From Microthrixaceae bacterium (GTDB lineage: Bacteria; Actinomycetota; Acidimicrobiia; Acidimicrobiales; Poriferisodalaceae): a DNA stretch of 64,000 nt. Shown piece after piece: positions 1 to 64,000 of the stretch. Location: the NCBI GenBank assembly GCA_011523825.1, contig WTFX01000017.1:124001-188000 (forward strand), written 5' to 3'. Below the pieces are notes generated by a model that searched no databases, was not told where the DNA came from, and was given only the letters and a program-made list of their open reading frames with translations. Positions within the stretch are counted from its first letter, which is position 1; every line of letters begins with the position of its first letter. The translations under genes and the position numbers were made by a program.

Positions 1-1323
1 GGAGACCTCAGCGGCGAAGGAAGCCGACAGTTCCGCCAGCTCGGGCGACCCCGCCAGGTTCCGGTGCTCGGCCGGGTCGGCCGAGATGTCATAGAGCTGC
101 GGCGGGTCGGTGTCGCAGTGGATGTACTTGTAGCGGCCGCGACGGATCATGAACATCGGATGCGAGGTCAGCTCGCCCATGTACTCGCCGATGGTCTCGT
201 CGACCGGATCGTCGCCCCCGGTGGCAGCCGGCCACAGGCTGCGGCCGTCGAGCGGTGCGCCCGTCTCGACAGCCGGACCGCCGGCCTTGTCCGTGAACGC
301 AATGTCCATCAGCGTGGGCGCCAGATCCAGCAGGGAGCACACGTTGGGCACCGTGCCCTGGGCGATGTCGGGCCCGGCCATCACCAGCGGGACGCGGGCC
401 GAGCGCTCGAAGAACGACATCTTGAACCAGGCACCCCGGTCGCCCAGCATGTCGCCGTGGTCGCTGGTGGCGATCACCACCGTGTCATCGGCATGTCCGG
501 TCTCGTCCAGAGCGCCCAGCAGCTCGCCGAGCCACCAGTCGAAATAGCTGGTGTTGGCGTAGTAGGCGTGGCGGGCGTTCCGGCACTGTTCGGGGGTCCA
601 GCCCACGGTGTCGGCCTCGATGCCGGCCCGGATGCGCACGGTGTGCGGATCGAGCTCGGCAGGCGCCGGGCCCGGCAGGTCGATCTGGTCGTGGTCGTAG
701 AGGTTCCACCACTCGGGCCGTGCCACATAGGGGTCGTGGGGGTGGATGAACGCCACTGCCAGGAAGAACGGCCGGTCGTCGGGCTCGCGGGCCAGGTCGT
801 ACACGCACCGGCGGGCAGCGAACCCGACCTCGTCGTCGTAGTCGATCTGGTAGGTGGCGAGTGCCTGGCCGGCCCCGGAGAGGCTGTCCATGTTGTGGTA
901 CCACTTGTCGATCCGCTCGCCGGCGGCATCCCAGTCGGGCGTCCAGGCGAAGTTGGCCGGGTAGATGTCGGTGGTGAGGCGTCGGCTGAAACCGTGCAGC
1001 TGGTCGGGTCCGACGAAGTGCATCTTGCCCGCGAGCACAGTCCGGTAGCCCGCCAGATTCAGCCAGTGCGCCATGGTGGGCGCCGCGGCGCTCCACTCTG
1101 CCGCGTTGTCCCAGGCGCCGATCCGCGACGCCGCTCGACCGGTCATCATCGAGTGGCGCGACGGCGCGCACAGCGGCGACGGGCAGTAAGCCGCATCGAA
1201 CCGGACGCCCCGCTCAGCGAGCGAATCCAGCGACGGCGTCCGGACCAGCGGGTGGCCGTAGGCGCCGGTGAAATGCGGCGCAAGCTGGTCCGCCATCACC
1301 AGCACGATGTTGGGCGCCGTCAT
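1..1323 (-). CDS. betC: Choline-sulfatase (sulfatase family), C-terminus cut by window edge
   Basis: Predicted to hydrolyse choline-O-sulfate to choline and sulfate in the cytoplasm. The reading frame opens at ATG 1323 and runs off the left edge with 441 codons and no stop. The N-terminus (TAPNIVLVMADQLAP) is the usual sulfatase metal-binding start, and the motif CAPSR at residues 52-56 is the C-x-P-x-R signature whose cysteine matures to formylglycine. The spacing and the ADQL motif resemble BetC-type enzymes more than generic arylsulfatases. It is divergent from a betaine-type binding protein gene and shares the 1324-1454 promoter region, which holds an operator-like palindrome. The choline dehydrogenase gene nearby supports choline sulfate as substrate. 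A phosphonate or other sulfate ester hydrolase is the main alternative. The long plus-strand frame over it is a shadow. Confidence 0.82.
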   Translation of the reverse strand, partial: MTAPNIVLVMADQLAPHFTGAYGHPLVRTPSLDSLAERGVRFDAAYCPSPLCAPSRHSMMTGRAASRIGAWDNAAEWSAAAPTMAHWLNLAGYRTVLAGKMHFVGPDQLHGFSRRLTTDIYPANFAWTPDWDAAGERIDKWYHNMDSLSGAGQALATYQIDYDDEVGFAARRCVYDLAREPDDRPFFLAVAFIHPHDPYVARPEWWNLYDHDQIDLPGPAPAELDPHTVRIRAGIEADTVGWTPEQCRNARHAYYANTSYFDWWLGELLGALDETGHADDTVVIATSDHGDMLGDRGAWFKMSFFERSARVPLVMAGPDIAQGTVPNVCSLLDLAPTLMDIAFTDKAGGPAVETGAPLDGRSLWPAATGGDDPVDETIGEYMGELTSHPMFMIRRGRYKYIHCDTDPPQLYDISADPAEHRNLAGSPELAELSASFAAEVS

Positions 1324-1400
1324 CAATCGCACAGTACGCCTGCTGGCCTCTAACGCGCGCCAGTGCGCGGTATCGGGGTATCGCGGGCGTGCTATGGTTT

Positions 1401-1428
1401 CCAAAACCGTCTAAATGGCCTGTTTTGG
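1401..1428. promoter_or_regulatory. Operator-like palindrome, site 1 (betaine locus)
   Basis: Two 11-bp arms, CCAAAACCGTC and GCCTGTTTTGG, flank the 6-bp centre TAAATG; 9 of 11 arm positions pair. The first 18 bases match site 2 (4942-4959) at 14 positions, and the arms and spacer have the same lengths. It lies in the divergent region between the sulfatase and the binding protein gene. I infer a binding site for the TetR regulator encoded at 4208-4927. Confidence 0.6.
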
Positions 1429-1454
1429 CGGGGGACACAAACCGGGGGGTGCCC

Positions 1455-2468
1455 ATGTCCGAAGAATGCAAGTCCGGCGAGCGAGCTCGCCGACACCCAA
1501 GGCTGAGCAGACCGAAGCTGCTCCTAGCGATCGTGGCAGTGCTCGGCCTGTTCGCCGCTGCCTGCACCGGCGGCGACGACGGCGACGACGGCGGCCTCGG
1601 GTCGCAGACCACGATCACGCTGGCAGCCAACCCGTGGAACGGCTCAGCCCTGAACGTGGCAGTCGCTGCGCAGCTGCTCGAGAGCGAGCTCGGCTACGAC
1701 GTCGAGATCGTGGACATCGATGAGAACGCCCAGTGGGCGGCCATCAACACGGGCGAGATCAGTGCGTCGCTCGAGGTGTGGCCGTCGGGTCACGCGCAGA
1801 ACGTGATCGACTTCATCGACAACGCCGACGCCAACGTCGACAACGCCGGCCTGCTCGGACCGGTCGGCAAGATCGGCTGGTTCACGCCGACGTACATGAT
1901 CGAGCGTCATCCGGAGCTGGCCACATGGGAGGGCTTCGCCGATCCGGCGCTGGCCGGCCTGTACGCCACGGCCGAGACCGGCGACCTGGGGCAGTTCCTG
2001 GGCGGTGATCCCAGCTTCGTCCAGTACGACGAGGACATCATCAACAACCTGGGCCTGCCGATGCAGGTGGTGTACGCCGGGTCCGAGGCTGCGATCCTGG
2101 CGGCGGTCGACGCGGCCTACAGCCGGGAGGACCCGATCCTGGTGTACCTGTGGACGCCCCACTCGGCGTTCAACAGCTACGACCTCACCAACGTGCTGCT
2201 GCCTGACTACAGCGACGACTGCTACGCCACAGCAGACGCCGGCGGTGTCGACTGCGACTATCCAGCCGATGTCCTGTTCAAGATCATCGATGCGAGCCTC
2301 GCTGAGAACGCCCCAGCAGCTGACGCATTCCTGCGAGCCATGAACTACGACAGCGCCGACCAGATCTCCATGCTGGCCGCCGTCGAGGGCGAAGGCATGT
2401 CGATCGACGATGCCGCTGCAGCGTGGATCGCAGACAACGAGGCGACCTGGAGCGCCTGGCTCCAGTAG
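1455..2468 (+). CDS. Betaine/choline-type ABC transporter substrate-binding lipoprotein
   Basis: 337-residue secreted solute receptor of the OpuAC/ProX-like family, anchored to the outer face of the membrane. The N-terminus has basic residues, a hydrophobic stretch and a lipobox ending LFAAAC, with Cys37 as the lipidated residue. The mature part begins with an acidic linker and then motifs of this family, such as NPWNGSALN and SLEVWPSGHA, whose tryptophans usually build the aromatic cage for quaternary amines. ATG 1455 is preferred over the upstream GTG at 1389 because a G-rich ribosome site (GGGGGG) lies just before it and because the GTG would put the operator inside the gene. It is divergent from the sulfatase and upstream of choline dehydrogenase. 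Choline, choline sulfate or glycine betaine are possible ligands; the sequence does not decide. Confidence 0.85.
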   Translation: MSEECKSGERARRHPRLSRPKLLLAIVAVLGLFAAACTGGDDGDDGGLGSQTTITLAANPWNGSALNVAVAAQLLESELGYDVEIVDIDENAQWAAINTGEISASLEVWPSGHAQNVIDFIDNADANVDNAGLLGPVGKIGWFTPTYMIERHPELATWEGFADPALAGLYATAETGDLGQFLGGDPSFVQYDEDIINNLGLPMQVVYAGSEAAILAAVDAAYSREDPILVYLWTPHSAFNSYDLTNVLLPDYSDDCYATADAGGVDCDYPADVLFKIIDASLAENAPAADAFLRAMNYDSADQISMLAAVEGEGMSIDDAAAAWIADNEATWSAWLQ

Positions 2469-2501
2469 CCCGCCAGCGCTCACATCCTCCTAGGGCGCTG
2501 A

Positions 2502-2539
2502 CCCGTCGGCGTCGGCCTGTCAGGGCCGGCGCCGGCGGG
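2502..2539 (+). terminator. Strong hairpin between binding protein and choline dehydrogenase genes
   Basis: Arms of 16 bases at 2502-2517 and 2524-2539 pair fully if two G-U wobbles are allowed, around a 6-base loop. No T-run follows, so it may be a leaky terminator or an mRNA-stabilising or processing structure. Such hairpins are common after binding-protein genes, which need higher expression than the rest of their operon. Confidence 0.5.
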
Positions 2540-2582
2540 GCTCGTCTCGCATGTCTCCAAGCGCTGCCTCGCAGGTGATCCG

Positions 2583-4313
2583 GTGACCGAACCCGTGTAC
2601 GACTTCATCATCGTCGGCGGCGGATCGGCCGGCTGCGCGCTCGCCAACCGGCTGAGCGCGGACCCCGGCACCAAGGTGCTGGTGCTCGAAGCCGGTCGCC
2701 GCGACTACCGCTGGGACGTGCTCATCCACATGCCGGCCGCGCTGGCCATGCCGATCGGCAACCGCTTCTACGACTGGCAGTACGAGACCGAGCCGGAGCC
2801 CCACATGGGCGGGCGGCGGGTGTACCACGCCCGCGGCAAGGTGCTGGGCGGCTCCAGCTCCATCAACGGGATGATCTTCCAGCGGGGCAACCCGGCCGAC
2901 TACGACAAGTGGGCCAGCCGGCCCGGCATGGCGGCGTGGGACTACCGCCATTGCCTGCCGTACTTCAAGCGGATGGAGACGTGTCTGGCGGGCCCCGATG
3001 ACTGGCGCGGCGGCGACGGCCCGCTGGTGCTCGAGCGGGGCCCGGCCACCAGCCCGCTGTTCGAGGCCTTCTTCGACGCCGTGCAGCAGGCCGGCTACGA
3101 GCTGACCGCCGACGTGAACGGCTTCCGCCAGGAGGGCTTTGCGGCGTTCGACCGCAACATTCACCGCGGCCGGCGCCTGTCCGCCTCGCAGGCCTACCTG
3201 CACCCGGTGCTGGAGCGCCGGAATCTGGACCTCCGCACCGGCGCGCTGATCAGCCGGGTGCTCTTTGACGGCAACCGGGCAACCGGTGTCGAGTACAGGC
3301 GAAAGGGCCGCACGCGGGTCGCTCGGGCCGGCCACGTGATCCTGTGCGCAGGGGCGTTCGGCTCCGCACAGCTCTTGCAGCTGTCGGGCATCGGCTCCCC
3401 CGCCCTGCTCGACCAGCACGGCATCGACGTCGTCTCGCCGCTCGAAGGCGTCGGCGAGAACCTCCAGGACCACATCGAGGTCTACATCCAGTACGCCTCG
3501 AAGCTGCCGGTGTCGATGCAGCCCCACCTGCGGCGCTGGCGCCACCCGTGGATCGGCCTGCAATGGCTGGCACGGCGGGGTCCGGGGGCAACCAACCACT
3601 TCGAGGCCGGCGGCTTCGTGCGCAGCAACACCGACGAGACCTACCCCAACCTGATGTTCCACTTCCTGCCGCTGGCCGTGCGCTACGACGGCTCGGCCCC
3701 AGTCAGCAAGCACGGTTACCAGGTGCACGTGGGGCCGATGTACTCCGACGCCCGCGGCTGGGTGCGCATCCGCTCCCGCGATCCTGCGGTGAAGCCGGCG
3801 ATCCAGTTCAACTACCTGTCCACCGCGCAGGATCGGCGCGAGTGGGTCGAGACCGTGCGCGTCACACGTCACATCATGAACCAGCCCGCCTTCGCCGCCT
3901 ACAACGACGGCGAGCTGTCGCCCGGCCCCGGCACCCAGTCCGACGACGAGATCATGGACTGGGTGGCACGCGACGCTGAGACGGCGCTGCATCCGGCGGG
4001 CACAGCGCGCCTCGGCACCGACGAGCTGGCCGTGACCGACCCGTCGACCATGGATGTGCTGGGGACGTCGGGTCTCAGCGTCGTCGACGCCTCGGTGATG
4101 CCCACCGTCACCAACGGCAACATCTACGCGCCGGTCATGATGATTGCCGAGAAGGCTGCCGACCTGCTGCTCGGCAACGAGCCGCTCGAGCCGCTGGATG
4201 TGCCGGTTTACGGGCCGTCCTGCGAGTCGTCGTCACCGGGGCCGCCGCTGCCGTCGAGCGCGCCGCCTTCGTCACCGGAGATCATCGCCGAGACGAGGTC
4301 GAGCACCTCGTGA
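2583..4313 (+). CDS. betA: Choline dehydrogenase (GMC oxidoreductase)
   Basis: 576-residue FAD-dependent GMC oxidoreductase that oxidises choline to betaine aldehyde, probably at the membrane. The dinucleotide fold VGGGSAG lies at residues 11-17, followed by VLEAG. The stretch around residues 50-74 (MPAALAMP and YETEPEPHM) and the GMC signature [13 protein letters not shown] at about 85-97 match BetA-type choline dehydrogenases closely. The second signature [15 protein letters not shown] and the catalytic histidine in [10 protein letters not shown] (about residue 470) are present, as is the C-terminal ASVMP/TNGN block. Start is GTG. The last 35 residues or so (rich in Ser and Pro) go beyond the normal BetA end and overlap the convergent TetR gene by 106 bp. 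No betaine aldehyde dehydrogenase gene is visible in the window. Confidence 0.88.
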
Positions 4314-4927
4314 CGCTCGGCCTTGGTCGGCGGCGCGAGGCCGAAGAGATCGATGAGCCAGAGGCCGTCGCCGACGATGCGCGCCAGCAGTCCCGTTGTC
4401 TCCGCCAGCCCGTCGTGCTGCACCAGGCGCTCCTGCCATCGCTCGAACGTCGCACGGGTATTCGCGAGCAGCTCATCGTCGAGCGCAGCCGCCGCCAGGA
4501 TCGACGCCGAGGTGTCGTCCGCCGCCTTGTAGGGCTCGCGGACGTAGTCCAGGTAGGCAAGCGCGAAGGTGCCGCGGGCGGCGGGGTCATCGTCGCGGAA
4601 CATGGCCTCGCGAAGGTCCAGCTCGTCGTCGAGCACGGCCAGCGTCTCATCCAGCAGGCCGGCCATGAGCGCATCCTTCGAACCGAAGTGGTACAGGAAC
4701 CCGCCCTTGCTCACGCCGGCGGCCAGCGCCACACGGTCGAGCGTGAGGTTGGCGGCGCCGTCGGTTTGGATGACTTCGATGGCGGCCTGCAGGATGCGCT
4801 CACGAGTCTGCACCGCGCGTTCCTGCACCGGCCCCGATCGCGATCCGGATGCCTCCGTTTTGGACCCCGGCGCCGGCGTGCCGGCCGGTGTCTCATCGCG
4901 GGCGTGCGTGCGTGCCACAGTCAGCAC
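4208..4927 (-). CDS. TetR-family regulator of the betaine locus
   Basis: 239-residue repressor-type protein. The helix-turn-helix starts near TRERILQAA and continues through [19 protein letters not shown], a typical TetR DNA-binding domain; the rest is the variable helical ligand domain. The frame stays open upstream to 5035, but GTG 4927 is chosen because it leaves the operator-like palindrome 4942-4969 in the promoter and avoids overlap with the divergent ATPase gene. The acidic, Gly/Ser-rich tail runs over the end of betA. It probably binds the two sites at 1401-1428 and 4942-4969 and so controls the sulfatase, binding protein, dehydrogenase and ABC genes. It resembles BetI only in context; the ligand is unknown, with choline or betaine the obvious guesses. 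Confidence 0.85.
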
Positions 4928-4941
4928 AGCGTATCGACCTG

Positions 4942-4969
4942 CCAAACCCGTCCAACTAGACGGTAACGC
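4942..4969. promoter_or_regulatory. Operator-like palindrome, site 2 (betaine locus)
   Basis: Arms CCAAACCCGTC and GACGGTAACGC flank the centre CAACTA; the inner CCGTC/GACGG pairs perfectly. Its left 18 bases match site 1 (1401-1418) at 14 positions with the same 11-6-11 layout. It lies about 15 bp upstream of the TetR start and 20 bp upstream of the ATPase ATG, a good place to repress both. Confidence 0.62.
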
Positions 4970-4988
4970 GGCGGCAATGGGGGCAGCC

Positions 4989-6017
4989 ATGGAGCCGATC
5001 GTCTCGGTCAACGGCCTGTGGAAGATCTTCGGCAAGCGGGTCGACGCAGCCCGTGAGGTCGCTGCGGGAAGGGCCGACCGGGAGCAGGTGCAGGCCGAGA
5101 CGGGCTGCCTGGTGGCGGTTCAAGATGTCACCTTCGACGTGCAGGCCGGCGAGACGTTCGTGGTCATGGGCCTGTCGGGTTCGGGCAAGTCCACGCTGGT
5201 GCGCTGCATCTCCCGTCTGATCGAGCCGACCTTCGGCGAGATGGAAGTGTGCGGCACCGTGCTGGCCGACGCCGGCGAGACAGAGCTGCGCGAGCTGCGC
5301 CGCAGCAAGATGGCGATGGTCTTCCAGCATTTCGGCCTGTTCCCCCACCGGCGCGTCGTCGACAACGTGGCGTACGGGCTGGAAGTGCAGGGCGTCGGGC
5401 GTGACGAGCGCCATGAGCGGGCCCGCGAGGTGCTCACCACGGTGGGCCTCGAGGGCTGGGGCGACCACTACCCGCAGCAGCTCAGCGGCGGCATGCAGCA
5501 GCGCGTCGGGCTGGCTCGGGCCCTCGCGGTCGAGCCCGAAGTGCTGTTCTTCGACGAGCCGTTCTCGGCGCTCGACCCGCTCATCCGGCGCGACATGCAG
5601 GACGAGCTGGTGGCCCTGCAGCTCGAGCTGCAGCGCACGATCGTGTTCATCACCCACGACTTCGCCGAGGCGCTGCGGCTGGCGGACCGGATCGCCATCA
5701 TGCGCGACGGGGCCTTCACCCAGGTCGGTACGCCGCTCGAGATCCTGACCCAGCCCGCCGACGACTACGTGCGGGCCTTCACCCAGGATGCGCCGATCGC
5801 GAAGGTGCTCCCCGCGTGCTCGCTGATGCGGCCGGTTGGCGAGGTCGCTGTCGAAGACAACTGGCCCCGCACGACCGAGACCGCCACGCTGGAGTCGGCC
5901 CTGCCGTTCCTGCTGTCAGAGCACCGTCCGGTCGTGGTCTGCAACGCCAGCGGCGATCCCCTCGGCCTGCTCCACCAGGACGATGTGGCAGCGGTACTGG
6001 AGCGGAACCTGCGATGA
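4989..6017 (+). CDS. proV: Betaine/proline-type ABC transporter ATPase
   Basis: 342-residue cytoplasmic ATPase of the ProV/OpuAA family, powering uptake with the permease just downstream. Walker A GLSGSGKST is at residues 61-69, the ABC signature LSGGMQQR at 165-172, and Walker B with the catalytic glutamate (VLFFDEP) at 185-191; an H-loop histidine is in FITHDF. The Q-loop region (VFQHFGLFPHR) is typical of quaternary-amine importers. The C-terminal 70 residues look like a single CBS-like half rather than the paired CBS domains of longer ProV proteins. ATG 4989 follows a GGGGG site; an in-frame ATG at 4977 is possible. It is divergent from the TetR gene, with a candidate operator between them. 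Confidence 0.9.
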   Translation: MEPIVSVNGLWKIFGKRVDAAREVAAGRADREQVQAETGCLVAVQDVTFDVQAGETFVVMGLSGSGKSTLVRCISRLIEPTFGEMEVCGTVLADAGETELRELRRSKMAMVFQHFGLFPHRRVVDNVAYGLEVQGVGRDERHERAREVLTTVGLEGWGDHYPQQLSGGMQQRVGLARALAVEPEVLFFDEPFSALDPLIRRDMQDELVALQLELQRTIVFITHDFAEALRLADRIAIMRDGAFTQVGTPLEILTQPADDYVRAFTQDAPIAKVLPACSLMRPVGEVAVEDNWPRTTETATLESALPFLLSEHRPVVVCNASGDPLGLLHQDDVAAVLERNLR

Positions 6018-6055
6018 ACCACATCAGGAGAGCTCCAGTACCGCCATCAGGCACA

Positions 6056-6067
6056 GCTCTCGAGAGC
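6056..6067. repeat. Perfect 12-bp palindrome before the permease start
   Basis: GCTCTCGAGAGC is fully self-complementary and ends 8 bases before the permease ATG in the 58-bp gap after the ATPase gene. It could hide or expose the start region in mRNA. I see no stronger ribosome site here, so translation may depend on this structure or on coupling. Confidence 0.35.
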
Positions 6068-6075
6068 AATCTGCG

Positions 6076-8070
6076 ATGAGCCAGACCCTCGAGGCTGGGT
6101 CGCCTGCAGGTTCGGGCGCACCCGCCTCCCGGCGGCGGTCGCCGGTTGCCGTGGGGCTGGCGGCGGCCGCGGTCGGGCTCGTGATTGTCGGCTTCGCCGC
6201 TTCTGTCGGCGCCTTTCCGGAATCGTGGAACTTCGGCTTGGCCGACCCGATCGATCGCACACGGCGCTGGCTGATCAACAACCAGACATCCCACTGGCTC
6301 TACACGGTGCTGCTGAACCCGCTGACCGATCTCGCCGATGCCGGCATCCGTCAGCTCGAGGCGATCCTGCGGTGGTTCCCGTGGTACGTGTACCCGGTCT
6401 TCTGCGGCCTCGGGCTGTGGCGCGTGCGAGGCCGGCTGGCGGGTGTGCTCGGAGCGGCCGGGGTCCTGCTGATCGGCATGACCGACCTGTGGCAGCAGGG
6501 CTTCGCCACGCTCGCCCTGATGGGCGTGGCGGTGTTCCTGTCGCTGCTGGCGGGTATCCCGCTCGGTATTGCCGCCTGGCGCAACGACCGCTTCGCCGGC
6601 GTGCTGCGCCCGACGCTCGACGCCATGCAGACGATGCCCGGGTTCGTCTATCTCATCCCGTTTGTGCTGCTGTTCGGCATTGGGCGCGTGCCGGCTCTGA
6701 TCGCGACCGTCATCTTCGCCCTGCCTCCGGTGGTGAGGCTCACCGATGTCGGCTTGCGCAATGTGCCCGGCGCGATGGTGGAGGCCTCGGAGATGTTCGG
6801 CGCCACCGACCGCCAGACGCTGCGGCTGGTGCGGATCCCGGCAGCCCGGCCGGCGATTCTGGCCGGCACCAACCAGACGACGATGCTCGCGATGAGCATG
6901 GTGGTGATCGCCGCGTTCATCGGCTCGGGCGGTCTCGGCCAGGACGTGCTGCGAGCCATGCGCGACATCGATGTCGGCGAGGCCTCCGAGGCCGGCATCG
7001 CCATCGTCATCATGGCGATCATCCTGGATCGCTTCACCCGGGGCGTCGCCACGCTGGGCGAGCGCGGCCGCGGGCAGGCAACGAATGCTCACGGCGAGAG
7101 CTCACTGCGGCCTGCTGACACAGCGGCGATCCGCTGGATCGCAGCCGCAACGGCGCTGGTGGCACTGGTCGGCGGCATCGTGGGCCACAACGAGTCCCCC
7201 GAGTGGCTGCAATGGCACTACGCGCCGTACGTCAATGACCTCACGGCGTGGGCTCGCGACAACCTCTACGACATCGGCAACTCGGGCATCGGCACCGGAC
7301 CGCTCAGCGACTTCATCACCGTCTATATGGTGACGCCGCTGCGGGAGTTGCTCTCATCGGGCATTCCCTGGCCGGCCATGATCGGGCTCGGGGTGCTGGG
7401 GGGCCTGCTGGCCCGCGGCGTCACGCTGGGGCTCGGCATCGGCGTCGCACTGTTCCTGATCGGGTGGCTGGGCATGTGGGAGCTGTCGATGGACACGCTG
7501 GCCCAGACGCTGGTGGCCGTGGCCGTCACCCTGGCCATCGCGGTGCCGCTGGGAATCCAAGCCTCCCACAGCGACCGCTTCCAGCGACTGATGGACCCGG
7601 TGCTCGACTTCCTGCAAACCATTCCCAGCTTCGTGCTGCTGGTGCCGGTGATCACGCTGTTCCACGTGGGGCGGATTCCGGGCATCATCGCCTCGGTGGT
7701 GTATGCGCTGCCGGCTGCGGTGCACTACACCGACCTCGGGCTCCGCAGGGTTCCCGCCGAGGTTCACGAAGCCGCAACGAGCTTCGGCGCGACCCGCAGC
7801 CAGCGCCTGCGGCGGGTCGAGCTGCCGCTGGCTGCGCCCGAGCTGATGGTGGCGGTCAACCAGGTGATCATGCTGGTGCTGGCCATGGTGGTGATCGCCG
7901 GTCTGGTCGGCGGCGGCGGGCTCGGGCTCGAGACGGTGAACGCCCTGCGCCGCAGCGACGCCGTGGGGCGCGGCTTCGAGGCCGGCATCGCCATCGTGCT
8001 GCTGGCCGGCATCCTCGACCGCCTCACCAGGGGCGTAGCAGACCGCCTCCGCCCCCCACCCGCCGCCTGA
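6076..8070 (+). CDS. proW: Fused double permease of betaine-type ABC transporter
   Basis: 664-residue inner membrane protein with two complete permease domains in one chain. Each half has the ProW/OpuAB pattern: a run like LGIAAWRNDRF or LGIQASHSDRF, then MQTMPGFVYLIP or LQTIPSFVLLVP, a coupling helix region (EASEMFGATDRQ; EAATSFGATRSQ) and an end EAGIAIV followed by LDR(F/L)TRG. The two halves meet around residues 350-380 and each is preceded by a long periplasmic loop. The usual transporter uses two copies of a single-domain permease, so this protein would supply both. ATG 6076 is chosen because upstream sequence in this frame overlaps the ATPase gene. The TGA is followed by a hairpin at 8081-8104. 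Confidence 0.9.
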   Translation: MSQTLEAGSPAGSGAPASRRRSPVAVGLAAAAVGLVIVGFAASVGAFPESWNFGLADPIDRTRRWLINNQTSHWLYTVLLNPLTDLADAGIRQLEAILRWFPWYVYPVFCGLGLWRVRGRLAGVLGAAGVLLIGMTDLWQQGFATLALMGVAVFLSLLAGIPLGIAAWRNDRFAGVLRPTLDAMQTMPGFVYLIPFVLLFGIGRVPALIATVIFALPPVVRLTDVGLRNVPGAMVEASEMFGATDRQTLRLVRIPAARPAILAGTNQTTMLAMSMVVIAAFIGSGGLGQDVLRAMRDIDVGEASEAGIAIVIMAIILDRFTRGVATLGERGRGQATNAHGESSLRPADTAAIRWIAAATALVALVGGIVGHNESPEWLQWHYAPYVNDLTAWARDNLYDIGNSGIGTGPLSDFITVYMVTPLRELLSSGIPWPAMIGLGVLGGLLARGVTLGLGIGVALFLIGWLGMWELSMDTLAQTLVAVAVTLAIAVPLGIQASHSDRFQRLMDPVLDFLQTIPSFVLLVPVITLFHVGRIPGIIASVVYALPAAVHYTDLGLRRVPAEVHEAATSFGATRSQRLRRVELPLAAPELMVAVNQVIMLVLAMVVIAGLVGGGGLGLETVNALRRSDAVGRGFEAGIAIVLLAGILDRLTRGVADRLRPPPAA

Positions 8071-8080
8071 GCGGCAGATC

Positions 8081-8104
8081 GAGCGAGCGACGCGCTGCGC
8101 GCTC
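8081..8104. terminator. Hairpin between convergent permease and pyrophosphatase genes
   Basis: GAGCG and AGCG pair with CGCT and CGCTC around an ACG loop with a 3-base bulge. It lies in the 50-bp gap between two converging genes, so it may end transcription from both sides. There is no clear T-run. Confidence 0.4.
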
Positions 8105-8120
8105 CTTGCGCCTGAACGGC

Positions 8121-10229
<2,109 letters not shown>

Positions 10230-10253
10230 ATGAGCCTCCAAGGGCACATTGAA

Positions 10254-10285
10254 ATCAGGTCAGATCAGGTGAGATCAGGATCAGG
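10254..10285. repeat. Fourfold ATCAGG repeat upstream of hppA
   Basis: ATCAGG occurs at 10254, 10264, 10274 and 10280, the first three at exact 10-bp steps, so on the same helix face. It lies 25 bp upstream of the pyrophosphatase GTG, within the 194-bp gap after nhaA. This could be a stacked regulator site in the hppA promoter or leader. Apart from these repeats I see no gene in 10230-10423. Confidence 0.5.
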
Positions 10286-10423
10286 TCACGCCGGGATGGC
10301 TCGGGGGAGTATGCCGGACCGCGGGCGACGATGCTGAGAGGCTGAGCCCTGGGCCCAAGCGGCCCGCGAGCGAAGCGAGCTAGAGCGGTAGGCACAGTGC
10401 GAAGCCGTGGACCGCGCGGCTGC

Positions 10424-11797
10424 TCAGGACTCGTCGTGAGCGTGGTGTTCTTCGGGCATGACTTCGGTGTGCGCACCGCGCTTGCCGGAGAACCACAGCA
10501 GTGCCAGCGCGGCGCCCCCCGCCGCACCGGAGGCGACCAGGATGCCGATCTTCGCGAGATCGCTGATGCCGTCGTTGTCGAACGCCAGGCCGGTGATGAA
10601 GATCGACACGGTGAAGCCGATGCCTGCAGCGAACCCCATGCCGACGAACTGCGGCCAGTTCATCCCCTCGGGCAGGTCGAAGCCGAAACGGGTCGCCACC
10701 CAAGTGAACGCCGCGATGCCCAGCGGCTTTCCGACCACCAGGCCCAGGATCACGCCCCACGTCACGGGCGATCCGGCGGCATCGGTCAGCGTCTCGCTCG
10801 ACAGCGGGATGCCGGCATTGGCCAGGGCGAAGATCGGCACGATGAGGAACGCCGTGAACGGGTGCAGCAGCGACTCCAGCCGCTCGGTCACCGGCACCGA
10901 TTCCTGTACGAGGAACGACGCCTGGTGAACCTGCTCGACACTCGGATCGTCCGGGAGGTGATCCACCATGTCCTGCGCCTGCACCCGGTCGAGCAGGGGC
11001 TTGGCGGGCGTCAGCAGGCCGAGCACCACGCCGGCGATGGTGGCGTGCACGCCCGACTCCAGCGTGGCGTACCAGATCACCAGCCCGATCACCCAGTAGA
11101 CCTCGAGCGCCCACACCTTCATCAGCGCCAGCATTCGCACCACGAGCGTCAGCCCGACGGCGACCGCCAGCCAGCGGAAGTCCAGATCGCCGGTGTAGAA
11201 GATCGCGATGACGGCGATGGCCCCGATGTCGTCCACGATGGCCAGCGTCAGCAGGAACAGCTTGAGGATCGGGGGCACTCGCGTGCCCAGCAGCGCCACG
11301 ACGCCCACTGCGAAGGCGATGTCGGTGGCCATCGGGATGCCCCAGCCCGAAGCGGCCTCCCCTGAGGGGTTGAACACCACGTAGAACAGCGCCGGCACGA
11401 CCATCCCGCCGATGGCGGCAATCGCCGGCAACGTGGCTGCACGGAGACTCGAGAGGTACCCGGTCACCAGCTCGCGCTTGATCTCGAGGCCCACCACGAA
11501 GAAGAACAGCGCCATGAGACCGTCGTTGACGAGCGCCTCCAACGTCAGCCCATGGTCGCCGTGCACGTGGTAGCCGCCGACGGTCAGGTCGATATGGGTA
11601 TGCCAGAAGTCGAAGTAGCTCTGGCTCCAGGGCGAGTTCGCCCAGATCAGCGCCGTGGTGGCGGCCACGAGAAGCAGCACGCTGCTGGCGACCTCACGAT
11701 GGACGAAGCTGAGAATCGGTCGCGCCACGAACCGGGCCAGCCAGCGGTCGCCGCCTGCGAACGTCTCCCGCTGGAACAGGTACTCCGGCCCGGCCAT
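10424..11797 (-). CDS. nhaA: Na+/H+ antiporter NhaA
   Basis: 457-residue inner membrane antiporter that expels Na+ in exchange for H+. The paired aspartates of the ion site are at residues 189-190 within LAIVDDIGAIAV, and the motif GLEIKRELVTGYLS (103-116) is typical of NhaA. The hydrophobic profile fits about 12 helices. The C-terminal tail (HTEVMPEEHHAHDES) is rich in His and acidic residues and could sense pH, but this is a guess. ATG 11797 is the first start that gives a normal NhaA N-terminus; the frame stays open another 19 codons upstream. It follows the STAS gene on the same strand. Confidence 0.93.
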   Translation of the reverse strand: MAGPEYLFQRETFAGGDRWLARFVARPILSFVHREVASSVLLLVAATTALIWANSPWSQSYFDFWHTHIDLTVGGYHVHGDHGLTLEALVNDGLMALFFFVVGLEIKRELVTGYLSSLRAATLPAIAAIGGMVVPALFYVVFNPSGEAASGWGIPMATDIAFAVGVVALLGTRVPPILKLFLLTLAIVDDIGAIAVIAIFYTGDLDFRWLAVAVGLTLVVRMLALMKVWALEVYWVIGLVIWYATLESGVHATIAGVVLGLLTPAKPLLDRVQAQDMVDHLPDDPSVEQVHQASFLVQESVPVTERLESLLHPFTAFLIVPIFALANAGIPLSSETLTDAAGSPVTWGVILGLVVGKPLGIAAFTWVATRFGFDLPEGMNWPQFVGMGFAAGIGFTVSIFITGLAFDNDGISDLAKIGILVASGAAGGAALALLWFSGKRGAHTEVMPEEHHAHDES

Positions 11798-11874
11798 ACG
11801 GCCGCACAGGATACGGGCCGTTATATGGCGGTCCTGCCGCGGACCGCGCTCCACGCGCGCGCGTCTGCCGATGT

Positions 11875-12240
11875 TCAGCGATTCGACACGCGCTGCAGGG
11901 CCGCCGGCAGCCCGCTGGTCACTTCGAAGAGCGATTCGACCCCGCTCTCGGCCAGCGTCGCGGCGACGCCGGGCGTGCTCACCACGAGCGCCAAACCGCC
12001 GCTCGCGGCCAGGCAGCGTCGACGCGCGTCGAGCAGTACGCCGAGCGTGACCGGTTGCAAAACATCCACATCGGACAGGTCGATCACGAGCCGCGGCCGG
12101 GTGCCGGCCGTTGCAAGCGCTGAGCGCAGCGCACTGTCCAGCGACGCGATGGCAGCCAGGTCGAGCTCGCCGCGTGGCGTCACCACCACGGCGGCGGTGC
12201 CGTCGGCGGCGGTCACCGTGCGCTCAGCGATGCCCAGCAT
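11875..12240 (-). CDS. STAS-domain protein, anti-sigma antagonist-like
   Basis: 121-residue single STAS domain. The fold pattern is recognisable: VVTPRGELDLAAIASLDSAL, then VIDLSDVDVLQPVTLGVLLDARR. In classical anti-anti-sigma factors a phosphorylated Ser lies in a DSSGLG-like motif at the start of the third segment; here the spot reads QPVTLG, so the serine is absent and only a nearby threonine remains. It may therefore be a non-phosphorylated STAS protein or act by ligand binding. No anti-sigma kinase is nearby. It lies between the flavin oxidoreductase gene and nhaA, all on the minus strand. Confidence 0.75.
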   Translation of the reverse strand: MLGIAERTVTAADGTAAVVVTPRGELDLAAIASLDSALRSALATAGTRPRLVIDLSDVDVLQPVTLGVLLDARRRCLAASGGLALVVSTPGVAATLAESGVESLFEVTSGLPAALQRVSNR

Positions 12241-12300
12241 CAGAGCGACGCCGCTGTTCGTCGTCGCGGCGTCGACGGGTGCATGGGACCAGCCGAAGGC

Positions 12301-13422
12301 TCACGCAAAGCGGGGCATCACCTTGTCGCTGATGAGCTCGAGCGACGCGTTGATCTGGTCGGCGGAGTGGATGCCCTGGGGCACCAGGAAGAACGCTTCC
12401 TCCACACCGAGCACCGTCTGCGCCTCTTCGATCTGGCGGCTGATCGTGTCGGGGCTGCCGACGAGCTGCAGCGGCATGCCCTGGCCGAACTGGATGGCCC
12501 ACTGGTTCCAGAACCACTCCATGTCGGCAAACTGCGCCCACGCCTCCTCGTCGGTGGGCGCGCACACCGCCACGCCGCCCCAGCCGCACTCGTGCCCGCG
12601 GGGCTTCTCGACACCGTGCTGTGCGGCCTCCTCGCGGTACGCCTTCCACAGCGCCTCGCAGAAGTCCATCTTGTCGCTGAGCACGATCGGCGTGCCGCCG
12701 TAACGCGCCCAGAACACCGCCGAGTCCATCGACATGGTGAACCCGCCGTACAGCGGCGGGTGCGGCGACTGCAGCGGGCGCGGGGCGATGCCCACCTCGT
12801 GGATCGTCATGTCGGCGTCGACCCCGGCGCCGTAGTCGGAATACACGGTGTGGGTGTGGGGGTTGAGATTGTCGTTGGGGAAACGCCAGAACTCGCCCTC
12901 GTAGGAGAACGTGTTGTTCTTCAGGGCGGTGAGCACCACGTCCACGAACTCCTCGAAGAAGCGGCGGTTGTAGGCGTCTTCGTCGGTGCCTCGGTTCCAC
13001 TTGCCCACCGCTGCGAGGTCCGGGCGGATCTTGAACTGGTCCACCCAGCGGTGCTGGTAGCCGCGCACCACGCCGAAGCAGAGCCGACCGCCGGTCATGT
13101 GGTCGAGCGTGGCCACCTGCTCGGCGACACGCATCGGGTTGTGGGTGGTGGACACGTAGCCGCAGGCGATCGGCCGCAGCCGATTGGTGTGCTGGGCGAT
13201 CCAGCTCGCCATCAGGTTCAGGTCGTTGGAGATCTCGAAGCCCTCGATCTGCAGGTGATGCTCGGGATGGCCGAAGCCGTACCAGCCGTTGTCGTCGGCG
13301 AAGCGCGCGATCTCGGCGATCTCGGCGAGCATGCGTTGGTAGTAGTCGTTATTGAGCCCCGCGAGACCGGCTTCCAGCTCGTGGCGCCGCCCGATCGTGC
13401 AGTACATGAACAAGCTGAACTT
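12301..13422 (-). CDS. Luciferase-like flavin-dependent oxidoreductase
   Basis: 373-residue member of the bacterial luciferase-like (LLM) family, likely a reduced-flavin (FMN) monooxygenase acting in the cytoplasm. Typical parts are the N-terminal strand KFSLFMYCTIG, the segment GHPEHHLQIEGF, GYVSTTHNPMRVAEQVATLDHMTGGRL and GFVVRG-type flavin contacts, followed by PLYGGFTMSMDSAVFWARYG. GTG 13422 is chosen for the GGGAG site six bases upstream; the frame extends 11 codons further. The substrate is unknown. The divergent TetR gene and the operator-like palindrome at 13545-13558 suggest that the pair is regulated together, perhaps by the substrate. Confidence 0.86.
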   Translation of the reverse strand, partial: KFSLFMYCTIGRRHELEAGLAGLNNDYYQRMLAEIAEIARFADDNGWYGFGHPEHHLQIEGFEISNDLNLMASWIAQHTNRLRPIACGYVSTTHNPMRVAEQVATLDHMTGGRLCFGVVRGYQHRWVDQFKIRPDLAAVGKWNRGTDEDAYNRRFFEEFVDVVLTALKNNTFSYEGEFWRFPNDNLNPHTHTVYSDYGAGVDADMTIHEVGIAPRPLQSPHPPLYGGFTMSMDSAVFWARYGGTPIVLSDKMDFCEALWKAYREEAAQHGVEKPRGHECGWGGVAVCAPTDEEAWAQFADMEWFWNQWAIQFGQGMPLQLVGSPDTISRQIEEAQTVLGVEEAFFLVPQGIHSADQINASLELISDKVMPRFA

Positions 13423-13544
13423 CACCCTGGCTCCCGCTGCCTCATTCCCCGGCACGATCCGGGCTTCTCCGCGGAGTGTAGGTGAGTGTTCTCAGGAGAG
13501 GCCCGGGAGCCGCCGCATGCACCGCCAGGCCGTCGACCACTGCA

Positions 13545-13558
13545 TGAACGCCCGTTCA
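13545..13558. promoter_or_regulatory. TetR-type operator candidate
   Basis: TGAACG and CGTTCA are perfect inverted arms separated by CC. The site is 21 bp upstream of the TetR start (13579) in the divergent gap to the flavin oxidoreductase gene, the classic place for self-regulation and control of the neighbour. Confidence 0.6.
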
Positions 13559-13578
13559 GGACTAGGTTTCTCCGAGGC

Positions 13579-14289
13579 ATGGACAGCACCGAGGCAGCCT
13601 CTGGCAGCTCGGCCGAGCCGGATACCGCAGACAGCACCGTTGCCGCTGGCGCCGACGAGAACGGCGGCAACGGGAACGGCAACGGCCGGCGGATCCGCAA
13701 GGGCGAGCGCAGTCGAATGCGCATCTTGGATGCCGCCGCGCGCCTGCTCTCGTGCCGCGGCTACGCCGCCACCACGCTGACCGACATCGCCGCCGCCGCC
13801 GAGATGCAGGCCGGCAGCCTCTACTACCACTTCGACTCGAAGGACGCGATCGTCGAAGAGGTGCTGCGGGTCGGTATCGACCACGCACGCAACGCCATCG
13901 ACGCTGCGCTGGAGCCGCTGGGTCCCGACGCCAGGGGCTCCGACCGGCTGGCAGAGGCCATCGTGGCCTACGTCAACTGCATCGTCGCCGAGAGCAACTT
14001 CACGGTGGCCAACATCCGCTGCTTCAACGAGTCGCCCCCGCAGACCCGTGAGGGCCTGGCGGTACCGCTGCGGGAGTTCACCAATCTCTGGGTGGGCCTG
14101 CTCGCCGGTGGTCAGCAGGACGGCTCCCTGCGCAGCGACACCAACGCCAACGTTCTCGCCCGGATCATGATCTCCGGTCTCAACTCGCTTGCCAGCTGGT
14201 ACCGACCCGGCGGCGAGCTGCGCCTCGAAGACCTCGCCCGCCAGTTCGCCGACATGATCCTCGACGGCCTGCACCCCGCCGACGGCTGA
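13579..14289 (+). CDS. TetR-family transcriptional regulator
   Basis: 236-residue regulator. The first 38 residues are a low-complexity Ser/Asp/Gly/Asn tail, followed by a basic patch and the DNA-binding domain (RMRILDAAARLL to SLYYHFDSKDAIVEEVL, about residues 46-97). The C-terminal helical domain resembles regulators of lipid or aromatic catabolism, but I cannot name the ligand. ATG 13579 is chosen because CCGAGG precedes it and the upstream frame crosses the palindrome. Divergent from the flavin oxidoreductase gene, which is its most likely target; convergent with the VWA gene, 22 bp away. Confidence 0.88.
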   Translation: MDSTEAASGSSAEPDTADSTVAAGADENGGNGNGNGRRIRKGERSRMRILDAAARLLSCRGYAATTLTDIAAAAEMQAGSLYYHFDSKDAIVEEVLRVGIDHARNAIDAALEPLGPDARGSDRLAEAIVAYVNCIVAESNFTVANIRCFNESPPQTREGLAVPLREFTNLWVGLLAGGQQDGSLRSDTNANVLARIMISGLNSLASWYRPGGELRLEDLARQFADMILDGLHPADG

Positions 14290-14311
14290 CAGTTTCGTCA
14301 GCTGCCGACAG

Positions 14312-16348
14312 CTACAGACGGCCGCCGGTGATGAGCTTGCGGCGGTGCTCGAGGAAGTCGACGAGCACGTAGTCGCCCAGATTGTGGGGGCTGGTGAAGA
14401 AGGCCCGGCCCCCGTTCATCTCGGTCATCTTCTCCACGAACGCCCGCAGGTAGCTGTTGGGGTCGAGCATGAACACGTTGATGCGGATGTCCTCGCGGGT
14501 TGCCCGGGCCACTTCCAGCAGCGTGGCCTCGATGGTCTCGCGCACCGGCGGGTAGGCGAAGTACGGCCGGCCGTCACGTGCCAGGTGAGCGGTGGGCTCG
14601 CCGTCGGTGATCATGATGATCTGCTTCGAGCCGGTCTGGCGTGCCAGCAGGCGCCGGGCGATCATGAAGCCGTGCTGCATGTTGGTGCCGTAGGCGAAGT
14701 CCCAGGACACCTCCGGCAGCTGGGCGGCGGTCAGCTCCGAAGCTGACTCGGCGAAGCCCACGATGCCCAGGTAGTCGCGCGGGAACTGCGTGGAGATCAG
14801 CGAGTGCAGCGCCATCGTGACCTTCTTGGCGGGCAGGAAGTTGTCACGCATCGGCATCGACAGCGACAGGTCCAGCATCAGCACCGTCGAAGCACGCGAC
14901 AGCAGCTCAGAGCGCTCGATCTCGAAATCGTCCGGCGTGAGCCGTACCGGGGTGCCGGTGCCCTGCCGGGTCACCGCGTTGCGAACGGTGCGCTCGATGT
15001 TCAAGTTGAAGGTGTCGCCGAACTCGTACGCCTTGGTCTCGTACGCGAACTCGTTGCCGACGCCCGTCTTGCGCACCTGGTGGCTGCCGACCTTGTCGTC
15101 CATCAGCCGGTTGAACAGGTCACCGAGCGCGTTCTGCCCGATGCGGCGCAGCGCCCGCGGCGTCAGCTCCAGGCGGCCTTCGGTGTGCTGCGCAAGGCCT
15201 GATTCCTCGAGCATGCGGGCCAACTCGCTGAGCCGTTCGAGGGCCTCGGCCGACTGGTCGCCGAGCAGCTCGCGCACCCGGTCAGGATCCACTTCGGTCA
15301 GGGCCGAGGGGCTGACGGCGCCCTGCAGCATCTCGGCCAGCGCGTCGAGGTCGCCAAGCTGGCTCAGCACGTCGGCCGCCTGTGACATCGACAGCGGGTC
15401 GTCGCCGCCGAATTGGTAGTTGCGGTCCCAGCCCATGTCGGGGAACGCCTGCTGGAGGTTCTGGGCGAGCTGCTGGGCCTGCCACTGCAGGTCCATGTCG
15501 TCCATGAGCTGCGCCGCCAGGTCGGCGAGCTGCTGGCGCTGCGCGGGCGTCATCGAGTTCATCATCGAGGCCATGGCTGCCATGCGCTTGGCCATGATCT
15601 CCAGCAGCTCGTCGAGGGATTGGGGGTTCTCGGGGAAGAAGTCGCCGTAGCGCTCCATGAAGCCCTCGAAGTCGGGCTCCTCGCCGCGGGCACGCTGCTC
15701 GAGCATCTGGTTGAGCTCGGCCATCATGTCCTTGGTGCGGGCCAGGTCCTCAGGGCTCATGTTGCCCATCGCCCCGGTCATCTGGTCGAAGTAGCTCTGG
15801 GCGACTTCCTGGCGCAGCCGCTCGACCAGCTCGTTGAACTGCTCGCGGGCCTCGGGCGATTCGAAGTCGTAGCTCTGCAGGCCGCGCATCTTCCCGGCCA
15901 GGTCGGGGGGCAGCATGTCGAGCTGCAGGTTGCGCTCGGCGGCGCTGGACTGGGCGATCTCTTCGCGGCGTTCGTCGCCGCTGTCGGCCGCGTCCTGCGC
16001 GAACTCCTCCAGCGCCTCTCGCTCGGTGTCGGTGATCTCGTCGAGCTCGCGGGCGATGTCGTCGTACACGCCGCCCAGGTCGAACTGCTCGAGCATCTCC
16101 TTGCGCCGGTCGCGCAGCCGCTCGATCATCTCGCGCAGGCCTTCGAGCCGGTTGCCCTCGGCGTCGGTGAAGCCCTGCTGCATGAGCCGGCGCAGGGCGG
16201 CATTGAGATCGCCGTGATACAGCAGGTCGTCGGTCATCTCGGCGAAGAGGCTGTCCGCGTCGAAGTCGAAGCCGGTCTGGGTGCCGTCCCACGCCGAGTA
16301 GCGGAACCGCGCCCCCTCTCGCCGGGCCCGACGCCAACGGATAGGCAC
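14312..16348 (-). CDS. VWA-domain protein partnered with MoxR-type ATPase
   Basis: 678-residue protein with a long, mostly helical and charged N-terminal part (to about 470) containing Met/Gln-rich segments, and a C-terminal von Willebrand A domain. The metal site motif DLSLSM is near residue 492, with the later threonine/aspartate elements in GTNMQHGF and MITDGEP. It starts 3 bp after the ATPase stop, so the two are surely co-transcribed. Such ATPase/VWA pairs (MoxR/CoxE or magnesium chelatase-like) act as chaperones for metal insertion or complex assembly. The client is not evident: no metalloenzyme lies next to the pair. Cytoplasmic; no signal peptide is seen. Confidence 0.85.
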   Translation of the reverse strand: MPIRWRRARREGARFRYSAWDGTQTGFDFDADSLFAEMTDDLLYHGDLNAALRRLMQQGFTDAEGNRLEGLREMIERLRDRRKEMLEQFDLGGVYDDIARELDEITDTEREALEEFAQDAADSGDERREEIAQSSAAERNLQLDMLPPDLAGKMRGLQSYDFESPEAREQFNELVERLRQEVAQSYFDQMTGAMGNMSPEDLARTKDMMAELNQMLEQRARGEEPDFEGFMERYGDFFPENPQSLDELLEIMAKRMAAMASMMNSMTPAQRQQLADLAAQLMDDMDLQWQAQQLAQNLQQAFPDMGWDRNYQFGGDDPLSMSQAADVLSQLGDLDALAEMLQGAVSPSALTEVDPDRVRELLGDQSAEALERLSELARMLEESGLAQHTEGRLELTPRALRRIGQNALGDLFNRLMDDKVGSHQVRKTGVGNEFAYETKAYEFGDTFNLNIERTVRNAVTRQGTGTPVRLTPDDFEIERSELLSRASTVLMLDLSLSMPMRDNFLPAKKVTMALHSLISTQFPRDYLGIVGFAESASELTAAQLPEVSWDFAYGTNMQHGFMIARRLLARQTGSKQIIMITDGEPTAHLARDGRPYFAYPPVRETIEATLLEVARATREDIRINVFMLDPNSYLRAFVEKMTEMNGGRAFFTSPHNLGDYVLVDFLEHRRKLITGGRL

Positions 16349-16351
16349 TAC

Positions 16352-17815
16352 TCAACCACGGGAGCGGTAGGTGGCTCGGGCACCGACGTGCTCCTTGTTG
16401 AGCCGCTTGGACAGGTGCAGGCCCTCGAGCACCAGTTCGATGGCAGAGGCCAGCACTGCGGGCGCTGCGCCTTCGTCCGAGTGCGGCTCGGCTGCGGCAG
16501 CCACCAGCGACTCGGCCGCCACCGCCAGCGCCTGATTGCCGGCGAGCAGCTCCATGTAGGCCTCCGAGCCGAGGTCGTCGCCGGTGTGCACCACCTTGCC
16601 CTCGCCGAAGCTGGCCACCACATCGCTCAGCTCGTCGGGCGAGAAGCGGTTCTTGAACACCTCGAGCACCGCCGCCTTGAGCATGGTCTCCACGATCTTG
16701 CCGTCGCGGCCCTCCTCCATCGACTCGATCTCGATCTTGCCGGCGGTGGAGCTCATGAGCGACTCGAGGTCGCTGACGCGGGGCACCACGTGCCGCTCGC
16801 CGCGTTGCAGCGCCCGGCGGGTGGCGTTGGCCGCGAGCGTCTCGGTGTTGGTGACGGTCATGCGCACCGACACGCCCGAGCGCTGGTTGACCTGGCTGCT
16901 GGCACGGGCCACATGGCTGAAGGTGGCCACGATCTCGGCCATGAAGTCGGGCATGGTGACGATGACACCCCCCGGCACGCCTTCGCCCATCCCCACATCG
17001 ATCCCCTGGAGGTCCAGCGGGCGGGCCTCCGACGACGCGATGTCCATCTCGGTGTCCACGTCGAGCGGGTAGTGGGTGCGGATCTGCGCGCCGAAGCGGT
17101 CCTTCAGCGGGGTGATGATGCGTCCCCGGTTGGTGTAGTCCTCGGGGTTGGCCGTGGCCACCAGCAGTACGTCGAGCGGCAGGCGGATCTTGTAGCCGCG
17201 AATCTGCACGTCGCGTTCCTCGAGCACGTTCAGCAGGCCCACCTGAATGCGCTCGGCGAGGTCGGGCAGCTCGTTGATGGCGAAGATGCCGCGGTTGGTG
17301 CGCGGCACCAGCCCGTAATGCAAGGTCAGCTCGTCGGACAGGTACCGGCCCTCGGCCACCTTGATGGGGTCCACCTCGCCGATGAGGTCGGCGATCGAAG
17401 TGTCGGGCGTGGCCAGCTTCTCTCCGTAGCGGACATCCCGGTGCGCCCACGCGATGGGGGTGTCGTCGCCGTGCTCGGCGACGAGATCGAGGGCATGGCG
17501 GGACACCGGGTTGTAGGGGTCGTCGAAGATCTCCGAGCCCTCGATGTAAGGCATCCACTCGTCGAGCAGGTTCACCAGCGAGCGGATCATGCGGGTCTTG
17601 GCCTGGCCCCGCTCTCCCAGGAACACCACGTCGTGGCCGGCCAGCATGGCGTTCTCGAGCTGGGGCAGCACCGTGTTCTCGTAGCCCAGCACGCCTTCGA
17701 ACAGCGGCTCGGAGGCGGCGATGGCCTTCGCGGCATTCGCGCGCATCTCCTCTTTGACCGGCCGGGAGACCCAGCCGGTCTTGCGCAGTTCGCCGAGCGT
17801 GGTGGGTTGCGTCAT
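16352..17815 (-). CDS. MoxR/magnesium chelatase-like AAA+ ATPase
   Basis: 487-residue AAA+ ATPase. Walker A is GERGQAKT (67-74), Walker B GIFAINE (176-182) with asparagine-glutamate instead of the usual Asp-Glu, and a sensor-like ATANPEDY follows. The domain between about 85 and 170 carries the insert typical of the ChlI/BchI/MoxR group. ATG 17815 gives the natural N-terminus MTQPTTLGEL; the frame extends upstream only through low-quality sequence. It heads a two-gene operon with the VWA protein. I infer a chaperone-like complex that remodels or inserts cofactors into an unknown partner. Confidence 0.87.
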   Translation of the reverse strand: MTQPTTLGELRKTGWVSRPVKEEMRANAAKAIAASEPLFEGVLGYENTVLPQLENAMLAGHDVVFLGERGQAKTRMIRSLVNLLDEWMPYIEGSEIFDDPYNPVSRHALDLVAEHGDDTPIAWAHRDVRYGEKLATPDTSIADLIGEVDPIKVAEGRYLSDELTLHYGLVPRTNRGIFAINELPDLAERIQVGLLNVLEERDVQIRGYKIRLPLDVLLVATANPEDYTNRGRIITPLKDRFGAQIRTHYPLDVDTEMDIASSEARPLDLQGIDVGMGEGVPGGVIVTMPDFMAEIVATFSHVARASSQVNQRSGVSVRMTVTNTETLAANATRRALQRGERHVVPRVSDLESLMSSTAGKIEIESMEEGRDGKIVETMLKAAVLEVFKNRFSPDELSDVVASFGEGKVVHTGDDLGSEAYMELLAGNQALAVAAESLVAAAAEPHSDEGAAPAVLASAIELVLEGLHLSKRLNKEHVGARATYRSRG

Positions 17816-17901
17816 GGCGGGCAACCTAGTGGCTGGTGGCTCCCGACGGCGTTGGCGCAGGTTGGTTGCACCCGCCTGTTCACGGCGCGTAGCGTGACCA
17901 G

Positions 17902-17969
17902 TGGAGGCAAGGGGACTCGAACCCCTCGGGATGGGATTTACAGGTCCTCCCGGCCACCTGGCTGCCCCC
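17902..17969 (-). tRNA. tRNA-like sequence, degenerate, possibly tRNA-Tyr(GTA)-derived
   Basis: Read on the minus strand, a 7-bp acceptor stem (GGGGGCA with TGCCTCC, one G-U) and a perfect T-arm (AGGGG-TTCGAGT-CCCCT) are present, with discriminator A. The whole is only 68 nt. The middle contains CTGTAAA, the loop of tRNA-Tyr with GTA at 17939-17941, but no proper 5-bp anticodon stem can be formed and the long variable arm expected of bacterial tRNA-Tyr is missing. A CAGG/CCTG D-stem is possible but would break the anticodon arm. Best read as a tRNA remnant or a minimal tRNA-like element; CCA is not encoded. Confidence 0.5.
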
Positions 17970-18001
17970 ATGGAACGAAGCCCACACAGCTCCGCTCCTC
18001 G

Positions 18002-18035
18002 AAGACCCCCGCTCGGCTCGCTGGGCGGGGGTCTT
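18002..18035. terminator. Perfect 11-bp hairpin, terminator-like, in a divergent gap
   Basis: AAGACCCCCGC and GCGGGGGTCTT are exact inverted arms around a 12-base loop, ending in TCTT on the plus strand. It looks like a plus-strand intrinsic terminator, yet no plus-strand gene lies upstream within 3 kb and the tRNA-like sequence is read the other way. It may insulate the next gene, end an unseen small transcript, or be a relic. Confidence 0.6.
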
Positions 18036-18081
18036 GCGTGACATCCGCATCACACTTGTCCATCATTCTCAGTAGTTTTCA

Positions 18082-19341
18082 ATGATTTTCACATTGACAA
18101 CCGGAGACTCCGAGGCCCAGGTGCTGACGGGCGACTGGCTGGTGCGGGCCGCCGGGCACGGCGAGTGGCGAACGGTGGCAGAGCGCGGACTCGGCGAGTC
18201 GGGATGGCTGGCAACATCGACCCCCGGCCGGTGGTGGCTGGACGCCGGCCTCGCTGACGAGAGCGCCGTGCTCTACCGGCGGCGATTCGAACTGCCGGCT
18301 GAGGGAGTGGCCGACCTCGGCAGCCCCGACGGCACTGCAGACCGTGACGAGCGCTGGTGGTTCGTTGCGAACGGGCTCTGCGAACTGGGCCACCTGTGGC
18401 TCGACGGCACCTACCTGGGTGACCTGCGCGGCCGCCACGCAGAGCACGCCTTCGAGGTGAGCCATCTGCTGCGCGCCAGCCCCGAGCACCTGGCGGCGGT
18501 CGAGGCCTCACACGGGGCCGTCCGGGTGCCACAGAGCGAGGACGCGCAGGTGCAGATTGAGCGGACCGGGCCGGCGCGCATCCAACGCGTGCGTGCGCTG
18601 GTCATCGAGGCCAGCCCTGACCGGGCCGTGCTGCGCATCGCCGCCACCGTCGACAGCGCCGCCACGCATCGCAGCGGGATCACCACGACGGTGCTGCCCG
18701 CTGATGATCCCGACGCCGGCTGGTCCAAAGACGCCACCCGTCAGGTCGCATCGGTGGGCGACGGCCTGGCCCTGTCCGAGCCGGTGCTGGCGCGGGGCCG
18801 CAACGAGCTGGAGTGGCTGGTCGCGCTGGAGCAGCCGTCGCTGTGGTGGCCAGCCGGGCTGGGCGACCAGGCGCTCCACTGCATCGACATCGACGTGGCC
18901 GTCGACGGACGCTCCAGCCACGCGGTCAGGCTCCCGACGGGAATCCGGACGGTGTCGGTCCGCCGCGGCAGGCTGGCAGTGAACGGCGAACCGCACCGGG
19001 ACGGGCTCGACGCCCTGCGCGTCATCGAGCACGAGCTGAGCCACCCGGGCTTCTACGAGTCTGCGAACAGCGAAGGCCGGTTGCTGTGCCAGCAGGTCAC
19101 GCTCGATCCCAGCGTGTTCACCGGCGCAGAGCGCGGCCTGCGCGCGCTCGCTGCCCAGGCCGCCGCAGCAGCAGCCGATCACGCTGGCCACCACCCCAGC
19201 GTCGCCGCCTGGCAGCAGATGCCTCTCCCGGGACGGAGACAGTGGCCACGCGCGTTGGGCCGGTGGGCATACCGCACCATGGCAAGCGCCATGCATGCGG
19301 CCGATCCCACGCGTCCGGTGCTGCCTCCAGACCATCGCTGA
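18082..19341 (+). CDS. Glycoside hydrolase family 2-like protein lacking catalytic barrel
   Basis: 419-residue protein resembling the N-terminal sugar-binding and Ig-like domains of GH2 enzymes (beta-mannosidase type). Visible cues are LYRRRFELP, RWWFVANGLCELGHLWLDGTY, the Ig-like end PSLWWPAGLGDQALH and the lead-in GIRTVSVRRGRLAVNGEP that normally opens the TIM barrel. The barrel with its two catalytic glutamates is not there; only about 110 unrelated residues follow before a stop. It is probably a truncated gene or a non-catalytic binding protein. ATG 18082 lies in AT-rich sequence; GTG 18121 is an alternative start. No signal peptide. The 166 bp after it hold only the sdhC leader. Confidence 0.6.
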   Translation: MIFTLTTGDSEAQVLTGDWLVRAAGHGEWRTVAERGLGESGWLATSTPGRWWLDAGLADESAVLYRRRFELPAEGVADLGSPDGTADRDERWWFVANGLCELGHLWLDGTYLGDLRGRHAEHAFEVSHLLRASPEHLAAVEASHGAVRVPQSEDAQVQIERTGPARIQRVRALVIEASPDRAVLRIAATVDSAATHRSGITTTVLPADDPDAGWSKDATRQVASVGDGLALSEPVLARGRNELEWLVALEQPSLWWPAGLGDQALHCIDIDVAVDGRSSHAVRLPTGIRTVSVRRGRLAVNGEPHRDGLDALRVIEHELSHPGFYESANSEGRLLCQQVTLDPSVFTGAERGLRALAAQAAAAAADHAGHHPSVAAWQQMPLPGRRQWPRALGRWAYRTMASAMHAADPTRPVLPPDHR

Positions 19342-19507
19342 GGATCTGATCCCGCGCAACCTGGGCCTCGTCGGGTGAGCGCCGGCGCAGCGAAGCGAAG
19401 CCTCGGCGCTCGCAAGGCATCTGCAAGTACCGTACGGCCCTGGCGCGAGCACCCCCCGTGGGCAGACCGCGCCGAACGCCGCACCACGCCACGCACGGGA
19501 GGAACAC

Positions 19508-20347
19508 ATGGCGCCGACTGCCACGCAGGCCGCCGGGTCTGCACCGGTGTTCAAGACCAAGCGCCCGCTGCCGTTCCCGCTGAACATCTACCAGTCGGCG
19601 ATCGGCCGCAAGTGGGTCATGGCCTGGACAGGCATCGGGCTGCTGGGCTTCGTGATCGTTCACATGATCGGCAACCTGCACCTCTACGAGGGCCCCTCGC
19701 GGATGTACGAGTACGCCGAGACGCTGCGCGACCTCGGCGGCGGGCTGCTGCCCCGCACGCTGCTGCTGTGGATCATGCGGGTGGGGCTGCTGGCGATGTT
19801 CGTGGTGCACCTGCACTCGGCCTACACGCTCAAGGAGCGCAGCCGGCTGGCCTCGGAGCGGGCGGGTTTCGTGGGCGGCGCCAAGAAGTACGCCTCCAAG
19901 CGCGACTACATCGCCGCCAACTACGCCTCGCGCACCATGCGCTGGACCGGCCCCATCGTGGGCCTGTACGTGCTGTTCCACCTGGCCGACCTGACATGGG
20001 GCTGGTGGCTGGGCGACGCCTACGTGCGGGGCGATCCGTACCACAATGTGGTGGAGTCGCTGTCGAGCATCCCGGTGGCGATCCTGTACGTGGTGGCCAA
20101 CGTGGCGCTGGCCGTCCACATCTTCCACGGCACCTGGAGCATGTTCCAGAGCCTCGGCGTGAACAACCCGCGCTACAACGGCCTGCGCCGCAACCTGGCC
20201 ACCGCGCTGGCCGGCGTGGTGCTGGTGGGCAACCTGTCTTTCCCGGTGCTGGTGCAGGCCGGGCTGGTCGACGAGGACAACCGGGAGTGCCCGGTCAACG
20301 ACACCACCGGCCTGGAGTGTCTCGAGGAACAGGCGGAGGCGCACTGA
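19508..20347 (+). CDS. sdhC: Succinate dehydrogenase cytochrome b subunit (B-type)
   Basis: 279-residue membrane anchor of complex II with five predicted helices. Candidate haem-ligand histidines are in [25 protein letters not shown] and [11 protein letters not shown], as in di-haem B-type enzymes where one large subunit replaces SdhC plus SdhD. It passes electrons from SdhB to menaquinone. The start ATG follows GGGAGG at good spacing. It is the first gene of sdhCAB; sdhA begins one base after its stop codon. Confidence 0.93.
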
Positions 20348-20348
20348 C

Positions 20349-22300
<1,952 letters not shown>

Positions 22301-22304
<4 letters not shown>

Positions 22305-23116
22305 GCGGGGCAGACGGCGTGAATGGGCAGGCTGGCCAGGCGCACGGCGGCACCTTGAGCCTCACGCTGCGCATCTGGCGCCAGGACGGGCCCGATGCGC
22401 CGGGACGGTTCCACACCTTCGACGCCCCGAACATCAGCGAGGACATGTCGTTCCTGGAGCTGCTCGACATCATCAACGAGCGGCTCATCGACGACGGCGA
22501 CGTCCCGATCGAGTTCGACCACGACTGCCGTGAGGGCATCTGCGGCATGTGCAGCCTGATGATCAACGGTCGGGCGCACGGGCACGAGCTGGCCACCACC
22601 ACCTGCCAGCTGCACATGCGCAAGTTCAGCGACGGCGACGTCATCACGGTGGAGCCGTTCCGGGCCAAGGCGTTCCCGGTGGTGCGCGACCTCGTGGTCG
22701 ACCGCAGCTCGTTCGATCGCATCATCGAGGCCGGCGGCTACATCTCGGTCAACACCGGTGCGGTCGGCGACGCCAACCTGACGCCGGTGCCGAAGGAGGC
22801 CGCCGACACCTCCATGGACGCAGCGGCGTGCATCGGCTGCGGTGCATGCGTGGCGGCCTGCCCCAATTCGGCGGCGCAGCTGTTCACCTCGGCAAAGCTG
22901 GCACATCTCAACCTGATCCCCCAGGGTCAGCCTCAGCGCTGGGAGCGCACTGAGGCCATGGTGGAGACGATGGAGCAGTTCTTCGGCTCGTGCACCAATC
23001 ACGGCGAGTGCACGGAGGCCTGCCCGAAGGAGATCAGCCTCGACTTCATCGCGTTCATGAACCGCGACTACGTCAAGGCCAAGATCAAGAACCGCAAGCT
23101 GACCGGCCAGGGCTGA
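22301..23116 (+). CDS. sdhB: Succinate dehydrogenase iron-sulfur subunit
   Basis: 271-residue electron carrier between SdhA and SdhC. The [2Fe-2S] site is CREGICGMC, with a later cysteine in TTTCQLH; the ferredoxin-like second domain has [14 protein letters not shown] and [15 protein letters not shown] for the [4Fe-4S] and [3Fe-4S] clusters. GTG 22301 overlaps the sdhA stop by four bases, a standard coupled start. The C-terminus ends in a basic stretch ([12 protein letters not shown]). Confidence 0.95.
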
Positions 23117-23160
23117 GCCGGTCAGGCGCAGCTCGCAGGCGTGGCTAACGTGCCGCGTTC

Positions 23161-25518
23161 GTGGAGACTTCGCCCGTGACGCGCCAAGGCCTGCCCCGCT
23201 CGAGAACCGTCAAGGCTGCAGTGGCGCTGGTCGCGGCGCTGGCGCTTGCTCTGCCTGCCGTGCCGGCTGCGGCGCAGCGTGCATCGAACCTGGTGCGCAG
23301 CGGGCCGAATCTGACGCTGGTGGTGGCGAGCTGCCCCGGCCCCGCCGACAACGCGGTCGCCGAGGCGCTGGCGGCCCACGCCCGCAACGCGGCAAAGGTG
23401 TGCGTTGATCCGAGCGGCCTGTCTCCGGACACCGCCGCGCTGATCGCCGACTTCGCACCCGACCGCGTGATCGTGGCGGGCGGCGAGGTTGTGGTGCCGC
23501 CTGCAGTGATGGCCGAGCTGACGGAAGCCGTGCGAGCGGCGTACCGCTGGGCAATCGTCGAGCGCCTCGACGGCGCCACCCGGATCGACACCGCCGCACT
23601 GGCGGCGCGCTTGTCGCTGGAACACCCCGACGTGGCCGGGCCCAACGCAGTCACCCTCATCGTGGCCAACGGCTGGAACGGCAGCGAGGTCCGCACAGCG
23701 GCCGACGTTGCCGAGCAGATTGCCGATGCTGCCGTTGCCTACATCTCGCCTCGCACGATTGCGGACGGTCTGCCCGCTGCCACGGCTGCGCTGATCGCCG
23801 ACTACCGGCCTGCCCGGGTCGTCGTGGTGGGCCTGCCAGACGAGGCGGGGTCGGTCACCGAGGCGGCAATCGAAGCAACACTCGACGCACACGAGCTGAC
23901 CGTGGACATTGAGCGAGTCGCCGAAGCCGGCGAACCTCGCTTCTTCACTCCCGAGGCGTCGCCGACGGTCGAGCGGGCCCGCGAGATCTTCACGTCCATC
24001 GTCGAGGGCACGCACCGGCCCGGAGCGCTGACCGACGAGCAAGCACCGGTCCTGGCGGCGAGCTCGGCGCGCGGCCCCCTGGGCTCGGAGCGCGGACACC
24101 GGCTCTGGACGGTTCGCGCTGACGGCTCGGGGCGCCAGCTGCACTCGACAGAACACCGGGGCTGGGCGTGGAACCCGAGCAGCGGCCAGTTGAGCTGGAC
24201 CGGCCTCGACGGACGGCTGCGAGTCTCCGGGCTCGCCGGCGACGACAGCGTCCTGTTCGAACCGGGTCAGTACCCGGCCTGGTCGCCCGATGGCAGCCAC
24301 GTCGTCTCCTTCAGCTTCGCTGGACCCTCCGCATTCGGTGCCCGCAACCGCACGACGGCGCACATTGCCGCCGCGGACGGGCGAGGTCTCCGGCGAATCG
24401 GCCTGGTCGACTACCGCACGTTCCTCTATGCAGACTTGCCCCTGTCGGCATGGTCTCCGGACGGGAAGCACTTCGCCTACGTCGAGCTGGTCGCCGAGGG
24501 CGACACCGGCGACACGACTCCGGTCGCCCGCATCTGGTCGACCGATGCATCGGCGCCGGCCGTCACCCTGGGCCCCGGCGTGACCTTCCTGGGCTGGTCA
24601 CCCGATGGCAGCCACTTCGCCTACGGCACCCCGAGCGACTGCGACGGCAACGGGCGAGACGAGAGCCAGAACCTGTGGATCGCCCGGTCCGACGGCAGCG
24701 ACGCCCGCGACCTGGGCTTCATCCAGCGCATCCAGTGGCGCCTGCTGTACGTGTGGTCGCCCGATGGCGCCCATGTCGCCTACGAGTCGCTCGACCCGGC
24801 CGACTGCTCGCAGCACCTGAAGGTGACGACGGTCGGCGGCAAGGCCACCGCGCTCGAGCCGATTGCCGAGGGCCGGCTGCTCGGCTGGTCGCCCAACGGC
24901 ACGCACTTGGGCTACGGGATCACGGTGGGCACCCCGGGCAAGGGCGTCCCGCTGCGTGAGCACGCGTGGGTGGTGCGGCTCGACGGCAGCGACCGGCGCG
25001 AGCTGGGCGAGGCCAAGCCCAGCGTGTTCGGGTCGGTGCTGTGGTCCTTCGACGGAGATCACTTGGCCTATACCGAGACGCTGCGTGGCCCCGATGGCAA
25101 CGTCATCGGCAGCCGGCCGGTTGTGCAGCGAGCCGACGGCCTCGGCGGAGCGACGGCCATCGCCGAGCAGGGGAACATCGTGGCTTGGTCGCCGATCGAC
25201 CAGCGCCTGGCCTATGTCTCGCACCACGACGAAGACGGCGACGGCACCACCGATCGGCGTGCGCTGCGAGTCCACACCGCCGGTGCGCCGGATGCAGACG
25301 TGACCCTCGTGTACGAGCTGTCCGACATCACCTTGGGCGGGCGTTGGTCGCCCGACGGCCGCTTCATGGGGTACGTGTCGGGACCCACCGAGCTCCTGCT
25401 GGACTGGTTCATCAATCGCCGGCGTGGCTCGGATGCATGGGTCGTGGCCACGAACGAACCGCGCTGGACGCACCGTGTGGTCACCGACATCACCTGGGGC
25501 GAGTGGCAGCCTCGCTGA
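23161..25518 (+). CDS. Secreted CWB2-like plus PD40 beta-propeller protein, copy 1
   Basis: 785-residue exported protein. A signal peptide (VKAAVALVAALALALP...AAA, to about 38) is followed by two CWB2-like modules: DRVIVAGGEVVVPPAVMAEL then ERLDGATRIDTAALAARL (about 42-150), and ARVVVVGLPDEAG (150-255). Two cysteines (58 and 81) are conserved in copy 2. From about residue 300 a PD40/TolB-like propeller shows at least seven W-S-P-D-G type blade motifs (for example AWSPDGSHV, GWSPDGSHF, VWSPDGAHV). It may be wall-attached through CWB2 and bind partners by the propeller. GTG 23161 is the start; GTG 23176 is also possible. It shares its whole architecture with the next gene. Confidence 0.82.
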   Translation: METSPVTRQGLPRSRTVKAAVALVAALALALPAVPAAAQRASNLVRSGPNLTLVVASCPGPADNAVAEALAAHARNAAKVCVDPSGLSPDTAALIADFAPDRVIVAGGEVVVPPAVMAELTEAVRAAYRWAIVERLDGATRIDTAALAARLSLEHPDVAGPNAVTLIVANGWNGSEVRTAADVAEQIADAAVAYISPRTIADGLPAATAALIADYRPARVVVVGLPDEAGSVTEAAIEATLDAHELTVDIERVAEAGEPRFFTPEASPTVERAREIFTSIVEGTHRPGALTDEQAPVLAASSARGPLGSERGHRLWTVRADGSGRQLHSTEHRGWAWNPSSGQLSWTGLDGRLRVSGLAGDDSVLFEPGQYPAWSPDGSHVVSFSFAGPSAFGARNRTTAHIAAADGRGLRRIGLVDYRTFLYADLPLSAWSPDGKHFAYVELVAEGDTGDTTPVARIWSTDASAPAVTLGPGVTFLGWSPDGSHFAYGTPSDCDGNGRDESQNLWIARSDGSDARDLGFIQRIQWRLLYVWSPDGAHVAYESLDPADCSQHLKVTTVGGKATALEPIAEGRLLGWSPNGTHLGYGITVGTPGKGVPLREHAWVVRLDGSDRRELGEAKPSVFGSVLWSFDGDHLAYTETLRGPDGNVIGSRPVVQRADGLGGATAIAEQGNIVAWSPIDQRLAYVSHHDEDGDGTTDRRALRVHTAGAPDADVTLVYELSDITLGGRWSPDGRFMGYVSGPTELLLDWFINRRRGSDAWVVATNEPRWTHRVVTDITWGEWQPR

Positions 25519-25562
25519 GCGGAGCCAGAGCACCGTCGACCCACCGCTAGCGTGTCGCCTCG

Positions 25563-27977
25563 ATGACGACCCCACACGCATATGCGAATCCTCACGCGGC
25601 GCCGGACCAGCGGGCAAAGCGGCGAGCGCGGCCTGCCGCTGCTGCGCTGGCGACACTGGCTTTCCTGCTGGGCTCGGTCGTGCTGGCGGCACCCGCAGCA
25701 GCGCACGAGTCTCCAGCGAATCTGGTGCGTCATGGACCCAACCTCACGCTGGTGCTGGCGAACTGCGAACGCTCGGCCGACACGGCCACAGCCGCCGAGC
25801 TGGCTCGCCATTCCCGCAACGCGGCCGTAGCGTGCGTGGGCGCCGACGGGGTACCCGAAGAGCTCACGGCGCTCATCACAGAGTTCGAGCCTGACCGCGT
25901 GGTGGTCATCGGCGGCCCGGCGGCGGTGCCGCCGGCGGTCATGGATGAGTTGACAGCAGCCGTGCGTACGGCCTACCGCTGGGCCGTGATCCAGCAGCTG
26001 GACGGCACCACTCGTGCCGAGACTTCTGCTGCGGCCGCCCGCATCGTGCTGGACACGCCCGAGCGCGTGGGCCTCGACACCGTGGTGCTGATCGTGGCCG
26101 ACGGCTGGAACGACGCAGACGTGAACACGGCGAGAGAATTCGCCGCAGGATTCTCCGATGTCGCCATCACGTACTTCTCGCCCTCCACGATCGCCGACGG
26201 CCTGTCTGAAGCCACGGCATCGCTGATCGCCGACTACCGGCCGGCGCGGATCGTGTTCGCCGGACCCCCCGACGAAGCGGGCCTCGCCGCCGAGGCCGCG
26301 ATCGAGGCGGTGCTGGAGGGCATCGAGTCCGACATCACCGTGGAACGCGTTGCCCTCGCAACCGACACGCCGTCTCCTGCCGTCGACACCGCAATGCTCA
26401 CCAGCACCGCACGCACGACGTTCGAGGCCATCAGCAGGGGTGTGCGAGTCCGACCCGCTGCCGCCGACGAGGGCGACGGCCCGCCGTTCCTGGCGCTCAC
26501 CAAGGCATCGGGCATCCGCGGCGTCGGCTCGACGCTGTTCACCGTCCGGGCGGACGGCAGCGACCGAGTGCTGCGCACCGTCGATCACAACGGCTGGGAA
26601 TGGGACTACAGCGACGGGCAGCGGCTGGCGTGGGCCGACGACGAAATGCGGGTGATGGCTGCGACCCCCGACGGCGACGGCGAGCTGCTGGCTGAGCAGG
26701 GCACGTGGCCGTGGTGGTCGCCCGACGGCAGCCACCTCATCATCTGGAACAACGCCGACACCAACGACAACGACCGCCTCGATTCCTTCGAGGCATTGCT
26801 GTACGACGACACAGGCCAAGAGCAACGCAGCTTGGGCCAGATGGATGCACGCACTTGGTACTACGGCGACATCGCAGATTTCATCTGGTCGCGCGACGGC
26901 GCCTACTTGGCGTATGTCACTGACAACATCGATCCCGAGACGGGCGAGGAGGTCAACGAGGCACGCATCGAGCCGACCGACGGCAGCGCCCAGCCGGTCA
27001 CGCTGGCTGACGACGCCATCATCGTGCGCTGGTCGCCAGACAGCAGGCACCTCCTCTATGCAACGCCCGCCGAGTGCGGCGACGGAGTGACCAGGAACAT
27101 CTGGGACCTGTGGGTGGTGGCCGCCGACGGCAGCGATCCACGCCGCGTCGACATCGTCGAGTATCCCGCGTGGGGCGTGCTCATCATCCGTCCGTGGTCG
27201 CCTGACGGGAAGCACATCGCATATGAATCGGTCGACCCGCAGGACTGTTCGACTGAGCTGCGCGTCACCTCCGTGGACGGAGATGCGGAACCCGTCACCA
27301 TCGCAGCCGACGTCGACTTCCTGGGGTGGTCGCCCGACAGCACCTACCTCGAATACGGCGAGGAGACAGACCAGCCGGTGACCGACTACCTGCTGCCCGA
27401 GCTGTCGTGGGTGGCCCATCGCGACGGGAGCTCGAAGCGGTTCATCGGCGAGGTGTCCCCGTCGGTGTACGGCTGGATCTTCTGGTCGGAGGACGGCACG
27501 TACATCTCCTACACCGAGATGCTGCGCGACGCCGACGACAACGTGACAGGTTTGGTCGCCCGCACCGAGCGAGCCGACGGCATGGGTGAGACAAGCACGT
27601 TGACCGAAGCCGGCAACTCGCTGGCGTGGTCGGACGACGGCCGTGTCGCGTATGTGGCGCAGCATGACGACGACGATGACGGCGTGCCCGATCGGGAAGC
27701 GCTATACCTGCACACGCCGGGCTCGCCCAACGACGACGTTCAGCTCGTGCACACGCTGCCCGCGGCGCTGACCAGGGTGGCCATCTGGTCGCCGGACGAC
27801 AGCCACCTCATCTACGCGTCCGGCACTGCCGAGTCGCTGATCGGCTGGATCCGGGATCGCGGGCGCGGGGTTGACGTCTGGGGCATCCAGACCGGGCAGC
27901 CCCGCTGGATGCATCGTCTGGTCACCGATGTCACCTGGGGCGACTGGCAGCCCCAGCCTGAATCGGACGACGAGTAG
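25563..27977 (+). CDS. Secreted CWB2-like plus PD40 beta-propeller protein, copy 2
   Basis: 804-residue paralog of the preceding gene, 44 bp downstream. It has a basic start, signal peptide ending near AAPAAAHES, CWB2-like modules (DRVVVIGGPAAVPPAVMDEL, QLDGTTRAETSAAAARIV, ARIVFAGPPDEAG), the paired cysteines (LVLANCERSAD and AVACVGADG), then propeller motifs WWSPDGSHL, IRWSPDSRHL, PWSPDGKHI, GWSPDSTYL and IWSPDDSHL. The end, RWMHRLVTDVTWGDWQPQ, mirrors copy 1 (RWTHRVVTDITWGEWQPR). A tandem duplication is evident. The function is unknown; a surface receptor or wall-bound sensor is possible. Convergent with the sugar dehydrogenase gene. Confidence 0.82.
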   Translation: MTTPHAYANPHAAPDQRAKRRARPAAAALATLAFLLGSVVLAAPAAAHESPANLVRHGPNLTLVLANCERSADTATAAELARHSRNAAVACVGADGVPEELTALITEFEPDRVVVIGGPAAVPPAVMDELTAAVRTAYRWAVIQQLDGTTRAETSAAAARIVLDTPERVGLDTVVLIVADGWNDADVNTAREFAAGFSDVAITYFSPSTIADGLSEATASLIADYRPARIVFAGPPDEAGLAAEAAIEAVLEGIESDITVERVALATDTPSPAVDTAMLTSTARTTFEAISRGVRVRPAAADEGDGPPFLALTKASGIRGVGSTLFTVRADGSDRVLRTVDHNGWEWDYSDGQRLAWADDEMRVMAATPDGDGELLAEQGTWPWWSPDGSHLIIWNNADTNDNDRLDSFEALLYDDTGQEQRSLGQMDARTWYYGDIADFIWSRDGAYLAYVTDNIDPETGEEVNEARIEPTDGSAQPVTLADDAIIVRWSPDSRHLLYATPAECGDGVTRNIWDLWVVAADGSDPRRVDIVEYPAWGVLIIRPWSPDGKHIAYESVDPQDCSTELRVTSVDGDAEPVTIAADVDFLGWSPDSTYLEYGEETDQPVTDYLLPELSWVAHRDGSSKRFIGEVSPSVYGWIFWSEDGTYISYTEMLRDADDNVTGLVARTERADGMGETSTLTEAGNSLAWSDDGRVAYVAQHDDDDDGVPDREALYLHTPGSPNDDVQLVHTLPAALTRVAIWSPDDSHLIYASGTAESLIGWIRDRGRGVDVWGIQTGQPRWMHRLVTDVTWGDWQPQPESDDE

Positions 27978-28000
27978 GTCGCGGGTCTGCCCCAGCCACG

Positions 28001-29458
28001 TCAGGGCGTCGGAGACTCAAGGCGGGAGACTGTTCCCGCAGCGCTGAGCGCGTAGAGCTCGCCGTTGGCGTCTTCGCCGAAGGACACGAGCGAGTTGGGC
28101 GGTACGGATACGCCGAGATCGATGCGCTCGGCTGTGCCGTCGGCGCCGCGGACGAGGCCCCACAGATCGCCCGTGCAGTAGTCGCCGAACACGTAGGTGC
28201 CTTGGAGCGCCGGAATGGCGCTGCCCCGGTAGACGTAGCCGCCGGTTACCGAACAGCCATCGTCGTGGGTGTAGGTGTAGACGGGGAAGACGAGATCGGG
28301 GGGCGTCCCGCCGCGCGAGAACCGCTCGTTGCCTTCGAACAGCGGCCAGCCGAGGTTGGCGCCCGGCGACCAGCCGTCCGCTGCTGGGAGCACGTGGATC
28401 TCCTCGATGCGGTTCTGGCCGACGTCGGCGATCCAGAGGTCGCCGGTGAGCCGGTCGAACGAGAACCGCCACGGGTTGCGGGCGCCGTACGCCCAGACCT
28501 CTGGTGCATCGCCGGACGCGAAGGGATTGCCGACCGGAATCCCGTAGCCCTGCCCTGAGGCGGGGTTGGGGTCGATGCGAGCGATGGCGGCCAGCAAGGT
28601 GTCGCGGTCCTGGCCCTGGCCGAAGACGTCGTCGGCCCCGCCGCCGTCGCCGAAGCCGATCCACAGGTTGCCGTCGGGCCCGAACGTCAGATCGCCGCCG
28701 TTGTGGTTGCACGCCGGCTGATCGAGCGCCAGCAGCACCCGGCGCCGGTCGGTCTGGGGCGTCTCGCCGTCCATGGGCATCACGGCGATGCGGCTGTTGC
28801 GGGCCGTGTCGGTGTAGCTGAGGTAGAGCTGCGATCCGTCAGGGCTGAAGGCGATGCCGAGCAGGCCGTTCTCGCATCCTTCGCTGACTCTCGAACCGAT
28901 GTCGACCACGAGCTGCGGAGCGGCACCGGCCTCAGCCCCGCCCTCGGCGTCTCGGCTGTCGGCGGGGTCCAGCAGCCACACCTGCCCGGTCAGCGTGGCC
29001 ACATACCGCTGGCCCGTCCCGGGCCGAGCCGCGAGCGCAATCGGCACCGGCACGTCCGCCACGGGCACGAGCGCGAACCTGGTCTCGGCGAGTGACGGGG
29101 CGGTGACGGGCGGCGCGCTTGGCTGCGTCGGCAGCGTCGATCCCGGCACCGTGCCTGCGCCGTCTGGATCGTCTGCGTCGATTGATATGCCCGACGAACG
29201 CGACTCGTCGGCAGTCACCGAGACGGGTGCTGTGTTCCCAGGAATGTTGCCAGTGCTTCCGGGCGCGGGATCGGGACTCGCTGGTGAGTCGGCGGTCCGC
29301 AGCGCTGGGGGTGCAGTCACCACAGGCGTCGCCGGGGCGAATGCGGGGCCCACCGTCTCCGAGAACGTCCGCCCGGCACCATCGCCCGAGGTCGTTGCGC
29401 ACGCACCAGCCAGGAGCGCGACCGCAATCAGCGCTGCTGTCGCTCGTGCCGGCCTCAC
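28001..29458 (-). CDS. PQQ-type glucose/sorbosone dehydrogenase-like lipoprotein
   Basis: 485-residue lipoprotein with lipobox LLAGAC (Cys20 from GTG 29458), a Ser/Pro/Thr/Ala-rich linker of about 90 residues, and a six-bladed GSDH-type propeller. Family cues are VSEGCENGLLGIAFSPDG, the catalytic-histidine region ACNHNGGDLTFGPDGNLWIGFGDGGG, GYGIPVGNPF, YGARNPWRFSFD and TGGYVYRG. Likely a PQQ-dependent sugar or aldose oxidase on the outer surface. The long upstream extension of the frame overlaps the divergent PPOX gene and is not used; GTG 29458 places the hydrophobic segment at the N-terminus. Two cysteines near the end (CSV, YCTGD) may pair. Confidence 0.85.
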   Translation of the reverse strand: MRPARATAALIAVALLAGACATTSGDGAGRTFSETVGPAFAPATPVVTAPPALRTADSPASPDPAPGSTGNIPGNTAPVSVTADESRSSGISIDADDPDGAGTVPGSTLPTQPSAPPVTAPSLAETRFALVPVADVPVPIALAARPGTGQRYVATLTGQVWLLDPADSRDAEGGAEAGAAPQLVVDIGSRVSEGCENGLLGIAFSPDGSQLYLSYTDTARNSRIAVMPMDGETPQTDRRRVLLALDQPACNHNGGDLTFGPDGNLWIGFGDGGGADDVFGQGQDRDTLLAAIARIDPNPASGQGYGIPVGNPFASGDAPEVWAYGARNPWRFSFDRLTGDLWIADVGQNRIEEIHVLPAADGWSPGANLGWPLFEGNERFSRGGTPPDLVFPVYTYTHDDGCSVTGGYVYRGSAIPALQGTYVFGDYCTGDLWGLVRGADGTAERIDLGVSVPPNSLVSFGEDANGELYALSAAGTVSRLESPTP

Positions 29459-29522
29459 GGTGGCCGACCGTACCCACAGCGCTGGTGCAGAATCACGCAG
29501 GACGAACAGCGGAGGTGGCCAG

Positions 29523-30014
29523 ATGGGCGCACAGGGCGGTGATGTGAGCTGGGGTGGCTTCGCTGCCGCATGCCCCGATCTGGCCGGCAGGGTGCAGCTG
29601 CGATTCGAGAGCCACCTGCATGCGGTGATGGCCACGCTGCGTCGAGACGGCTCACCACGGATGTCCGGCATGGAAGCCCCCATACGCGACGGCCACCTCT
29701 GGCTGGGGATGGACCGCAACTCGACCAAGGCCGCCGACTTGCGGCGCGATCCCCGGTTCGGGCTGCACTCCGCGCCCGAGAGCGGGGAACTGAAGGCAGG
29801 CGATGCCCGCATCGAGGGCACTGCGGTGCCAGCCGACGACGCCCAGCTCGACACCTTCCTGCGTGGGCATCATCACGAGATCGACGACGCGACCCCGATG
29901 GCACTGTTCACGGCCAGGATCGCCCGGGCCGTGCTGGTGCGCGTCGACGGCCAGCAGCTCGTCGTGGAGACGTGGACGCCAGCCGGCGGCCTGACCGAAC
30001 GCCGCGTCGCCTGA
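29523..30014 (+). CDS. Pyridoxamine-phosphate-oxidase-fold flavin or F420 enzyme
   Basis: 163-residue split beta-barrel protein of the PPOX/FDOR group. The N-terminal block LHAVMATLRRDGSPRMSGMEAPIRDGHLWLGMDRNSTKAADLRRDPRFGLHS has the typical order: variable strand, substrate strand, then the S/T-KAxDLxRDPR cofactor loop (its lysine and arginines would hold FMN or F420 phosphates). Actinobacteria often use F420 here, but the sequence does not settle it. Divergent from the sugar dehydrogenase gene, convergent with terC. The substrate is unknown. Confidence 0.8.
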   Translation: MGAQGGDVSWGGFAAACPDLAGRVQLRFESHLHAVMATLRRDGSPRMSGMEAPIRDGHLWLGMDRNSTKAADLRRDPRFGLHSAPESGELKAGDARIEGTAVPADDAQLDTFLRGHHHEIDDATPMALFTARIARAVLVRVDGQQLVVETWTPAGGLTERRVA

Positions 30015-30024
30015 GCCACGCCGC

Positions 30025-30861
30025 CTAAGCGGTCGGCTCACTCCCGCCCGATGGAGGGTCACCAGCATCGTTGGCGTCGGCATCGCTGGCGTCGGCGGCA
30101 GCGGCGAACTCCGGCATGCGGCGCTCGTGGAACTCGACGGGCGGCGTGCGGGACTCACGGTTGTGCTTCATCCGCAGGTTGAGCGCTGTCACCAGCACAG
30201 AGAAACCCATGGCGAAGTAGATGTACCCCTTGGGGATGTGGAAATCGGCGCCCTCGGCGACCAGCGACATGCCGATGAGCAGCAGGAACGCCAGCGCCAG
30301 CATCTTCACCGTCGGGTGCTTGCCCACGAAGCGCATCACCGGCCCTGACGACCACAGCATCACGCCGACGGCGATGACCACCGCAGCGATCATCACGCCC
30401 ACCCGGTCGGCCATGCCCACCGCGGTGATGACCGAGTCGAGGCTGAACACCAAGTCCAACACGAGGATCTGGATGATCACCTTGGCGAACGACGCGCCGG
30501 CCCGGCCCTCGTCGCCGTGGTGGTCGTCGCCTTCGAGCTTGTGATGAATCTCGAACGTGGCTTTGCCCAGCAGGAATAACCCGCCGCCCAGCAGGATCAG
30601 ATCGCGCCCCGACAACTCATGGCCGAACACCGAGAACAGCGGCGTCGTGAGCCGCACGATCCACGAGATGCCGAGCAGCAAGAGCACCCGCATCCCCATG
30701 GCCAGCGACAGGCCCACCACGCGTGCCCGTTCGGCTTCCTTCCCGCCCAGCCTTCCGGCGAGTATCGAGATGAAGATCACGTTGTCGATGCCGAGCACGA
30801 TCTCGAGCACCGTCAGCGTGACCAGAGAGATCCAGACCTCAGGATTCGCGACCCATTCCAC
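30025..30861 (-). CDS. terC: TerC-family integral membrane protein
   Basis: 278-residue membrane protein. The two family signatures are EIVLGIDNVIFISIL (about 20-34) and DLVFSLDSVITAVGM (about 135-149); the aspartates are thought to bind a metal ion. Seven or so helices are predicted. TerC proteins are linked to tellurite resistance and, more recently, to manganese export or metal loading of exported proteins. The C-terminus is acidic and Ala/Asp-rich (ADASDADANDAG). Convergent with the PPOX gene and codirectional with the HD gene upstream. Confidence 0.9.
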   Translation of the reverse strand: MEWVANPEVWISLVTLTVLEIVLGIDNVIFISILAGRLGGKEAERARVVGLSLAMGMRVLLLLGISWIVRLTTPLFSVFGHELSGRDLILLGGGLFLLGKATFEIHHKLEGDDHHGDEGRAGASFAKVIIQILVLDLVFSLDSVITAVGMADRVGVMIAAVVIAVGVMLWSSGPVMRFVGKHPTVKMLALAFLLLIGMSLVAEGADFHIPKGYIYFAMGFSVLVTALNLRMKHNRESRTPPVEFHERRMPEFAAAADASDADANDAGDPPSGGSEPTA

Positions 30862-30928
30862 GGCCGCACACGCTAGAGCGGCGGCGCGACGCGCCCGCAG
30901 CTACTGAGCCGTCGCGACGGCGTCGCTG

Positions 30929-31774
30929 CTACTGCGAGACGGAGCCGCCCTGGGTGGCCCACCAGGCGTCGAGACGGCGCCGCGCCTCGTCGGTGCCGAG
31001 CTCGCCCTCGGTGCGGCGCAGCTCCAGCAGGAACCTCATGGCCCGGCCCACCTCTGGTCCGGGCGCCAGGCCCAGGTGGGTCATCACCTCGTCGCCGTTC
31101 AGCTCGGGGCGCAGTTCCTTGTGGGCCTGCTCGCGGGCCAGCCGGGCAATGCGCACCTCGAACCGGTCGAGCGCGTCGTGCAGGGCTTCGATCCGCTTCA
31201 CATTGCGGGAGGTGCAATCGCTGCGCACCATGTCGTTCAGGTCGCCCAGCAGCGGCCCGGCGTCGCGGGCATAGCGCCGCACCGCTGCGTCGGTCCAGCC
31301 GGTGTCGTATCCCTTGAAGCGGCCCGACAGGTGCACGAGGCGGGCGACCTCGTCGGTGATGTCGGGGCCGTAGCCCATCTTCGGCATCCGCTTGCGGGTC
31401 ATCTTGGCGCCGACGGCCTCGTGGTTGCGGAAGGTCACCCCGCCGGGGCCGATCTGGCGGGTCAGCGGCTTGCCGATGTCGTGGAACAGCGCCCCCAAGC
31501 GCACACGCAGGCGGGGCGGGCTCTGGGCCACCACCGCGATCGTGTGCGCCAGCACGTCCTTGTGGCGGTGGATCGGATCCTGCTCGAGCGCCAGCGCAGG
31601 CAGTTCGGGCAGGTGCTCGTCGGCCCAGCCGCTGTCGACCAGCTCCCACAGGCCCTGGCGGGGATCATCCACCACGAGCACGCTGTTCAGCTCGTCGCAG
31701 GGCAGCACGGCACCGTGGTCGAGCTCGAGCTCGTCGGCGTCGTCGCGCTCGGGCGCGCGGTGCGAGGTGGTCAT
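30929..31774 (-). CDS. HD-domain protein resembling CCA-adding enzyme C-terminus
   Basis: 281-residue phosphohydrolase-type HD protein. The segment LALEQDPIHRHKDVLAHTIAVV, the HD pair in GALFHDIGKPLT and the segment TFRNHEAVGAKM match the HD domain of bacterial tRNA nucleotidyltransferase (PcnB/CCA) proteins, with the following helices also similar (RYARDAGPLLGDLNDMVRSDCTSRN). The nucleotidyltransferase head domain is absent. ATG 31774 is used; GGAGG lies just before it but only one base away, so an upstream ATG (31813) cannot be excluded. Divergent from dnaE. Its role could be 2',3'-cyclic phosphodiesterase or phosphatase in RNA repair, as known for the HD domain of some CCA enzymes. Confidence 0.8.
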   Translation of the reverse strand: MTTSHRAPERDDADELELDHGAVLPCDELNSVLVVDDPRQGLWELVDSGWADEHLPELPALALEQDPIHRHKDVLAHTIAVVAQSPPRLRVRLGALFHDIGKPLTRQIGPGGVTFRNHEAVGAKMTRKRMPKMGYGPDITDEVARLVHLSGRFKGYDTGWTDAAVRRYARDAGPLLGDLNDMVRSDCTSRNVKRIEALHDALDRFEVRIARLAREQAHKELRPELNGDEVMTHLGLAPGPEVGRAMRFLLELRRTEGELGTDEARRRLDAWWATQGGSVSQ

Positions 31775-32009
31775 CCCTCCATGATGCAACCCTGCGAGCG
31801 GCCCTCCAACCATGTTTCTGGGGGTTTTGGACGCTCCGCACCGCGGCCCGGCGCGGGTTCACGCCGCGGCGAGGCGACCGGTCTATGTTCGACAGACGGG
31901 CACCGCAAGGGCTGGTTCGCGCCGAGTCAGCCCCAGGCGTGCCGAGCCGTCGGCACACCGGCCGATCAGCACCCCAACCCGCCGAAACACCCGCAAGGAG
32001 CAGAGCAGC

Positions 32010-35570
<3,561 letters not shown>

Positions 35571-35624
35571 CCGGCTCCCGGGTCGCTCTGCCATGGCGGA
35601 GCCAGACCACTAGTCTTTCCCGGT

Positions 35625-35640
35625 GGCTGCGAGCGCAGCC
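35625..35640. other. Hairpin between dnaE and the small membrane protein gene
   Basis: GGCTGCG and CGCAGCC are perfect arms with a 2-base loop. It lies 54 bp after the dnaE stop and 51 bp before the small gene; it may end dnaE transcription or shape the leader. There is no T-run. Confidence 0.35.
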
Positions 35641-35691
35641 GACCCCCGGGAACGCGGCATCGGCCGCTGAACAGCTTCTTCAGGAGAACGC

Positions 35692-35871
35692 ATGAGCGAC
35701 GCCGATACCCGCAAAGTCGACGGCAAGGCGCTCGAGGACCCGCACAAGATGATGGTCCCGTTCGCGAAGTTCAAGAGCTTCGAGTTCGCAGACAAGCTCT
35801 GGGTGCTCGGCGGGCTGCTCTTCCTGATCATCCTGATCAACGTCGTGTTCTCCGGCGGCACCGGGGGCTAG
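35692..35871 (+). CDS. Small single-span membrane protein, 59 residues
   Basis: ATG follows AGGAG at a good distance, and the codons are GC-rich in third positions as in neighbouring genes. The peptide has a charged N-terminal half (SDADTRKVDGKALEDPHK), an amphipathic Phe/Lys stretch (PFAKFKSFEFADK) and one transmembrane helix (LWVLGGLLFLIILINVVF) ending in Gly-rich SGGTGG. Likely N-in. I do not recognise the family. It sits alone between dnaE and thrS, 107 bp before thrS. It could help anchor or modulate a larger membrane complex, but nothing in the context shows which. Confidence 0.7.
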   Translation: MSDADTRKVDGKALEDPHKMMVPFAKFKSFEFADKLWVLGGLLFLIILINVVFSGGTGG

Positions 35872-35978
35872 TCGCTGCGGTCCCTCACCCGCCCCATGAC
35901 GTGCGCTCGACGCAGCACTGCTGCCGCCACGTCACAAATAACTCGCAATCGCAGGGCTGAGGCGAGGAAACTGTCTCT

Positions 35979-38048
35979 ATGAGCGGCAACGGGGCCGACC
36001 CAAGCGACATCGGCGGCGGGCGTGCCGCAGTCACCGTCGTGCTGCCCGACGGGCAGACCCGCGAGCTTGCCGGTGGTGCCACCGGCGCCGACCTTGCTGC
36101 GTCGCTGGGGCGGCGAGCCGCGAAGGATGCGCTGATCGCCGTTGCCGACGGCGTCGAGCTCGACCTGAACCGGCCCTTGCCCGACGGCGCCTCGGTGTCG
36201 CTGGTGTTCCCGTCGTCAGACGAGGGGCTCGAGGTGCTGCGCCACTCGACCGCCCACGTGCTGGCCCAGGCGGTGCTGCGGCTCTACCCGGGCGCCACCT
36301 TCTCGATCGGGCCGCCGATCACCGACGGCTTCTACTACGACTTCGACTTGGGGGTCGACGAGGGCGGGCGGGCGCGCACCTTCTCCGATGAGGACCTCGA
36401 AGCGATCGAGACCGAGATGCGGGCCATCGTGGCCGCTCGCCAGCCGTTCATTCGGGCCGAGGTGGACCGGGCCGCGGCAGACGAGCTCTTCGCCGACCAT
36501 CCCTACAAGATCGAGATCCTCGACGGCGAGGCCGACGACCCCGCCTCGGGTCCCGAAGGCGGGGTGATCACCACCTACCGCAACACCGACGAGTTCGTGG
36601 ACCTGTGCCGCGGACCGCACGTGCCCGACACCGGGCGGCTGGGTCACTTCAAGCTGATGCGCGTGGCGGGGGCGTACTGGCGGGGCGACGAGAACCGCCA
36701 GATGCTGCAGCGGATCTACGGCACCGCGTGGGGTTCGAAGGCCGAGCTGGCCGCCCACCTGGAACGGCTGGAGGAAGCCGCCAAGCGCGACCACCGGCGG
36801 CTGGTGACCGACTTGGATCTGGTGAGCTTCCCTGCCGAGCTGGGCGGCGGGCTGGCGGTGTGGCACCCGAAGGGCGCGGTGGTCCGCAGGATCATGGAGG
36901 ACTACAGCCGCGACCGCCACGAGGCGGGCGGCTACGAGTTCGTCTATACGCCCCACCTGGCCAACGCCCGGCTGTTCGAGACCTCAGGCCACCTCGACTT
37001 CTACGCCGAGGGCATGTACCCGCCGATGGAGATGGACAACGGCGTCTACTACCCCAAGCCGATGAACTGCCCCATGCACTGCCTGATCTTCAATCAGCGG
37101 CAGCGCTCGTACCGCGAGCTGCCGCTGCGGCTGTTCGAGCTGGGCACCGTGTACCGCTACGAGCGGTCGGGCACCCTGCACGGGCTGATGCGGATCCGGG
37201 GGTTCACCCAGGACGACAGCCACCTGTACGTGGCACCCGAGCAGTTGGGTGACGAGATCGAGGGCCTGCTGGACTTCGTGCTGTCGGTGCTGGCCGCGTT
37301 CGGCTTCGACGACTTCGAGTTCAAGCTGTCCACGCAGGATCCTGAGAAGTACGTGGGCGACGACGAGGGCTGGCAGCGGGCGACCGCGGCGCTGCGGGCC
37401 GCCTTGGATCGGCGTGGCCACGACTACACCGAGGCCGAGGGCGAGGCGGCGTTCTACGGGCCGAAGATCGACATCGACGTGCTGGATGCGATCGGGCGGT
37501 CGTGGCAGCTGTCCACCATCCAGGTCGACTTCAACCTGCCCGAACGGTTCAACCTGCGCTATACCGGCGCCGACGGCGAGTTGCACCGGCCGATCATGAT
37601 CCACCGGGCGCTGTTCGGCGCCATCGAGCGGTTCTTCGGCGTGATGGTGGAGCACTACGCGGGTGCGTTCCCGCCTTGGCTGGCACCGGTGCAGGCCGTG
37701 GTGATGGGCGTGCGGGCCGATCATGACTCGTTTGCCGAATCGGTGGCGGCGCAGCTCGCCGAGGCGGGCTTCCGGGCCGAGATGGTGCCGGCGGATGATC
37801 CTCTGGGCGCCCGGATCCGGCGAGCCAAGCTGGACAAGGTGCCCTACGTGCTGGTGGTGGGAGACGACGACGTGTCGGCGGGCACGGTGGGCGTGAACCC
37901 CCGTGGCCAGCCGGTGCAGCGTGACGTGCCGCTTGGAGACTTCCTGGCACGGCTGACCGACGAGGTAGAGCGCAAAGCCGCCGACGTCGGCGACGCAGCC
38001 AGCACAGCCACCGATGTCAGCCCGGCAGCGGCTGCGGACGGCAGCTGA
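35979..38048 (+). CDS. thrS: Threonyl-tRNA synthetase
   Basis: 689-residue class II synthetase. An N-terminal TGS domain (about 17-78) is followed by the editing domain with HSTAHVLAQAV and DLCRGPHVPDTG, then the catalytic core: the zinc-site cysteine in NCPMH (about 363), motif 2 YRYERSGTLHGLMRIRGFTQDD, motif 3 region PIMIHRALFGAIERF (about 540), and the anticodon-binding domain at the end (PVQAVVMGVR). The C-terminus has an Ala/Asp/Thr-rich tail of about 30 residues beyond the usual end. No T-box leader is apparent in the 107 bp before it. Confidence 0.96.
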   Translation: MSGNGADPSDIGGGRAAVTVVLPDGQTRELAGGATGADLAASLGRRAAKDALIAVADGVELDLNRPLPDGASVSLVFPSSDEGLEVLRHSTAHVLAQAVLRLYPGATFSIGPPITDGFYYDFDLGVDEGGRARTFSDEDLEAIETEMRAIVAARQPFIRAEVDRAAADELFADHPYKIEILDGEADDPASGPEGGVITTYRNTDEFVDLCRGPHVPDTGRLGHFKLMRVAGAYWRGDENRQMLQRIYGTAWGSKAELAAHLERLEEAAKRDHRRLVTDLDLVSFPAELGGGLAVWHPKGAVVRRIMEDYSRDRHEAGGYEFVYTPHLANARLFETSGHLDFYAEGMYPPMEMDNGVYYPKPMNCPMHCLIFNQRQRSYRELPLRLFELGTVYRYERSGTLHGLMRIRGFTQDDSHLYVAPEQLGDEIEGLLDFVLSVLAAFGFDDFEFKLSTQDPEKYVGDDEGWQRATAALRAALDRRGHDYTEAEGEAAFYGPKIDIDVLDAIGRSWQLSTIQVDFNLPERFNLRYTGADGELHRPIMIHRALFGAIERFFGVMVEHYAGAFPPWLAPVQAVVMGVRADHDSFAESVAAQLAEAGFRAEMVPADDPLGARIRRAKLDKVPYVLVVGDDDVSAGTVGVNPRGQPVQRDVPLGDFLARLTDEVERKAADVGDAASTATDVSPAAAADGS

Positions 38049-38091
38049 GGCTGGGCGGGCGAGGCTCGACGGCTGAGTCTGGGGATTGGGC

Positions 38092-39267
38092 GTGCAGGCA
38101 CTGGTTTTCGAGCGCAAGGAGCTGCGGTTCGCTGCTGCCATGGCGGCGGGGAAGCTGAAGCCGGGGTCCGGTGCCGGCGTCGGACCGCTCAAGCTGACCG
38201 ACATCGACCCCCCGGAGCTGCCCGGGCCCGGCTGGCAGTACGTGCGGCCGGCCCTGTCGGGCATCTGCGGCTCCGACCTGGCAACGGTCGACGGCAAGGT
38301 GTCGCGCTACTTCGAACCGCTGGTGTCGTTCCCGTTCGTGCCCGGGCACGAAGTGGTGGGCCACACCGACGACGGCACCCGGGTGGTGCTCGAGCCGGTG
38401 CTGGGCCATGAGGCGCACGGCTTCGCCCCGCCCTGGCCCGACGCCGCTCCCGCCGACGGCGACGACTACGGCCACCTGATCGGCGGCGAGATCGAGGCCG
38501 GTCTGCAGACCGGGTCGTGCGCCTCGACCGGCGGAGGCTGGTCGGAGACGTTCGCTGCCCACGAGTCGCAGCTGCATTCGCTGGGGTCGCTTGGGCCCGA
38601 AGAGCTGTCCGACGAGGCGGCCGTGATGATCGAGCCGACCGCGGCCGGCGTGCATGCGGCGCTGCGATCGGGCGTGTCCGAGGGCGGCACGGCGGCGGTG
38701 ATCGGCGCCGGCACGATGGGCCTGGTTGCGGTGGCTGCGCTGCGCGAGCTGACCGGTGTGGCGGCGATCGTGGTGGGTGCCCGCTACAGCCACCAGCGCC
38801 GCCTGGCCCGTGAGCTGGGTGCCGACCTGGCGGTGTCGCCCGACGAGCTGGGCCGGGCCGTGCGCCGGGCGGCAGGCACCCGGGTGATCGGCGAGACGCT
38901 CGGCTCGGGCACGCACGTGACCATTGACGCGGTGGCCTCGTCGGAGTCGCTGACCGACGCCATCGCGCTCACCCGCCCCCGCGGCCGGGTGGTGGTGCTG
39001 GGCATGCCCGCCAATGTCGAGCTGAACCTCTCGGCGCTGTGGCACCGCGAGACCGAGCTGGTGGGTGCCTATTGCTATGGCACCGAACCCAGGCTCGACG
39101 GGGGCCATACCTTCGAAGCCGCCATCAAGCTGGCGCGTGATTGCGACCTGGGCCGCCTCGTGTCTGAGCTGTACCCGCTCGACGAATACCGCAATGCCCT
39201 CGAGCACGCCGCCAACGCCGGCGCCCGAGGCTCGGTCAAGATCGCCTTCGACCTCCGCGAGTCGTAG
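38092..39267 (+). CDS. Zinc-type medium-chain dehydrogenase
   Basis: 391-residue MDR-family NAD(P)-dependent dehydrogenase. The catalytic zinc ligands are suggested by SGICGSD and VPGHEVVG; the Rossmann motif is VIGAGTMGLVAVAALRE. The structural-zinc cysteine loop is replaced by GLQTGSCASTGGGW, so only one zinc is expected. A segment GARYSHQRRLARELGAD gives the cofactor contacts. The substrate is unknown: an alcohol, sugar or crotonyl-type compound are all possible. GTG 38092 is used; TTG 38086 is an alternative start. It lies 43 bp after thrS and may be read through from it. Confidence 0.85.
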   Translation: MQALVFERKELRFAAAMAAGKLKPGSGAGVGPLKLTDIDPPELPGPGWQYVRPALSGICGSDLATVDGKVSRYFEPLVSFPFVPGHEVVGHTDDGTRVVLEPVLGHEAHGFAPPWPDAAPADGDDYGHLIGGEIEAGLQTGSCASTGGGWSETFAAHESQLHSLGSLGPEELSDEAAVMIEPTAAGVHAALRSGVSEGGTAAVIGAGTMGLVAVAALRELTGVAAIVVGARYSHQRRLARELGADLAVSPDELGRAVRRAAGTRVIGETLGSGTHVTIDAVASSESLTDAIALTRPRGRVVVLGMPANVELNLSALWHRETELVGAYCYGTEPRLDGGHTFEAAIKLARDCDLGRLVSELYPLDEYRNALEHAANAGARGSVKIAFDLRES

Positions 39268-39334
39268 CAACCAGCGGCAATCGAGCTGGGGGATTGTTGG
39301 GCTTTGCGCGGCCCAGGTCAAGGACATCGACAGT

Positions 39335-39368
39335 GGAATCTCTCAGGGGGTCCATAGGGAACTCTCAG
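39335..39368. repeat. Direct repeat in the peroxidase promoter region
   Basis: GGAATCTCTCAG (39335-39346) and GGGAACTCTCAG (39357-39368) agree at 10 of 12 positions and start 22 bp apart, two helical turns. The rest of 39268-39535 shows no gene. A regulator binding in tandem upstream of the haem peroxidase gene is possible. Confidence 0.4.
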
Positions 39369-39535
39369 CCAGATGGCGTTCCCGTGACATAGGCGCGCCG
39401 TTACGGTGCGGCGCTCAGCCTCCGATCACAGCATGGGGAAGTTGTATCCCCAAGCAGTGGCCGGGGGCTGAATGCGTTACATTCCCCATCAGAGACAGCG
39501 GCCCGGCCGCTCCGTCTCAAGGAGCGCGTCCCCCC

Positions 39536-41683
39536 GTGCAAAATCCACCCCGTTTCCCCCGACGTGTCGCGCTCGCATTCACCTTGGCCGCCGCATTCAC
39601 GCTGGCGGTGCCGCCCCAGCAGGGCCTGGCACTAGGCGTCGACACCGCCGCCGATACGGTTGCCGGCTGGGTCCCTGTCGGGGGCAGCACAGCCTGGCAG
39701 GCAAACCTGACGATCGGAGGCAGCGCAGGCCAACTGGGCTACAGCTCATCGCTGGGCGGCGACCTCAGCGATGCCAGCTTCACATGGAACCAGACCGACC
39801 ATGTGGTGACGGAACTCATCTTCACCCCGACGCCGTCCGGTGGCGACACCGGTGCGATGAGCTTCCTCGTCAACCCAGAGTTGCCCGATGAGGCCAGTGC
39901 GCTGCGGCTGCAACTCGGCCCGCTCGGACTGAACTTCGCCGACGCAACGATCGATGCCGGCGCCTACACCTGGGACGGCGTCGAGATCGACTGGGCGAGC
40001 GGGGACACGGTCGCCGTCAGCTTGGAGGAGTTCCCGCAGCACTTCACGCCCCGGGCCTTCGACGGCCGCCGCAACAACACGGACAACCCGGCCTGGGGGT
40101 CTGCGGGCGTCGCGTTGCTGAAGAAGGCCGCCGACGCCTACGCCGACGGGGTGTCAACGCCGACTGAAGGACGGCCGAACGCCCGCACCATCAGCAACCT
40201 CGTCTTCGCCCAGGACGAATCGGTGCCGCACGCCTTACGGGGCAGCGACCTGGTGTGGCAGTGGGGCCAGTTCATCGATCACGACATCACGCTCAGCCCC
40301 GACAACCTCGACGAAGCGTTCTCAATTGCCGTGCCGAGCGGCGACCCGGTGTTCGACCCGGACGGCATCGGCGAGATGACTATCGAGCTCCACCGCTCTG
40401 CCTCCGATGCCAGCACGGGCACCGGCACCGACGATCCGCGCCGGCAGATCAACGCGCTCACCGCCTTCGTCGACGGCTCACAGGTGTACGGCTCGGACCG
40501 TGCCCGAGCCAACGCGTTGCGCACCCATGACGGCACCGGAAGGCTCAAGACCTCGGGCGACGGCAAGTACCTGCCGTACAACACCGGTGGGCTCGACAAC
40601 GAGGGCGGCGCGCACCGCACCAACCTGTTCGTGGCGGGTGATCTTCGAGTCAACGAGCAGATCGGCCTCATCGCGATGCACACGCTGTTCGTGCGCGAGC
40701 ACAACCGCCTTGCTGACCTCGTCGCCGCTGAGAATCCCGACCTCAGCGGTGACGAGATCTATGAGCTGTCCCGCAAGATCGTCGGCGCCCTGATCCAGAA
40801 CATCACCTACAGCGAGTTCCTGCCCCTGCTGCTAAGCCCCGACGCGCTCGGCGCCTACGACGGCTACGACCCCGACATCGACCCGACCATCGCGAGCGAG
40901 TTCTCCGCAGCGTCATACCGGGTCGGCCACACGCTGCTGTCGTCGAACCTGCATCTGCTCGATGACGACGGCGAGTCCTCCCACGTCGGGCTGCGGGAGG
41001 CTTTCTTCCGCCCTGCGTTCTATGACGATCACGACATCGCCGAGGTGCTACGCGGGTTCGCTGCTCAGCCGGCCCAGAATGTCAACGCGCTGGTCATCGA
41101 CGACGTCCGGAACTTCCTCATGCGGGGACCGGGAGGGCCGGCGTTCGACTTGGTCGCTCTGAACATCCAGCGGGGTCGCGATCACGGTCTCAGCGACTTC
41201 AACACCGTGCGTGAGGCCTACGGCCTGGACCCGGTGGCCGGCTTCGCGGACATCAGCTCGGACGCCGGGGTTCAACAGGCCCTCATCGACGCCTACGGCA
41301 ACGTCGACGATCTGGACCTGTGGCCGGCCGCGCTGGCGGAAGACCACGCCGACGGTGCGTCCGTCGGCATGACGCTGCAGGCCGTCATCGGCGAGCAGTT
41401 CCGGCGCCTGCGGGACGGCGACCGCTTCTGGTTCGAGAACGATCCCTTCTTCGTGGCCAACACCGACCTGCTCACCGAAGTTCGCAACACCACGCTGGCC
41501 GACATCATCCGGCGCAACACTTCGGTCGGGAGCGAGCTGAACGACAACGCGTTCGTCGTAGCGGACGGCAGCGAGACCGACGGCGACTCTGCATCCGACG
41601 GCACCGCGACTGCCGGCAAGCTCGTTGCCCTCCAGCCCGCACCGCCGACTGTCCAGTACACACCGCCGCTCGTCTTCTACTAG
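39536..41683 (+). CDS. Secreted animal-type haem peroxidase
   Basis: 715-residue exported protein. GTG 39536 gives a signal peptide (RRVALAFTLAAAFTLAVP...ALG). After an N-terminal beta-rich domain of about 170 residues, the peroxidase domain starts at FDGRRNNTDNPAWGSAG. The distal histidine is in WGQFIDHDITLSP (about 249), calcium-site residues follow, and the proximal histidine is in AASYRVGHTLL (about 467). Regions DGSQVYGSDRARANALR and LNIQRGRDHGLSDFN are typical of the peroxidasin/An_peroxidase superfamily. Such bacterial enzymes oxidise halides or phenols with hydrogen peroxide. The N-terminal domain is unassigned. SD-like AAGGAG is somewhat far (about 13 bases) from the start. Confidence 0.88.
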   Translation: MQNPPRFPRRVALAFTLAAAFTLAVPPQQGLALGVDTAADTVAGWVPVGGSTAWQANLTIGGSAGQLGYSSSLGGDLSDASFTWNQTDHVVTELIFTPTPSGGDTGAMSFLVNPELPDEASALRLQLGPLGLNFADATIDAGAYTWDGVEIDWASGDTVAVSLEEFPQHFTPRAFDGRRNNTDNPAWGSAGVALLKKAADAYADGVSTPTEGRPNARTISNLVFAQDESVPHALRGSDLVWQWGQFIDHDITLSPDNLDEAFSIAVPSGDPVFDPDGIGEMTIELHRSASDASTGTGTDDPRRQINALTAFVDGSQVYGSDRARANALRTHDGTGRLKTSGDGKYLPYNTGGLDNEGGAHRTNLFVAGDLRVNEQIGLIAMHTLFVREHNRLADLVAAENPDLSGDEIYELSRKIVGALIQNITYSEFLPLLLSPDALGAYDGYDPDIDPTIASEFSAASYRVGHTLLSSNLHLLDDDGESSHVGLREAFFRPAFYDDHDIAEVLRGFAAQPAQNVNALVIDDVRNFLMRGPGGPAFDLVALNIQRGRDHGLSDFNTVREAYGLDPVAGFADISSDAGVQQALIDAYGNVDDLDLWPAALAEDHADGASVGMTLQAVIGEQFRRLRDGDRFWFENDPFFVANTDLLTEVRNTTLADIIRRNTSVGSELNDNAFVVADGSETDGDSASDGTATAGKLVALQPAPPTVQYTPPLVFY

Positions 41684-41767
41684 GCGACGAGCGGGCACGG
41701 GTGGGCGCGGACCCAGCGTTCACGGCGGGGACAGGGTTCGTTCGGCCGGAACTGGCAGGCTGTCGCG

Positions 41768-42442
41768 GTGACGGCGCTGCGTGAGACCACGGCCAGTCGG
41801 CTGACCTCGGAGTTCGTGGGGACGGGGTTCCTGCTGCTGAGCGTGGTGGGCTCGGGGATCATGGCCGAGCGGCTCAGCCCGAACGACGTGGGGCTGCAGC
41901 TGCTGGAGAACTCGATTGCGACGGCAGGGGCGCTGCTGTGCCTCATCCTGCTGTTCGGGTCGACGTCGGGGGCGCACTTCAACCCGGCGGTGACGCTGTG
42001 GGCGCGGCTCGCCGGCGACCTCGACAACCGGATGGCCGGGCTGTACGTGCTGGTGCAGACCGCCGGGGGGATCCTGGGCGTGGTCGCTGCCAACGTCATC
42101 TTCGAACTCGACGCCGTGTTCTGGTCGACCAAGGACCGGATCAGCGGGGCAGCCTTCCTGTCGGAGATCATCGCCACGTTCGGGCTGGTGATCGTGATCA
42201 TCGGCGTGGTGCGCTCGGGCAAGACCCAATTCGTGGCGTTCGCCGTGGCCGCCTACATCGGCGGGGCCTACTTCTTCACCTCGTCCACCAGCTTCGCCAA
42301 CCCGGCCGTGACCGTGGCCCGCATGTTCTCCGACACGTTCGCCGGGATCGCCCCGGCCAGCGCGCCGCTGTTCATCGTGGCGCAGTTCATCGGTGCGCTC
42401 TGCGCCATCGGGGTGGCCCGCATCACGCACCCGCAGCGCTGA
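41768..42442 (+). CDS. Aquaporin/glycerol facilitator family channel
   Basis: 224-residue membrane channel with six predicted helices and two NPA motifs (HFNPAVT at 70-76 and FANPAVTVAR at 177-186). The arginine after the second NPA is the selectivity-filter residue. Length and the compact loops fit the AqpZ/arsenic-linked MIP type, here without arsenic genes nearby. It would let water or small neutral solutes pass, in line with osmotic functions elsewhere in the window. Convergent with hemB, 7 bp apart. Confidence 0.9.
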   Translation: MTALRETTASRLTSEFVGTGFLLLSVVGSGIMAERLSPNDVGLQLLENSIATAGALLCLILLFGSTSGAHFNPAVTLWARLAGDLDNRMAGLYVLVQTAGGILGVVAANVIFELDAVFWSTKDRISGAAFLSEIIATFGLVIVIIGVVRSGKTQFVAFAVAAYIGGAYFFTSSTSFANPAVTVARMFSDTFAGIAPASAPLFIVAQFIGALCAIGVARITHPQR

Positions 42443-42449
42443 GCGGGGG

Positions 42450-43430
42450 CTACTGCAGGGTCTCGGCGAACTCTCGGGCGAGATAGGTGAGCGTCAGGTC
42501 GGCACCGGCTCGCTTGATGGCCGTAAGGTGCTCGACCGCCGTGGCCGCCCCGTCGATCCAGCCGTTCGCAGCCGCCGCCTTGAGCATCGCGTACTCGCCC
42601 GACACGTGGTAGGCGGCCAGCGGCAGGTCGAATCGGGCACGGGCGGCAGCGATCACATCGAGGTACGCCAGTGCCGGCTTCACCATGATGATGTCTGCGC
42701 CCTCGGCGATGTCCAGCTCGATCTCGGCCATGGCCTCGCGGGCGTTGGAGGGATCCTGCTGGTAGCCCTTGCGGTCGCCGCCCCCGGTGATGGTCACATC
42801 CACAGCGTCACGGAACGGCCCGTACTCGGCCGAGGCGTACTTCGCCGAATAGGCCATGATCGGCAGGTTCTCGTGGCCGTTCCGGTCGAGCACCTGGCGG
42901 ATCGCCCCGACCTGGCCGTCCATCATCCCTGACGGGCCCACCATGTCGGCGCCGGCTTCGGCCTGGGCCAGCGCCACCCGCTGGTACAGCTCGAGCGTGG
43001 CGTCGTTGTCGACGTCGCCGGCGTCGGTGACCACGCCGCAGTGGCCGTGGTCGGTGTACTCGTCGAGGCACAGGTCGGCGATGATCGCCATCTGCGAGCC
43101 GTGGTCGTCACGCAGGTTGCGCAGCGCCACCTGCACCACGCCGTCGGGGTTCCAGGCCTCCGATCCCAGCGGGTCCTTGCGGGCCGGCAGCCCGAACAGG
43201 ATCACCCCGCTGATGCCCAGGCTCGCCAGCTCGTTGACTTCCTTGCGCAGCGACTCCTGAGTGTGCTGCACGATGCCGGGCAGCGACACGATGGGCTGCG
43301 GCTCGGTGGCGTCCTCACGCACGAACAGGGGGGCGATGAGGTCGCTCGGGGTGACGTTGGTCTCGGCAACGAGGCGGCGCAGCGCCGGGGTACGACGCAG
43401 CCGACGGAGGCGGCGAGACGGAAAGGTCAC
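42450..43430 (-). CDS. hemB: Delta-aminolevulinic acid dehydratase (porphobilinogen synthase)
   Basis: 326-residue enzyme joining two 5-aminolevulinate molecules in haem synthesis. Schiff-base lysines are in YSAKYASAEYGPF and MVKPALAYLD. The metal site reads CLDEYTDHGHC (121-131): two cysteines with an aspartate in place of the middle cysteine of the all-Cys zinc type, a mixed pattern also known in other actinobacteria. A Mg or mixed-metal enzyme is possible. The first 15 residues are Arg-rich. No other haem gene is adjacent. Confidence 0.95.
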   Translation of the reverse strand: MTFPSRRLRRLRRTPALRRLVAETNVTPSDLIAPLFVREDATEPQPIVSLPGIVQHTQESLRKEVNELASLGISGVILFGLPARKDPLGSEAWNPDGVVQVALRNLRDDHGSQMAIIADLCLDEYTDHGHCGVVTDAGDVDNDATLELYQRVALAQAEAGADMVGPSGMMDGQVGAIRQVLDRNGHENLPIMAYSAKYASAEYGPFRDAVDVTITGGGDRKGYQQDPSNAREAMAEIELDIAEGADIIMVKPALAYLDVIAAARARFDLPLAAYHVSGEYAMLKAAAANGWIDGAATAVEHLTAIKRAGADLTLTYLAREFAETLQ

Positions 43431-43511
43431 CCCGTCATGCTATTGGCGCCGCCTGTGCCCGCCGCCCGGCGGGCGATGCGCTGGGCGCCGATCGGGACGT
43501 AGCGTCAGGCC

Positions 43512-43985
43512 ATGGCGATCGGCGCCAACGAGATCGGGTCCGAGGCGTGGTGTGCGGCGATGTCCGCTGTGCTTGCCGACGTGGAGCTGCCCGAGGTGCA
43601 GGCCACCGTGGAGCAGCGGATCGGCGACGGCAACGGCGGACCGGTGGTTGCGTACCGGCTCGTCTTGGACGGCGGTCGGGCCCACCTCGAGCCGGTGCCG
43701 GTGCCGGACGACGGCAGCGTCGCCAGTGGCGACGGCGCCAAGAGTCCCGATGGCGCCGACGAGGCCGAGGGCATCGCGGATGCCGACGATCCGATCGTGG
43801 TGATGAGCCAATCCCGGGAGACGGCCGAAGCCGTGCGGCGGGGCGAGCTCGGTGCGCTGGCGGCGCTGCAGGCAGGGCTCATCAATGTCAGCGGTGACGT
43901 GCGGGTGCTGATCGCGGCTGCAGAGGCATTGGCCGTGGTGGATGCGGCGCTGGGCGCCGCACTTGCCGACGGCGCAGAAGGCTGA
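43512..43985 (+). CDS. SCP2-like (sterol carrier) domain protein
   Basis: 157-residue small cytoplasmic protein. The pattern of a lipid-binding SCP2 fold is visible in YRLVLDGGRAHLEPV, a strand VVMSQSRETAEAVRRGELGALAALQAGLINVSGDVRVLI and the final helix. A polar, acidic linker (residues 70-96) interrupts the middle. In actinobacteria such proteins often accompany lipid or steroid metabolism. It ends 6 bp before the Fpg-like gene and is probably co-transcribed with it, though a joint role is not obvious. Divergent from hemB. Confidence 0.7.
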   Translation: MAIGANEIGSEAWCAAMSAVLADVELPEVQATVEQRIGDGNGGPVVAYRLVLDGGRAHLEPVPVPDDGSVASGDGAKSPDGADEAEGIADADDPIVVMSQSRETAEAVRRGELGALAALQAGLINVSGDVRVLIAAAEALAVVDAALGAALADGAEG

Positions 43986-43991
43986 CGGCTC

Positions 43992-44972
43992 GTGCCCGAG
44001 ATACCTGAGATCCGGGCGCACGCCGAACGACTCGAGGCGCTGGCAGCAGGCGAGGTGCTGAAGCGGTTCGAGCCGCTGTCGTTCACGGCGCTCAAAACCG
44101 CCAGTCCGCAGCCGAATGACGCGATCGGCTGGCCGCTGTGCAGCGTCGGCCAGAGGGCCAAGTACTTGCTGCTGCGTTTCGCCTCTCCCTCGCAGCGCCC
44201 GGCCGCCGGGCTCGGCTGTGGCGATGACGCTCACATTGCCGAGGTTCCCGGCGACGAGGGGGGAGGCGGTGACGGCCAGGGAGACCGTGACGACCACGGG
44301 AACGCAGATGCCGCTTGGGAGCTGACGTTCGTGGTGCACCTGATGCAGGGCGGCCGGCTGCGAGTGTTGGAGCCCGGGGCCAAGCGACCGCGCCGGCCCC
44401 GTGACGGGCTGGCCCGATTCGAGTTCGAGAGCGGCCTGGGGCTGATGCTCACCGAGCCGGGCACGCAGAAGCGAGCCGGCGTGTGGGTGCTGGCGGGTGA
44501 CGTCCACGAAGCCGAGCCGCTGGCCGGGCTTGGCCCTGAAGCCACCGAGGTGGACGCAGCAGCCATGGCTGAGATGATGACTGCGCATCCGGCCCGCCTG
44601 CACAACTTCCTGCGCGACCAGCGAACAATCTCGGGGCTCGGGCGGCGGCTGGCGAACGAGATCTGCCATCGGGCCAAGCTGTCGCCGTTCGCACCCACCG
44701 GCCGGATGGACACCCCCGGCGTCCAAGCCGTGGTGGCCGCCATCGGCGCCGTCGTCGACGAGTCGTTGGCCACCGAGCGGCAACTCCCCCAGATGAGCCG
44801 GTCGGCCGAGCGCCCCTCGTCGGTGCACGCCCGAACCGGCCAGCCGTGCCCGGTCTGCGGTGACGTGGTGCGGGCCGTCGAGTACCGCGACTACTCGGTC
44901 AACTACTGCGCCGGCTGCCAGACCAGCGGCCGCATCCTGGCCGACAACACCACCAGCAAGTTCCTGCGCTAG
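43992..44972 (+). CDS. Fpg/Nei-family DNA glycosylase
   Basis: 326-residue base-excision repair enzyme. After the initiator (GTG), Pro2-Glu3 form the catalytic N-terminus (PEIPEIRAH); the N-domain motif LTFVVHLMQGGRL, the helix-two-turn-helix (HNFLRDQRTISGLGRRLANEIC) and a C-terminal zinc finger CPVC...CAGC (about 286-309) are present. An acidic Gly/Asp-rich insert of about 40 residues (66-108) interrupts the N-domain, which is unusual for the family. Substrate (8-oxoguanine or oxidised pyrimidine) cannot be told. Co-transcribed with the SCP2-like gene. Confidence 0.88.
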   Translation: MPEIPEIRAHAERLEALAAGEVLKRFEPLSFTALKTASPQPNDAIGWPLCSVGQRAKYLLLRFASPSQRPAAGLGCGDDAHIAEVPGDEGGGGDGQGDRDDHGNADAAWELTFVVHLMQGGRLRVLEPGAKRPRRPRDGLARFEFESGLGLMLTEPGTQKRAGVWVLAGDVHEAEPLAGLGPEATEVDAAAMAEMMTAHPARLHNFLRDQRTISGLGRRLANEICHRAKLSPFAPTGRMDTPGVQAVVAAIGAVVDESLATERQLPQMSRSAERPSSVHARTGQPCPVCGDVVRAVEYRDYSVNYCAGCQTSGRILADNTTSKFLR

Positions 44973-45018
44973 CGACACCCCCGGTACGCGGAACGGGCGC
45001 AGGTTACGCTCCTGCGCC

Positions 45019-45687
45019 ATGAGTGAATCTGGACAGAAGCTGGGCCTGTCGGCCGACGAAGTACTGCAGACCACCCGGGCCGTGCGCAAGCGGCTCGACT
45101 TCGACCGGCCGGTGCCCGACTCGGTGCTGCGGGAGTGCGTCGAGATCGCCGTGCAGTCGCCGACGGGCTCGAACATGCAGGGCTGGCACTTCGTGTTCGT
45201 CACCGAGCGCGACAAGATCGAGGCCATCTCGGCGCTCTACAAGAAAGGCTTCGACGCCTACCGCAACAGCCCCATGTACGCCGGCCGGGTCGGCTCCGGC
45301 CTCGGCGCCCAGCGCGAGGCGCAGCAGGCTCGGGTGACCTCGTCGGCGGAGTTCCTGTCAGAGAACATGCATCGCAGCCCGGTGCTGTTCCTGCCCTGCA
45401 TCACCGGCCGCACCGACGACGCCCGCATGATGGTGGGCCAAGCGGGCTCGATCATCCCCGCAGCGTGGAGCTTCATGCTGGCCGCCCGCGAGCGAGGCCT
45501 CGGCACCTGCTGGACCACCCTGCACCTCGGCTACGAACGCGAGGCCGCGGAGATCCTGGGCATCCCCTACGACAAGGTGCGGCAGTACGCGCTGAGCCCG
45601 GTGGCCTACACCGTGGGCACCGACTTCAAGCTGGCCACCCGCACCGATCTCGACTCGGTGATGAGCTGGAACTCCTGGAGCCGCTGA
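45019..45687 (+). CDS. Nitroreductase-family flavoprotein
   Basis: 222-residue FMN-dependent enzyme. The N-terminal flavin contact TTRAVRKRLDFDRPVPDSVLRECVEIAVQSPTGSNMQGW is typical of the nitroreductase group, with the C-terminal GLGTCWTTLHLGYEREAAEILGIP closing the FMN site. It could reduce nitro compounds or act as an iodotyrosine-deiodinase-like or hydride-transfer enzyme; the substrate is unknown. The stop is one base before the following SDR gene, so the two are translationally close and probably work in one pathway. Confidence 0.85.
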   Translation: MSESGQKLGLSADEVLQTTRAVRKRLDFDRPVPDSVLRECVEIAVQSPTGSNMQGWHFVFVTERDKIEAISALYKKGFDAYRNSPMYAGRVGSGLGAQREAQQARVTSSAEFLSENMHRSPVLFLPCITGRTDDARMMVGQAGSIIPAAWSFMLAARERGLGTCWTTLHLGYEREAAEILGIPYDKVRQYALSPVAYTVGTDFKLATRTDLDSVMSWNSWSR

Positions 45688-45688
45688 G

Positions 45689-46471
45689 ATGGCCGGCGAG
45701 TCGAACGCAGCGCTGTTCGACCTGTCGGGCCGGGTGGCGGTGGTCACCGGCGGGTCGCGCGGGCTGGGTCGCGAGATGGTGCTGGCGTTCGCCCGAGCCG
45801 GTGCCGATGTGGTGATCGCCTCGCGCAAGCTCGACAACTGCGAGGCGCTGGCCAAAGAGGTCGAGGCCGAGACCGGCCAGCGGGCACTGCCGGTGGAGTG
45901 CCACGTGGGCTACTGGGACCAGAACGATGCCCTGTGCGAGCGGGTGTATGACGAGTTCGGCCACTGCGAGGTGCTGGTGAACAATGCCGGCCTGTCGCCG
46001 CTGTACCCGTCGCTGTACGAGGTGTCCGAGGCGCTGTTCGACAAGGTCATCGACGTGAACCTGAAAGGGCCGTTCCGGGCCTCGGCGGTGTTCGGCAAGC
46101 GCATGTACGAAGCCGGCGGCGGCTCGATCATCAACGTGAGCTCGGTGGCGGCCGTGGCACCCTCGCCCAACGAGACGGCCTATGGGGCGGCCAAGGCGGG
46201 CATCCACGCCATCACGCAGTCGTTCGCCCGCGAGTACGCCCCCCGGGTGCGGGTGAACTGCATCATGCCGGGGCCGTTCCTCACCGACATCTCGAAGGCC
46301 TGGGACATGGACGCGTTCAACGAGCGGGCCGAGAACGAGATCGCGCTGGGCCGCGGCGGCGAGGCCGACGAGGTGGTGGGCGCCGCGCTCTACTTCGCCT
46401 CGGAGGCGTCGAGCTACACCACCGGCTCAGTGCTCAAGATCGACGGCGGCACCGCCTGGCAAACCGGCTGA
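45689..46471 (+). CDS. Short-chain dehydrogenase/reductase 1
   Basis: 260-residue NAD(P)-dependent oxidoreductase. The cofactor motif TGGSRGLGREM is near residue 20, NNAG follows, and the catalytic triad lies in VSSVAAVAPSPNETAYGAAKAG (Ser, Tyr-x3-Lys). The end SSYTTGSVLKIDGGTAW is the standard SDR close. Its operon partner is the nitroreductase gene, one base upstream. Substrate not determined. Confidence 0.9.
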   Translation: MAGESNAALFDLSGRVAVVTGGSRGLGREMVLAFARAGADVVIASRKLDNCEALAKEVEAETGQRALPVECHVGYWDQNDALCERVYDEFGHCEVLVNNAGLSPLYPSLYEVSEALFDKVIDVNLKGPFRASAVFGKRMYEAGGGSIINVSSVAAVAPSPNETAYGAAKAGIHAITQSFAREYAPRVRVNCIMPGPFLTDISKAWDMDAFNERAENEIALGRGGEADEVVGAALYFASEASSYTTGSVLKIDGGTAWQTG

Positions 46472-46569
46472 GCCCAGCGGCCAGCTCCGCGGGCCTCGGT
46501 CCACTTCTGCAACTACGTTGAGCGCGCTGCAGGCCGTGCGCAGGGCGCGGGGAGCAACGGAGGAACGCT

Positions 46570-47358
46570 GTGGGGACGACGAAGCGACTGTCGACATTGA
46601 ACCGGTCGATCGAGGGCCGGGTGGCGCTGATCACCGGTGCGGGCATGGGTCAGGGCCGGGCCACGGCGCACCTGTTCGCCGACGAGGGGGCGCACGTGGC
46701 GGTCACCGACCTGGGCCAGGCCGAGGTGGACGCCGTGGTAGCCGAGATCAACGACGCGGGCGGCTCGGCGGCGGGCTGGACGATGGACGTCGCCAACCGT
46801 GACCGCGTCAACCAGGTCACCGCCGAGGTGGCCGAGCGCTTCGGCGGCATCGACCACCTCATCAACAACGCCGGCATCTCGCGCTTCTCGCCGATCGACG
46901 ACGACAGCTACGAAGACAACTGGGCCATCTCGCTCGAGGTGCTGCTGACCGCGCACACCTACACCGTGCGAGCAGCCCTGCCGTACTTGCGCCAGTCCGA
47001 CGCGGCCCGCATCGTGAACATCGCCTCAACGGAAGGCTGGGGCGCCACCAAGTTCGGCTCGCCCTACACGGCCGCCAAGCACGGCGTGATCGGGCTCACC
47101 AAATCACTGGCGGTCGAGCTCGGCCGCGAAGCCATCACCGTCAACTGCATCTGCCCCGGCCCGATCCGCACCGCCATGACCGCGGAGATCTCCGAGGAGC
47201 ACAAGACGATCTTCGCCAAGCGCCGCACGGCACTCGGCCGCTACGCCGAGCCCGAGGAAGTGGCCCACGGCACGCTCAACTTCTGCCTGCCCGCCAGTCA
47301 GTACATGACCGGCGCCGTCCTCCCCGTCGACGGCGGCCTGCTCATCAAGAACGCCTGA
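46570..47358 (+). CDS. Short-chain dehydrogenase/reductase 2
   Basis: 262-residue SDR starting at GTG 46570, with GGAGGAACG just upstream. The motifs ITGAGMGQGRATA, NNAGISRF and STEGWGATKFGSPYTAAKHG give cofactor and active sites; MTGAVLPVDGG closes the fold. About 100 bp after SDR 1 on the same strand. The pair with the nitroreductase suggests a small catabolic or detoxifying set, but no substrate clue is visible. Confidence 0.9.
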   Translation: MGTTKRLSTLNRSIEGRVALITGAGMGQGRATAHLFADEGAHVAVTDLGQAEVDAVVAEINDAGGSAAGWTMDVANRDRVNQVTAEVAERFGGIDHLINNAGISRFSPIDDDSYEDNWAISLEVLLTAHTYTVRAALPYLRQSDAARIVNIASTEGWGATKFGSPYTAAKHGVIGLTKSLAVELGREAITVNCICPGPIRTAMTAEISEEHKTIFAKRRTALGRYAEPEEVAHGTLNFCLPASQYMTGAVLPVDGGLLIKNA

Positions 47359-47379
47359 CCCCTCTGGCGACCGCCAGTC

Positions 47380-47958
47380 CTAAGCGGAGCTGGCGGTTTC
47401 GGTGCCGATGGCGGGGATGCCCATGTCTTCGTAGGTGGCCATCGGGAAGTAGGGCACGCCGAGCTTGTCGAAGGAGCGGCGGGCGTCGTCGCCCCGGTCG
47501 GCCAGCGTGACGGCCGCCACCACCTGCGCGCCAGTTGCCTGGACGCTCTCATATGCCTTCAGGATCGAGCCGCCGGTGGTCACCACGTCGTCGATCAGCA
47601 GCACCCGGTGGCCTTCGCCTATCCGGGTGCCCTCGACCAGCCGGTTGGTACCGCGGCCCTTGGCCTCCTTGCGCACGATGAACCAGTTCGCCCCGCTCAC
47701 CACGGCGATAGCAGCGCACAGCGCATCGGCGCCCAGGGTCAGGCCGCCGACGGAGTCGAACTCGACCCCCGCGTCGGTCACTCGCCCGGTGATGGCCTCG
47801 GCGGCAAGCCGCAGGTCATCCCCGGCGCCCAGCGCCACTTTGCCGTCGATGAAATAGCGGGAGTAGTTGCCCGACGCGAGCTGCACCGGTTCGGGCAGCT
47901 CCGTAAGGCCCTGGGTCCGCAGTATTTGCAGCAGCTTCATCCGCGCATCAGTGCTCAT
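47380..47958 (-). CDS. pyrE: Orotate phosphoribosyltransferase
   Basis: 192-residue enzyme of pyrimidine synthesis that joins orotate to PRPP. The PRPP motif VLLIDDVVTTGGS is around residues 115-127, and the catalytic loop is KEAKGRGTNRLVEG. ATG 47958 is used because the N-terminus MSTDARMKLLQIL matches the family; the frame continues upstream for 29 poor codons. It is convergent with SDR 2. The 114 bp between it and the next gene (47959-48072) show no gene. Confidence 0.9.
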   Translation of the reverse strand: MSTDARMKLLQILRTQGLTELPEPVQLASGNYSRYFIDGKVALGAGDDLRLAAEAITGRVTDAGVEFDSVGGLTLGADALCAAIAVVSGANWFIVRKEAKGRGTNRLVEGTRIGEGHRVLLIDDVVTTGGSILKAYESVQATGAQVVAAVTLADRGDDARRSFDKLGVPYFPMATYEDMGIPAIGTETASSA

Positions 47959-48072
47959 CGGGGCCACACAGGACTTTCGGGACTTTGTGCTCGCCTGGGA
48001 TGGCCCAGGACCGCTGCTGGGATTCCTTGGTTGACACGATGGCAATCTCCAGGGTCGTTGTTTCGGGATGCC

Positions 48073-50790
48073 TTAGTCGGACGGCGGCAGCGGTTTGTTG
48101 ATGAACGCCTCGGGTTGCCAGGAGAGCTTGTCATCAGCGGTGCCGGCCGAGTTCACCGTCAGTGTCGCCGTGAAGCCGCCGGCGCCGTAGGCGTCGGACG
48201 TACCGGCTCGCAGCGGATCGAACGGCACGCCCGCTTGGCGCATCGGCGGCGGTTCCTCGTCGCTGACCGCCGGCGACGGCGGTCCGTACACCAGCGATGC
48301 CCACGTGCCCGACGTCAGCACCGTCGCACCGCGAAGGTGCCACACACCAGACTTCAGGACTGCTTCGCCCTGGGCGGACCCGATGAGCGTGCCGCGCTCA
48401 GTGCGGATGTGCCACGTTGCGGTGAACGTGTCGGGCACGCCGTTGGGCGCACTCGACGCCGGCGGTGCTGCGCCCCGGTACAGGTGCAGCACGATGCGGG
48501 TGTCCACGATGGACTCGGCACGCGAGCCGAGCATCGCCCGGTCGGTCACGGCCCCCGTCTGGAACAGCCAGCGGGTGTGGCCGCCCTCGGGCGGGTCGAG
48601 CTCGCTCGGCGTGCCGATGGTGGACGGCTCGTTGGCGTCGATCGGCCCGGTGAGCGAGAAGCGCTGCCCAGTGTCTGCGATGAGCATCAGCGAATCGGTC
48701 GCCGCACCGCTGGGGCCGACACCACGTGCCACCAAGGGTGCAGTCACCACCTCGGCAGGGCCGATGCCCACACAGGCCGGCGCGCCTCGGCCGGCTGATC
48801 GGACAACGCCATCGGAGTCGCCCAGATACCAGCCTTGCTTCGGCACTTCCACGACAGCGCTCGTGCCCTGAGCTTCGGCCACCAGCCAGCGAGCATCGCC
48901 GTAGGTGCCGCGCGGCATGCACATCTGCACCCCGACGTCGTCGTCGCTGTAGTAGATCGGCGACATCGCCATCGTCGTGGCGAACGCACCGACTCCGAAG
49001 TCGACGCTTGGCGTCGCCTGCACGCCGTAGGGCGAGAACGGATCGGGCGTCTGCGCGCCCACAAGCACCGGTGGAATCCGCTCGCCTGCGATCAGATTGC
49101 CCGCCAGTGCAGCGGACACCTCGCCGAGCAAGCTGGGCGTGATCACACCCGCCCCGCCGAATGCCACGGCGAAGCCCGGCGCTGGGCACGCGTCACTGGC
49201 CAGTGCCTTGGCATACGCCACCGGATCGGCCTGGCTCTCGCAGGCCTCGGGCGCGGCGAAGGCGTCGAGCAGGAAGGCGGCCACCGGGTCCGGCAGGCGC
49301 TCTGCACCAGCGGGAACCAGCAGCATGGGCACCGCGCTGCGGGTGGGCCGCTGGGGCATCTCGGCATCAGGCTTCAGCACGGCTGCCGGCTGCGACACAT
49401 CCACTGGCGGCAGCAGCCGTGCCGGGGCACCCATTGACGTAGCGGCCGTCGCCGCTCCGCACCACGGGCCGGCGCTGAGCGCGTCAGCCCAGCCGCGCTG
49501 CTTGCGGCCGCTGTCCGACGACGCCACCAAGCACAGCATCGAGGAAGCGAAGTCGTCACCCGAACCGGTCGGCCACCAGCCGCCGAAGTGCTGGGCCATG
49601 GCCACGCTCGTGGCGTACCTGTCTGCGCCGGAAACCCGGACTGTGTTCGCCCGTGCGAGTCGAGCCGCAGACCGGACGGCCGGCTGCGACAGTCGCTTCA
49701 GGCCGCCGAGCACCACGATGTTCTCGACGTCGAGCAGGCTCAACGCCGTGGCCGTCTCGGTCGGCAGCTCGTCGGTGCCGTTGTGCAGCAGGACTGGCAC
49801 CTGCCAGTAGCCCGTCCACCACCCCGCCGCGATCGCGTCGATGCCGTCGATGCCGTCGGTCAGCACCACGGTGCGGCCGAGCAGGCGGCATTCCTCAGGA
49901 TTCTCCCGCCACTCCACCACCGAATTGGCCCAGAACCCCATGGTGGCGGTCCCATCAGCAGCCGAGGGATCGGCACACCCGGTGGCGCTTTGGGGCACGG
50001 GCGCCGTGCCCAAGGCCGTTGCCACGGCCGCAGCCGTGCCGTAGCGGTTCGCGCCCCCGACACGGAATACCTCCGTGTAGCCGATCGAGACCAGCTCGGC
50101 CTCGACCTCGGGAGCAACGGCGGCGGTGCCGCCGACGATGATCGCCTGCCTCGCCGTCTTGCACCCGCCTGAGCGCAGATCCTGGGCCGCAAGCCGCACG
50201 GGCACGGCGAGCGCCGTCGCGCCGTCGCGGGCTGACGGCGTGAGCAGGATGGGCGCGGCGAACGTGTCGACCCGGGCGAATCCGCCGGGCGGATCGAAGA
50301 GCGGATCCGCCGCAGACGACCGCTGCAGGTACGGCTCGGAGGAACGGCCGGTGGGATCGGACAGCGACGACGCGGCCAAGGCATCTGCAGGCGAATCCCC
50401 GGCGACGATGATGATCGCCTTCGGGCACACGCCGACACCCCACCAGCCCCGTGCCTGGCTCAGGCTGCGCACGCCTCCCGAGGAGGGATCGGGCGTCTCG
50501 AAGGGAAAGCCTCCCTGGCCGCGCAGCACCAAGGCCGTCGCCAGCGAGGTCTGGTAGCGGTCCCAGCCCGAGATGCGCAGTGCGTTGGGCCAGCCTTCGA
50601 TCTGGGGCGCAGCCAGGAACGAACTCGGCCACTGCGTGGGAGCGACCGGGCCTGCGGGCACCGACCTGGGTTCGGCAGCGCCGGCCGACACGCTCACCAG
50701 GACGCCCCCGAACAACAGGAGCACCGCAACGGCGCCGCGCAGCGCGTTTCGTCGAGGCTGCGCCGGGAACTCCCGACGCCGGGGAATCAC
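48073..50790 (-). CDS. Secreted CWB2 protein, divergent 905-residue type
   Basis: 905-residue exported protein with a signal peptide (LRGAVAVLLLFGGVLVSVSAGA) and CWB2-type motifs: RISGWDRYQTSLATA (72-86), IIIVAGDSPADALAASSL, ILLTPSARDGA, AIIVGGTAAVAPEVEAEL, FRVGGANRYGTAAAVA, IVVLGGLKRLSQPAVRSA and VRVSGADRYATSVAMAQ. The modules are split by large inserts, unlike the four related proteins upstream. It has about ten cysteines, suggesting several disulfides. The C-terminal third is unassigned and beta-rich. Its start overlaps the stop of the ECF sigma gene by four bases (ATGA), so the two are co-translated and may be functionally linked. Confidence 0.85.
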   Translation of the reverse strand: MIPRRREFPAQPRRNALRGAVAVLLLFGGVLVSVSAGAAEPRSVPAGPVAPTQWPSSFLAAPQIEGWPNALRISGWDRYQTSLATALVLRGQGGFPFETPDPSSGGVRSLSQARGWWGVGVCPKAIIIVAGDSPADALAASSLSDPTGRSSEPYLQRSSAADPLFDPPGGFARVDTFAAPILLTPSARDGATALAVPVRLAAQDLRSGGCKTARQAIIVGGTAAVAPEVEAELVSIGYTEVFRVGGANRYGTAAAVATALGTAPVPQSATGCADPSAADGTATMGFWANSVVEWRENPEECRLLGRTVVLTDGIDGIDAIAAGWWTGYWQVPVLLHNGTDELPTETATALSLLDVENIVVLGGLKRLSQPAVRSAARLARANTVRVSGADRYATSVAMAQHFGGWWPTGSGDDFASSMLCLVASSDSGRKQRGWADALSAGPWCGAATAATSMGAPARLLPPVDVSQPAAVLKPDAEMPQRPTRSAVPMLLVPAGAERLPDPVAAFLLDAFAAPEACESQADPVAYAKALASDACPAPGFAVAFGGAGVITPSLLGEVSAALAGNLIAGERIPPVLVGAQTPDPFSPYGVQATPSVDFGVGAFATTMAMSPIYYSDDDVGVQMCMPRGTYGDARWLVAEAQGTSAVVEVPKQGWYLGDSDGVVRSAGRGAPACVGIGPAEVVTAPLVARGVGPSGAATDSLMLIADTGQRFSLTGPIDANEPSTIGTPSELDPPEGGHTRWLFQTGAVTDRAMLGSRAESIVDTRIVLHLYRGAAPPASSAPNGVPDTFTATWHIRTERGTLIGSAQGEAVLKSGVWHLRGATVLTSGTWASLVYGPPSPAVSDEEPPPMRQAGVPFDPLRAGTSDAYGAGGFTATLTVNSAGTADDKLSWQPEAFINKPLPPSD

Positions 50791-52394
50791 GGACCGAGCG
50801 TAAGCGTGAGCGACTGCGGTGCGCCGTCATCGGCGAACACCAGCGTGCCCGTCATCGATCCTCGTTCTGCCAACGGCAATGCGTCGCTCTGCGTCGCCGT
50901 GAACAGTCCCTCGAGCGGCAGGGAGCCATCGGCTGCGGTGCCGCGTGCCGCCAAGCGCATCTCGACCTGCTGACCGTCTCCGGCGTCCAGCACCAGCAAT
51001 GCGCTGAACCGCTGCTGCGCGTCGGGATCCGACGGGTCAGCCGCGGACAGCGATGCGCTGCTGGGCGCTGTCACGTTCACCGACTCCGTGGCCGTCGTGA
51101 CATCGGAAGTCGTCACATCGCCGTCCACTGTGGTCGTGGTGGTGGTGACGGTCATGGTGAGCATGCCGCTCACATCGAAGCGATCGGCGCCCGCAGCGGC
51201 AAACGTGAGCTCGCCGCCGTCGATGGACCCTGAGGTCGTCGTTGTCACCGTCGGCTCCGCCGCGATGACGGTCGGCTCGATCTCGTCCGCCTTGTCGACG
51301 TTGGCCGTGGCGGCAGCGCCCGACGCGGCTGGCGTCGCCACGGCGGCGGCTGCGGAAGCATCCTCGCTCGGCGCAGTCGCTGCGTCGACGCCTGCCTCGC
51401 TCGCTGCTGAAGCAGTCACCGGCTCCGCGATCGCCGGTGCCGTATTGGATCTTGCGGCAATGCCTTCGGCACTCGGCAGGGCAGGCACCACGACCGGTGC
51501 GTCAGGTGCCGACGCGCCAACAGCGAACGGCGTCAGCGCCTCCATGACCGAGTCGGGCAGGACCCGGTCGGCCGCCCTGTGCACCGGCGAGTCGACGGTG
51601 GGGGCGATCACTGCGGTCGCCAGCCCGAAGCCGACAGCGGCCTTTGCCACCACAGGCACGCCGACGGTCGCTGCATTCGCCGTCGCAGCGGCCGCACGCG
51701 AGGCCATCGGCGCTGCCTCGGTCAGCATCGGCATCGCCGAGTTCAGCGCAGCACGGCCGGCACCGGGCGAGGACTGGCTCGTCACGGCTGCAGCGGCCCG
51801 CTCTCCCCGGCGCAGCAGCCCGATGAGTGCCACCGGCGCCGTCGCAGCGAGCTTGAGCGCAGCGCGCACTGCGTTGCGGGCACGAGACACCCGCGCCCGG
51901 GCGTTTTCTTCGGACACTCCCGCAACTTGGGCGACTTCTTCGTAAGAAAGCTCCTCAACGAAACGCAGCATCAGCGCTTCGCGGTATTGCTCGGACAGAT
52001 TGTCGATGGCGTCCAGCAGTTCAGTGTCGTCAAGATCGAAGCCCAGCTCGCCTTCGATGCTCGACGGCGGGCTCAGCGCCTTGTCGTTCGATGCGTAGCG
52101 CTCGGTTTTCTCGCCCTCGCGGCGCTGGCGGTTGCCTTCGTCGCTGCAGACGTTGGAGAGGATCCGGTGCAGCCAGGGGCCCACCCGGTAGTTCCCGTTG
52201 AAGCGCGGCATTGCCCGCAGGGCCCGCACCAGCGCTTCCTGGACAGCGTCCTCGGCTGCCTCGGGGCAGCCCAAACGGCGGCGCGCGTGACCGAGCAGCT
52301 GCGGCCGGTACTCACGTACCAGTTCGGCGAACGCTTCGTCGTCGCCGGCCTGGTAGGCAAGGACCAGATCTCGATCTTCAAGTCGCAAAGCCAT
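50787..52394 (-). CDS. ECF sigma factor with membrane segment and long beta-rich C-terminus
   Basis: 535-residue protein. Residues 8-75 form sigma region 2 (LVLAYQAGDDEAFAEL, then AEDAVQEALVRALRAM and WLHRILSNVCSD), and about 127-177 region 4 (LLDAIDNLSEQYREALMLRF, ELSYEEVAQVAGVSEENARARVSRAR). After an Ala-rich link a hydrophobic stretch at 244-266 (VGVPVVAKAAVGFGLATAVIAP) is a likely transmembrane helix, followed by about 270 residues rich in Ala, Thr and Val that end in beta-type sequence (DGGELTFAAAGADRFDVSGMLTM...SGTLVFADD-like). So the sigma part would face the cytoplasm and the tail the outside. Such an ECF protein could be held inactive at the membrane and freed by cleavage. No separate anti-sigma gene is visible. 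Confidence 0.85.
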   Translation of the reverse strand: MALRLEDRDLVLAYQAGDDEAFAELVREYRPQLLGHARRRLGCPEAAEDAVQEALVRALRAMPRFNGNYRVGPWLHRILSNVCSDEGNRQRREGEKTERYASNDKALSPPSSIEGELGFDLDDTELLDAIDNLSEQYREALMLRFVEELSYEEVAQVAGVSEENARARVSRARNAVRAALKLAATAPVALIGLLRRGERAAAAVTSQSSPGAGRAALNSAMPMLTEAAPMASRAAAATANAATVGVPVVAKAAVGFGLATAVIAPTVDSPVHRAADRVLPDSVMEALTPFAVGASAPDAPVVVPALPSAEGIAARSNTAPAIAEPVTASAASEAGVDAATAPSEDASAAAAVATPAASGAAATANVDKADEIEPTVIAAEPTVTTTTSGSIDGGELTFAAAGADRFDVSGMLTMTVTTTTTTVDGDVTTSDVTTATESVNVTAPSSASLSAADPSDPDAQQRFSALLVLDAGDGQQVEMRLAARGTAADGSLPLEGLFTATQSDALPLAERGSMTGTLVFADDGAPQSLTLTLGP

Positions 52395-52510
52395 GGCAAA
52401 AGGGAAGGCGCGGGGCCTTCGATACAGCCGATGCTACCGCACCCCCCTCCGAGCCCTGCCGTCACATTTTGGCTTTGCCAGGAGTTAGCGCGGGGACTCA
52501 GGCAGGGCGG

Positions 52511-54775
52511 TCAGCGACCGTCGAGCGCCTCTCGTTTGAAGGCTGCGCTGTGTGCTTGGCTGGCGTTGCCGGCGAGGTCAAAGGCGGCACCCGCTCGTGC
52601 GATCAGCATCGAGTTGGCCGACGGCAGCATGGCAGCAGAGGGTGCAGCCAGCCGGGCGACGAGCGTGCCGTCCGATTCTCGCCATGACTGGTCGCACGCA
52701 GCGGTGCCCGCACGGGTCCACACGCTGGTATCGGACTCGCCGACAAGGCTGACGCCTGCGTTCGCGGTGCCGGCGCCGTCAAGGGAGTAGTCGGCGAAAC
52801 CGTCACCGTCACTGTCGACCTGCAGCTTGCCGACGTCGATGGTGTGGTCTGCAGGGCCAAGGCCGCAGCCCTGCACCGGTTCGGACCAGTGCACGGTGAC
52901 GTCGACAGCGGCCGAGCCGTCGGCGCGGCGCACCGGCTGGCTCACCGAGACCAGGCTGACTCTGGGCGGGGCGGTGTCAGCGCCGATGGTGTGCGTGACT
53001 GCAGAATTGGCGTTGCCGGCGCGATCGCGCAGCTTGCTGGCAGGGAGCGTGACCCTGTCGCCGGGCGCCAGCCAGGGAGGCTGGGTGAACGGCAGGCTGG
53101 TCGAGCCGTAGCTGTCGTGTTCGGGGAAGTCGAAGCTGACCCGGAAGCCGGTGTCGCCTCGCTGCACGCTGGCGGTCTCGGTCAGGCGGCTGCGTCCTCG
53201 AGTCAAGGTGACGGTGATGGTTCCGTCGGCGAGCGCCTCGTTGGAGCGCACCCAGACCGTCTTGCGGCCTAAGGCTGCGAGCACCTTGAGCTGTGGCCGC
53301 CCGGCATCAGCGCGCACGATCAGCTCCGCGCCTTCGTTGCGGGCGGCTCCGTCGGTCGAGCGAATCGAGCGTTCGTTGACGCCCAGCCGGTCCCGCACAG
53401 CGACCGGTGTCTCGCAGTCGATCGGCACCGACGCGGTGTCATACGGGCTCGCACCTGCCAGCAGGATCACCGCCCACCTCGTTGCGGGTCCTTCGGCAAC
53501 CACGATTTCGGCAAGGCGACCGGGCAGCGGCTCCCCGTCGAAGCGGTAGCTGCCGGTGTCGCCGGCGTCAGCGGTGCGGACCGGCTCGGAGAAGTCGACG
53601 CGCCAGTGGCACGCGCCCTCGGTGGCCGAAATCACCGCAAGGACCGGCGGGCCTTCGCTGAGTCTGCCTGCCGATGCAGCCGAGATGGCCATCGCCTCCA
53701 CACGACTGGACACGGCCGCTCTGCCGCCGAAGACGGTCAGTTCCAGACGGCCTGCGGAATCGCCCGTCACCGCTTCGGACTCAAGCACCGACGCTGCATC
53801 GCGAGACAGTCGCAGGCGCTCGGTGAGGAGCAGCGGATCGCACCGCTCACCCAGCAGCGGTGCACTGGCGATGGCATCAGCGGCACCGAACCCCGCCGCC
53901 ACACCCACGCCGTCACCGTCGAAGCACGGCACCGGTCCCTCAGCACCCAGCAGTTCGACAGCTACGCGGCTCGCCGTGCCATACCGGTCCGCGCCAGCCC
54001 AACGCTCGGTCGAATCGACATGGAGGCGAACCTGGTTCTCGACTCGCGCGGAGACTGCTGCGATGCCTCCCAGGATGATGACGTGGTCGACGCGGTCGTC
54101 CAGGAACTCGGCCACGTCGGGATTCAGCGCTGTGCCGTCGCTGAACAGCAGCGGGAAGCGACCCCGGTAGGCAACCGGTCCGGCCGCCAAGCCGTCGGCG
54201 GCTGCAGCCGCGGTGGCCAGCAGCGCCGTGCGTCCGCGTCCCGCGGCAACCCCGGCAGGGCCCAGGTGGCGCGCGACCGCGAGGGCAGTTGCTGCGCAAT
54301 CCGAGCCCCCCAGCCGCAGCGGTGTCGACCCGGTGAGCCGCCGGATCTGCTCGGCGACCGCCGGTGACACTGCGTCGGTGCCGCCCACGATGAACAGGAC
54401 AGCGAAATCGGCCCCGCTCAGGAACCTGGCCGGCGCGAGCGAGAGGCGATTGGGTTCGGTCAGCAGCACGGGTGCTCGCTGCGCAGACGCCAGCGGGGCG
54501 GCCGAGAGTGCATAGGCCGCATGCTGTTCGGCGCCTGAGGTCACGATCACCGAGTCGGTGTCGCCGCCGATCTCCGCGAGGTAGCGCGCAGCGATCTCCA
54601 CGGCGGTCTCGTAGCGGGTGGGGCCGGCCAGCCGCTCCGCCTCGACCTCGGCAGCAGCGGCGCCGGCGGCGGTGTGGCCGAACGGCAATGAGACGGCCAG
54701 CAGCGCTCCGCACGCCAGCGCAGCGAGTGCTGCTCGGCAGGGTCCCGGCCTCTGGTGGGTTCGTGCTCGCGTCAT
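52511..54775 (-). CDS. Secreted CWB2 surface protein, 754 residues
   Basis: Exported protein with signal peptide (to about 40) and three CWB2 repeats: about 47-145 (RLAGPTRYETAVEIA, VLFIVGGTDAVSPAVAEQI), 153-250 (RLGGSDCAATALAVARH, HVIILGGIAAVSARVE) and 257-362 (RWAGADRYGTASRVAVE, LTVFGGRAAVSSRVEAM). Cys284 and Cys312 are shared by the four paralogs. The tail has a FSEPVRTADAGD domain, LRDRAGNANS and a final domain with the calcium-loop-like DSDGDGFADYSLDG and FDLAGNAS, also seen in the 893-residue protein. Last gene of a tight run with the next two upstream; its ATG lies one base after the previous stop. Confidence 0.87.
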   Translation of the reverse strand: MTRARTHQRPGPCRAALAALACGALLAVSLPFGHTAAGAAAAEVEAERLAGPTRYETAVEIAARYLAEIGGDTDSVIVTSGAEQHAAYALSAAPLASAQRAPVLLTEPNRLSLAPARFLSGADFAVLFIVGGTDAVSPAVAEQIRRLTGSTPLRLGGSDCAATALAVARHLGPAGVAAGRGRTALLATAAAAADGLAAGPVAYRGRFPLLFSDGTALNPDVAEFLDDRVDHVIILGGIAAVSARVENQVRLHVDSTERWAGADRYGTASRVAVELLGAEGPVPCFDGDGVGVAAGFGAADAIASAPLLGERCDPLLLTERLRLSRDAASVLESEAVTGDSAGRLELTVFGGRAAVSSRVEAMAISAASAGRLSEGPPVLAVISATEGACHWRVDFSEPVRTADAGDTGSYRFDGEPLPGRLAEIVVAEGPATRWAVILLAGASPYDTASVPIDCETPVAVRDRLGVNERSIRSTDGAARNEGAELIVRADAGRPQLKVLAALGRKTVWVRSNEALADGTITVTLTRGRSRLTETASVQRGDTGFRVSFDFPEHDSYGSTSLPFTQPPWLAPGDRVTLPASKLRDRAGNANSAVTHTIGADTAPPRVSLVSVSQPVRRADGSAAVDVTVHWSEPVQGCGLGPADHTIDVGKLQVDSDGDGFADYSLDGAGTANAGVSLVGESDTSVWTRAGTAACDQSWRESDGTLVARLAAPSAAMLPSANSMLIARAGAAFDLAGNASQAHSAAFKREALDGR

Positions 54776-54776
54776 G

Positions 54777-57422
54777 TCAGTCCACCGGCACGCTGGAGTC
54801 GTAGCGGATCGACAGCCAGCCTTGAGCAGTGTTGGTTCTCCCGCTGTAGTCCCTCGCGGCGCCGCCGCTGACGAACACCAGGTCGCCCCGTGCAGGCAGC
54901 CGGCTCACACTCGCCGCGTTGAGCGTCATGTGGATCACCTCATCGGGTGCGTCGAAGTGAAGCCTGCAACCGTCGCGGGCCGCGATCAGCCTCGGCACCA
55001 AGTCAGCGACCAACGGGATGCTCGCGCACGCAACGACATCGGCTCCGAGGGGTACTGGAGGATCGGCCGCGTCGAGCAGTGCCGCCACGGGATCGCTGAA
55101 ACGCACTCGCAGACCCGCGGCGGTGCCGCCTCCGGTGAGCTGTACGCCTGCCTGAACGGTGCCGCCGATGGTCCCGCCGGCAGCATCGGCACCCACCACT
55201 TCGACGACGAAGTTGGCAGCAAAGTCTCGGTCATCGCTCAGTGCCTCTGCAAGCTCGGCGAACGTTGGCTCGCCGGCCAGGATCCGGTACGCGATGACGC
55301 GCGTCGTGCGATTCACCAGCACGCTGATGCACTCCTCGTCCGGATCGGAGCAGTCGACGCTCTCGGCGTCGGAGTCATCGTCGGTCTCGGGCAATCCGAC
55401 GCCGTACACGCGCCAATCGTTGCCGCGACCACCCGATGCGAATCCGTCGCTGCGTGCAGTGATAGTGAGCGCTCCGCTCGGCGTGGCATCGAGCTGGGTG
55501 CCCGCGCTGAGCGTCACCCTGGCTTGATTGGTGGAATCCACATCGCCGACCGTGACGGTCTCGATGCGGAAGTCGACGCTCGGCTCAGCCACGACGTGAC
55601 GATGCCGGGGACTGGCGCGGCCGTCCTCGTCCAGGAAAGCGCCCCGCGACACGGTGACGGCATCGCCCTCCTCCAGCATCGCGCCGTCCAGGGCGAACAC
55701 ATAGCGCTGATGCTTGGCTCGCGTGCCGGCGGCACCCGGACTCGGGCCGGCAGGTGCCGGGTCGAGATCCAGAGGCTTGCGCGTGCCGTCGCCAGCCACG
55801 ACAGCGATGCGCTCCGCAACCTCAGCAGGCGTCAGCACGGCGGGCTCGTACGGGTGCTCCTCGATCACCAGCACCGCGAACCGGTCGTGCCCGGCTGGGG
55901 CGATGATGCGGACCTCGGGGGCGTCCAGGTCGGCAGGCTCATCGGGCTCGGGAATGACCAAGGAGAAGCGGGCCGTCGGCCGGGGGCTGTTGTTGGTGCC
56001 GATGCGCTGCCCGCCGGTCACGGCGACCACGTCCTCGGCTTCGAGAACCCGGTGATCTCGATCCAGCGTCACGGTCACGCTCTTGCCGCGGACGCGCACG
56101 CTTGCGCACCACTCATCGGGATCGGCAGGCGAAGCAGTACACAGGCCCGACGACGCTGCGCGCACCGGTTCGGAGTTGACGCTGAACATCCTCACGTCCG
56201 GCTCCAGCGCACGAGCGGCCTTCTTGGAGTCGATGTCGCTCGTGAAGGTGACCGTGAACTGGTGGGCCCTCTCGGTGTCGGGATCGAGCTCGACGCTGAT
56301 GCGCCCGCCGATCGGCACCAGCGTGGTGGCCCGCTCCAAGAACTGCATCACCACCTCGTCCGGCACCGCGGCGGTGCCGCCGAACACCGTGACGTCCAGG
56401 TCGTTGTGGGCATCGCCGGTCACGTACTCATCCGAGCGCAGGAACGACGCCACAGTGCGCGGCAGCGTGTCGGCAGGGGTGAGCAGCAGCGGTGCGCACT
56501 GTTCGCCGAGCAATGGCCCGCTGGCGATCGCATCCGGCGAGAGCCTGCCGTAGGCCAGGCCCAGCTCGGTGCCGTCAAAACACGGCCGCAGCGGGTCGTC
56601 ACGGTCGAGCATGGTCTCGGCCAGCTCGACTGCGGTGCCGTAGCGGTCGTTCCCGGCAATGCGGGCAGTCGTGAAGTCCAAGCCCGACAGCGCCCGTTGC
56701 ACGGCGCTGCCCACCGCAGCGGTGCCGCCCACGATGATCACGTGATCGATGTCGCTCGCCACCAAATGGTCGAACACGGCTGAGTGCAGGCCGCCCGGGG
56801 GCGTCAACAGGATCGGATAGCGGCCCTGGTAGGCCATCGGCCCTGCCGCCAGTGCATCCGCGAACGCACCGCTGGTGGCGAGCAGCGCCGTGCGGCCCTT
56901 GGACCCGAATTCCCCAGCGGGAAGACCGAATGACTTCGCCACCTCGATCGCGTGCAGGTGGACGTCGTCGCTGCCGAGGCGTTCCACCGTTCCCACGCCG
57001 AGGTTGCCGAGTTCACGCTCGACCGCGCTCGAGATCACCGCAGTGCCGCCGAGCAGGATCACCCTGCGGATGGCTCGGCGCTGCAGGAACTGCTTCACCG
57101 GCACCGGCACGTCGTCGGGTCGGGTGAACACCAGCGGTGCCCGCTCCAAACGGGACAGCATCGGCACCGGCACCGTCCAGCCGGCGTGTCGGTCGAGGCC
57201 CGATCCCAATATGACCGTGTCCACCCGAGGCTCGTCGGGGCGTTCGTCGACGCGGTCCATGTAGCTCTCGGCGATCTGCACCGACGTCGAGTAGCGCGTC
57301 GGTCCGGCAAGGCGCGTGAACTCGATGTCGATCACGGCCGCCCCCGCCGCGAGGTGAGGCAGAGTCCACAACGGCAGCGCAAGCACTGCCGCCAACACGG
57401 CCCGCAGCCACCGGCGGCTCAT
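54777..57422 (-). CDS. Secreted CWB2 surface protein, 881 residues
   Basis: Exported protein with signal peptide (LRAVLAAVLALPLWTLP..AAGA) and three CWB2 repeats (about 37-139, 147-245, 254-361; cues RLAGPTRYSTSVQIA, VILLGGTAVISSAVERE, HVIIVGGTAAVGSAVQ, RIAGNDRYGTAVELA, VTVFGGTAAVPDEVV). The paired cysteines are 281 and 309. Then an Ig-like domain (HQFTVTFTSDIDS), a region with an EPDEPADLDAPEVRII start, and a module at 651-778 with GNDWRVYGVG and FAELAEALSDDRDFAANF shared with two paralogs. Overlaps the preceding 945-residue gene by four bases (ATGA). Confidence 0.87.
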   Translation of the reverse strand: MSRRWLRAVLAAVLALPLWTLPHLAAGAAVIDIEFTRLAGPTRYSTSVQIAESYMDRVDERPDEPRVDTVILGSGLDRHAGWTVPVPMLSRLERAPLVFTRPDDVPVPVKQFLQRRAIRRVILLGGTAVISSAVERELGNLGVGTVERLGSDDVHLHAIEVAKSFGLPAGEFGSKGRTALLATSGAFADALAAGPMAYQGRYPILLTPPGGLHSAVFDHLVASDIDHVIIVGGTAAVGSAVQRALSGLDFTTARIAGNDRYGTAVELAETMLDRDDPLRPCFDGTELGLAYGRLSPDAIASGPLLGEQCAPLLLTPADTLPRTVASFLRSDEYVTGDAHNDLDVTVFGGTAAVPDEVVMQFLERATTLVPIGGRISVELDPDTERAHQFTVTFTSDIDSKKAARALEPDVRMFSVNSEPVRAASSGLCTASPADPDEWCASVRVRGKSVTVTLDRDHRVLEAEDVVAVTGGQRIGTNNSPRPTARFSLVIPEPDEPADLDAPEVRIIAPAGHDRFAVLVIEEHPYEPAVLTPAEVAERIAVVAGDGTRKPLDLDPAPAGPSPGAAGTRAKHQRYVFALDGAMLEEGDAVTVSRGAFLDEDGRASPRHRHVVAEPSVDFRIETVTVGDVDSTNQARVTLSAGTQLDATPSGALTITARSDGFASGGRGNDWRVYGVGLPETDDDSDAESVDCSDPDEECISVLVNRTTRVIAYRILAGEPTFAELAEALSDDRDFAANFVVEVVGADAAGGTIGGTVQAGVQLTGGGTAAGLRVRFSDPVAALLDAADPPVPLGADVVACASIPLVADLVPRLIAARDGCRLHFDAPDEVIHMTLNAASVSRLPARGDLVFVSGGAARDYSGRTNTAQGWLSIRYDSSVPVD

Positions 57423-60256
57423 GGGGTGCCCCCGCTGCAGGCGGCACCGGCGGCATCAGCGACGGAATTGGTTCCCTGCGGGCTCAACGCTTCTCGCGCG
57501 TAGCCGAATTGGGAGGGAATCGCTGGATCCGAGCGCAGATGGAACCGACGCTGACGCAGGTTCTGCACATCAGGGGTCTCGTCCTCGTTCTGGTCACCGT
57601 GGCCCGCGGCGACTCCCATGGGGACCAACACCGGGGTGCCGGCCCGCGGTACCAGTGCGTCGTCGGTGGCTCGGTACTCCAGGTACACCACATCGCCACG
57701 GCGCTGGCACCGGACTGCGACACGGTCATCGTCGGCGTCGGATTCGCCGAGGAAGAGCGACGCGAACGTCAACGGCGCCCTGAAGCCCGCCGGTGCCGCT
57801 GCGGCGCTGCCGAAGAGCGACACGTAACGAGCATCAGGCGCCGTGTCGGCGTCTGGCGCTGCGGGGACGCTTCGTACGTGGTCAGAGAACTGGACGCGCA
57901 AGCCGACGATGCTGATGCCGCCGACCAGCGAGCCACCGGCAGGGTCTGCGATGCCGAGCACGCCGTTCGTCGCGGACGAGGTGACGACCCGGCTGCTGAA
58001 GTGTCGCTTGAACTCGGCATCGGCATTGAGTGCGGCCGACAGGTTCGCAAGCGTGATCTTGCCGTCGGCGATCGTGTAGCTGATGATCCGGTGCACCGGG
58101 TCGACGCCGACCTCGATCTCGCTGTCCGCCGGTTCGGTCCGGTCTGGGGCGACGTAGGGGTAGACGAGCCAGCCGTTGCCCGCTGCAACGCTGGTGCTGC
58201 GGGCAGTGATCCTCACACGCCGACTGCCCTCACAGGCGGCATCCCCGCTCGCACCGCACGTGTTGTTGCGGATCAGCAACGTTGCCTGCTTGGCGTGCCT
58301 GGGCTTGCCGACCGCTGCCCGTCGGACCGTGAAGTCGCCGTGGTCGGCGTTGTCGGCGTGCTCGCGGACCGTATAGCGAGTCAGCTTGTTGGGATTGTTC
58401 CGCTGGTCGTACAAGGCTCCCCTCGCAACGGTGATCACATCGCCGGGCTCAAGCTGCGCGTCGGCGCCGGAGAGCGCTGCGGTGTAGCGAATGTTCGCTC
58501 CGAGCGTGGCAGGGTCCTCATAGCACCGCTCGCCGATCTTGTCGCCCAAGGGCGTATCGCTCTCGGACTTGTGCGGGCAGTCGACCGAGCTGGCGACAAA
58601 CGTCACTGCTCGCGCTTGGCCGTCCTTGTCGACCACCGTGAGCTCGTGCCGTTCCTGGCCGCGGTGCATCACGTCGTTGCGCAGGCGATCGCCCCGCCGC
58701 AGCGCGCGCTCGGTGACCACCACGACCAACTTCTGCTCACCGGCGATCCCCACGATCTGGATCTGCGGTCCGACCGTGTCGGTCACCGTCGGAGGTCGCG
58801 GCACCCGGTAGAACACCGACTCCAGCGCGGGCAGCGTGTCGTCGACCGCGATCTCGGTACGCCCCTCATCGGTGCCGGTCTCGCCCAGCACCGTGATGGT
58901 GTTGCCGACCGCCAGCGGCTCGACCAGTTCCACCGTCACCGCTCGGCCGCTCAGGCTGATCTGGGCATAGCGCCTGGCATTTTCCGGGGCCGTTGTGTCA
59001 GCTTCGAGTGCCAGCGGCTGGTTGTTCACCGTGTAGCGCTCGGCCTTGACGGCCTCGTCTTCCTTCACGTCCTCGTTGAAGGTCACCGTGAACACCTTCG
59101 AACCGCCAACGGCCGACACTTCCGCAGTGAACGGCGCGCCGCGCAGCGCCCGATTCCGCACCGCCCACACCGTCGACTCTGCAACCGCCGCGGCCCCGCC
59201 GAACACCACCACCTCCAACCGGCTCGCCGGCCCGCCCAGCAGATCGCCGCCGGTCAGCACCTCGTCCAGCTCCGTCGGCACCGCTCTCGATCGGGTCAGC
59301 AACAGCGGCGCGCATCGCTCTCCCAGCAGCGGCCCGCTGCTCACCGCGTCGGGTGCCCGCTCGCCTACCGCGAGCCCGATCACCGACCCGTCGAAGCATC
59401 GATCCGGTCGAGCTGAGCCCAGCAGCCGCCGCGCCACCACCGCCGCCGTCTCGTAGCGATCAGCGCCCGCCAAGCGCGAGGTGGTGATGCCCTTGGCCTT
59501 CACCGCCGACTCCACCGCCGAGCTCACTGCGGCCGTGCCGCCGAAGATCACCACGTGCTCGACATCGCTGCGATCCAGGTACACCGACACGGCGTGATCC
59601 GGCCTGCCCGCCGGGGTCAGCAGCAGCGGATGGGCACCGTGATACGACAGCGGGCCAGCTACCAGCGCATCGGCCACGCTCACACCGTTCGCGAGCAAGG
59701 CGGTACGACCGCGGGAGCCCCACTCACCCGCCGAACCTGGGATCGGACCGACTGCCGCCGTCACGGCAACCGACGTGGCGTAGACGTCATTCCCCCACAA
59801 GCGCCGCACGCTGCCCACGTGGCCAGCAAGCTCGCTCACGACAGCGGTCGAAACGATGTCGGGGCCGCCGACCACCAGCACCAGCTCGATGTCGTTGACG
59901 TCCAGGAAACTGCGCACGCCGTCGTGCAGCCGATCAGACGGCGTCAGCAGAATCGGGGCGTCGAATGCCGATGCCAGCCCCGCAGCGGGCATGCCGTAGG
60001 CAGCGTGACGGTCCTCGCCCGACACCACGATGGCCGCGCTCGTCGACGCGCGGTCTGGATTGTCCGAGATCTCTGCCAGGTACGCCTCTGCGACCGCCAC
60101 CGATGTCTCGTACCGATCCAGGCCCCCGAACCGCTCAGCCGATGTCTCATTCACCGCCGCAGACGCTCCCGACCCGACGAGCAGCGACGCGGCAGCCGCC
60201 GCCGCTACAAGAGCGGCAATCGCTCTGCGAGAGGGCCTTCGGGCGGCTGTCGGCAT
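57419..60256 (-). CDS. Secreted CWB2 surface protein, 945 residues
   Basis: Exported protein: signal peptide to about 33 (AIAALVAAAAAASLLVGSGASA), three CWB2 repeats at about 42-145, 149-255 and 260-365 (RFGGLDRYETSVAVA, LVLVVGGPDIVSTAV; RLWGNDVYATSVAV, HVVIFGGTAAVSSAV; RLAGADRYETAAVVA, VVVFGGAAAVAEST). Cys287 and Cys315 match the other paralogs. After an Ig-like domain (KVFTVTFNEDVKED) follow further beta domains, a module at 681-794 (GNGWLVYPYV, LANLSAALNADAEFKRHF) shared with two paralogs, and a tail with DQNEDETPD. First gene of a three-gene run after a 143-bp gap with an inverted repeat. Confidence 0.87.
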   Translation of the reverse strand: MPTAARRPSRRAIAALVAAAAAASLLVGSGASAAVNETSAERFGGLDRYETSVAVAEAYLAEISDNPDRASTSAAIVVSGEDRHAAYGMPAAGLASAFDAPILLTPSDRLHDGVRSFLDVNDIELVLVVGGPDIVSTAVVSELAGHVGSVRRLWGNDVYATSVAVTAAVGPIPGSAGEWGSRGRTALLANGVSVADALVAGPLSYHGAHPLLLTPAGRPDHAVSVYLDRSDVEHVVIFGGTAAVSSAVESAVKAKGITTSRLAGADRYETAAVVARRLLGSARPDRCFDGSVIGLAVGERAPDAVSSGPLLGERCAPLLLTRSRAVPTELDEVLTGGDLLGGPASRLEVVVFGGAAAVAESTVWAVRNRALRGAPFTAEVSAVGGSKVFTVTFNEDVKEDEAVKAERYTVNNQPLALEADTTAPENARRYAQISLSGRAVTVELVEPLAVGNTITVLGETGTDEGRTEIAVDDTLPALESVFYRVPRPPTVTDTVGPQIQIVGIAGEQKLVVVVTERALRRGDRLRNDVMHRGQERHELTVVDKDGQARAVTFVASSVDCPHKSESDTPLGDKIGERCYEDPATLGANIRYTAALSGADAQLEPGDVITVARGALYDQRNNPNKLTRYTVREHADNADHGDFTVRRAAVGKPRHAKQATLLIRNNTCGASGDAACEGSRRVRITARSTSVAAGNGWLVYPYVAPDRTEPADSEIEVGVDPVHRIISYTIADGKITLANLSAALNADAEFKRHFSSRVVTSSATNGVLGIADPAGGSLVGGISIVGLRVQFSDHVRSVPAAPDADTAPDARYVSLFGSAAAAPAGFRAPLTFASLFLGESDADDDRVAVRCQRRGDVVYLEYRATDDALVPRAGTPVLVPMGVAAGHGDQNEDETPDVQNLRQRRFHLRSDPAIPSQFGYAREALSPQGTNSVADAAGAACSGGTP

Positions 60257-60324
60257 GGTCGCCGTGACGGTATGTCAGCCTCTCGTGCGCGTCTAGCCCC
60301 TAAGTAGTACTGGCAATAATCTTG

Positions 60325-60338
60325 GCGTTCTGGAACGC
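60325..60338. promoter_or_regulatory. Inverted repeat upstream of the three-gene CWB2 run
   Basis: GCGTTC and GAACGC flank TG, a perfect 6-2-6 palindrome 69 bp upstream of the 945-residue gene start in the 60257-60399 gap. On the minus strand TTGCCA-like and TACTTA-like promoter elements lie between it and the gene. An operator is more likely than a terminator, since no T-run follows. Confidence 0.4.
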
Positions 60339-60399
60339 GCCGATTGTCGGCAGCCACCCCTATGGCGAAGCCGATGCCGCAGCCGACGAAGCGGCCGCG

Positions 60400-63081
60400 T
60401 CAGGGACGCTCGAGGCGGACGCCGGTCTGGCGCGCGTTGGCATTGCCCGCCAAGTCGGTCACCGCGCCCGACCGCACGAACGCAGTCGACCGTGTGCTGG
60501 GCAGGCTGTCGATGCTTCCCGACTGAATCCGTGCCACGAGTGTCCCCGGACGCACTCCCGGCGTCGTGGTGTCGCAGGTGGCCCTGCCCGCGATGATGGA
60601 GTCGCCGCCGTCGCCGTCGACGAATTCGACGTCGCTGGCGCCGAACGTGAAGCCGTCGAGATCGAAGTCGGTGGTGCCGTTGCCGTCGGCATCGATCTCG
60701 ATCAGGCGCACCCGCACCGGATCGTCGTTGGCGGTGTCGCAGTCCTGCACCGCCTCGGTCCAGTGCACGGTGAGATCGGCCGTGCTGGCGCCGCCCATCA
60801 ACCGCTCACGCCCGCCGGTGTCGACCGGCGAGTCGGTGCCGCTGCCCGTCACCCTGGCGACGAACAGCTGGTTGAACGTCCTGTTGGCATTCAGGGCATC
60901 GACCACGTCGTCGACGTCTGCGGTGTCCACAGCGGTCGCGAGCGCCATGACCTGGATGCGCCGGGTCACAGCAGACACCTGCACCGCCGTCACCTGCGAG
61001 GCAGACCAGCTGCTCGGGCGGCTGCTGCGCACGTCGAGATCGATGGTCCAGTGGTTGCCGGCTGCGCCGTCTGCCGCCGTCGCGGCTTTCGCCTCGATGC
61101 GGAACGCCTCTTGAGAGTTGTCGTTGGTGTCGGTCCCGTTCAGGACTGCCGAGGCCTGTGACACCGGCTCGGGCTCGGTCACGGTGATGCGGCTGATGCG
61201 GGGCGTCGTGGTGTCACGCACCACGACGCTCGAGACGGCCGCATTGGCATTGCCTGCAAGATCACGCACCTCATCGGCAGCGATCGACACACTGTCGCCG
61301 ATCTTGAGACTGGTGCCGAACGCATTCGGAAGCTCGACTTCGAACCTGGTGACGCCGGCCGCAGGAGTAACGTCGACCGTCGCATCGGAGATGCCGGGGC
61401 GCTTGAACACGACGGCAACCACGCCGTCGGTGTCCCTGGCCGACTCCACCAGCGGCTCGCTGGCTTCCACCCACACCGTGTCGCTGCCCTCGGTGGCGTT
61501 CATGGTCAGGGTGGGCGGCGTCTCGTCATCGGCCACGAAGAACTCGACTCGGGCGACGCGCCGATTGTCTGCCGCTGCCCGGATCTCACCGCCCACGATG
61601 CCGATGCGGTCGCGGGCTCGCAGCGGCGTCGTGCAGCCGGTGGGCACCGTCGCACCGGAGTTGGTGGTCGCGCCCTCCAGCGTCACCACTGCCTTGGTGG
61701 TGCTCGTGCCGCTGCCGGCGTCGGGCGTGCCCTCCACCTCGTCGGCTTCGAAGGGCGAGTTGCCGTACAGGTACACGGTGAGGTCTTCGGCATCGGCGGT
61801 GCGCACCGGTTCTGCGAAGGTGACCGTGAAATGGCAGCCGCCCTCGAACGCCTCCAGCGTCGCTCCCAACGCCACGAGCGCCGCCGCGTCCGTGGCCTCA
61901 TCGACGGCCCGGTTCGACACCGCCGCGGTGCCGCCGAACACGGTGAAGCGCAGCTTGCCGTTGGCGTCGCCGGTCACATAGTCGTCGGACTCCAGGAATC
62001 TCTCAGCCACCGAGGGCAGGGTGTCGCGCTCGGTTAGCAGCAGCGCCGCGCACAGCTCGCCGAGCAGCGGCCCGCTCACGATCGCATCGGGTGAGCGCCA
62101 GCCGTAGGCAAGACCGATGTCGCCGCTGCCGTCGAAGCACTCCTGCGGCGTGTCGAAGCCCAGCAGCGCCTCGGCGATGTCCACCGCCGTGCCGAAGCGG
62201 TCCGAGCCCCTCCACCGTTCCACAGTGATGCCGAGACGCTCCACTTCGCTCTCGACACCGGCGCTCACAGCCGCAGTGCCGCCCAGGACGACCACGTGCT
62301 CGGTACGGCTGCCGCTCAGGAATGTCGACACGGCAGCGGGCAGCTCCGAGCTGCGGGTCAGCAGGATCGGGTGCTCGCCCCGGTACGCCAGCGGCCCGAC
62401 GGCCAGTGCGTCGGCGAAGGCCTCGCCCGTGGCCAGCAACGCCGTGCGGCCCTTGCCGCGAATCTCGCCCGGACTGCCCGGCGACCATCCGACCGAGCCG
62501 GCTATGGCCACGGCGGTCGCGTACTCGTCGTCGCCGTCGATGCGGTTCACCGAGATGCCGCTGATGGCGGTGATGGAACGCTCGACGGCCTCGGACACCA
62601 CGCTCGTGCCCCCGACGATGAGCACCAGTGAGACGTTGTGACGGGTGAGGAACGTGGTCACCGATTCATGCAGTTCATCGGAGGGCGTCAGCAGCAGCGG
62701 GGCATCGTGGAGCCGCGACAGCGCCGGTGTCGGCAGCGCGTAGGCGAAGTGCCGGTCCTCACCCGACGTGATGATGACGGTGTCGATAGCGGAACGGCTC
62801 GCATCGCTCTCGACGTGGTCCACGTACGTCTCGGCGATCTCGACAGCGGTCTCGTAGCGCGTGCTGCCGCTGAGCCGCCTGCTGTCGACTTCGGCAGCAG
62901 CGCCCTGCGCAGGACTGTGCCCCGCGACCAGCGCCGTGGCCGCGACGGCAAGGGCCATCAGCGCCCGCCCCAGTCTCCTGCGACGTCGGGTTCGGGGTGC
63001 GCGCACAGCGCGCTCAGCCGATTGGCTGAGAGCACGGCGAGCCGGGTCAAACAGAGGGGAGATGTTCATGTGCGACTTCAT
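60400..63081 (-). CDS. Secreted CWB2 surface protein, 893 residues
   Basis: Exported protein with a long basic N-region (RTRRRRRLGRALMALAV, signal to about 60) and three CWB2 repeats at about 68-170, 178-280 and 287-393 (RLSGSTRYETAVEIA, LVLIVGGTSVVSEAVE; RIDGDDEYATAVAIA, HVVVLGGTAAVSAGVE; RWRGSDRFGTAVDIA, FTVFGGTAAVSNRAV). Cys315 and Cys344 are the conserved pair. The tail holds an Ig-like domain (CHFTVTFAEPVRTADAED), a domain ending VRDLAGNANAA, a shared module at 660-778 (GNHWTIDLDV, DVVDALNANRTFNQLF) and a last domain with DADGNGTTDFDLDG and VTDLAGNANA. GGAG stands six bases before ATG 63081; a second ATG lies four codons on. Confidence 0.87.
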   Translation of the reverse strand: MKSHMNISPLFDPARRALSQSAERAVRAPRTRRRRRLGRALMALAVAATALVAGHSPAQGAAAEVDSRRLSGSTRYETAVEIAETYVDHVESDASRSAIDTVIITSGEDRHFAYALPTPALSRLHDAPLLLTPSDELHESVTTFLTRHNVSLVLIVGGTSVVSEAVERSITAISGISVNRIDGDDEYATAVAIAGSVGWSPGSPGEIRGKGRTALLATGEAFADALAVGPLAYRGEHPILLTRSSELPAAVSTFLSGSRTEHVVVLGGTAAVSAGVESEVERLGITVERWRGSDRFGTAVDIAEALLGFDTPQECFDGSGDIGLAYGWRSPDAIVSGPLLGELCAALLLTERDTLPSVAERFLESDDYVTGDANGKLRFTVFGGTAAVSNRAVDEATDAAALVALGATLEAFEGGCHFTVTFAEPVRTADAEDLTVYLYGNSPFEADEVEGTPDAGSGTSTTKAVVTLEGATTNSGATVPTGCTTPLRARDRIGIVGGEIRAAADNRRVARVEFFVADDETPPTLTMNATEGSDTVWVEASEPLVESARDTDGVVAVVFKRPGISDATVDVTPAAGVTRFEVELPNAFGTSLKIGDSVSIAADEVRDLAGNANAAVSSVVVRDTTTPRISRITVTEPEPVSQASAVLNGTDTNDNSQEAFRIEAKAATAADGAAGNHWTIDLDVRSSRPSSWSASQVTAVQVSAVTRRIQVMALATAVDTADVDDVVDALNANRTFNQLFVARVTGSGTDSPVDTGGRERLMGGASTADLTVHWTEAVQDCDTANDDPVRVRLIEIDADGNGTTDFDLDGFTFGASDVEFVDGDGGDSIIAGRATCDTTTPGVRPGTLVARIQSGSIDSLPSTRSTAFVRSGAVTDLAGNANARQTGVRLERP

Positions 63082-63088
63082 GTGCGAC
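63065..63088. repeat. Perfect 12-bp tandem repeat carrying two start codons
   Basis: TTCATGTGCGAC occurs twice without a gap. On the minus strand it contains two in-frame ATG codons (63081 and 63069) for the 893-residue protein. The ribosome site serves the first. Confidence 0.6.
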
Positions 63089-63155
63089 TCCTACGAACTC
63101 TAAATGCGAGCCCGCTGGACACTACACATGCCACATGCATAACTTTGAGTGATTT
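63089..63155. other. AT-rich gap between metalloprotease and CWB2 genes
   Basis: This 67-bp gap is much richer in A and T than its surroundings and includes CACATGC twice in tandem (63125-63138) and a TTTTTATTG run. It likely holds the end of the protease transcript and the promoter of the 893-residue gene. The sharp composition change marks it as regulatory rather than coding. Confidence 0.4.
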
Positions 63156-64000
63156 TTATTGTTTCTGAATTGACACCGTATGGGTGTCGCCGTCGTCGTC
63201 CGTGACCGTGATGGTGTAGCCGTGCAGCGTCACCGAGTCGCCGGGCCCCAGCACCGGGAAGTCATCGACTTGGAGGTCGCCGCTGTCGCCCGCGACCCGC
63301 AGCGGCAACTGGCCCGAGCCGCGCAGGCTGTCAACGGTGTACACCAGCACCCCCTCGGTGATCAGCCGGGGAAACGTAGTTGTGGCGCCGGAATCGGTCG
63401 CTTCGAAGAAGCGACCGGCGTCATAGCCAAGCTTGCGCCGACTCTCGATCACGATCATCTCCCGCGCATTGAGCGGTATCGCCGCCATCGCTGTGCCATC
63501 GCCGGGTGCCGCAACCGGCGAGAGCGTCACAGTCGTGTCCTCGCCGTGCGCTGCGTCGCTGATACAGCTCACCTGCGCATCACTGAGCCACCCGAGCTGC
63601 CAGCGGCTCCAGGCCAGCATTTCCTCGATGCGCAGGTGACGCCGGTAGGCCGTCGAGACGCCGCCGTCGGGATACTCCCAGTCGTGGGCCAGCCGACGGT
63701 CGTTCTCATCGACCAGGAAGTACGCCCACATATTCATGCGGCCCCACTCCGATGCGATCCACCATCTGCCCTCGGGAGCTTCACGATCAGCGAACACCTG
63801 GCCGTACGAGTACAGGTCGGCGAGGCCGAGAGAGTGGCTGAGTTCGTGCGCGGCGATCGATCCCCACTGATGGGGCGCGCTGTCCGCACCGAGATAGACG
63901 CTGTTGATGAGCGACGACGGCCACGTGCCGTCAGCGGCGGAGACGGACGGGTGGGCGAATCCGCCGCCGCCGAAGTGGTCGCTCGCCAGGACGACCATGA
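63156..64000 (-). CDS. M6-like zinc metalloprotease, N-terminus beyond window
   Basis: At least 280 residues of a secreted-type metalloprotease; the 5' end lies past the window edge. The zinc motif HELSH within AAHELSHSLGLADLYSY is followed by a glycine/aspartate stretch and by a conserved-looking MNMWAYFLVDENDRR and WSRWQLGWLSDAQ, as in M6 (immune inhibitor A-like) enzymes, where a similar region follows the zinc site. A C-terminal beta domain (PRLITEGVLVYTVDSLRG, then VTVTDDDGDTH) follows. Codirectional with the CWB2 genes, so it may process or modify them or act on the host surface. Family assignment beyond zincin is moderate. Confidence 0.68.
   Translation of the reverse strand, partial: MVVLASDHFGGGGFAHPSVSAADGTWPSSLINSVYLGADSAPHQWGSIAAHELSHSLGLADLYSYGQVFADREAPEGRWWIASEWGRMNMWAYFLVDENDRRLAHDWEYPDGGVSTAYRRHLRIEEMLAWSRWQLGWLSDAQVSCISDAAHGEDTTVTLSPVAAPGDGTAMAAIPLNAREMIVIESRRKLGYDAGRFFEATDSGATTTFPRLITEGVLVYTVDSLRGSGQLPLRVAGDSGDLQVDDFPVLGPGDSVTLHGYTITVTDDDGDTHTVSIQKQ

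What the first reader, a model, noticed from the sequence alone, without database searches (positions are those of the whole stretch)
48073..64000. Surface-protein island: five CWB2 proteins with a tethered sigma factor and a metalloprotease
All genes lie on one strand in tight order: protease, CWB2-893, CWB2-945/881/754 (4-bp overlap and 1-bp gap), then the sigma factor overlapping CWB2-905. The four related proteins each have three CWB2 repeats, as in Clostridioides difficile wall proteins, joined to varied Ig-like tails. A co-encoded sigma factor suggests a self-contained envelope module. This is the best candidate for an undescribed system here.
Basis: partly seen in the sequence, partly recalled or inferred. 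Interest (0 to 1): 0.75.

Follow-up and report, generated by a model that had tools for sequence, protein, structure and literature searches.

The report
Sigma factor paired with wall protein
In a group of mostly uncultured actinobacteria, a gene-switching protein (an ECF sigma factor carrying an extra barrel-shaped domain) is encoded overlapping the gene of one particular wall-anchored surface protein, and the pair is kept together across several bacterial families, which suggests a little-known way for a cell to read the state of its own coat.

Summary
The genes are real and correctly placed, but the island is not one module. The conserved unit is two genes: an ECF sigma factor (50787-52394) and the CWB2 protein it overlaps (48073-50790). 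All 14 order genomes with this CWB2 type also carry the sigma (23 of 397 do); in most, the CWB2 gene directly follows it, nine times with a 4-bp GTGA/ATGA overlap, across Acidimicrobiia families. In one relative this is the genome's only CWB2 protein, and a congener lacking the sigma has none. The sigma ends in a predicted eight-stranded barrel (AbyU/DUF3237/dirigent kind); the partner has a triple-CWB2 core like C. difficile SlpA/Cwp6/Cwp8, an FN3-like domain and a C-terminal barrel of the same fold. The other four CWB2 paralogs and the "metalloprotease" (itself a CWB2 protein cut by the window edge) form a lineage-specific array running to the contig end. The conserved promoter-like element sits only before the sigma gene, so sigma control of the paralogs is unsupported. 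Membrane tethering is plausible but unproven. Best reading: an envelope-sensing sigma with a dedicated surface-protein partner, a new variant of non-canonical ECF signalling. The partnership is well supported; the mechanism is inferred.

The parts
50787..52394 (-). ECF sigma factor gene, 535 aa, with C-terminal extension
   Evidence: Pfam Sigma70_r2 2.1e-17, r4_2 1e-14; homologs in 23 of 397 order genomes
51600..51869 (-). two conserved hydrophobic segments of the sigma (residues 176-197 and 246-265), candidate membrane span
   Evidence: alignments; approximate insertion energies about +0.4 to +1.2 and +2.2 to +2.5 kcal/mol in the genus: inconclusive
50790..51251 (-). C-terminal eight-stranded beta-barrel domain of the sigma (residues 382-535)
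   Evidence: AlphaFold2 pLDDT about 87 over this part; VIA Z 11.1 to 3g7g, 10.2 to DUF3237 protein 9m2y
52431..52468 (-). conserved promoter-like element AATGTGACGG-N18-GCGGTAGCAT upstream of the sigma gene
   Evidence: present before sigma in 10 genus genomes (spacing differs in G007); single site in the whole genome at up to 3 mismatches
48073..50790 (-). CWB2-905, the sigma's partner surface protein (signal-peptide-like N terminus, eight conserved Cys)
   Evidence: family alignments; co-occurs 14/14 with the sigma
50787..50790 (-). 4-bp overlap GTGA of sigma stop and CWB2-905 start
   Evidence: same GTGA/ATGA overlap in G005, G006, G007, G022, L122, L125, L126, L130
49084..50652 (-). triple-CWB2 core of CWB2-905 (residues 47-569)
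   Evidence: Z 33.4 to C. difficile SlpH 7acy_B, 32.3 to Cwp6, 31.5 to Cwp8
48673..49077 (-). FN3/Ig-like domain of CWB2-905 (residues 572-706)
   Evidence: weak: Z about 6 to SiiE and fibronectin domains
48091..48669 (-). C-terminal barrel of CWB2-905 (residues 708-900), same fold class as the sigma's barrel
   Evidence: Z 11.7 to PloI4, 10.8 to AbyU; profile score 25.4 against the sigma barrel versus 12-18 for other slices and at most 17.3 in 150 column shuffles
52511..54775 (-). CWB2-754, paralog with three CWB2 repeats
   Evidence: same order 945-881-754-sigma-905 in G005 and G006
54777..57422 (-). CWB2-881 paralog
57419..60256 (-). CWB2-945 paralog
60400..63081 (-). CWB2-893 paralog, preceded by its own conserved 74-bp intergenic region
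63156..64000 (-). 3' end of a CWB2 + PD40 propeller + M6-like metalloprotease gene that continues past the window (L010:157-3600)
   Evidence: TIGR03296 1.4e-12 on the window part; CWB2 x3 and PD40 on the full ORF; HELSHSLGLAD motif read in the sequence

Best explanation
The heart of the island is a two-gene envelope-signalling unit. An ECF sigma factor whose own C-terminal extension (hydrophobic segments, Pro/Thr/Ala-rich linker, probably extracytoplasmic beta-barrel) replaces an anti-sigma factor is co-translated with a dedicated surface protein that grips the wall through a triple CWB2 core and ends in a barrel of the same fold. I propose that the surface protein, through its barrel, is the extracytoplasmic partner that keeps the sigma at the membrane or reports wall/coat occupancy; loss or change of that contact frees the sigma (by release or proteolysis) to transcribe its targets. 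Shown here: architecture, conserved gene pair, co-occurrence, shared predicted fold. Inferred: the membrane span, the barrel-barrel contact, release, and targets. The remaining CWB2 genes are a lineage-specific array that this sigma is not shown to control.
For: Conservation: sigma and CWB2-905 orthologs lie in the same 12 of 61 relatives; 14 of 14 CWB2-905 genomes have the sigma among 397 order genomes. Direct sigma-to-905 order in G000, G005-G007, G022 and further lineages L119/G279, L120, L122, L124-L127, L129-L131, G219; GTGA/ATGA overlap in nine loci. Minimal case: G022's only CWB2 hits lie in the sigma's neighbour; congener G014 has neither sigma nor CWB2. In a one-genome-per-family sample all 5 sigma-bearing genomes have CWB2, against 11 of 59 overall (hypergeometric 9e-5); 21 of 23 sigma-bearing genomes have CWB2. 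Structure: sigma barrel; partner model pLDDT 81, triple CWB2 Z 33, barrel Z 11.7; barrel profiles resemble each other above most controls. Distances of the two families correlate (r 0.64, Mantel p 0.0005; not corrected for species phylogeny). One site-2 protease gene (PF02163) exists in the genome.
Against: Neither hydrophobic segment scores as a clear membrane span; two spans would put the barrel inside the cell, none would make the protein soluble. The profile match of the two barrels is weak in absolute terms (probability 11-15%), and one control (CWB2-754 tail against the 905 barrel) reached a score of 25.0. No target promoter was found; the sigma's promoter-like element occurs once in the genome. 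In six genus-mates the partner gene is not the next gene: 1.4-13 kb away in G001, G003, G004, G010, on another contig in G002 and G008. Two sigma-bearing genomes (G242, G280) have no CWB2.
Confidence: 0.5

Rival explanations
1. Simple autoregulated operon: the sigma senses something unrelated through its own barrel and merely transcribes its co-operonic surface-protein gene; the CWB2 protein is output, not sensor.
For: Co-transcription is implied by the 4-bp overlap and a single conserved promoter-like element before sigma. The barrel fold is shared with small-molecule-binding proteins such as AbyU and PloI4.
Against: Does not by itself explain why the partner also carries a barrel of the same fold, nor the strict dependence of CWB2-905 on the sigma (14/14).
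Confidence: 0.27
2. One reading: the sigma is the dedicated regulator of the whole CWB2 array, a self-contained envelope module including paralogs and protease.
For: The sigma sits inside CWB2 arrays in the genus; in several lineages a further three-repeat CWB2 gene follows the pair.
Against: The promoter-like element is absent before every CWB2 gene in about 330 kb of genus loci and elsewhere in the genome; the paralogs differ between genus-mates; CWB2-rich genomes without the sigma exist; G022 has the pair and no other CWB2 gene.
Confidence: 0.13
3. Hitch-hiking: the sigma is a generic ECF factor caught in a recombining array, and the neighbourhood has no functional meaning.
For: Arrays do rearrange (G001-G004, G008, G010); some relatives of the sigma stand in genomes without CWB2 (G242, G280).
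Against: Conserved direct order and overlap across several families with different flanking genes; the minimal pair in G022.
Confidence: 0.06

Closest known systems
[quoted passage not shown] ECF48/52/53, e.g. SCO4117), reviewed in PMC8999054
   Same: Sigma and its regulator in one polypeptide, candidate membrane span, Pro-rich linker and extracytoplasmic domain (ECF52 has a carbohydrate-binding domain)
   Different: No zinc-finger anti-sigma motif: no Cys follows C83 of the sigma. The extension is a barrel not matched by Pfam, and a dedicated CWB2 protein is co-encoded; the section of the review that was read names no CWB2 partner.
ECF41/ECF42/ECF56 extensions (SnoaL, TPR), same review
   Same: C-terminal extension replaces an anti-sigma factor; ECF42 has a conserved neighbour protein proposed as regulatory partner
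   Different: Those extensions are not membrane-linked; here the linker composition points outside the membrane, and the partner is a secreted wall protein.
C. difficile CWB2 proteins SlpA, Cwp6, Cwp8
   Same: Triple-CWB2 core, Z 31-33, sequence hits E 1e-19 to 2e-8
   Different: Actinobacterial, eight conserved cysteines, FN3-like plus barrel C terminus, and co-encoded with a sigma factor.
Allene oxide cyclase/AbyU/DUF3237/dirigent barrels
   Same: Predicted eight-stranded barrel at the C terminus of both proteins
   Different: About 10% identity; no enzymatic role inferred; here fused to a sigma factor and to a wall-binding protein.

Membership tests
ECF sigma factor | Sigma-70 regions 2 and 4 without region 3 | tested here: met
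   Pfam r2 25-92, r4 125-174; TIGR02937 8.6e-30; fold matches sigmaE/AlgU/SigH
ECF48/52/53 (membrane-fused) | Zinc-finger anti-sigma motif in the extension | tested here: not met
   No Cys after residue 83 of the window protein; the C-terminal domain hits no Pfam family
ECF48/52/53 and IutY | One or two transmembrane helices in the extension | tested here: inconclusive
   Two conserved weakly hydrophobic segments, approximate insertion energy mostly +0.4 to +2.5 kcal/mol
IutY-type regulated release | Proteolytic release of the sigma part | not testable with these tools
   One PF02163 site-2 protease gene in the genome only makes it possible
CWB2 surface proteins | Three CWB2 modules forming a pseudo-trimer | tested here: met
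   CWB2-905 model residues 68-569 on SlpH 7acy_B, Z 33.4, rmsd 2.8; three Pfam repeats in each of the four paralogs
CWB2 surface proteins | Binding to an anionic wall polymer | not testable with these tools
   needs wall-binding assays
S-layer SlpA (NF033435) | Full-length SlpA match above the curated cut-off | tested here: not met
   scores 24-68 against cut-off 650
AOC/AbyU/DUF3237-like barrel | Eight-stranded antiparallel barrel | tested here: met
   predicted models only; sigma Z 11.1, partner Z 11.7
AOC/AbyU/DUF3237-like barrel | Sequence homology to the known enzymes | tested here: inconclusive
   no Pfam hit; identity about 10%
Known ECF classification group | Assignment to a numbered group | not tested
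   the group models were not available

The most novel reading that the evidence does not exclude
A direct wall-to-RNA-polymerase switch: a sigma factor and a wall-anchored surface protein carry homologous barrels that pair across the cell envelope, so that the occupancy of the cell's coat is read with no anti-sigma factor and no separate sensor kinase.
Probability: 0.22. Interest if true: 0.82.

Novelty: new variant of a known kind. Interest (0 to 1): 0.58.

Why it matters
How bacteria with CWB2-anchored coats sense and regulate them is largely open. Here a sigma factor is tied by gene order, co-occurrence and possibly a shared domain to one CWB2 protein across Acidimicrobiia families, and one relative keeps only this pair. 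That gives a minimal, testable system for coat sensing and a new architecture for non-canonical ECF signalling. The literature searched gave no description of it.

Tried and rejected
Upstream regions of displaced 905 genes and of following CWB2 genes gave no convincing common motif. RNA families: none in 43000-64000. Whole-length profile comparison of sigma and 905 found nothing; only domain-level comparison did. A clear membrane span was not shown. Paralog tails as carriers of the sigma barrel: not supported (scores 11-16). ECF group assignment and distribution beyond the sampled genomes were not tested.

Full report
What is there. The window is bases 124001-188000 of contig C25 of a 3.3-Mb draft genome. 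Its closest named relatives are Acidimicrobiia metagenome assemblies. Between 48073 and 64000 all the genes described are on the minus strand: in transcription order a protease end, CWB2-893, 945, 881, 754, the sigma and CWB2-905. Pfam confirms CWB2 and sigma regions 2 and 4. The genome holds 62 CWB2 repeats but only four sigma-70 region 2 hits.

The contig runs about 18 kb past the window and is full of further CWB2 genes. The protease is the end of an approx. 1147-aa protein that itself carries three CWB2 repeats and a PD40 propeller. The run is broken by gaps of 74, 143 and 116 bp.

The conserved unit is sigma + CWB2-905. In 61 relatives the two proteins occur in the same 12 genomes. In 397 order genomes 23 have the sigma and 14 have the CWB2-905 type, all 14 within the 23. 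Maps of the loci show CWB2-905 directly after the sigma in G000, G005, G006, G007, G022, G279 (L119), G094 (L127), G165 (L131), G315 (L129), G219, and in L120, L122, L124, L125, L126 and L130; in G049 one CWB2 gene lies between. Nine of these have a 4-bp GTGA or ATGA overlap (L122 read from the junction printed there). In six genus-mates the partner is 1.4-13 kb away in the same array or on another contig. G022 has no CWB2 outside this gene, and its congener G014 has neither. CWB2 is rare in the order (11 of 59 one-per-family genomes), and all five sigma-bearing members of that sample have it (hypergeometric 9e-5, computed; one genome per family limits but does not remove phylogenetic dependence). 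Conversely three CWB2-rich genomes (G061, G073, G083) lack the sigma at the threshold used, so the sigma is not a general CWB2 regulator.

Anatomy. The sigma is regions 2 and 4, two weakly hydrophobic conserved segments, an Ala/Pro/Thr-rich linker and a C-terminal domain. AlphaFold2 gives an eight-stranded barrel at 382-534 with local pLDDT about 87, while the rest is modelled less well; solved relatives by fold are DUF3237, AbyU, PloI4, dirigent and allene oxide cyclase barrels, best Z 11.1. The membrane span is not secure (the insertion-energy parameters were written from memory, so treat the values as approximate). An outside location of the barrel is inferred from linker composition. CWB2-905 (model pLDDT 81, pTM 0.81) is a triple-CWB2 core (Z 33 to C. 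difficile SlpH, 32 to Cwp6, 31.5 to Cwp8), an FN3-like domain (Z about 6) and a barrel (Z 11.7 to PloI4, 10.8 to AbyU). Thus both proteins end in a barrel of the same fold class, with many PDB neighbours in common. The barrel profiles score 23.9-25.4 against each other, against 12-18 for other slices of 905 and at most 17.3 in 150 column shuffles, but the probability is only 11-15%, and an unrelated control reached 25.0, so homology of the barrels is a suggestion, not a result.

Regulation. Ten genus genomes share AATGTGAC(G/A)G and GCGGTAGCATC upstream of the sigma, at a fixed spacing in nine. The element occurs once in the genome and before none of the CWB2 genes scanned. The sigma-905 pair therefore seems to have its own promoter region; control of the paralogs is unsupported. 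Whether the sigma drives its own promoter is unknown.

How it most likely works. The sigma carries its own regulator and is co-translated with a wall-anchored partner. I propose that the partner's barrel contacts the sigma's barrel and reports wall or coat state, freeing the sigma by release or proteolysis. Gene pairing, co-occurrence, domain layout and predicted folds are shown; contact, membrane span, release and targets are inferred. The main rival, an autoregulated operon with the surface protein as output only, is not excluded.

Comparison. Non-canonical ECF factors with extensions are known (PMC8999054): IutY and ECF48/52/53 are the nearest in mechanism, but the zinc-finger feature is not met here, the extension is a different fold, and a dedicated CWB2 partner is not described there. 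Literature searches gave no description of a sigma-CWB2 pair; the library lacks most subscription papers, so novelty is provisional. I file it as a new variant of a known kind.

Noticed in passing
L010:5716-9135: A second CWB2 + PD40 propeller gene of the island is split into two ORFs (489 and 648 aa), apparently a frame break from mutation or assembly; its parts match CWB2 x3 and PD40.
   Followed up: partly
L010:3576-5719: Two plus-strand genes inside the island: one with a PHPDDE motif like PIG-L/LmbE deacetylases (no Pfam hit at E 0.01), one HGSNAT-like acyltransferase (PF07786 1.2e-4); a similar pair lies near the array in G005 (L099). Possible wall-glycan editing genes.
   Followed up: partly
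L122, L125, L126: Records labelled Acidobacteria (UBA9620), Gammaproteobacteria (SAT18) and Pelagibacterales (SP94) carry this Acidimicrobiia-type pair, L125 and L126 with flanks like those of L124 (Acidimicrobiaceae); probably misbinned or mislabelled contigs.
   Followed up: no
window 47380-48045: A phosphoribosyltransferase gene (pyrE-like) beside CWB2-905 lies inside the CWB2 array in G003 and G004 (L046, L095), so it travels with the locus.
   Followed up: no
G000 whole genome: Only four sigma-70 region 2 hits in a 3.3-Mb actinobacterial genome, yet one of them is this sigma.
   Followed up: no
window 63082-63155: The intergenic region before CWB2-893 is strongly conserved with G005 (ATGTGGCATGTGTAGTGTCC), a different motif from the sigma's upstream element.
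   Followed up: no
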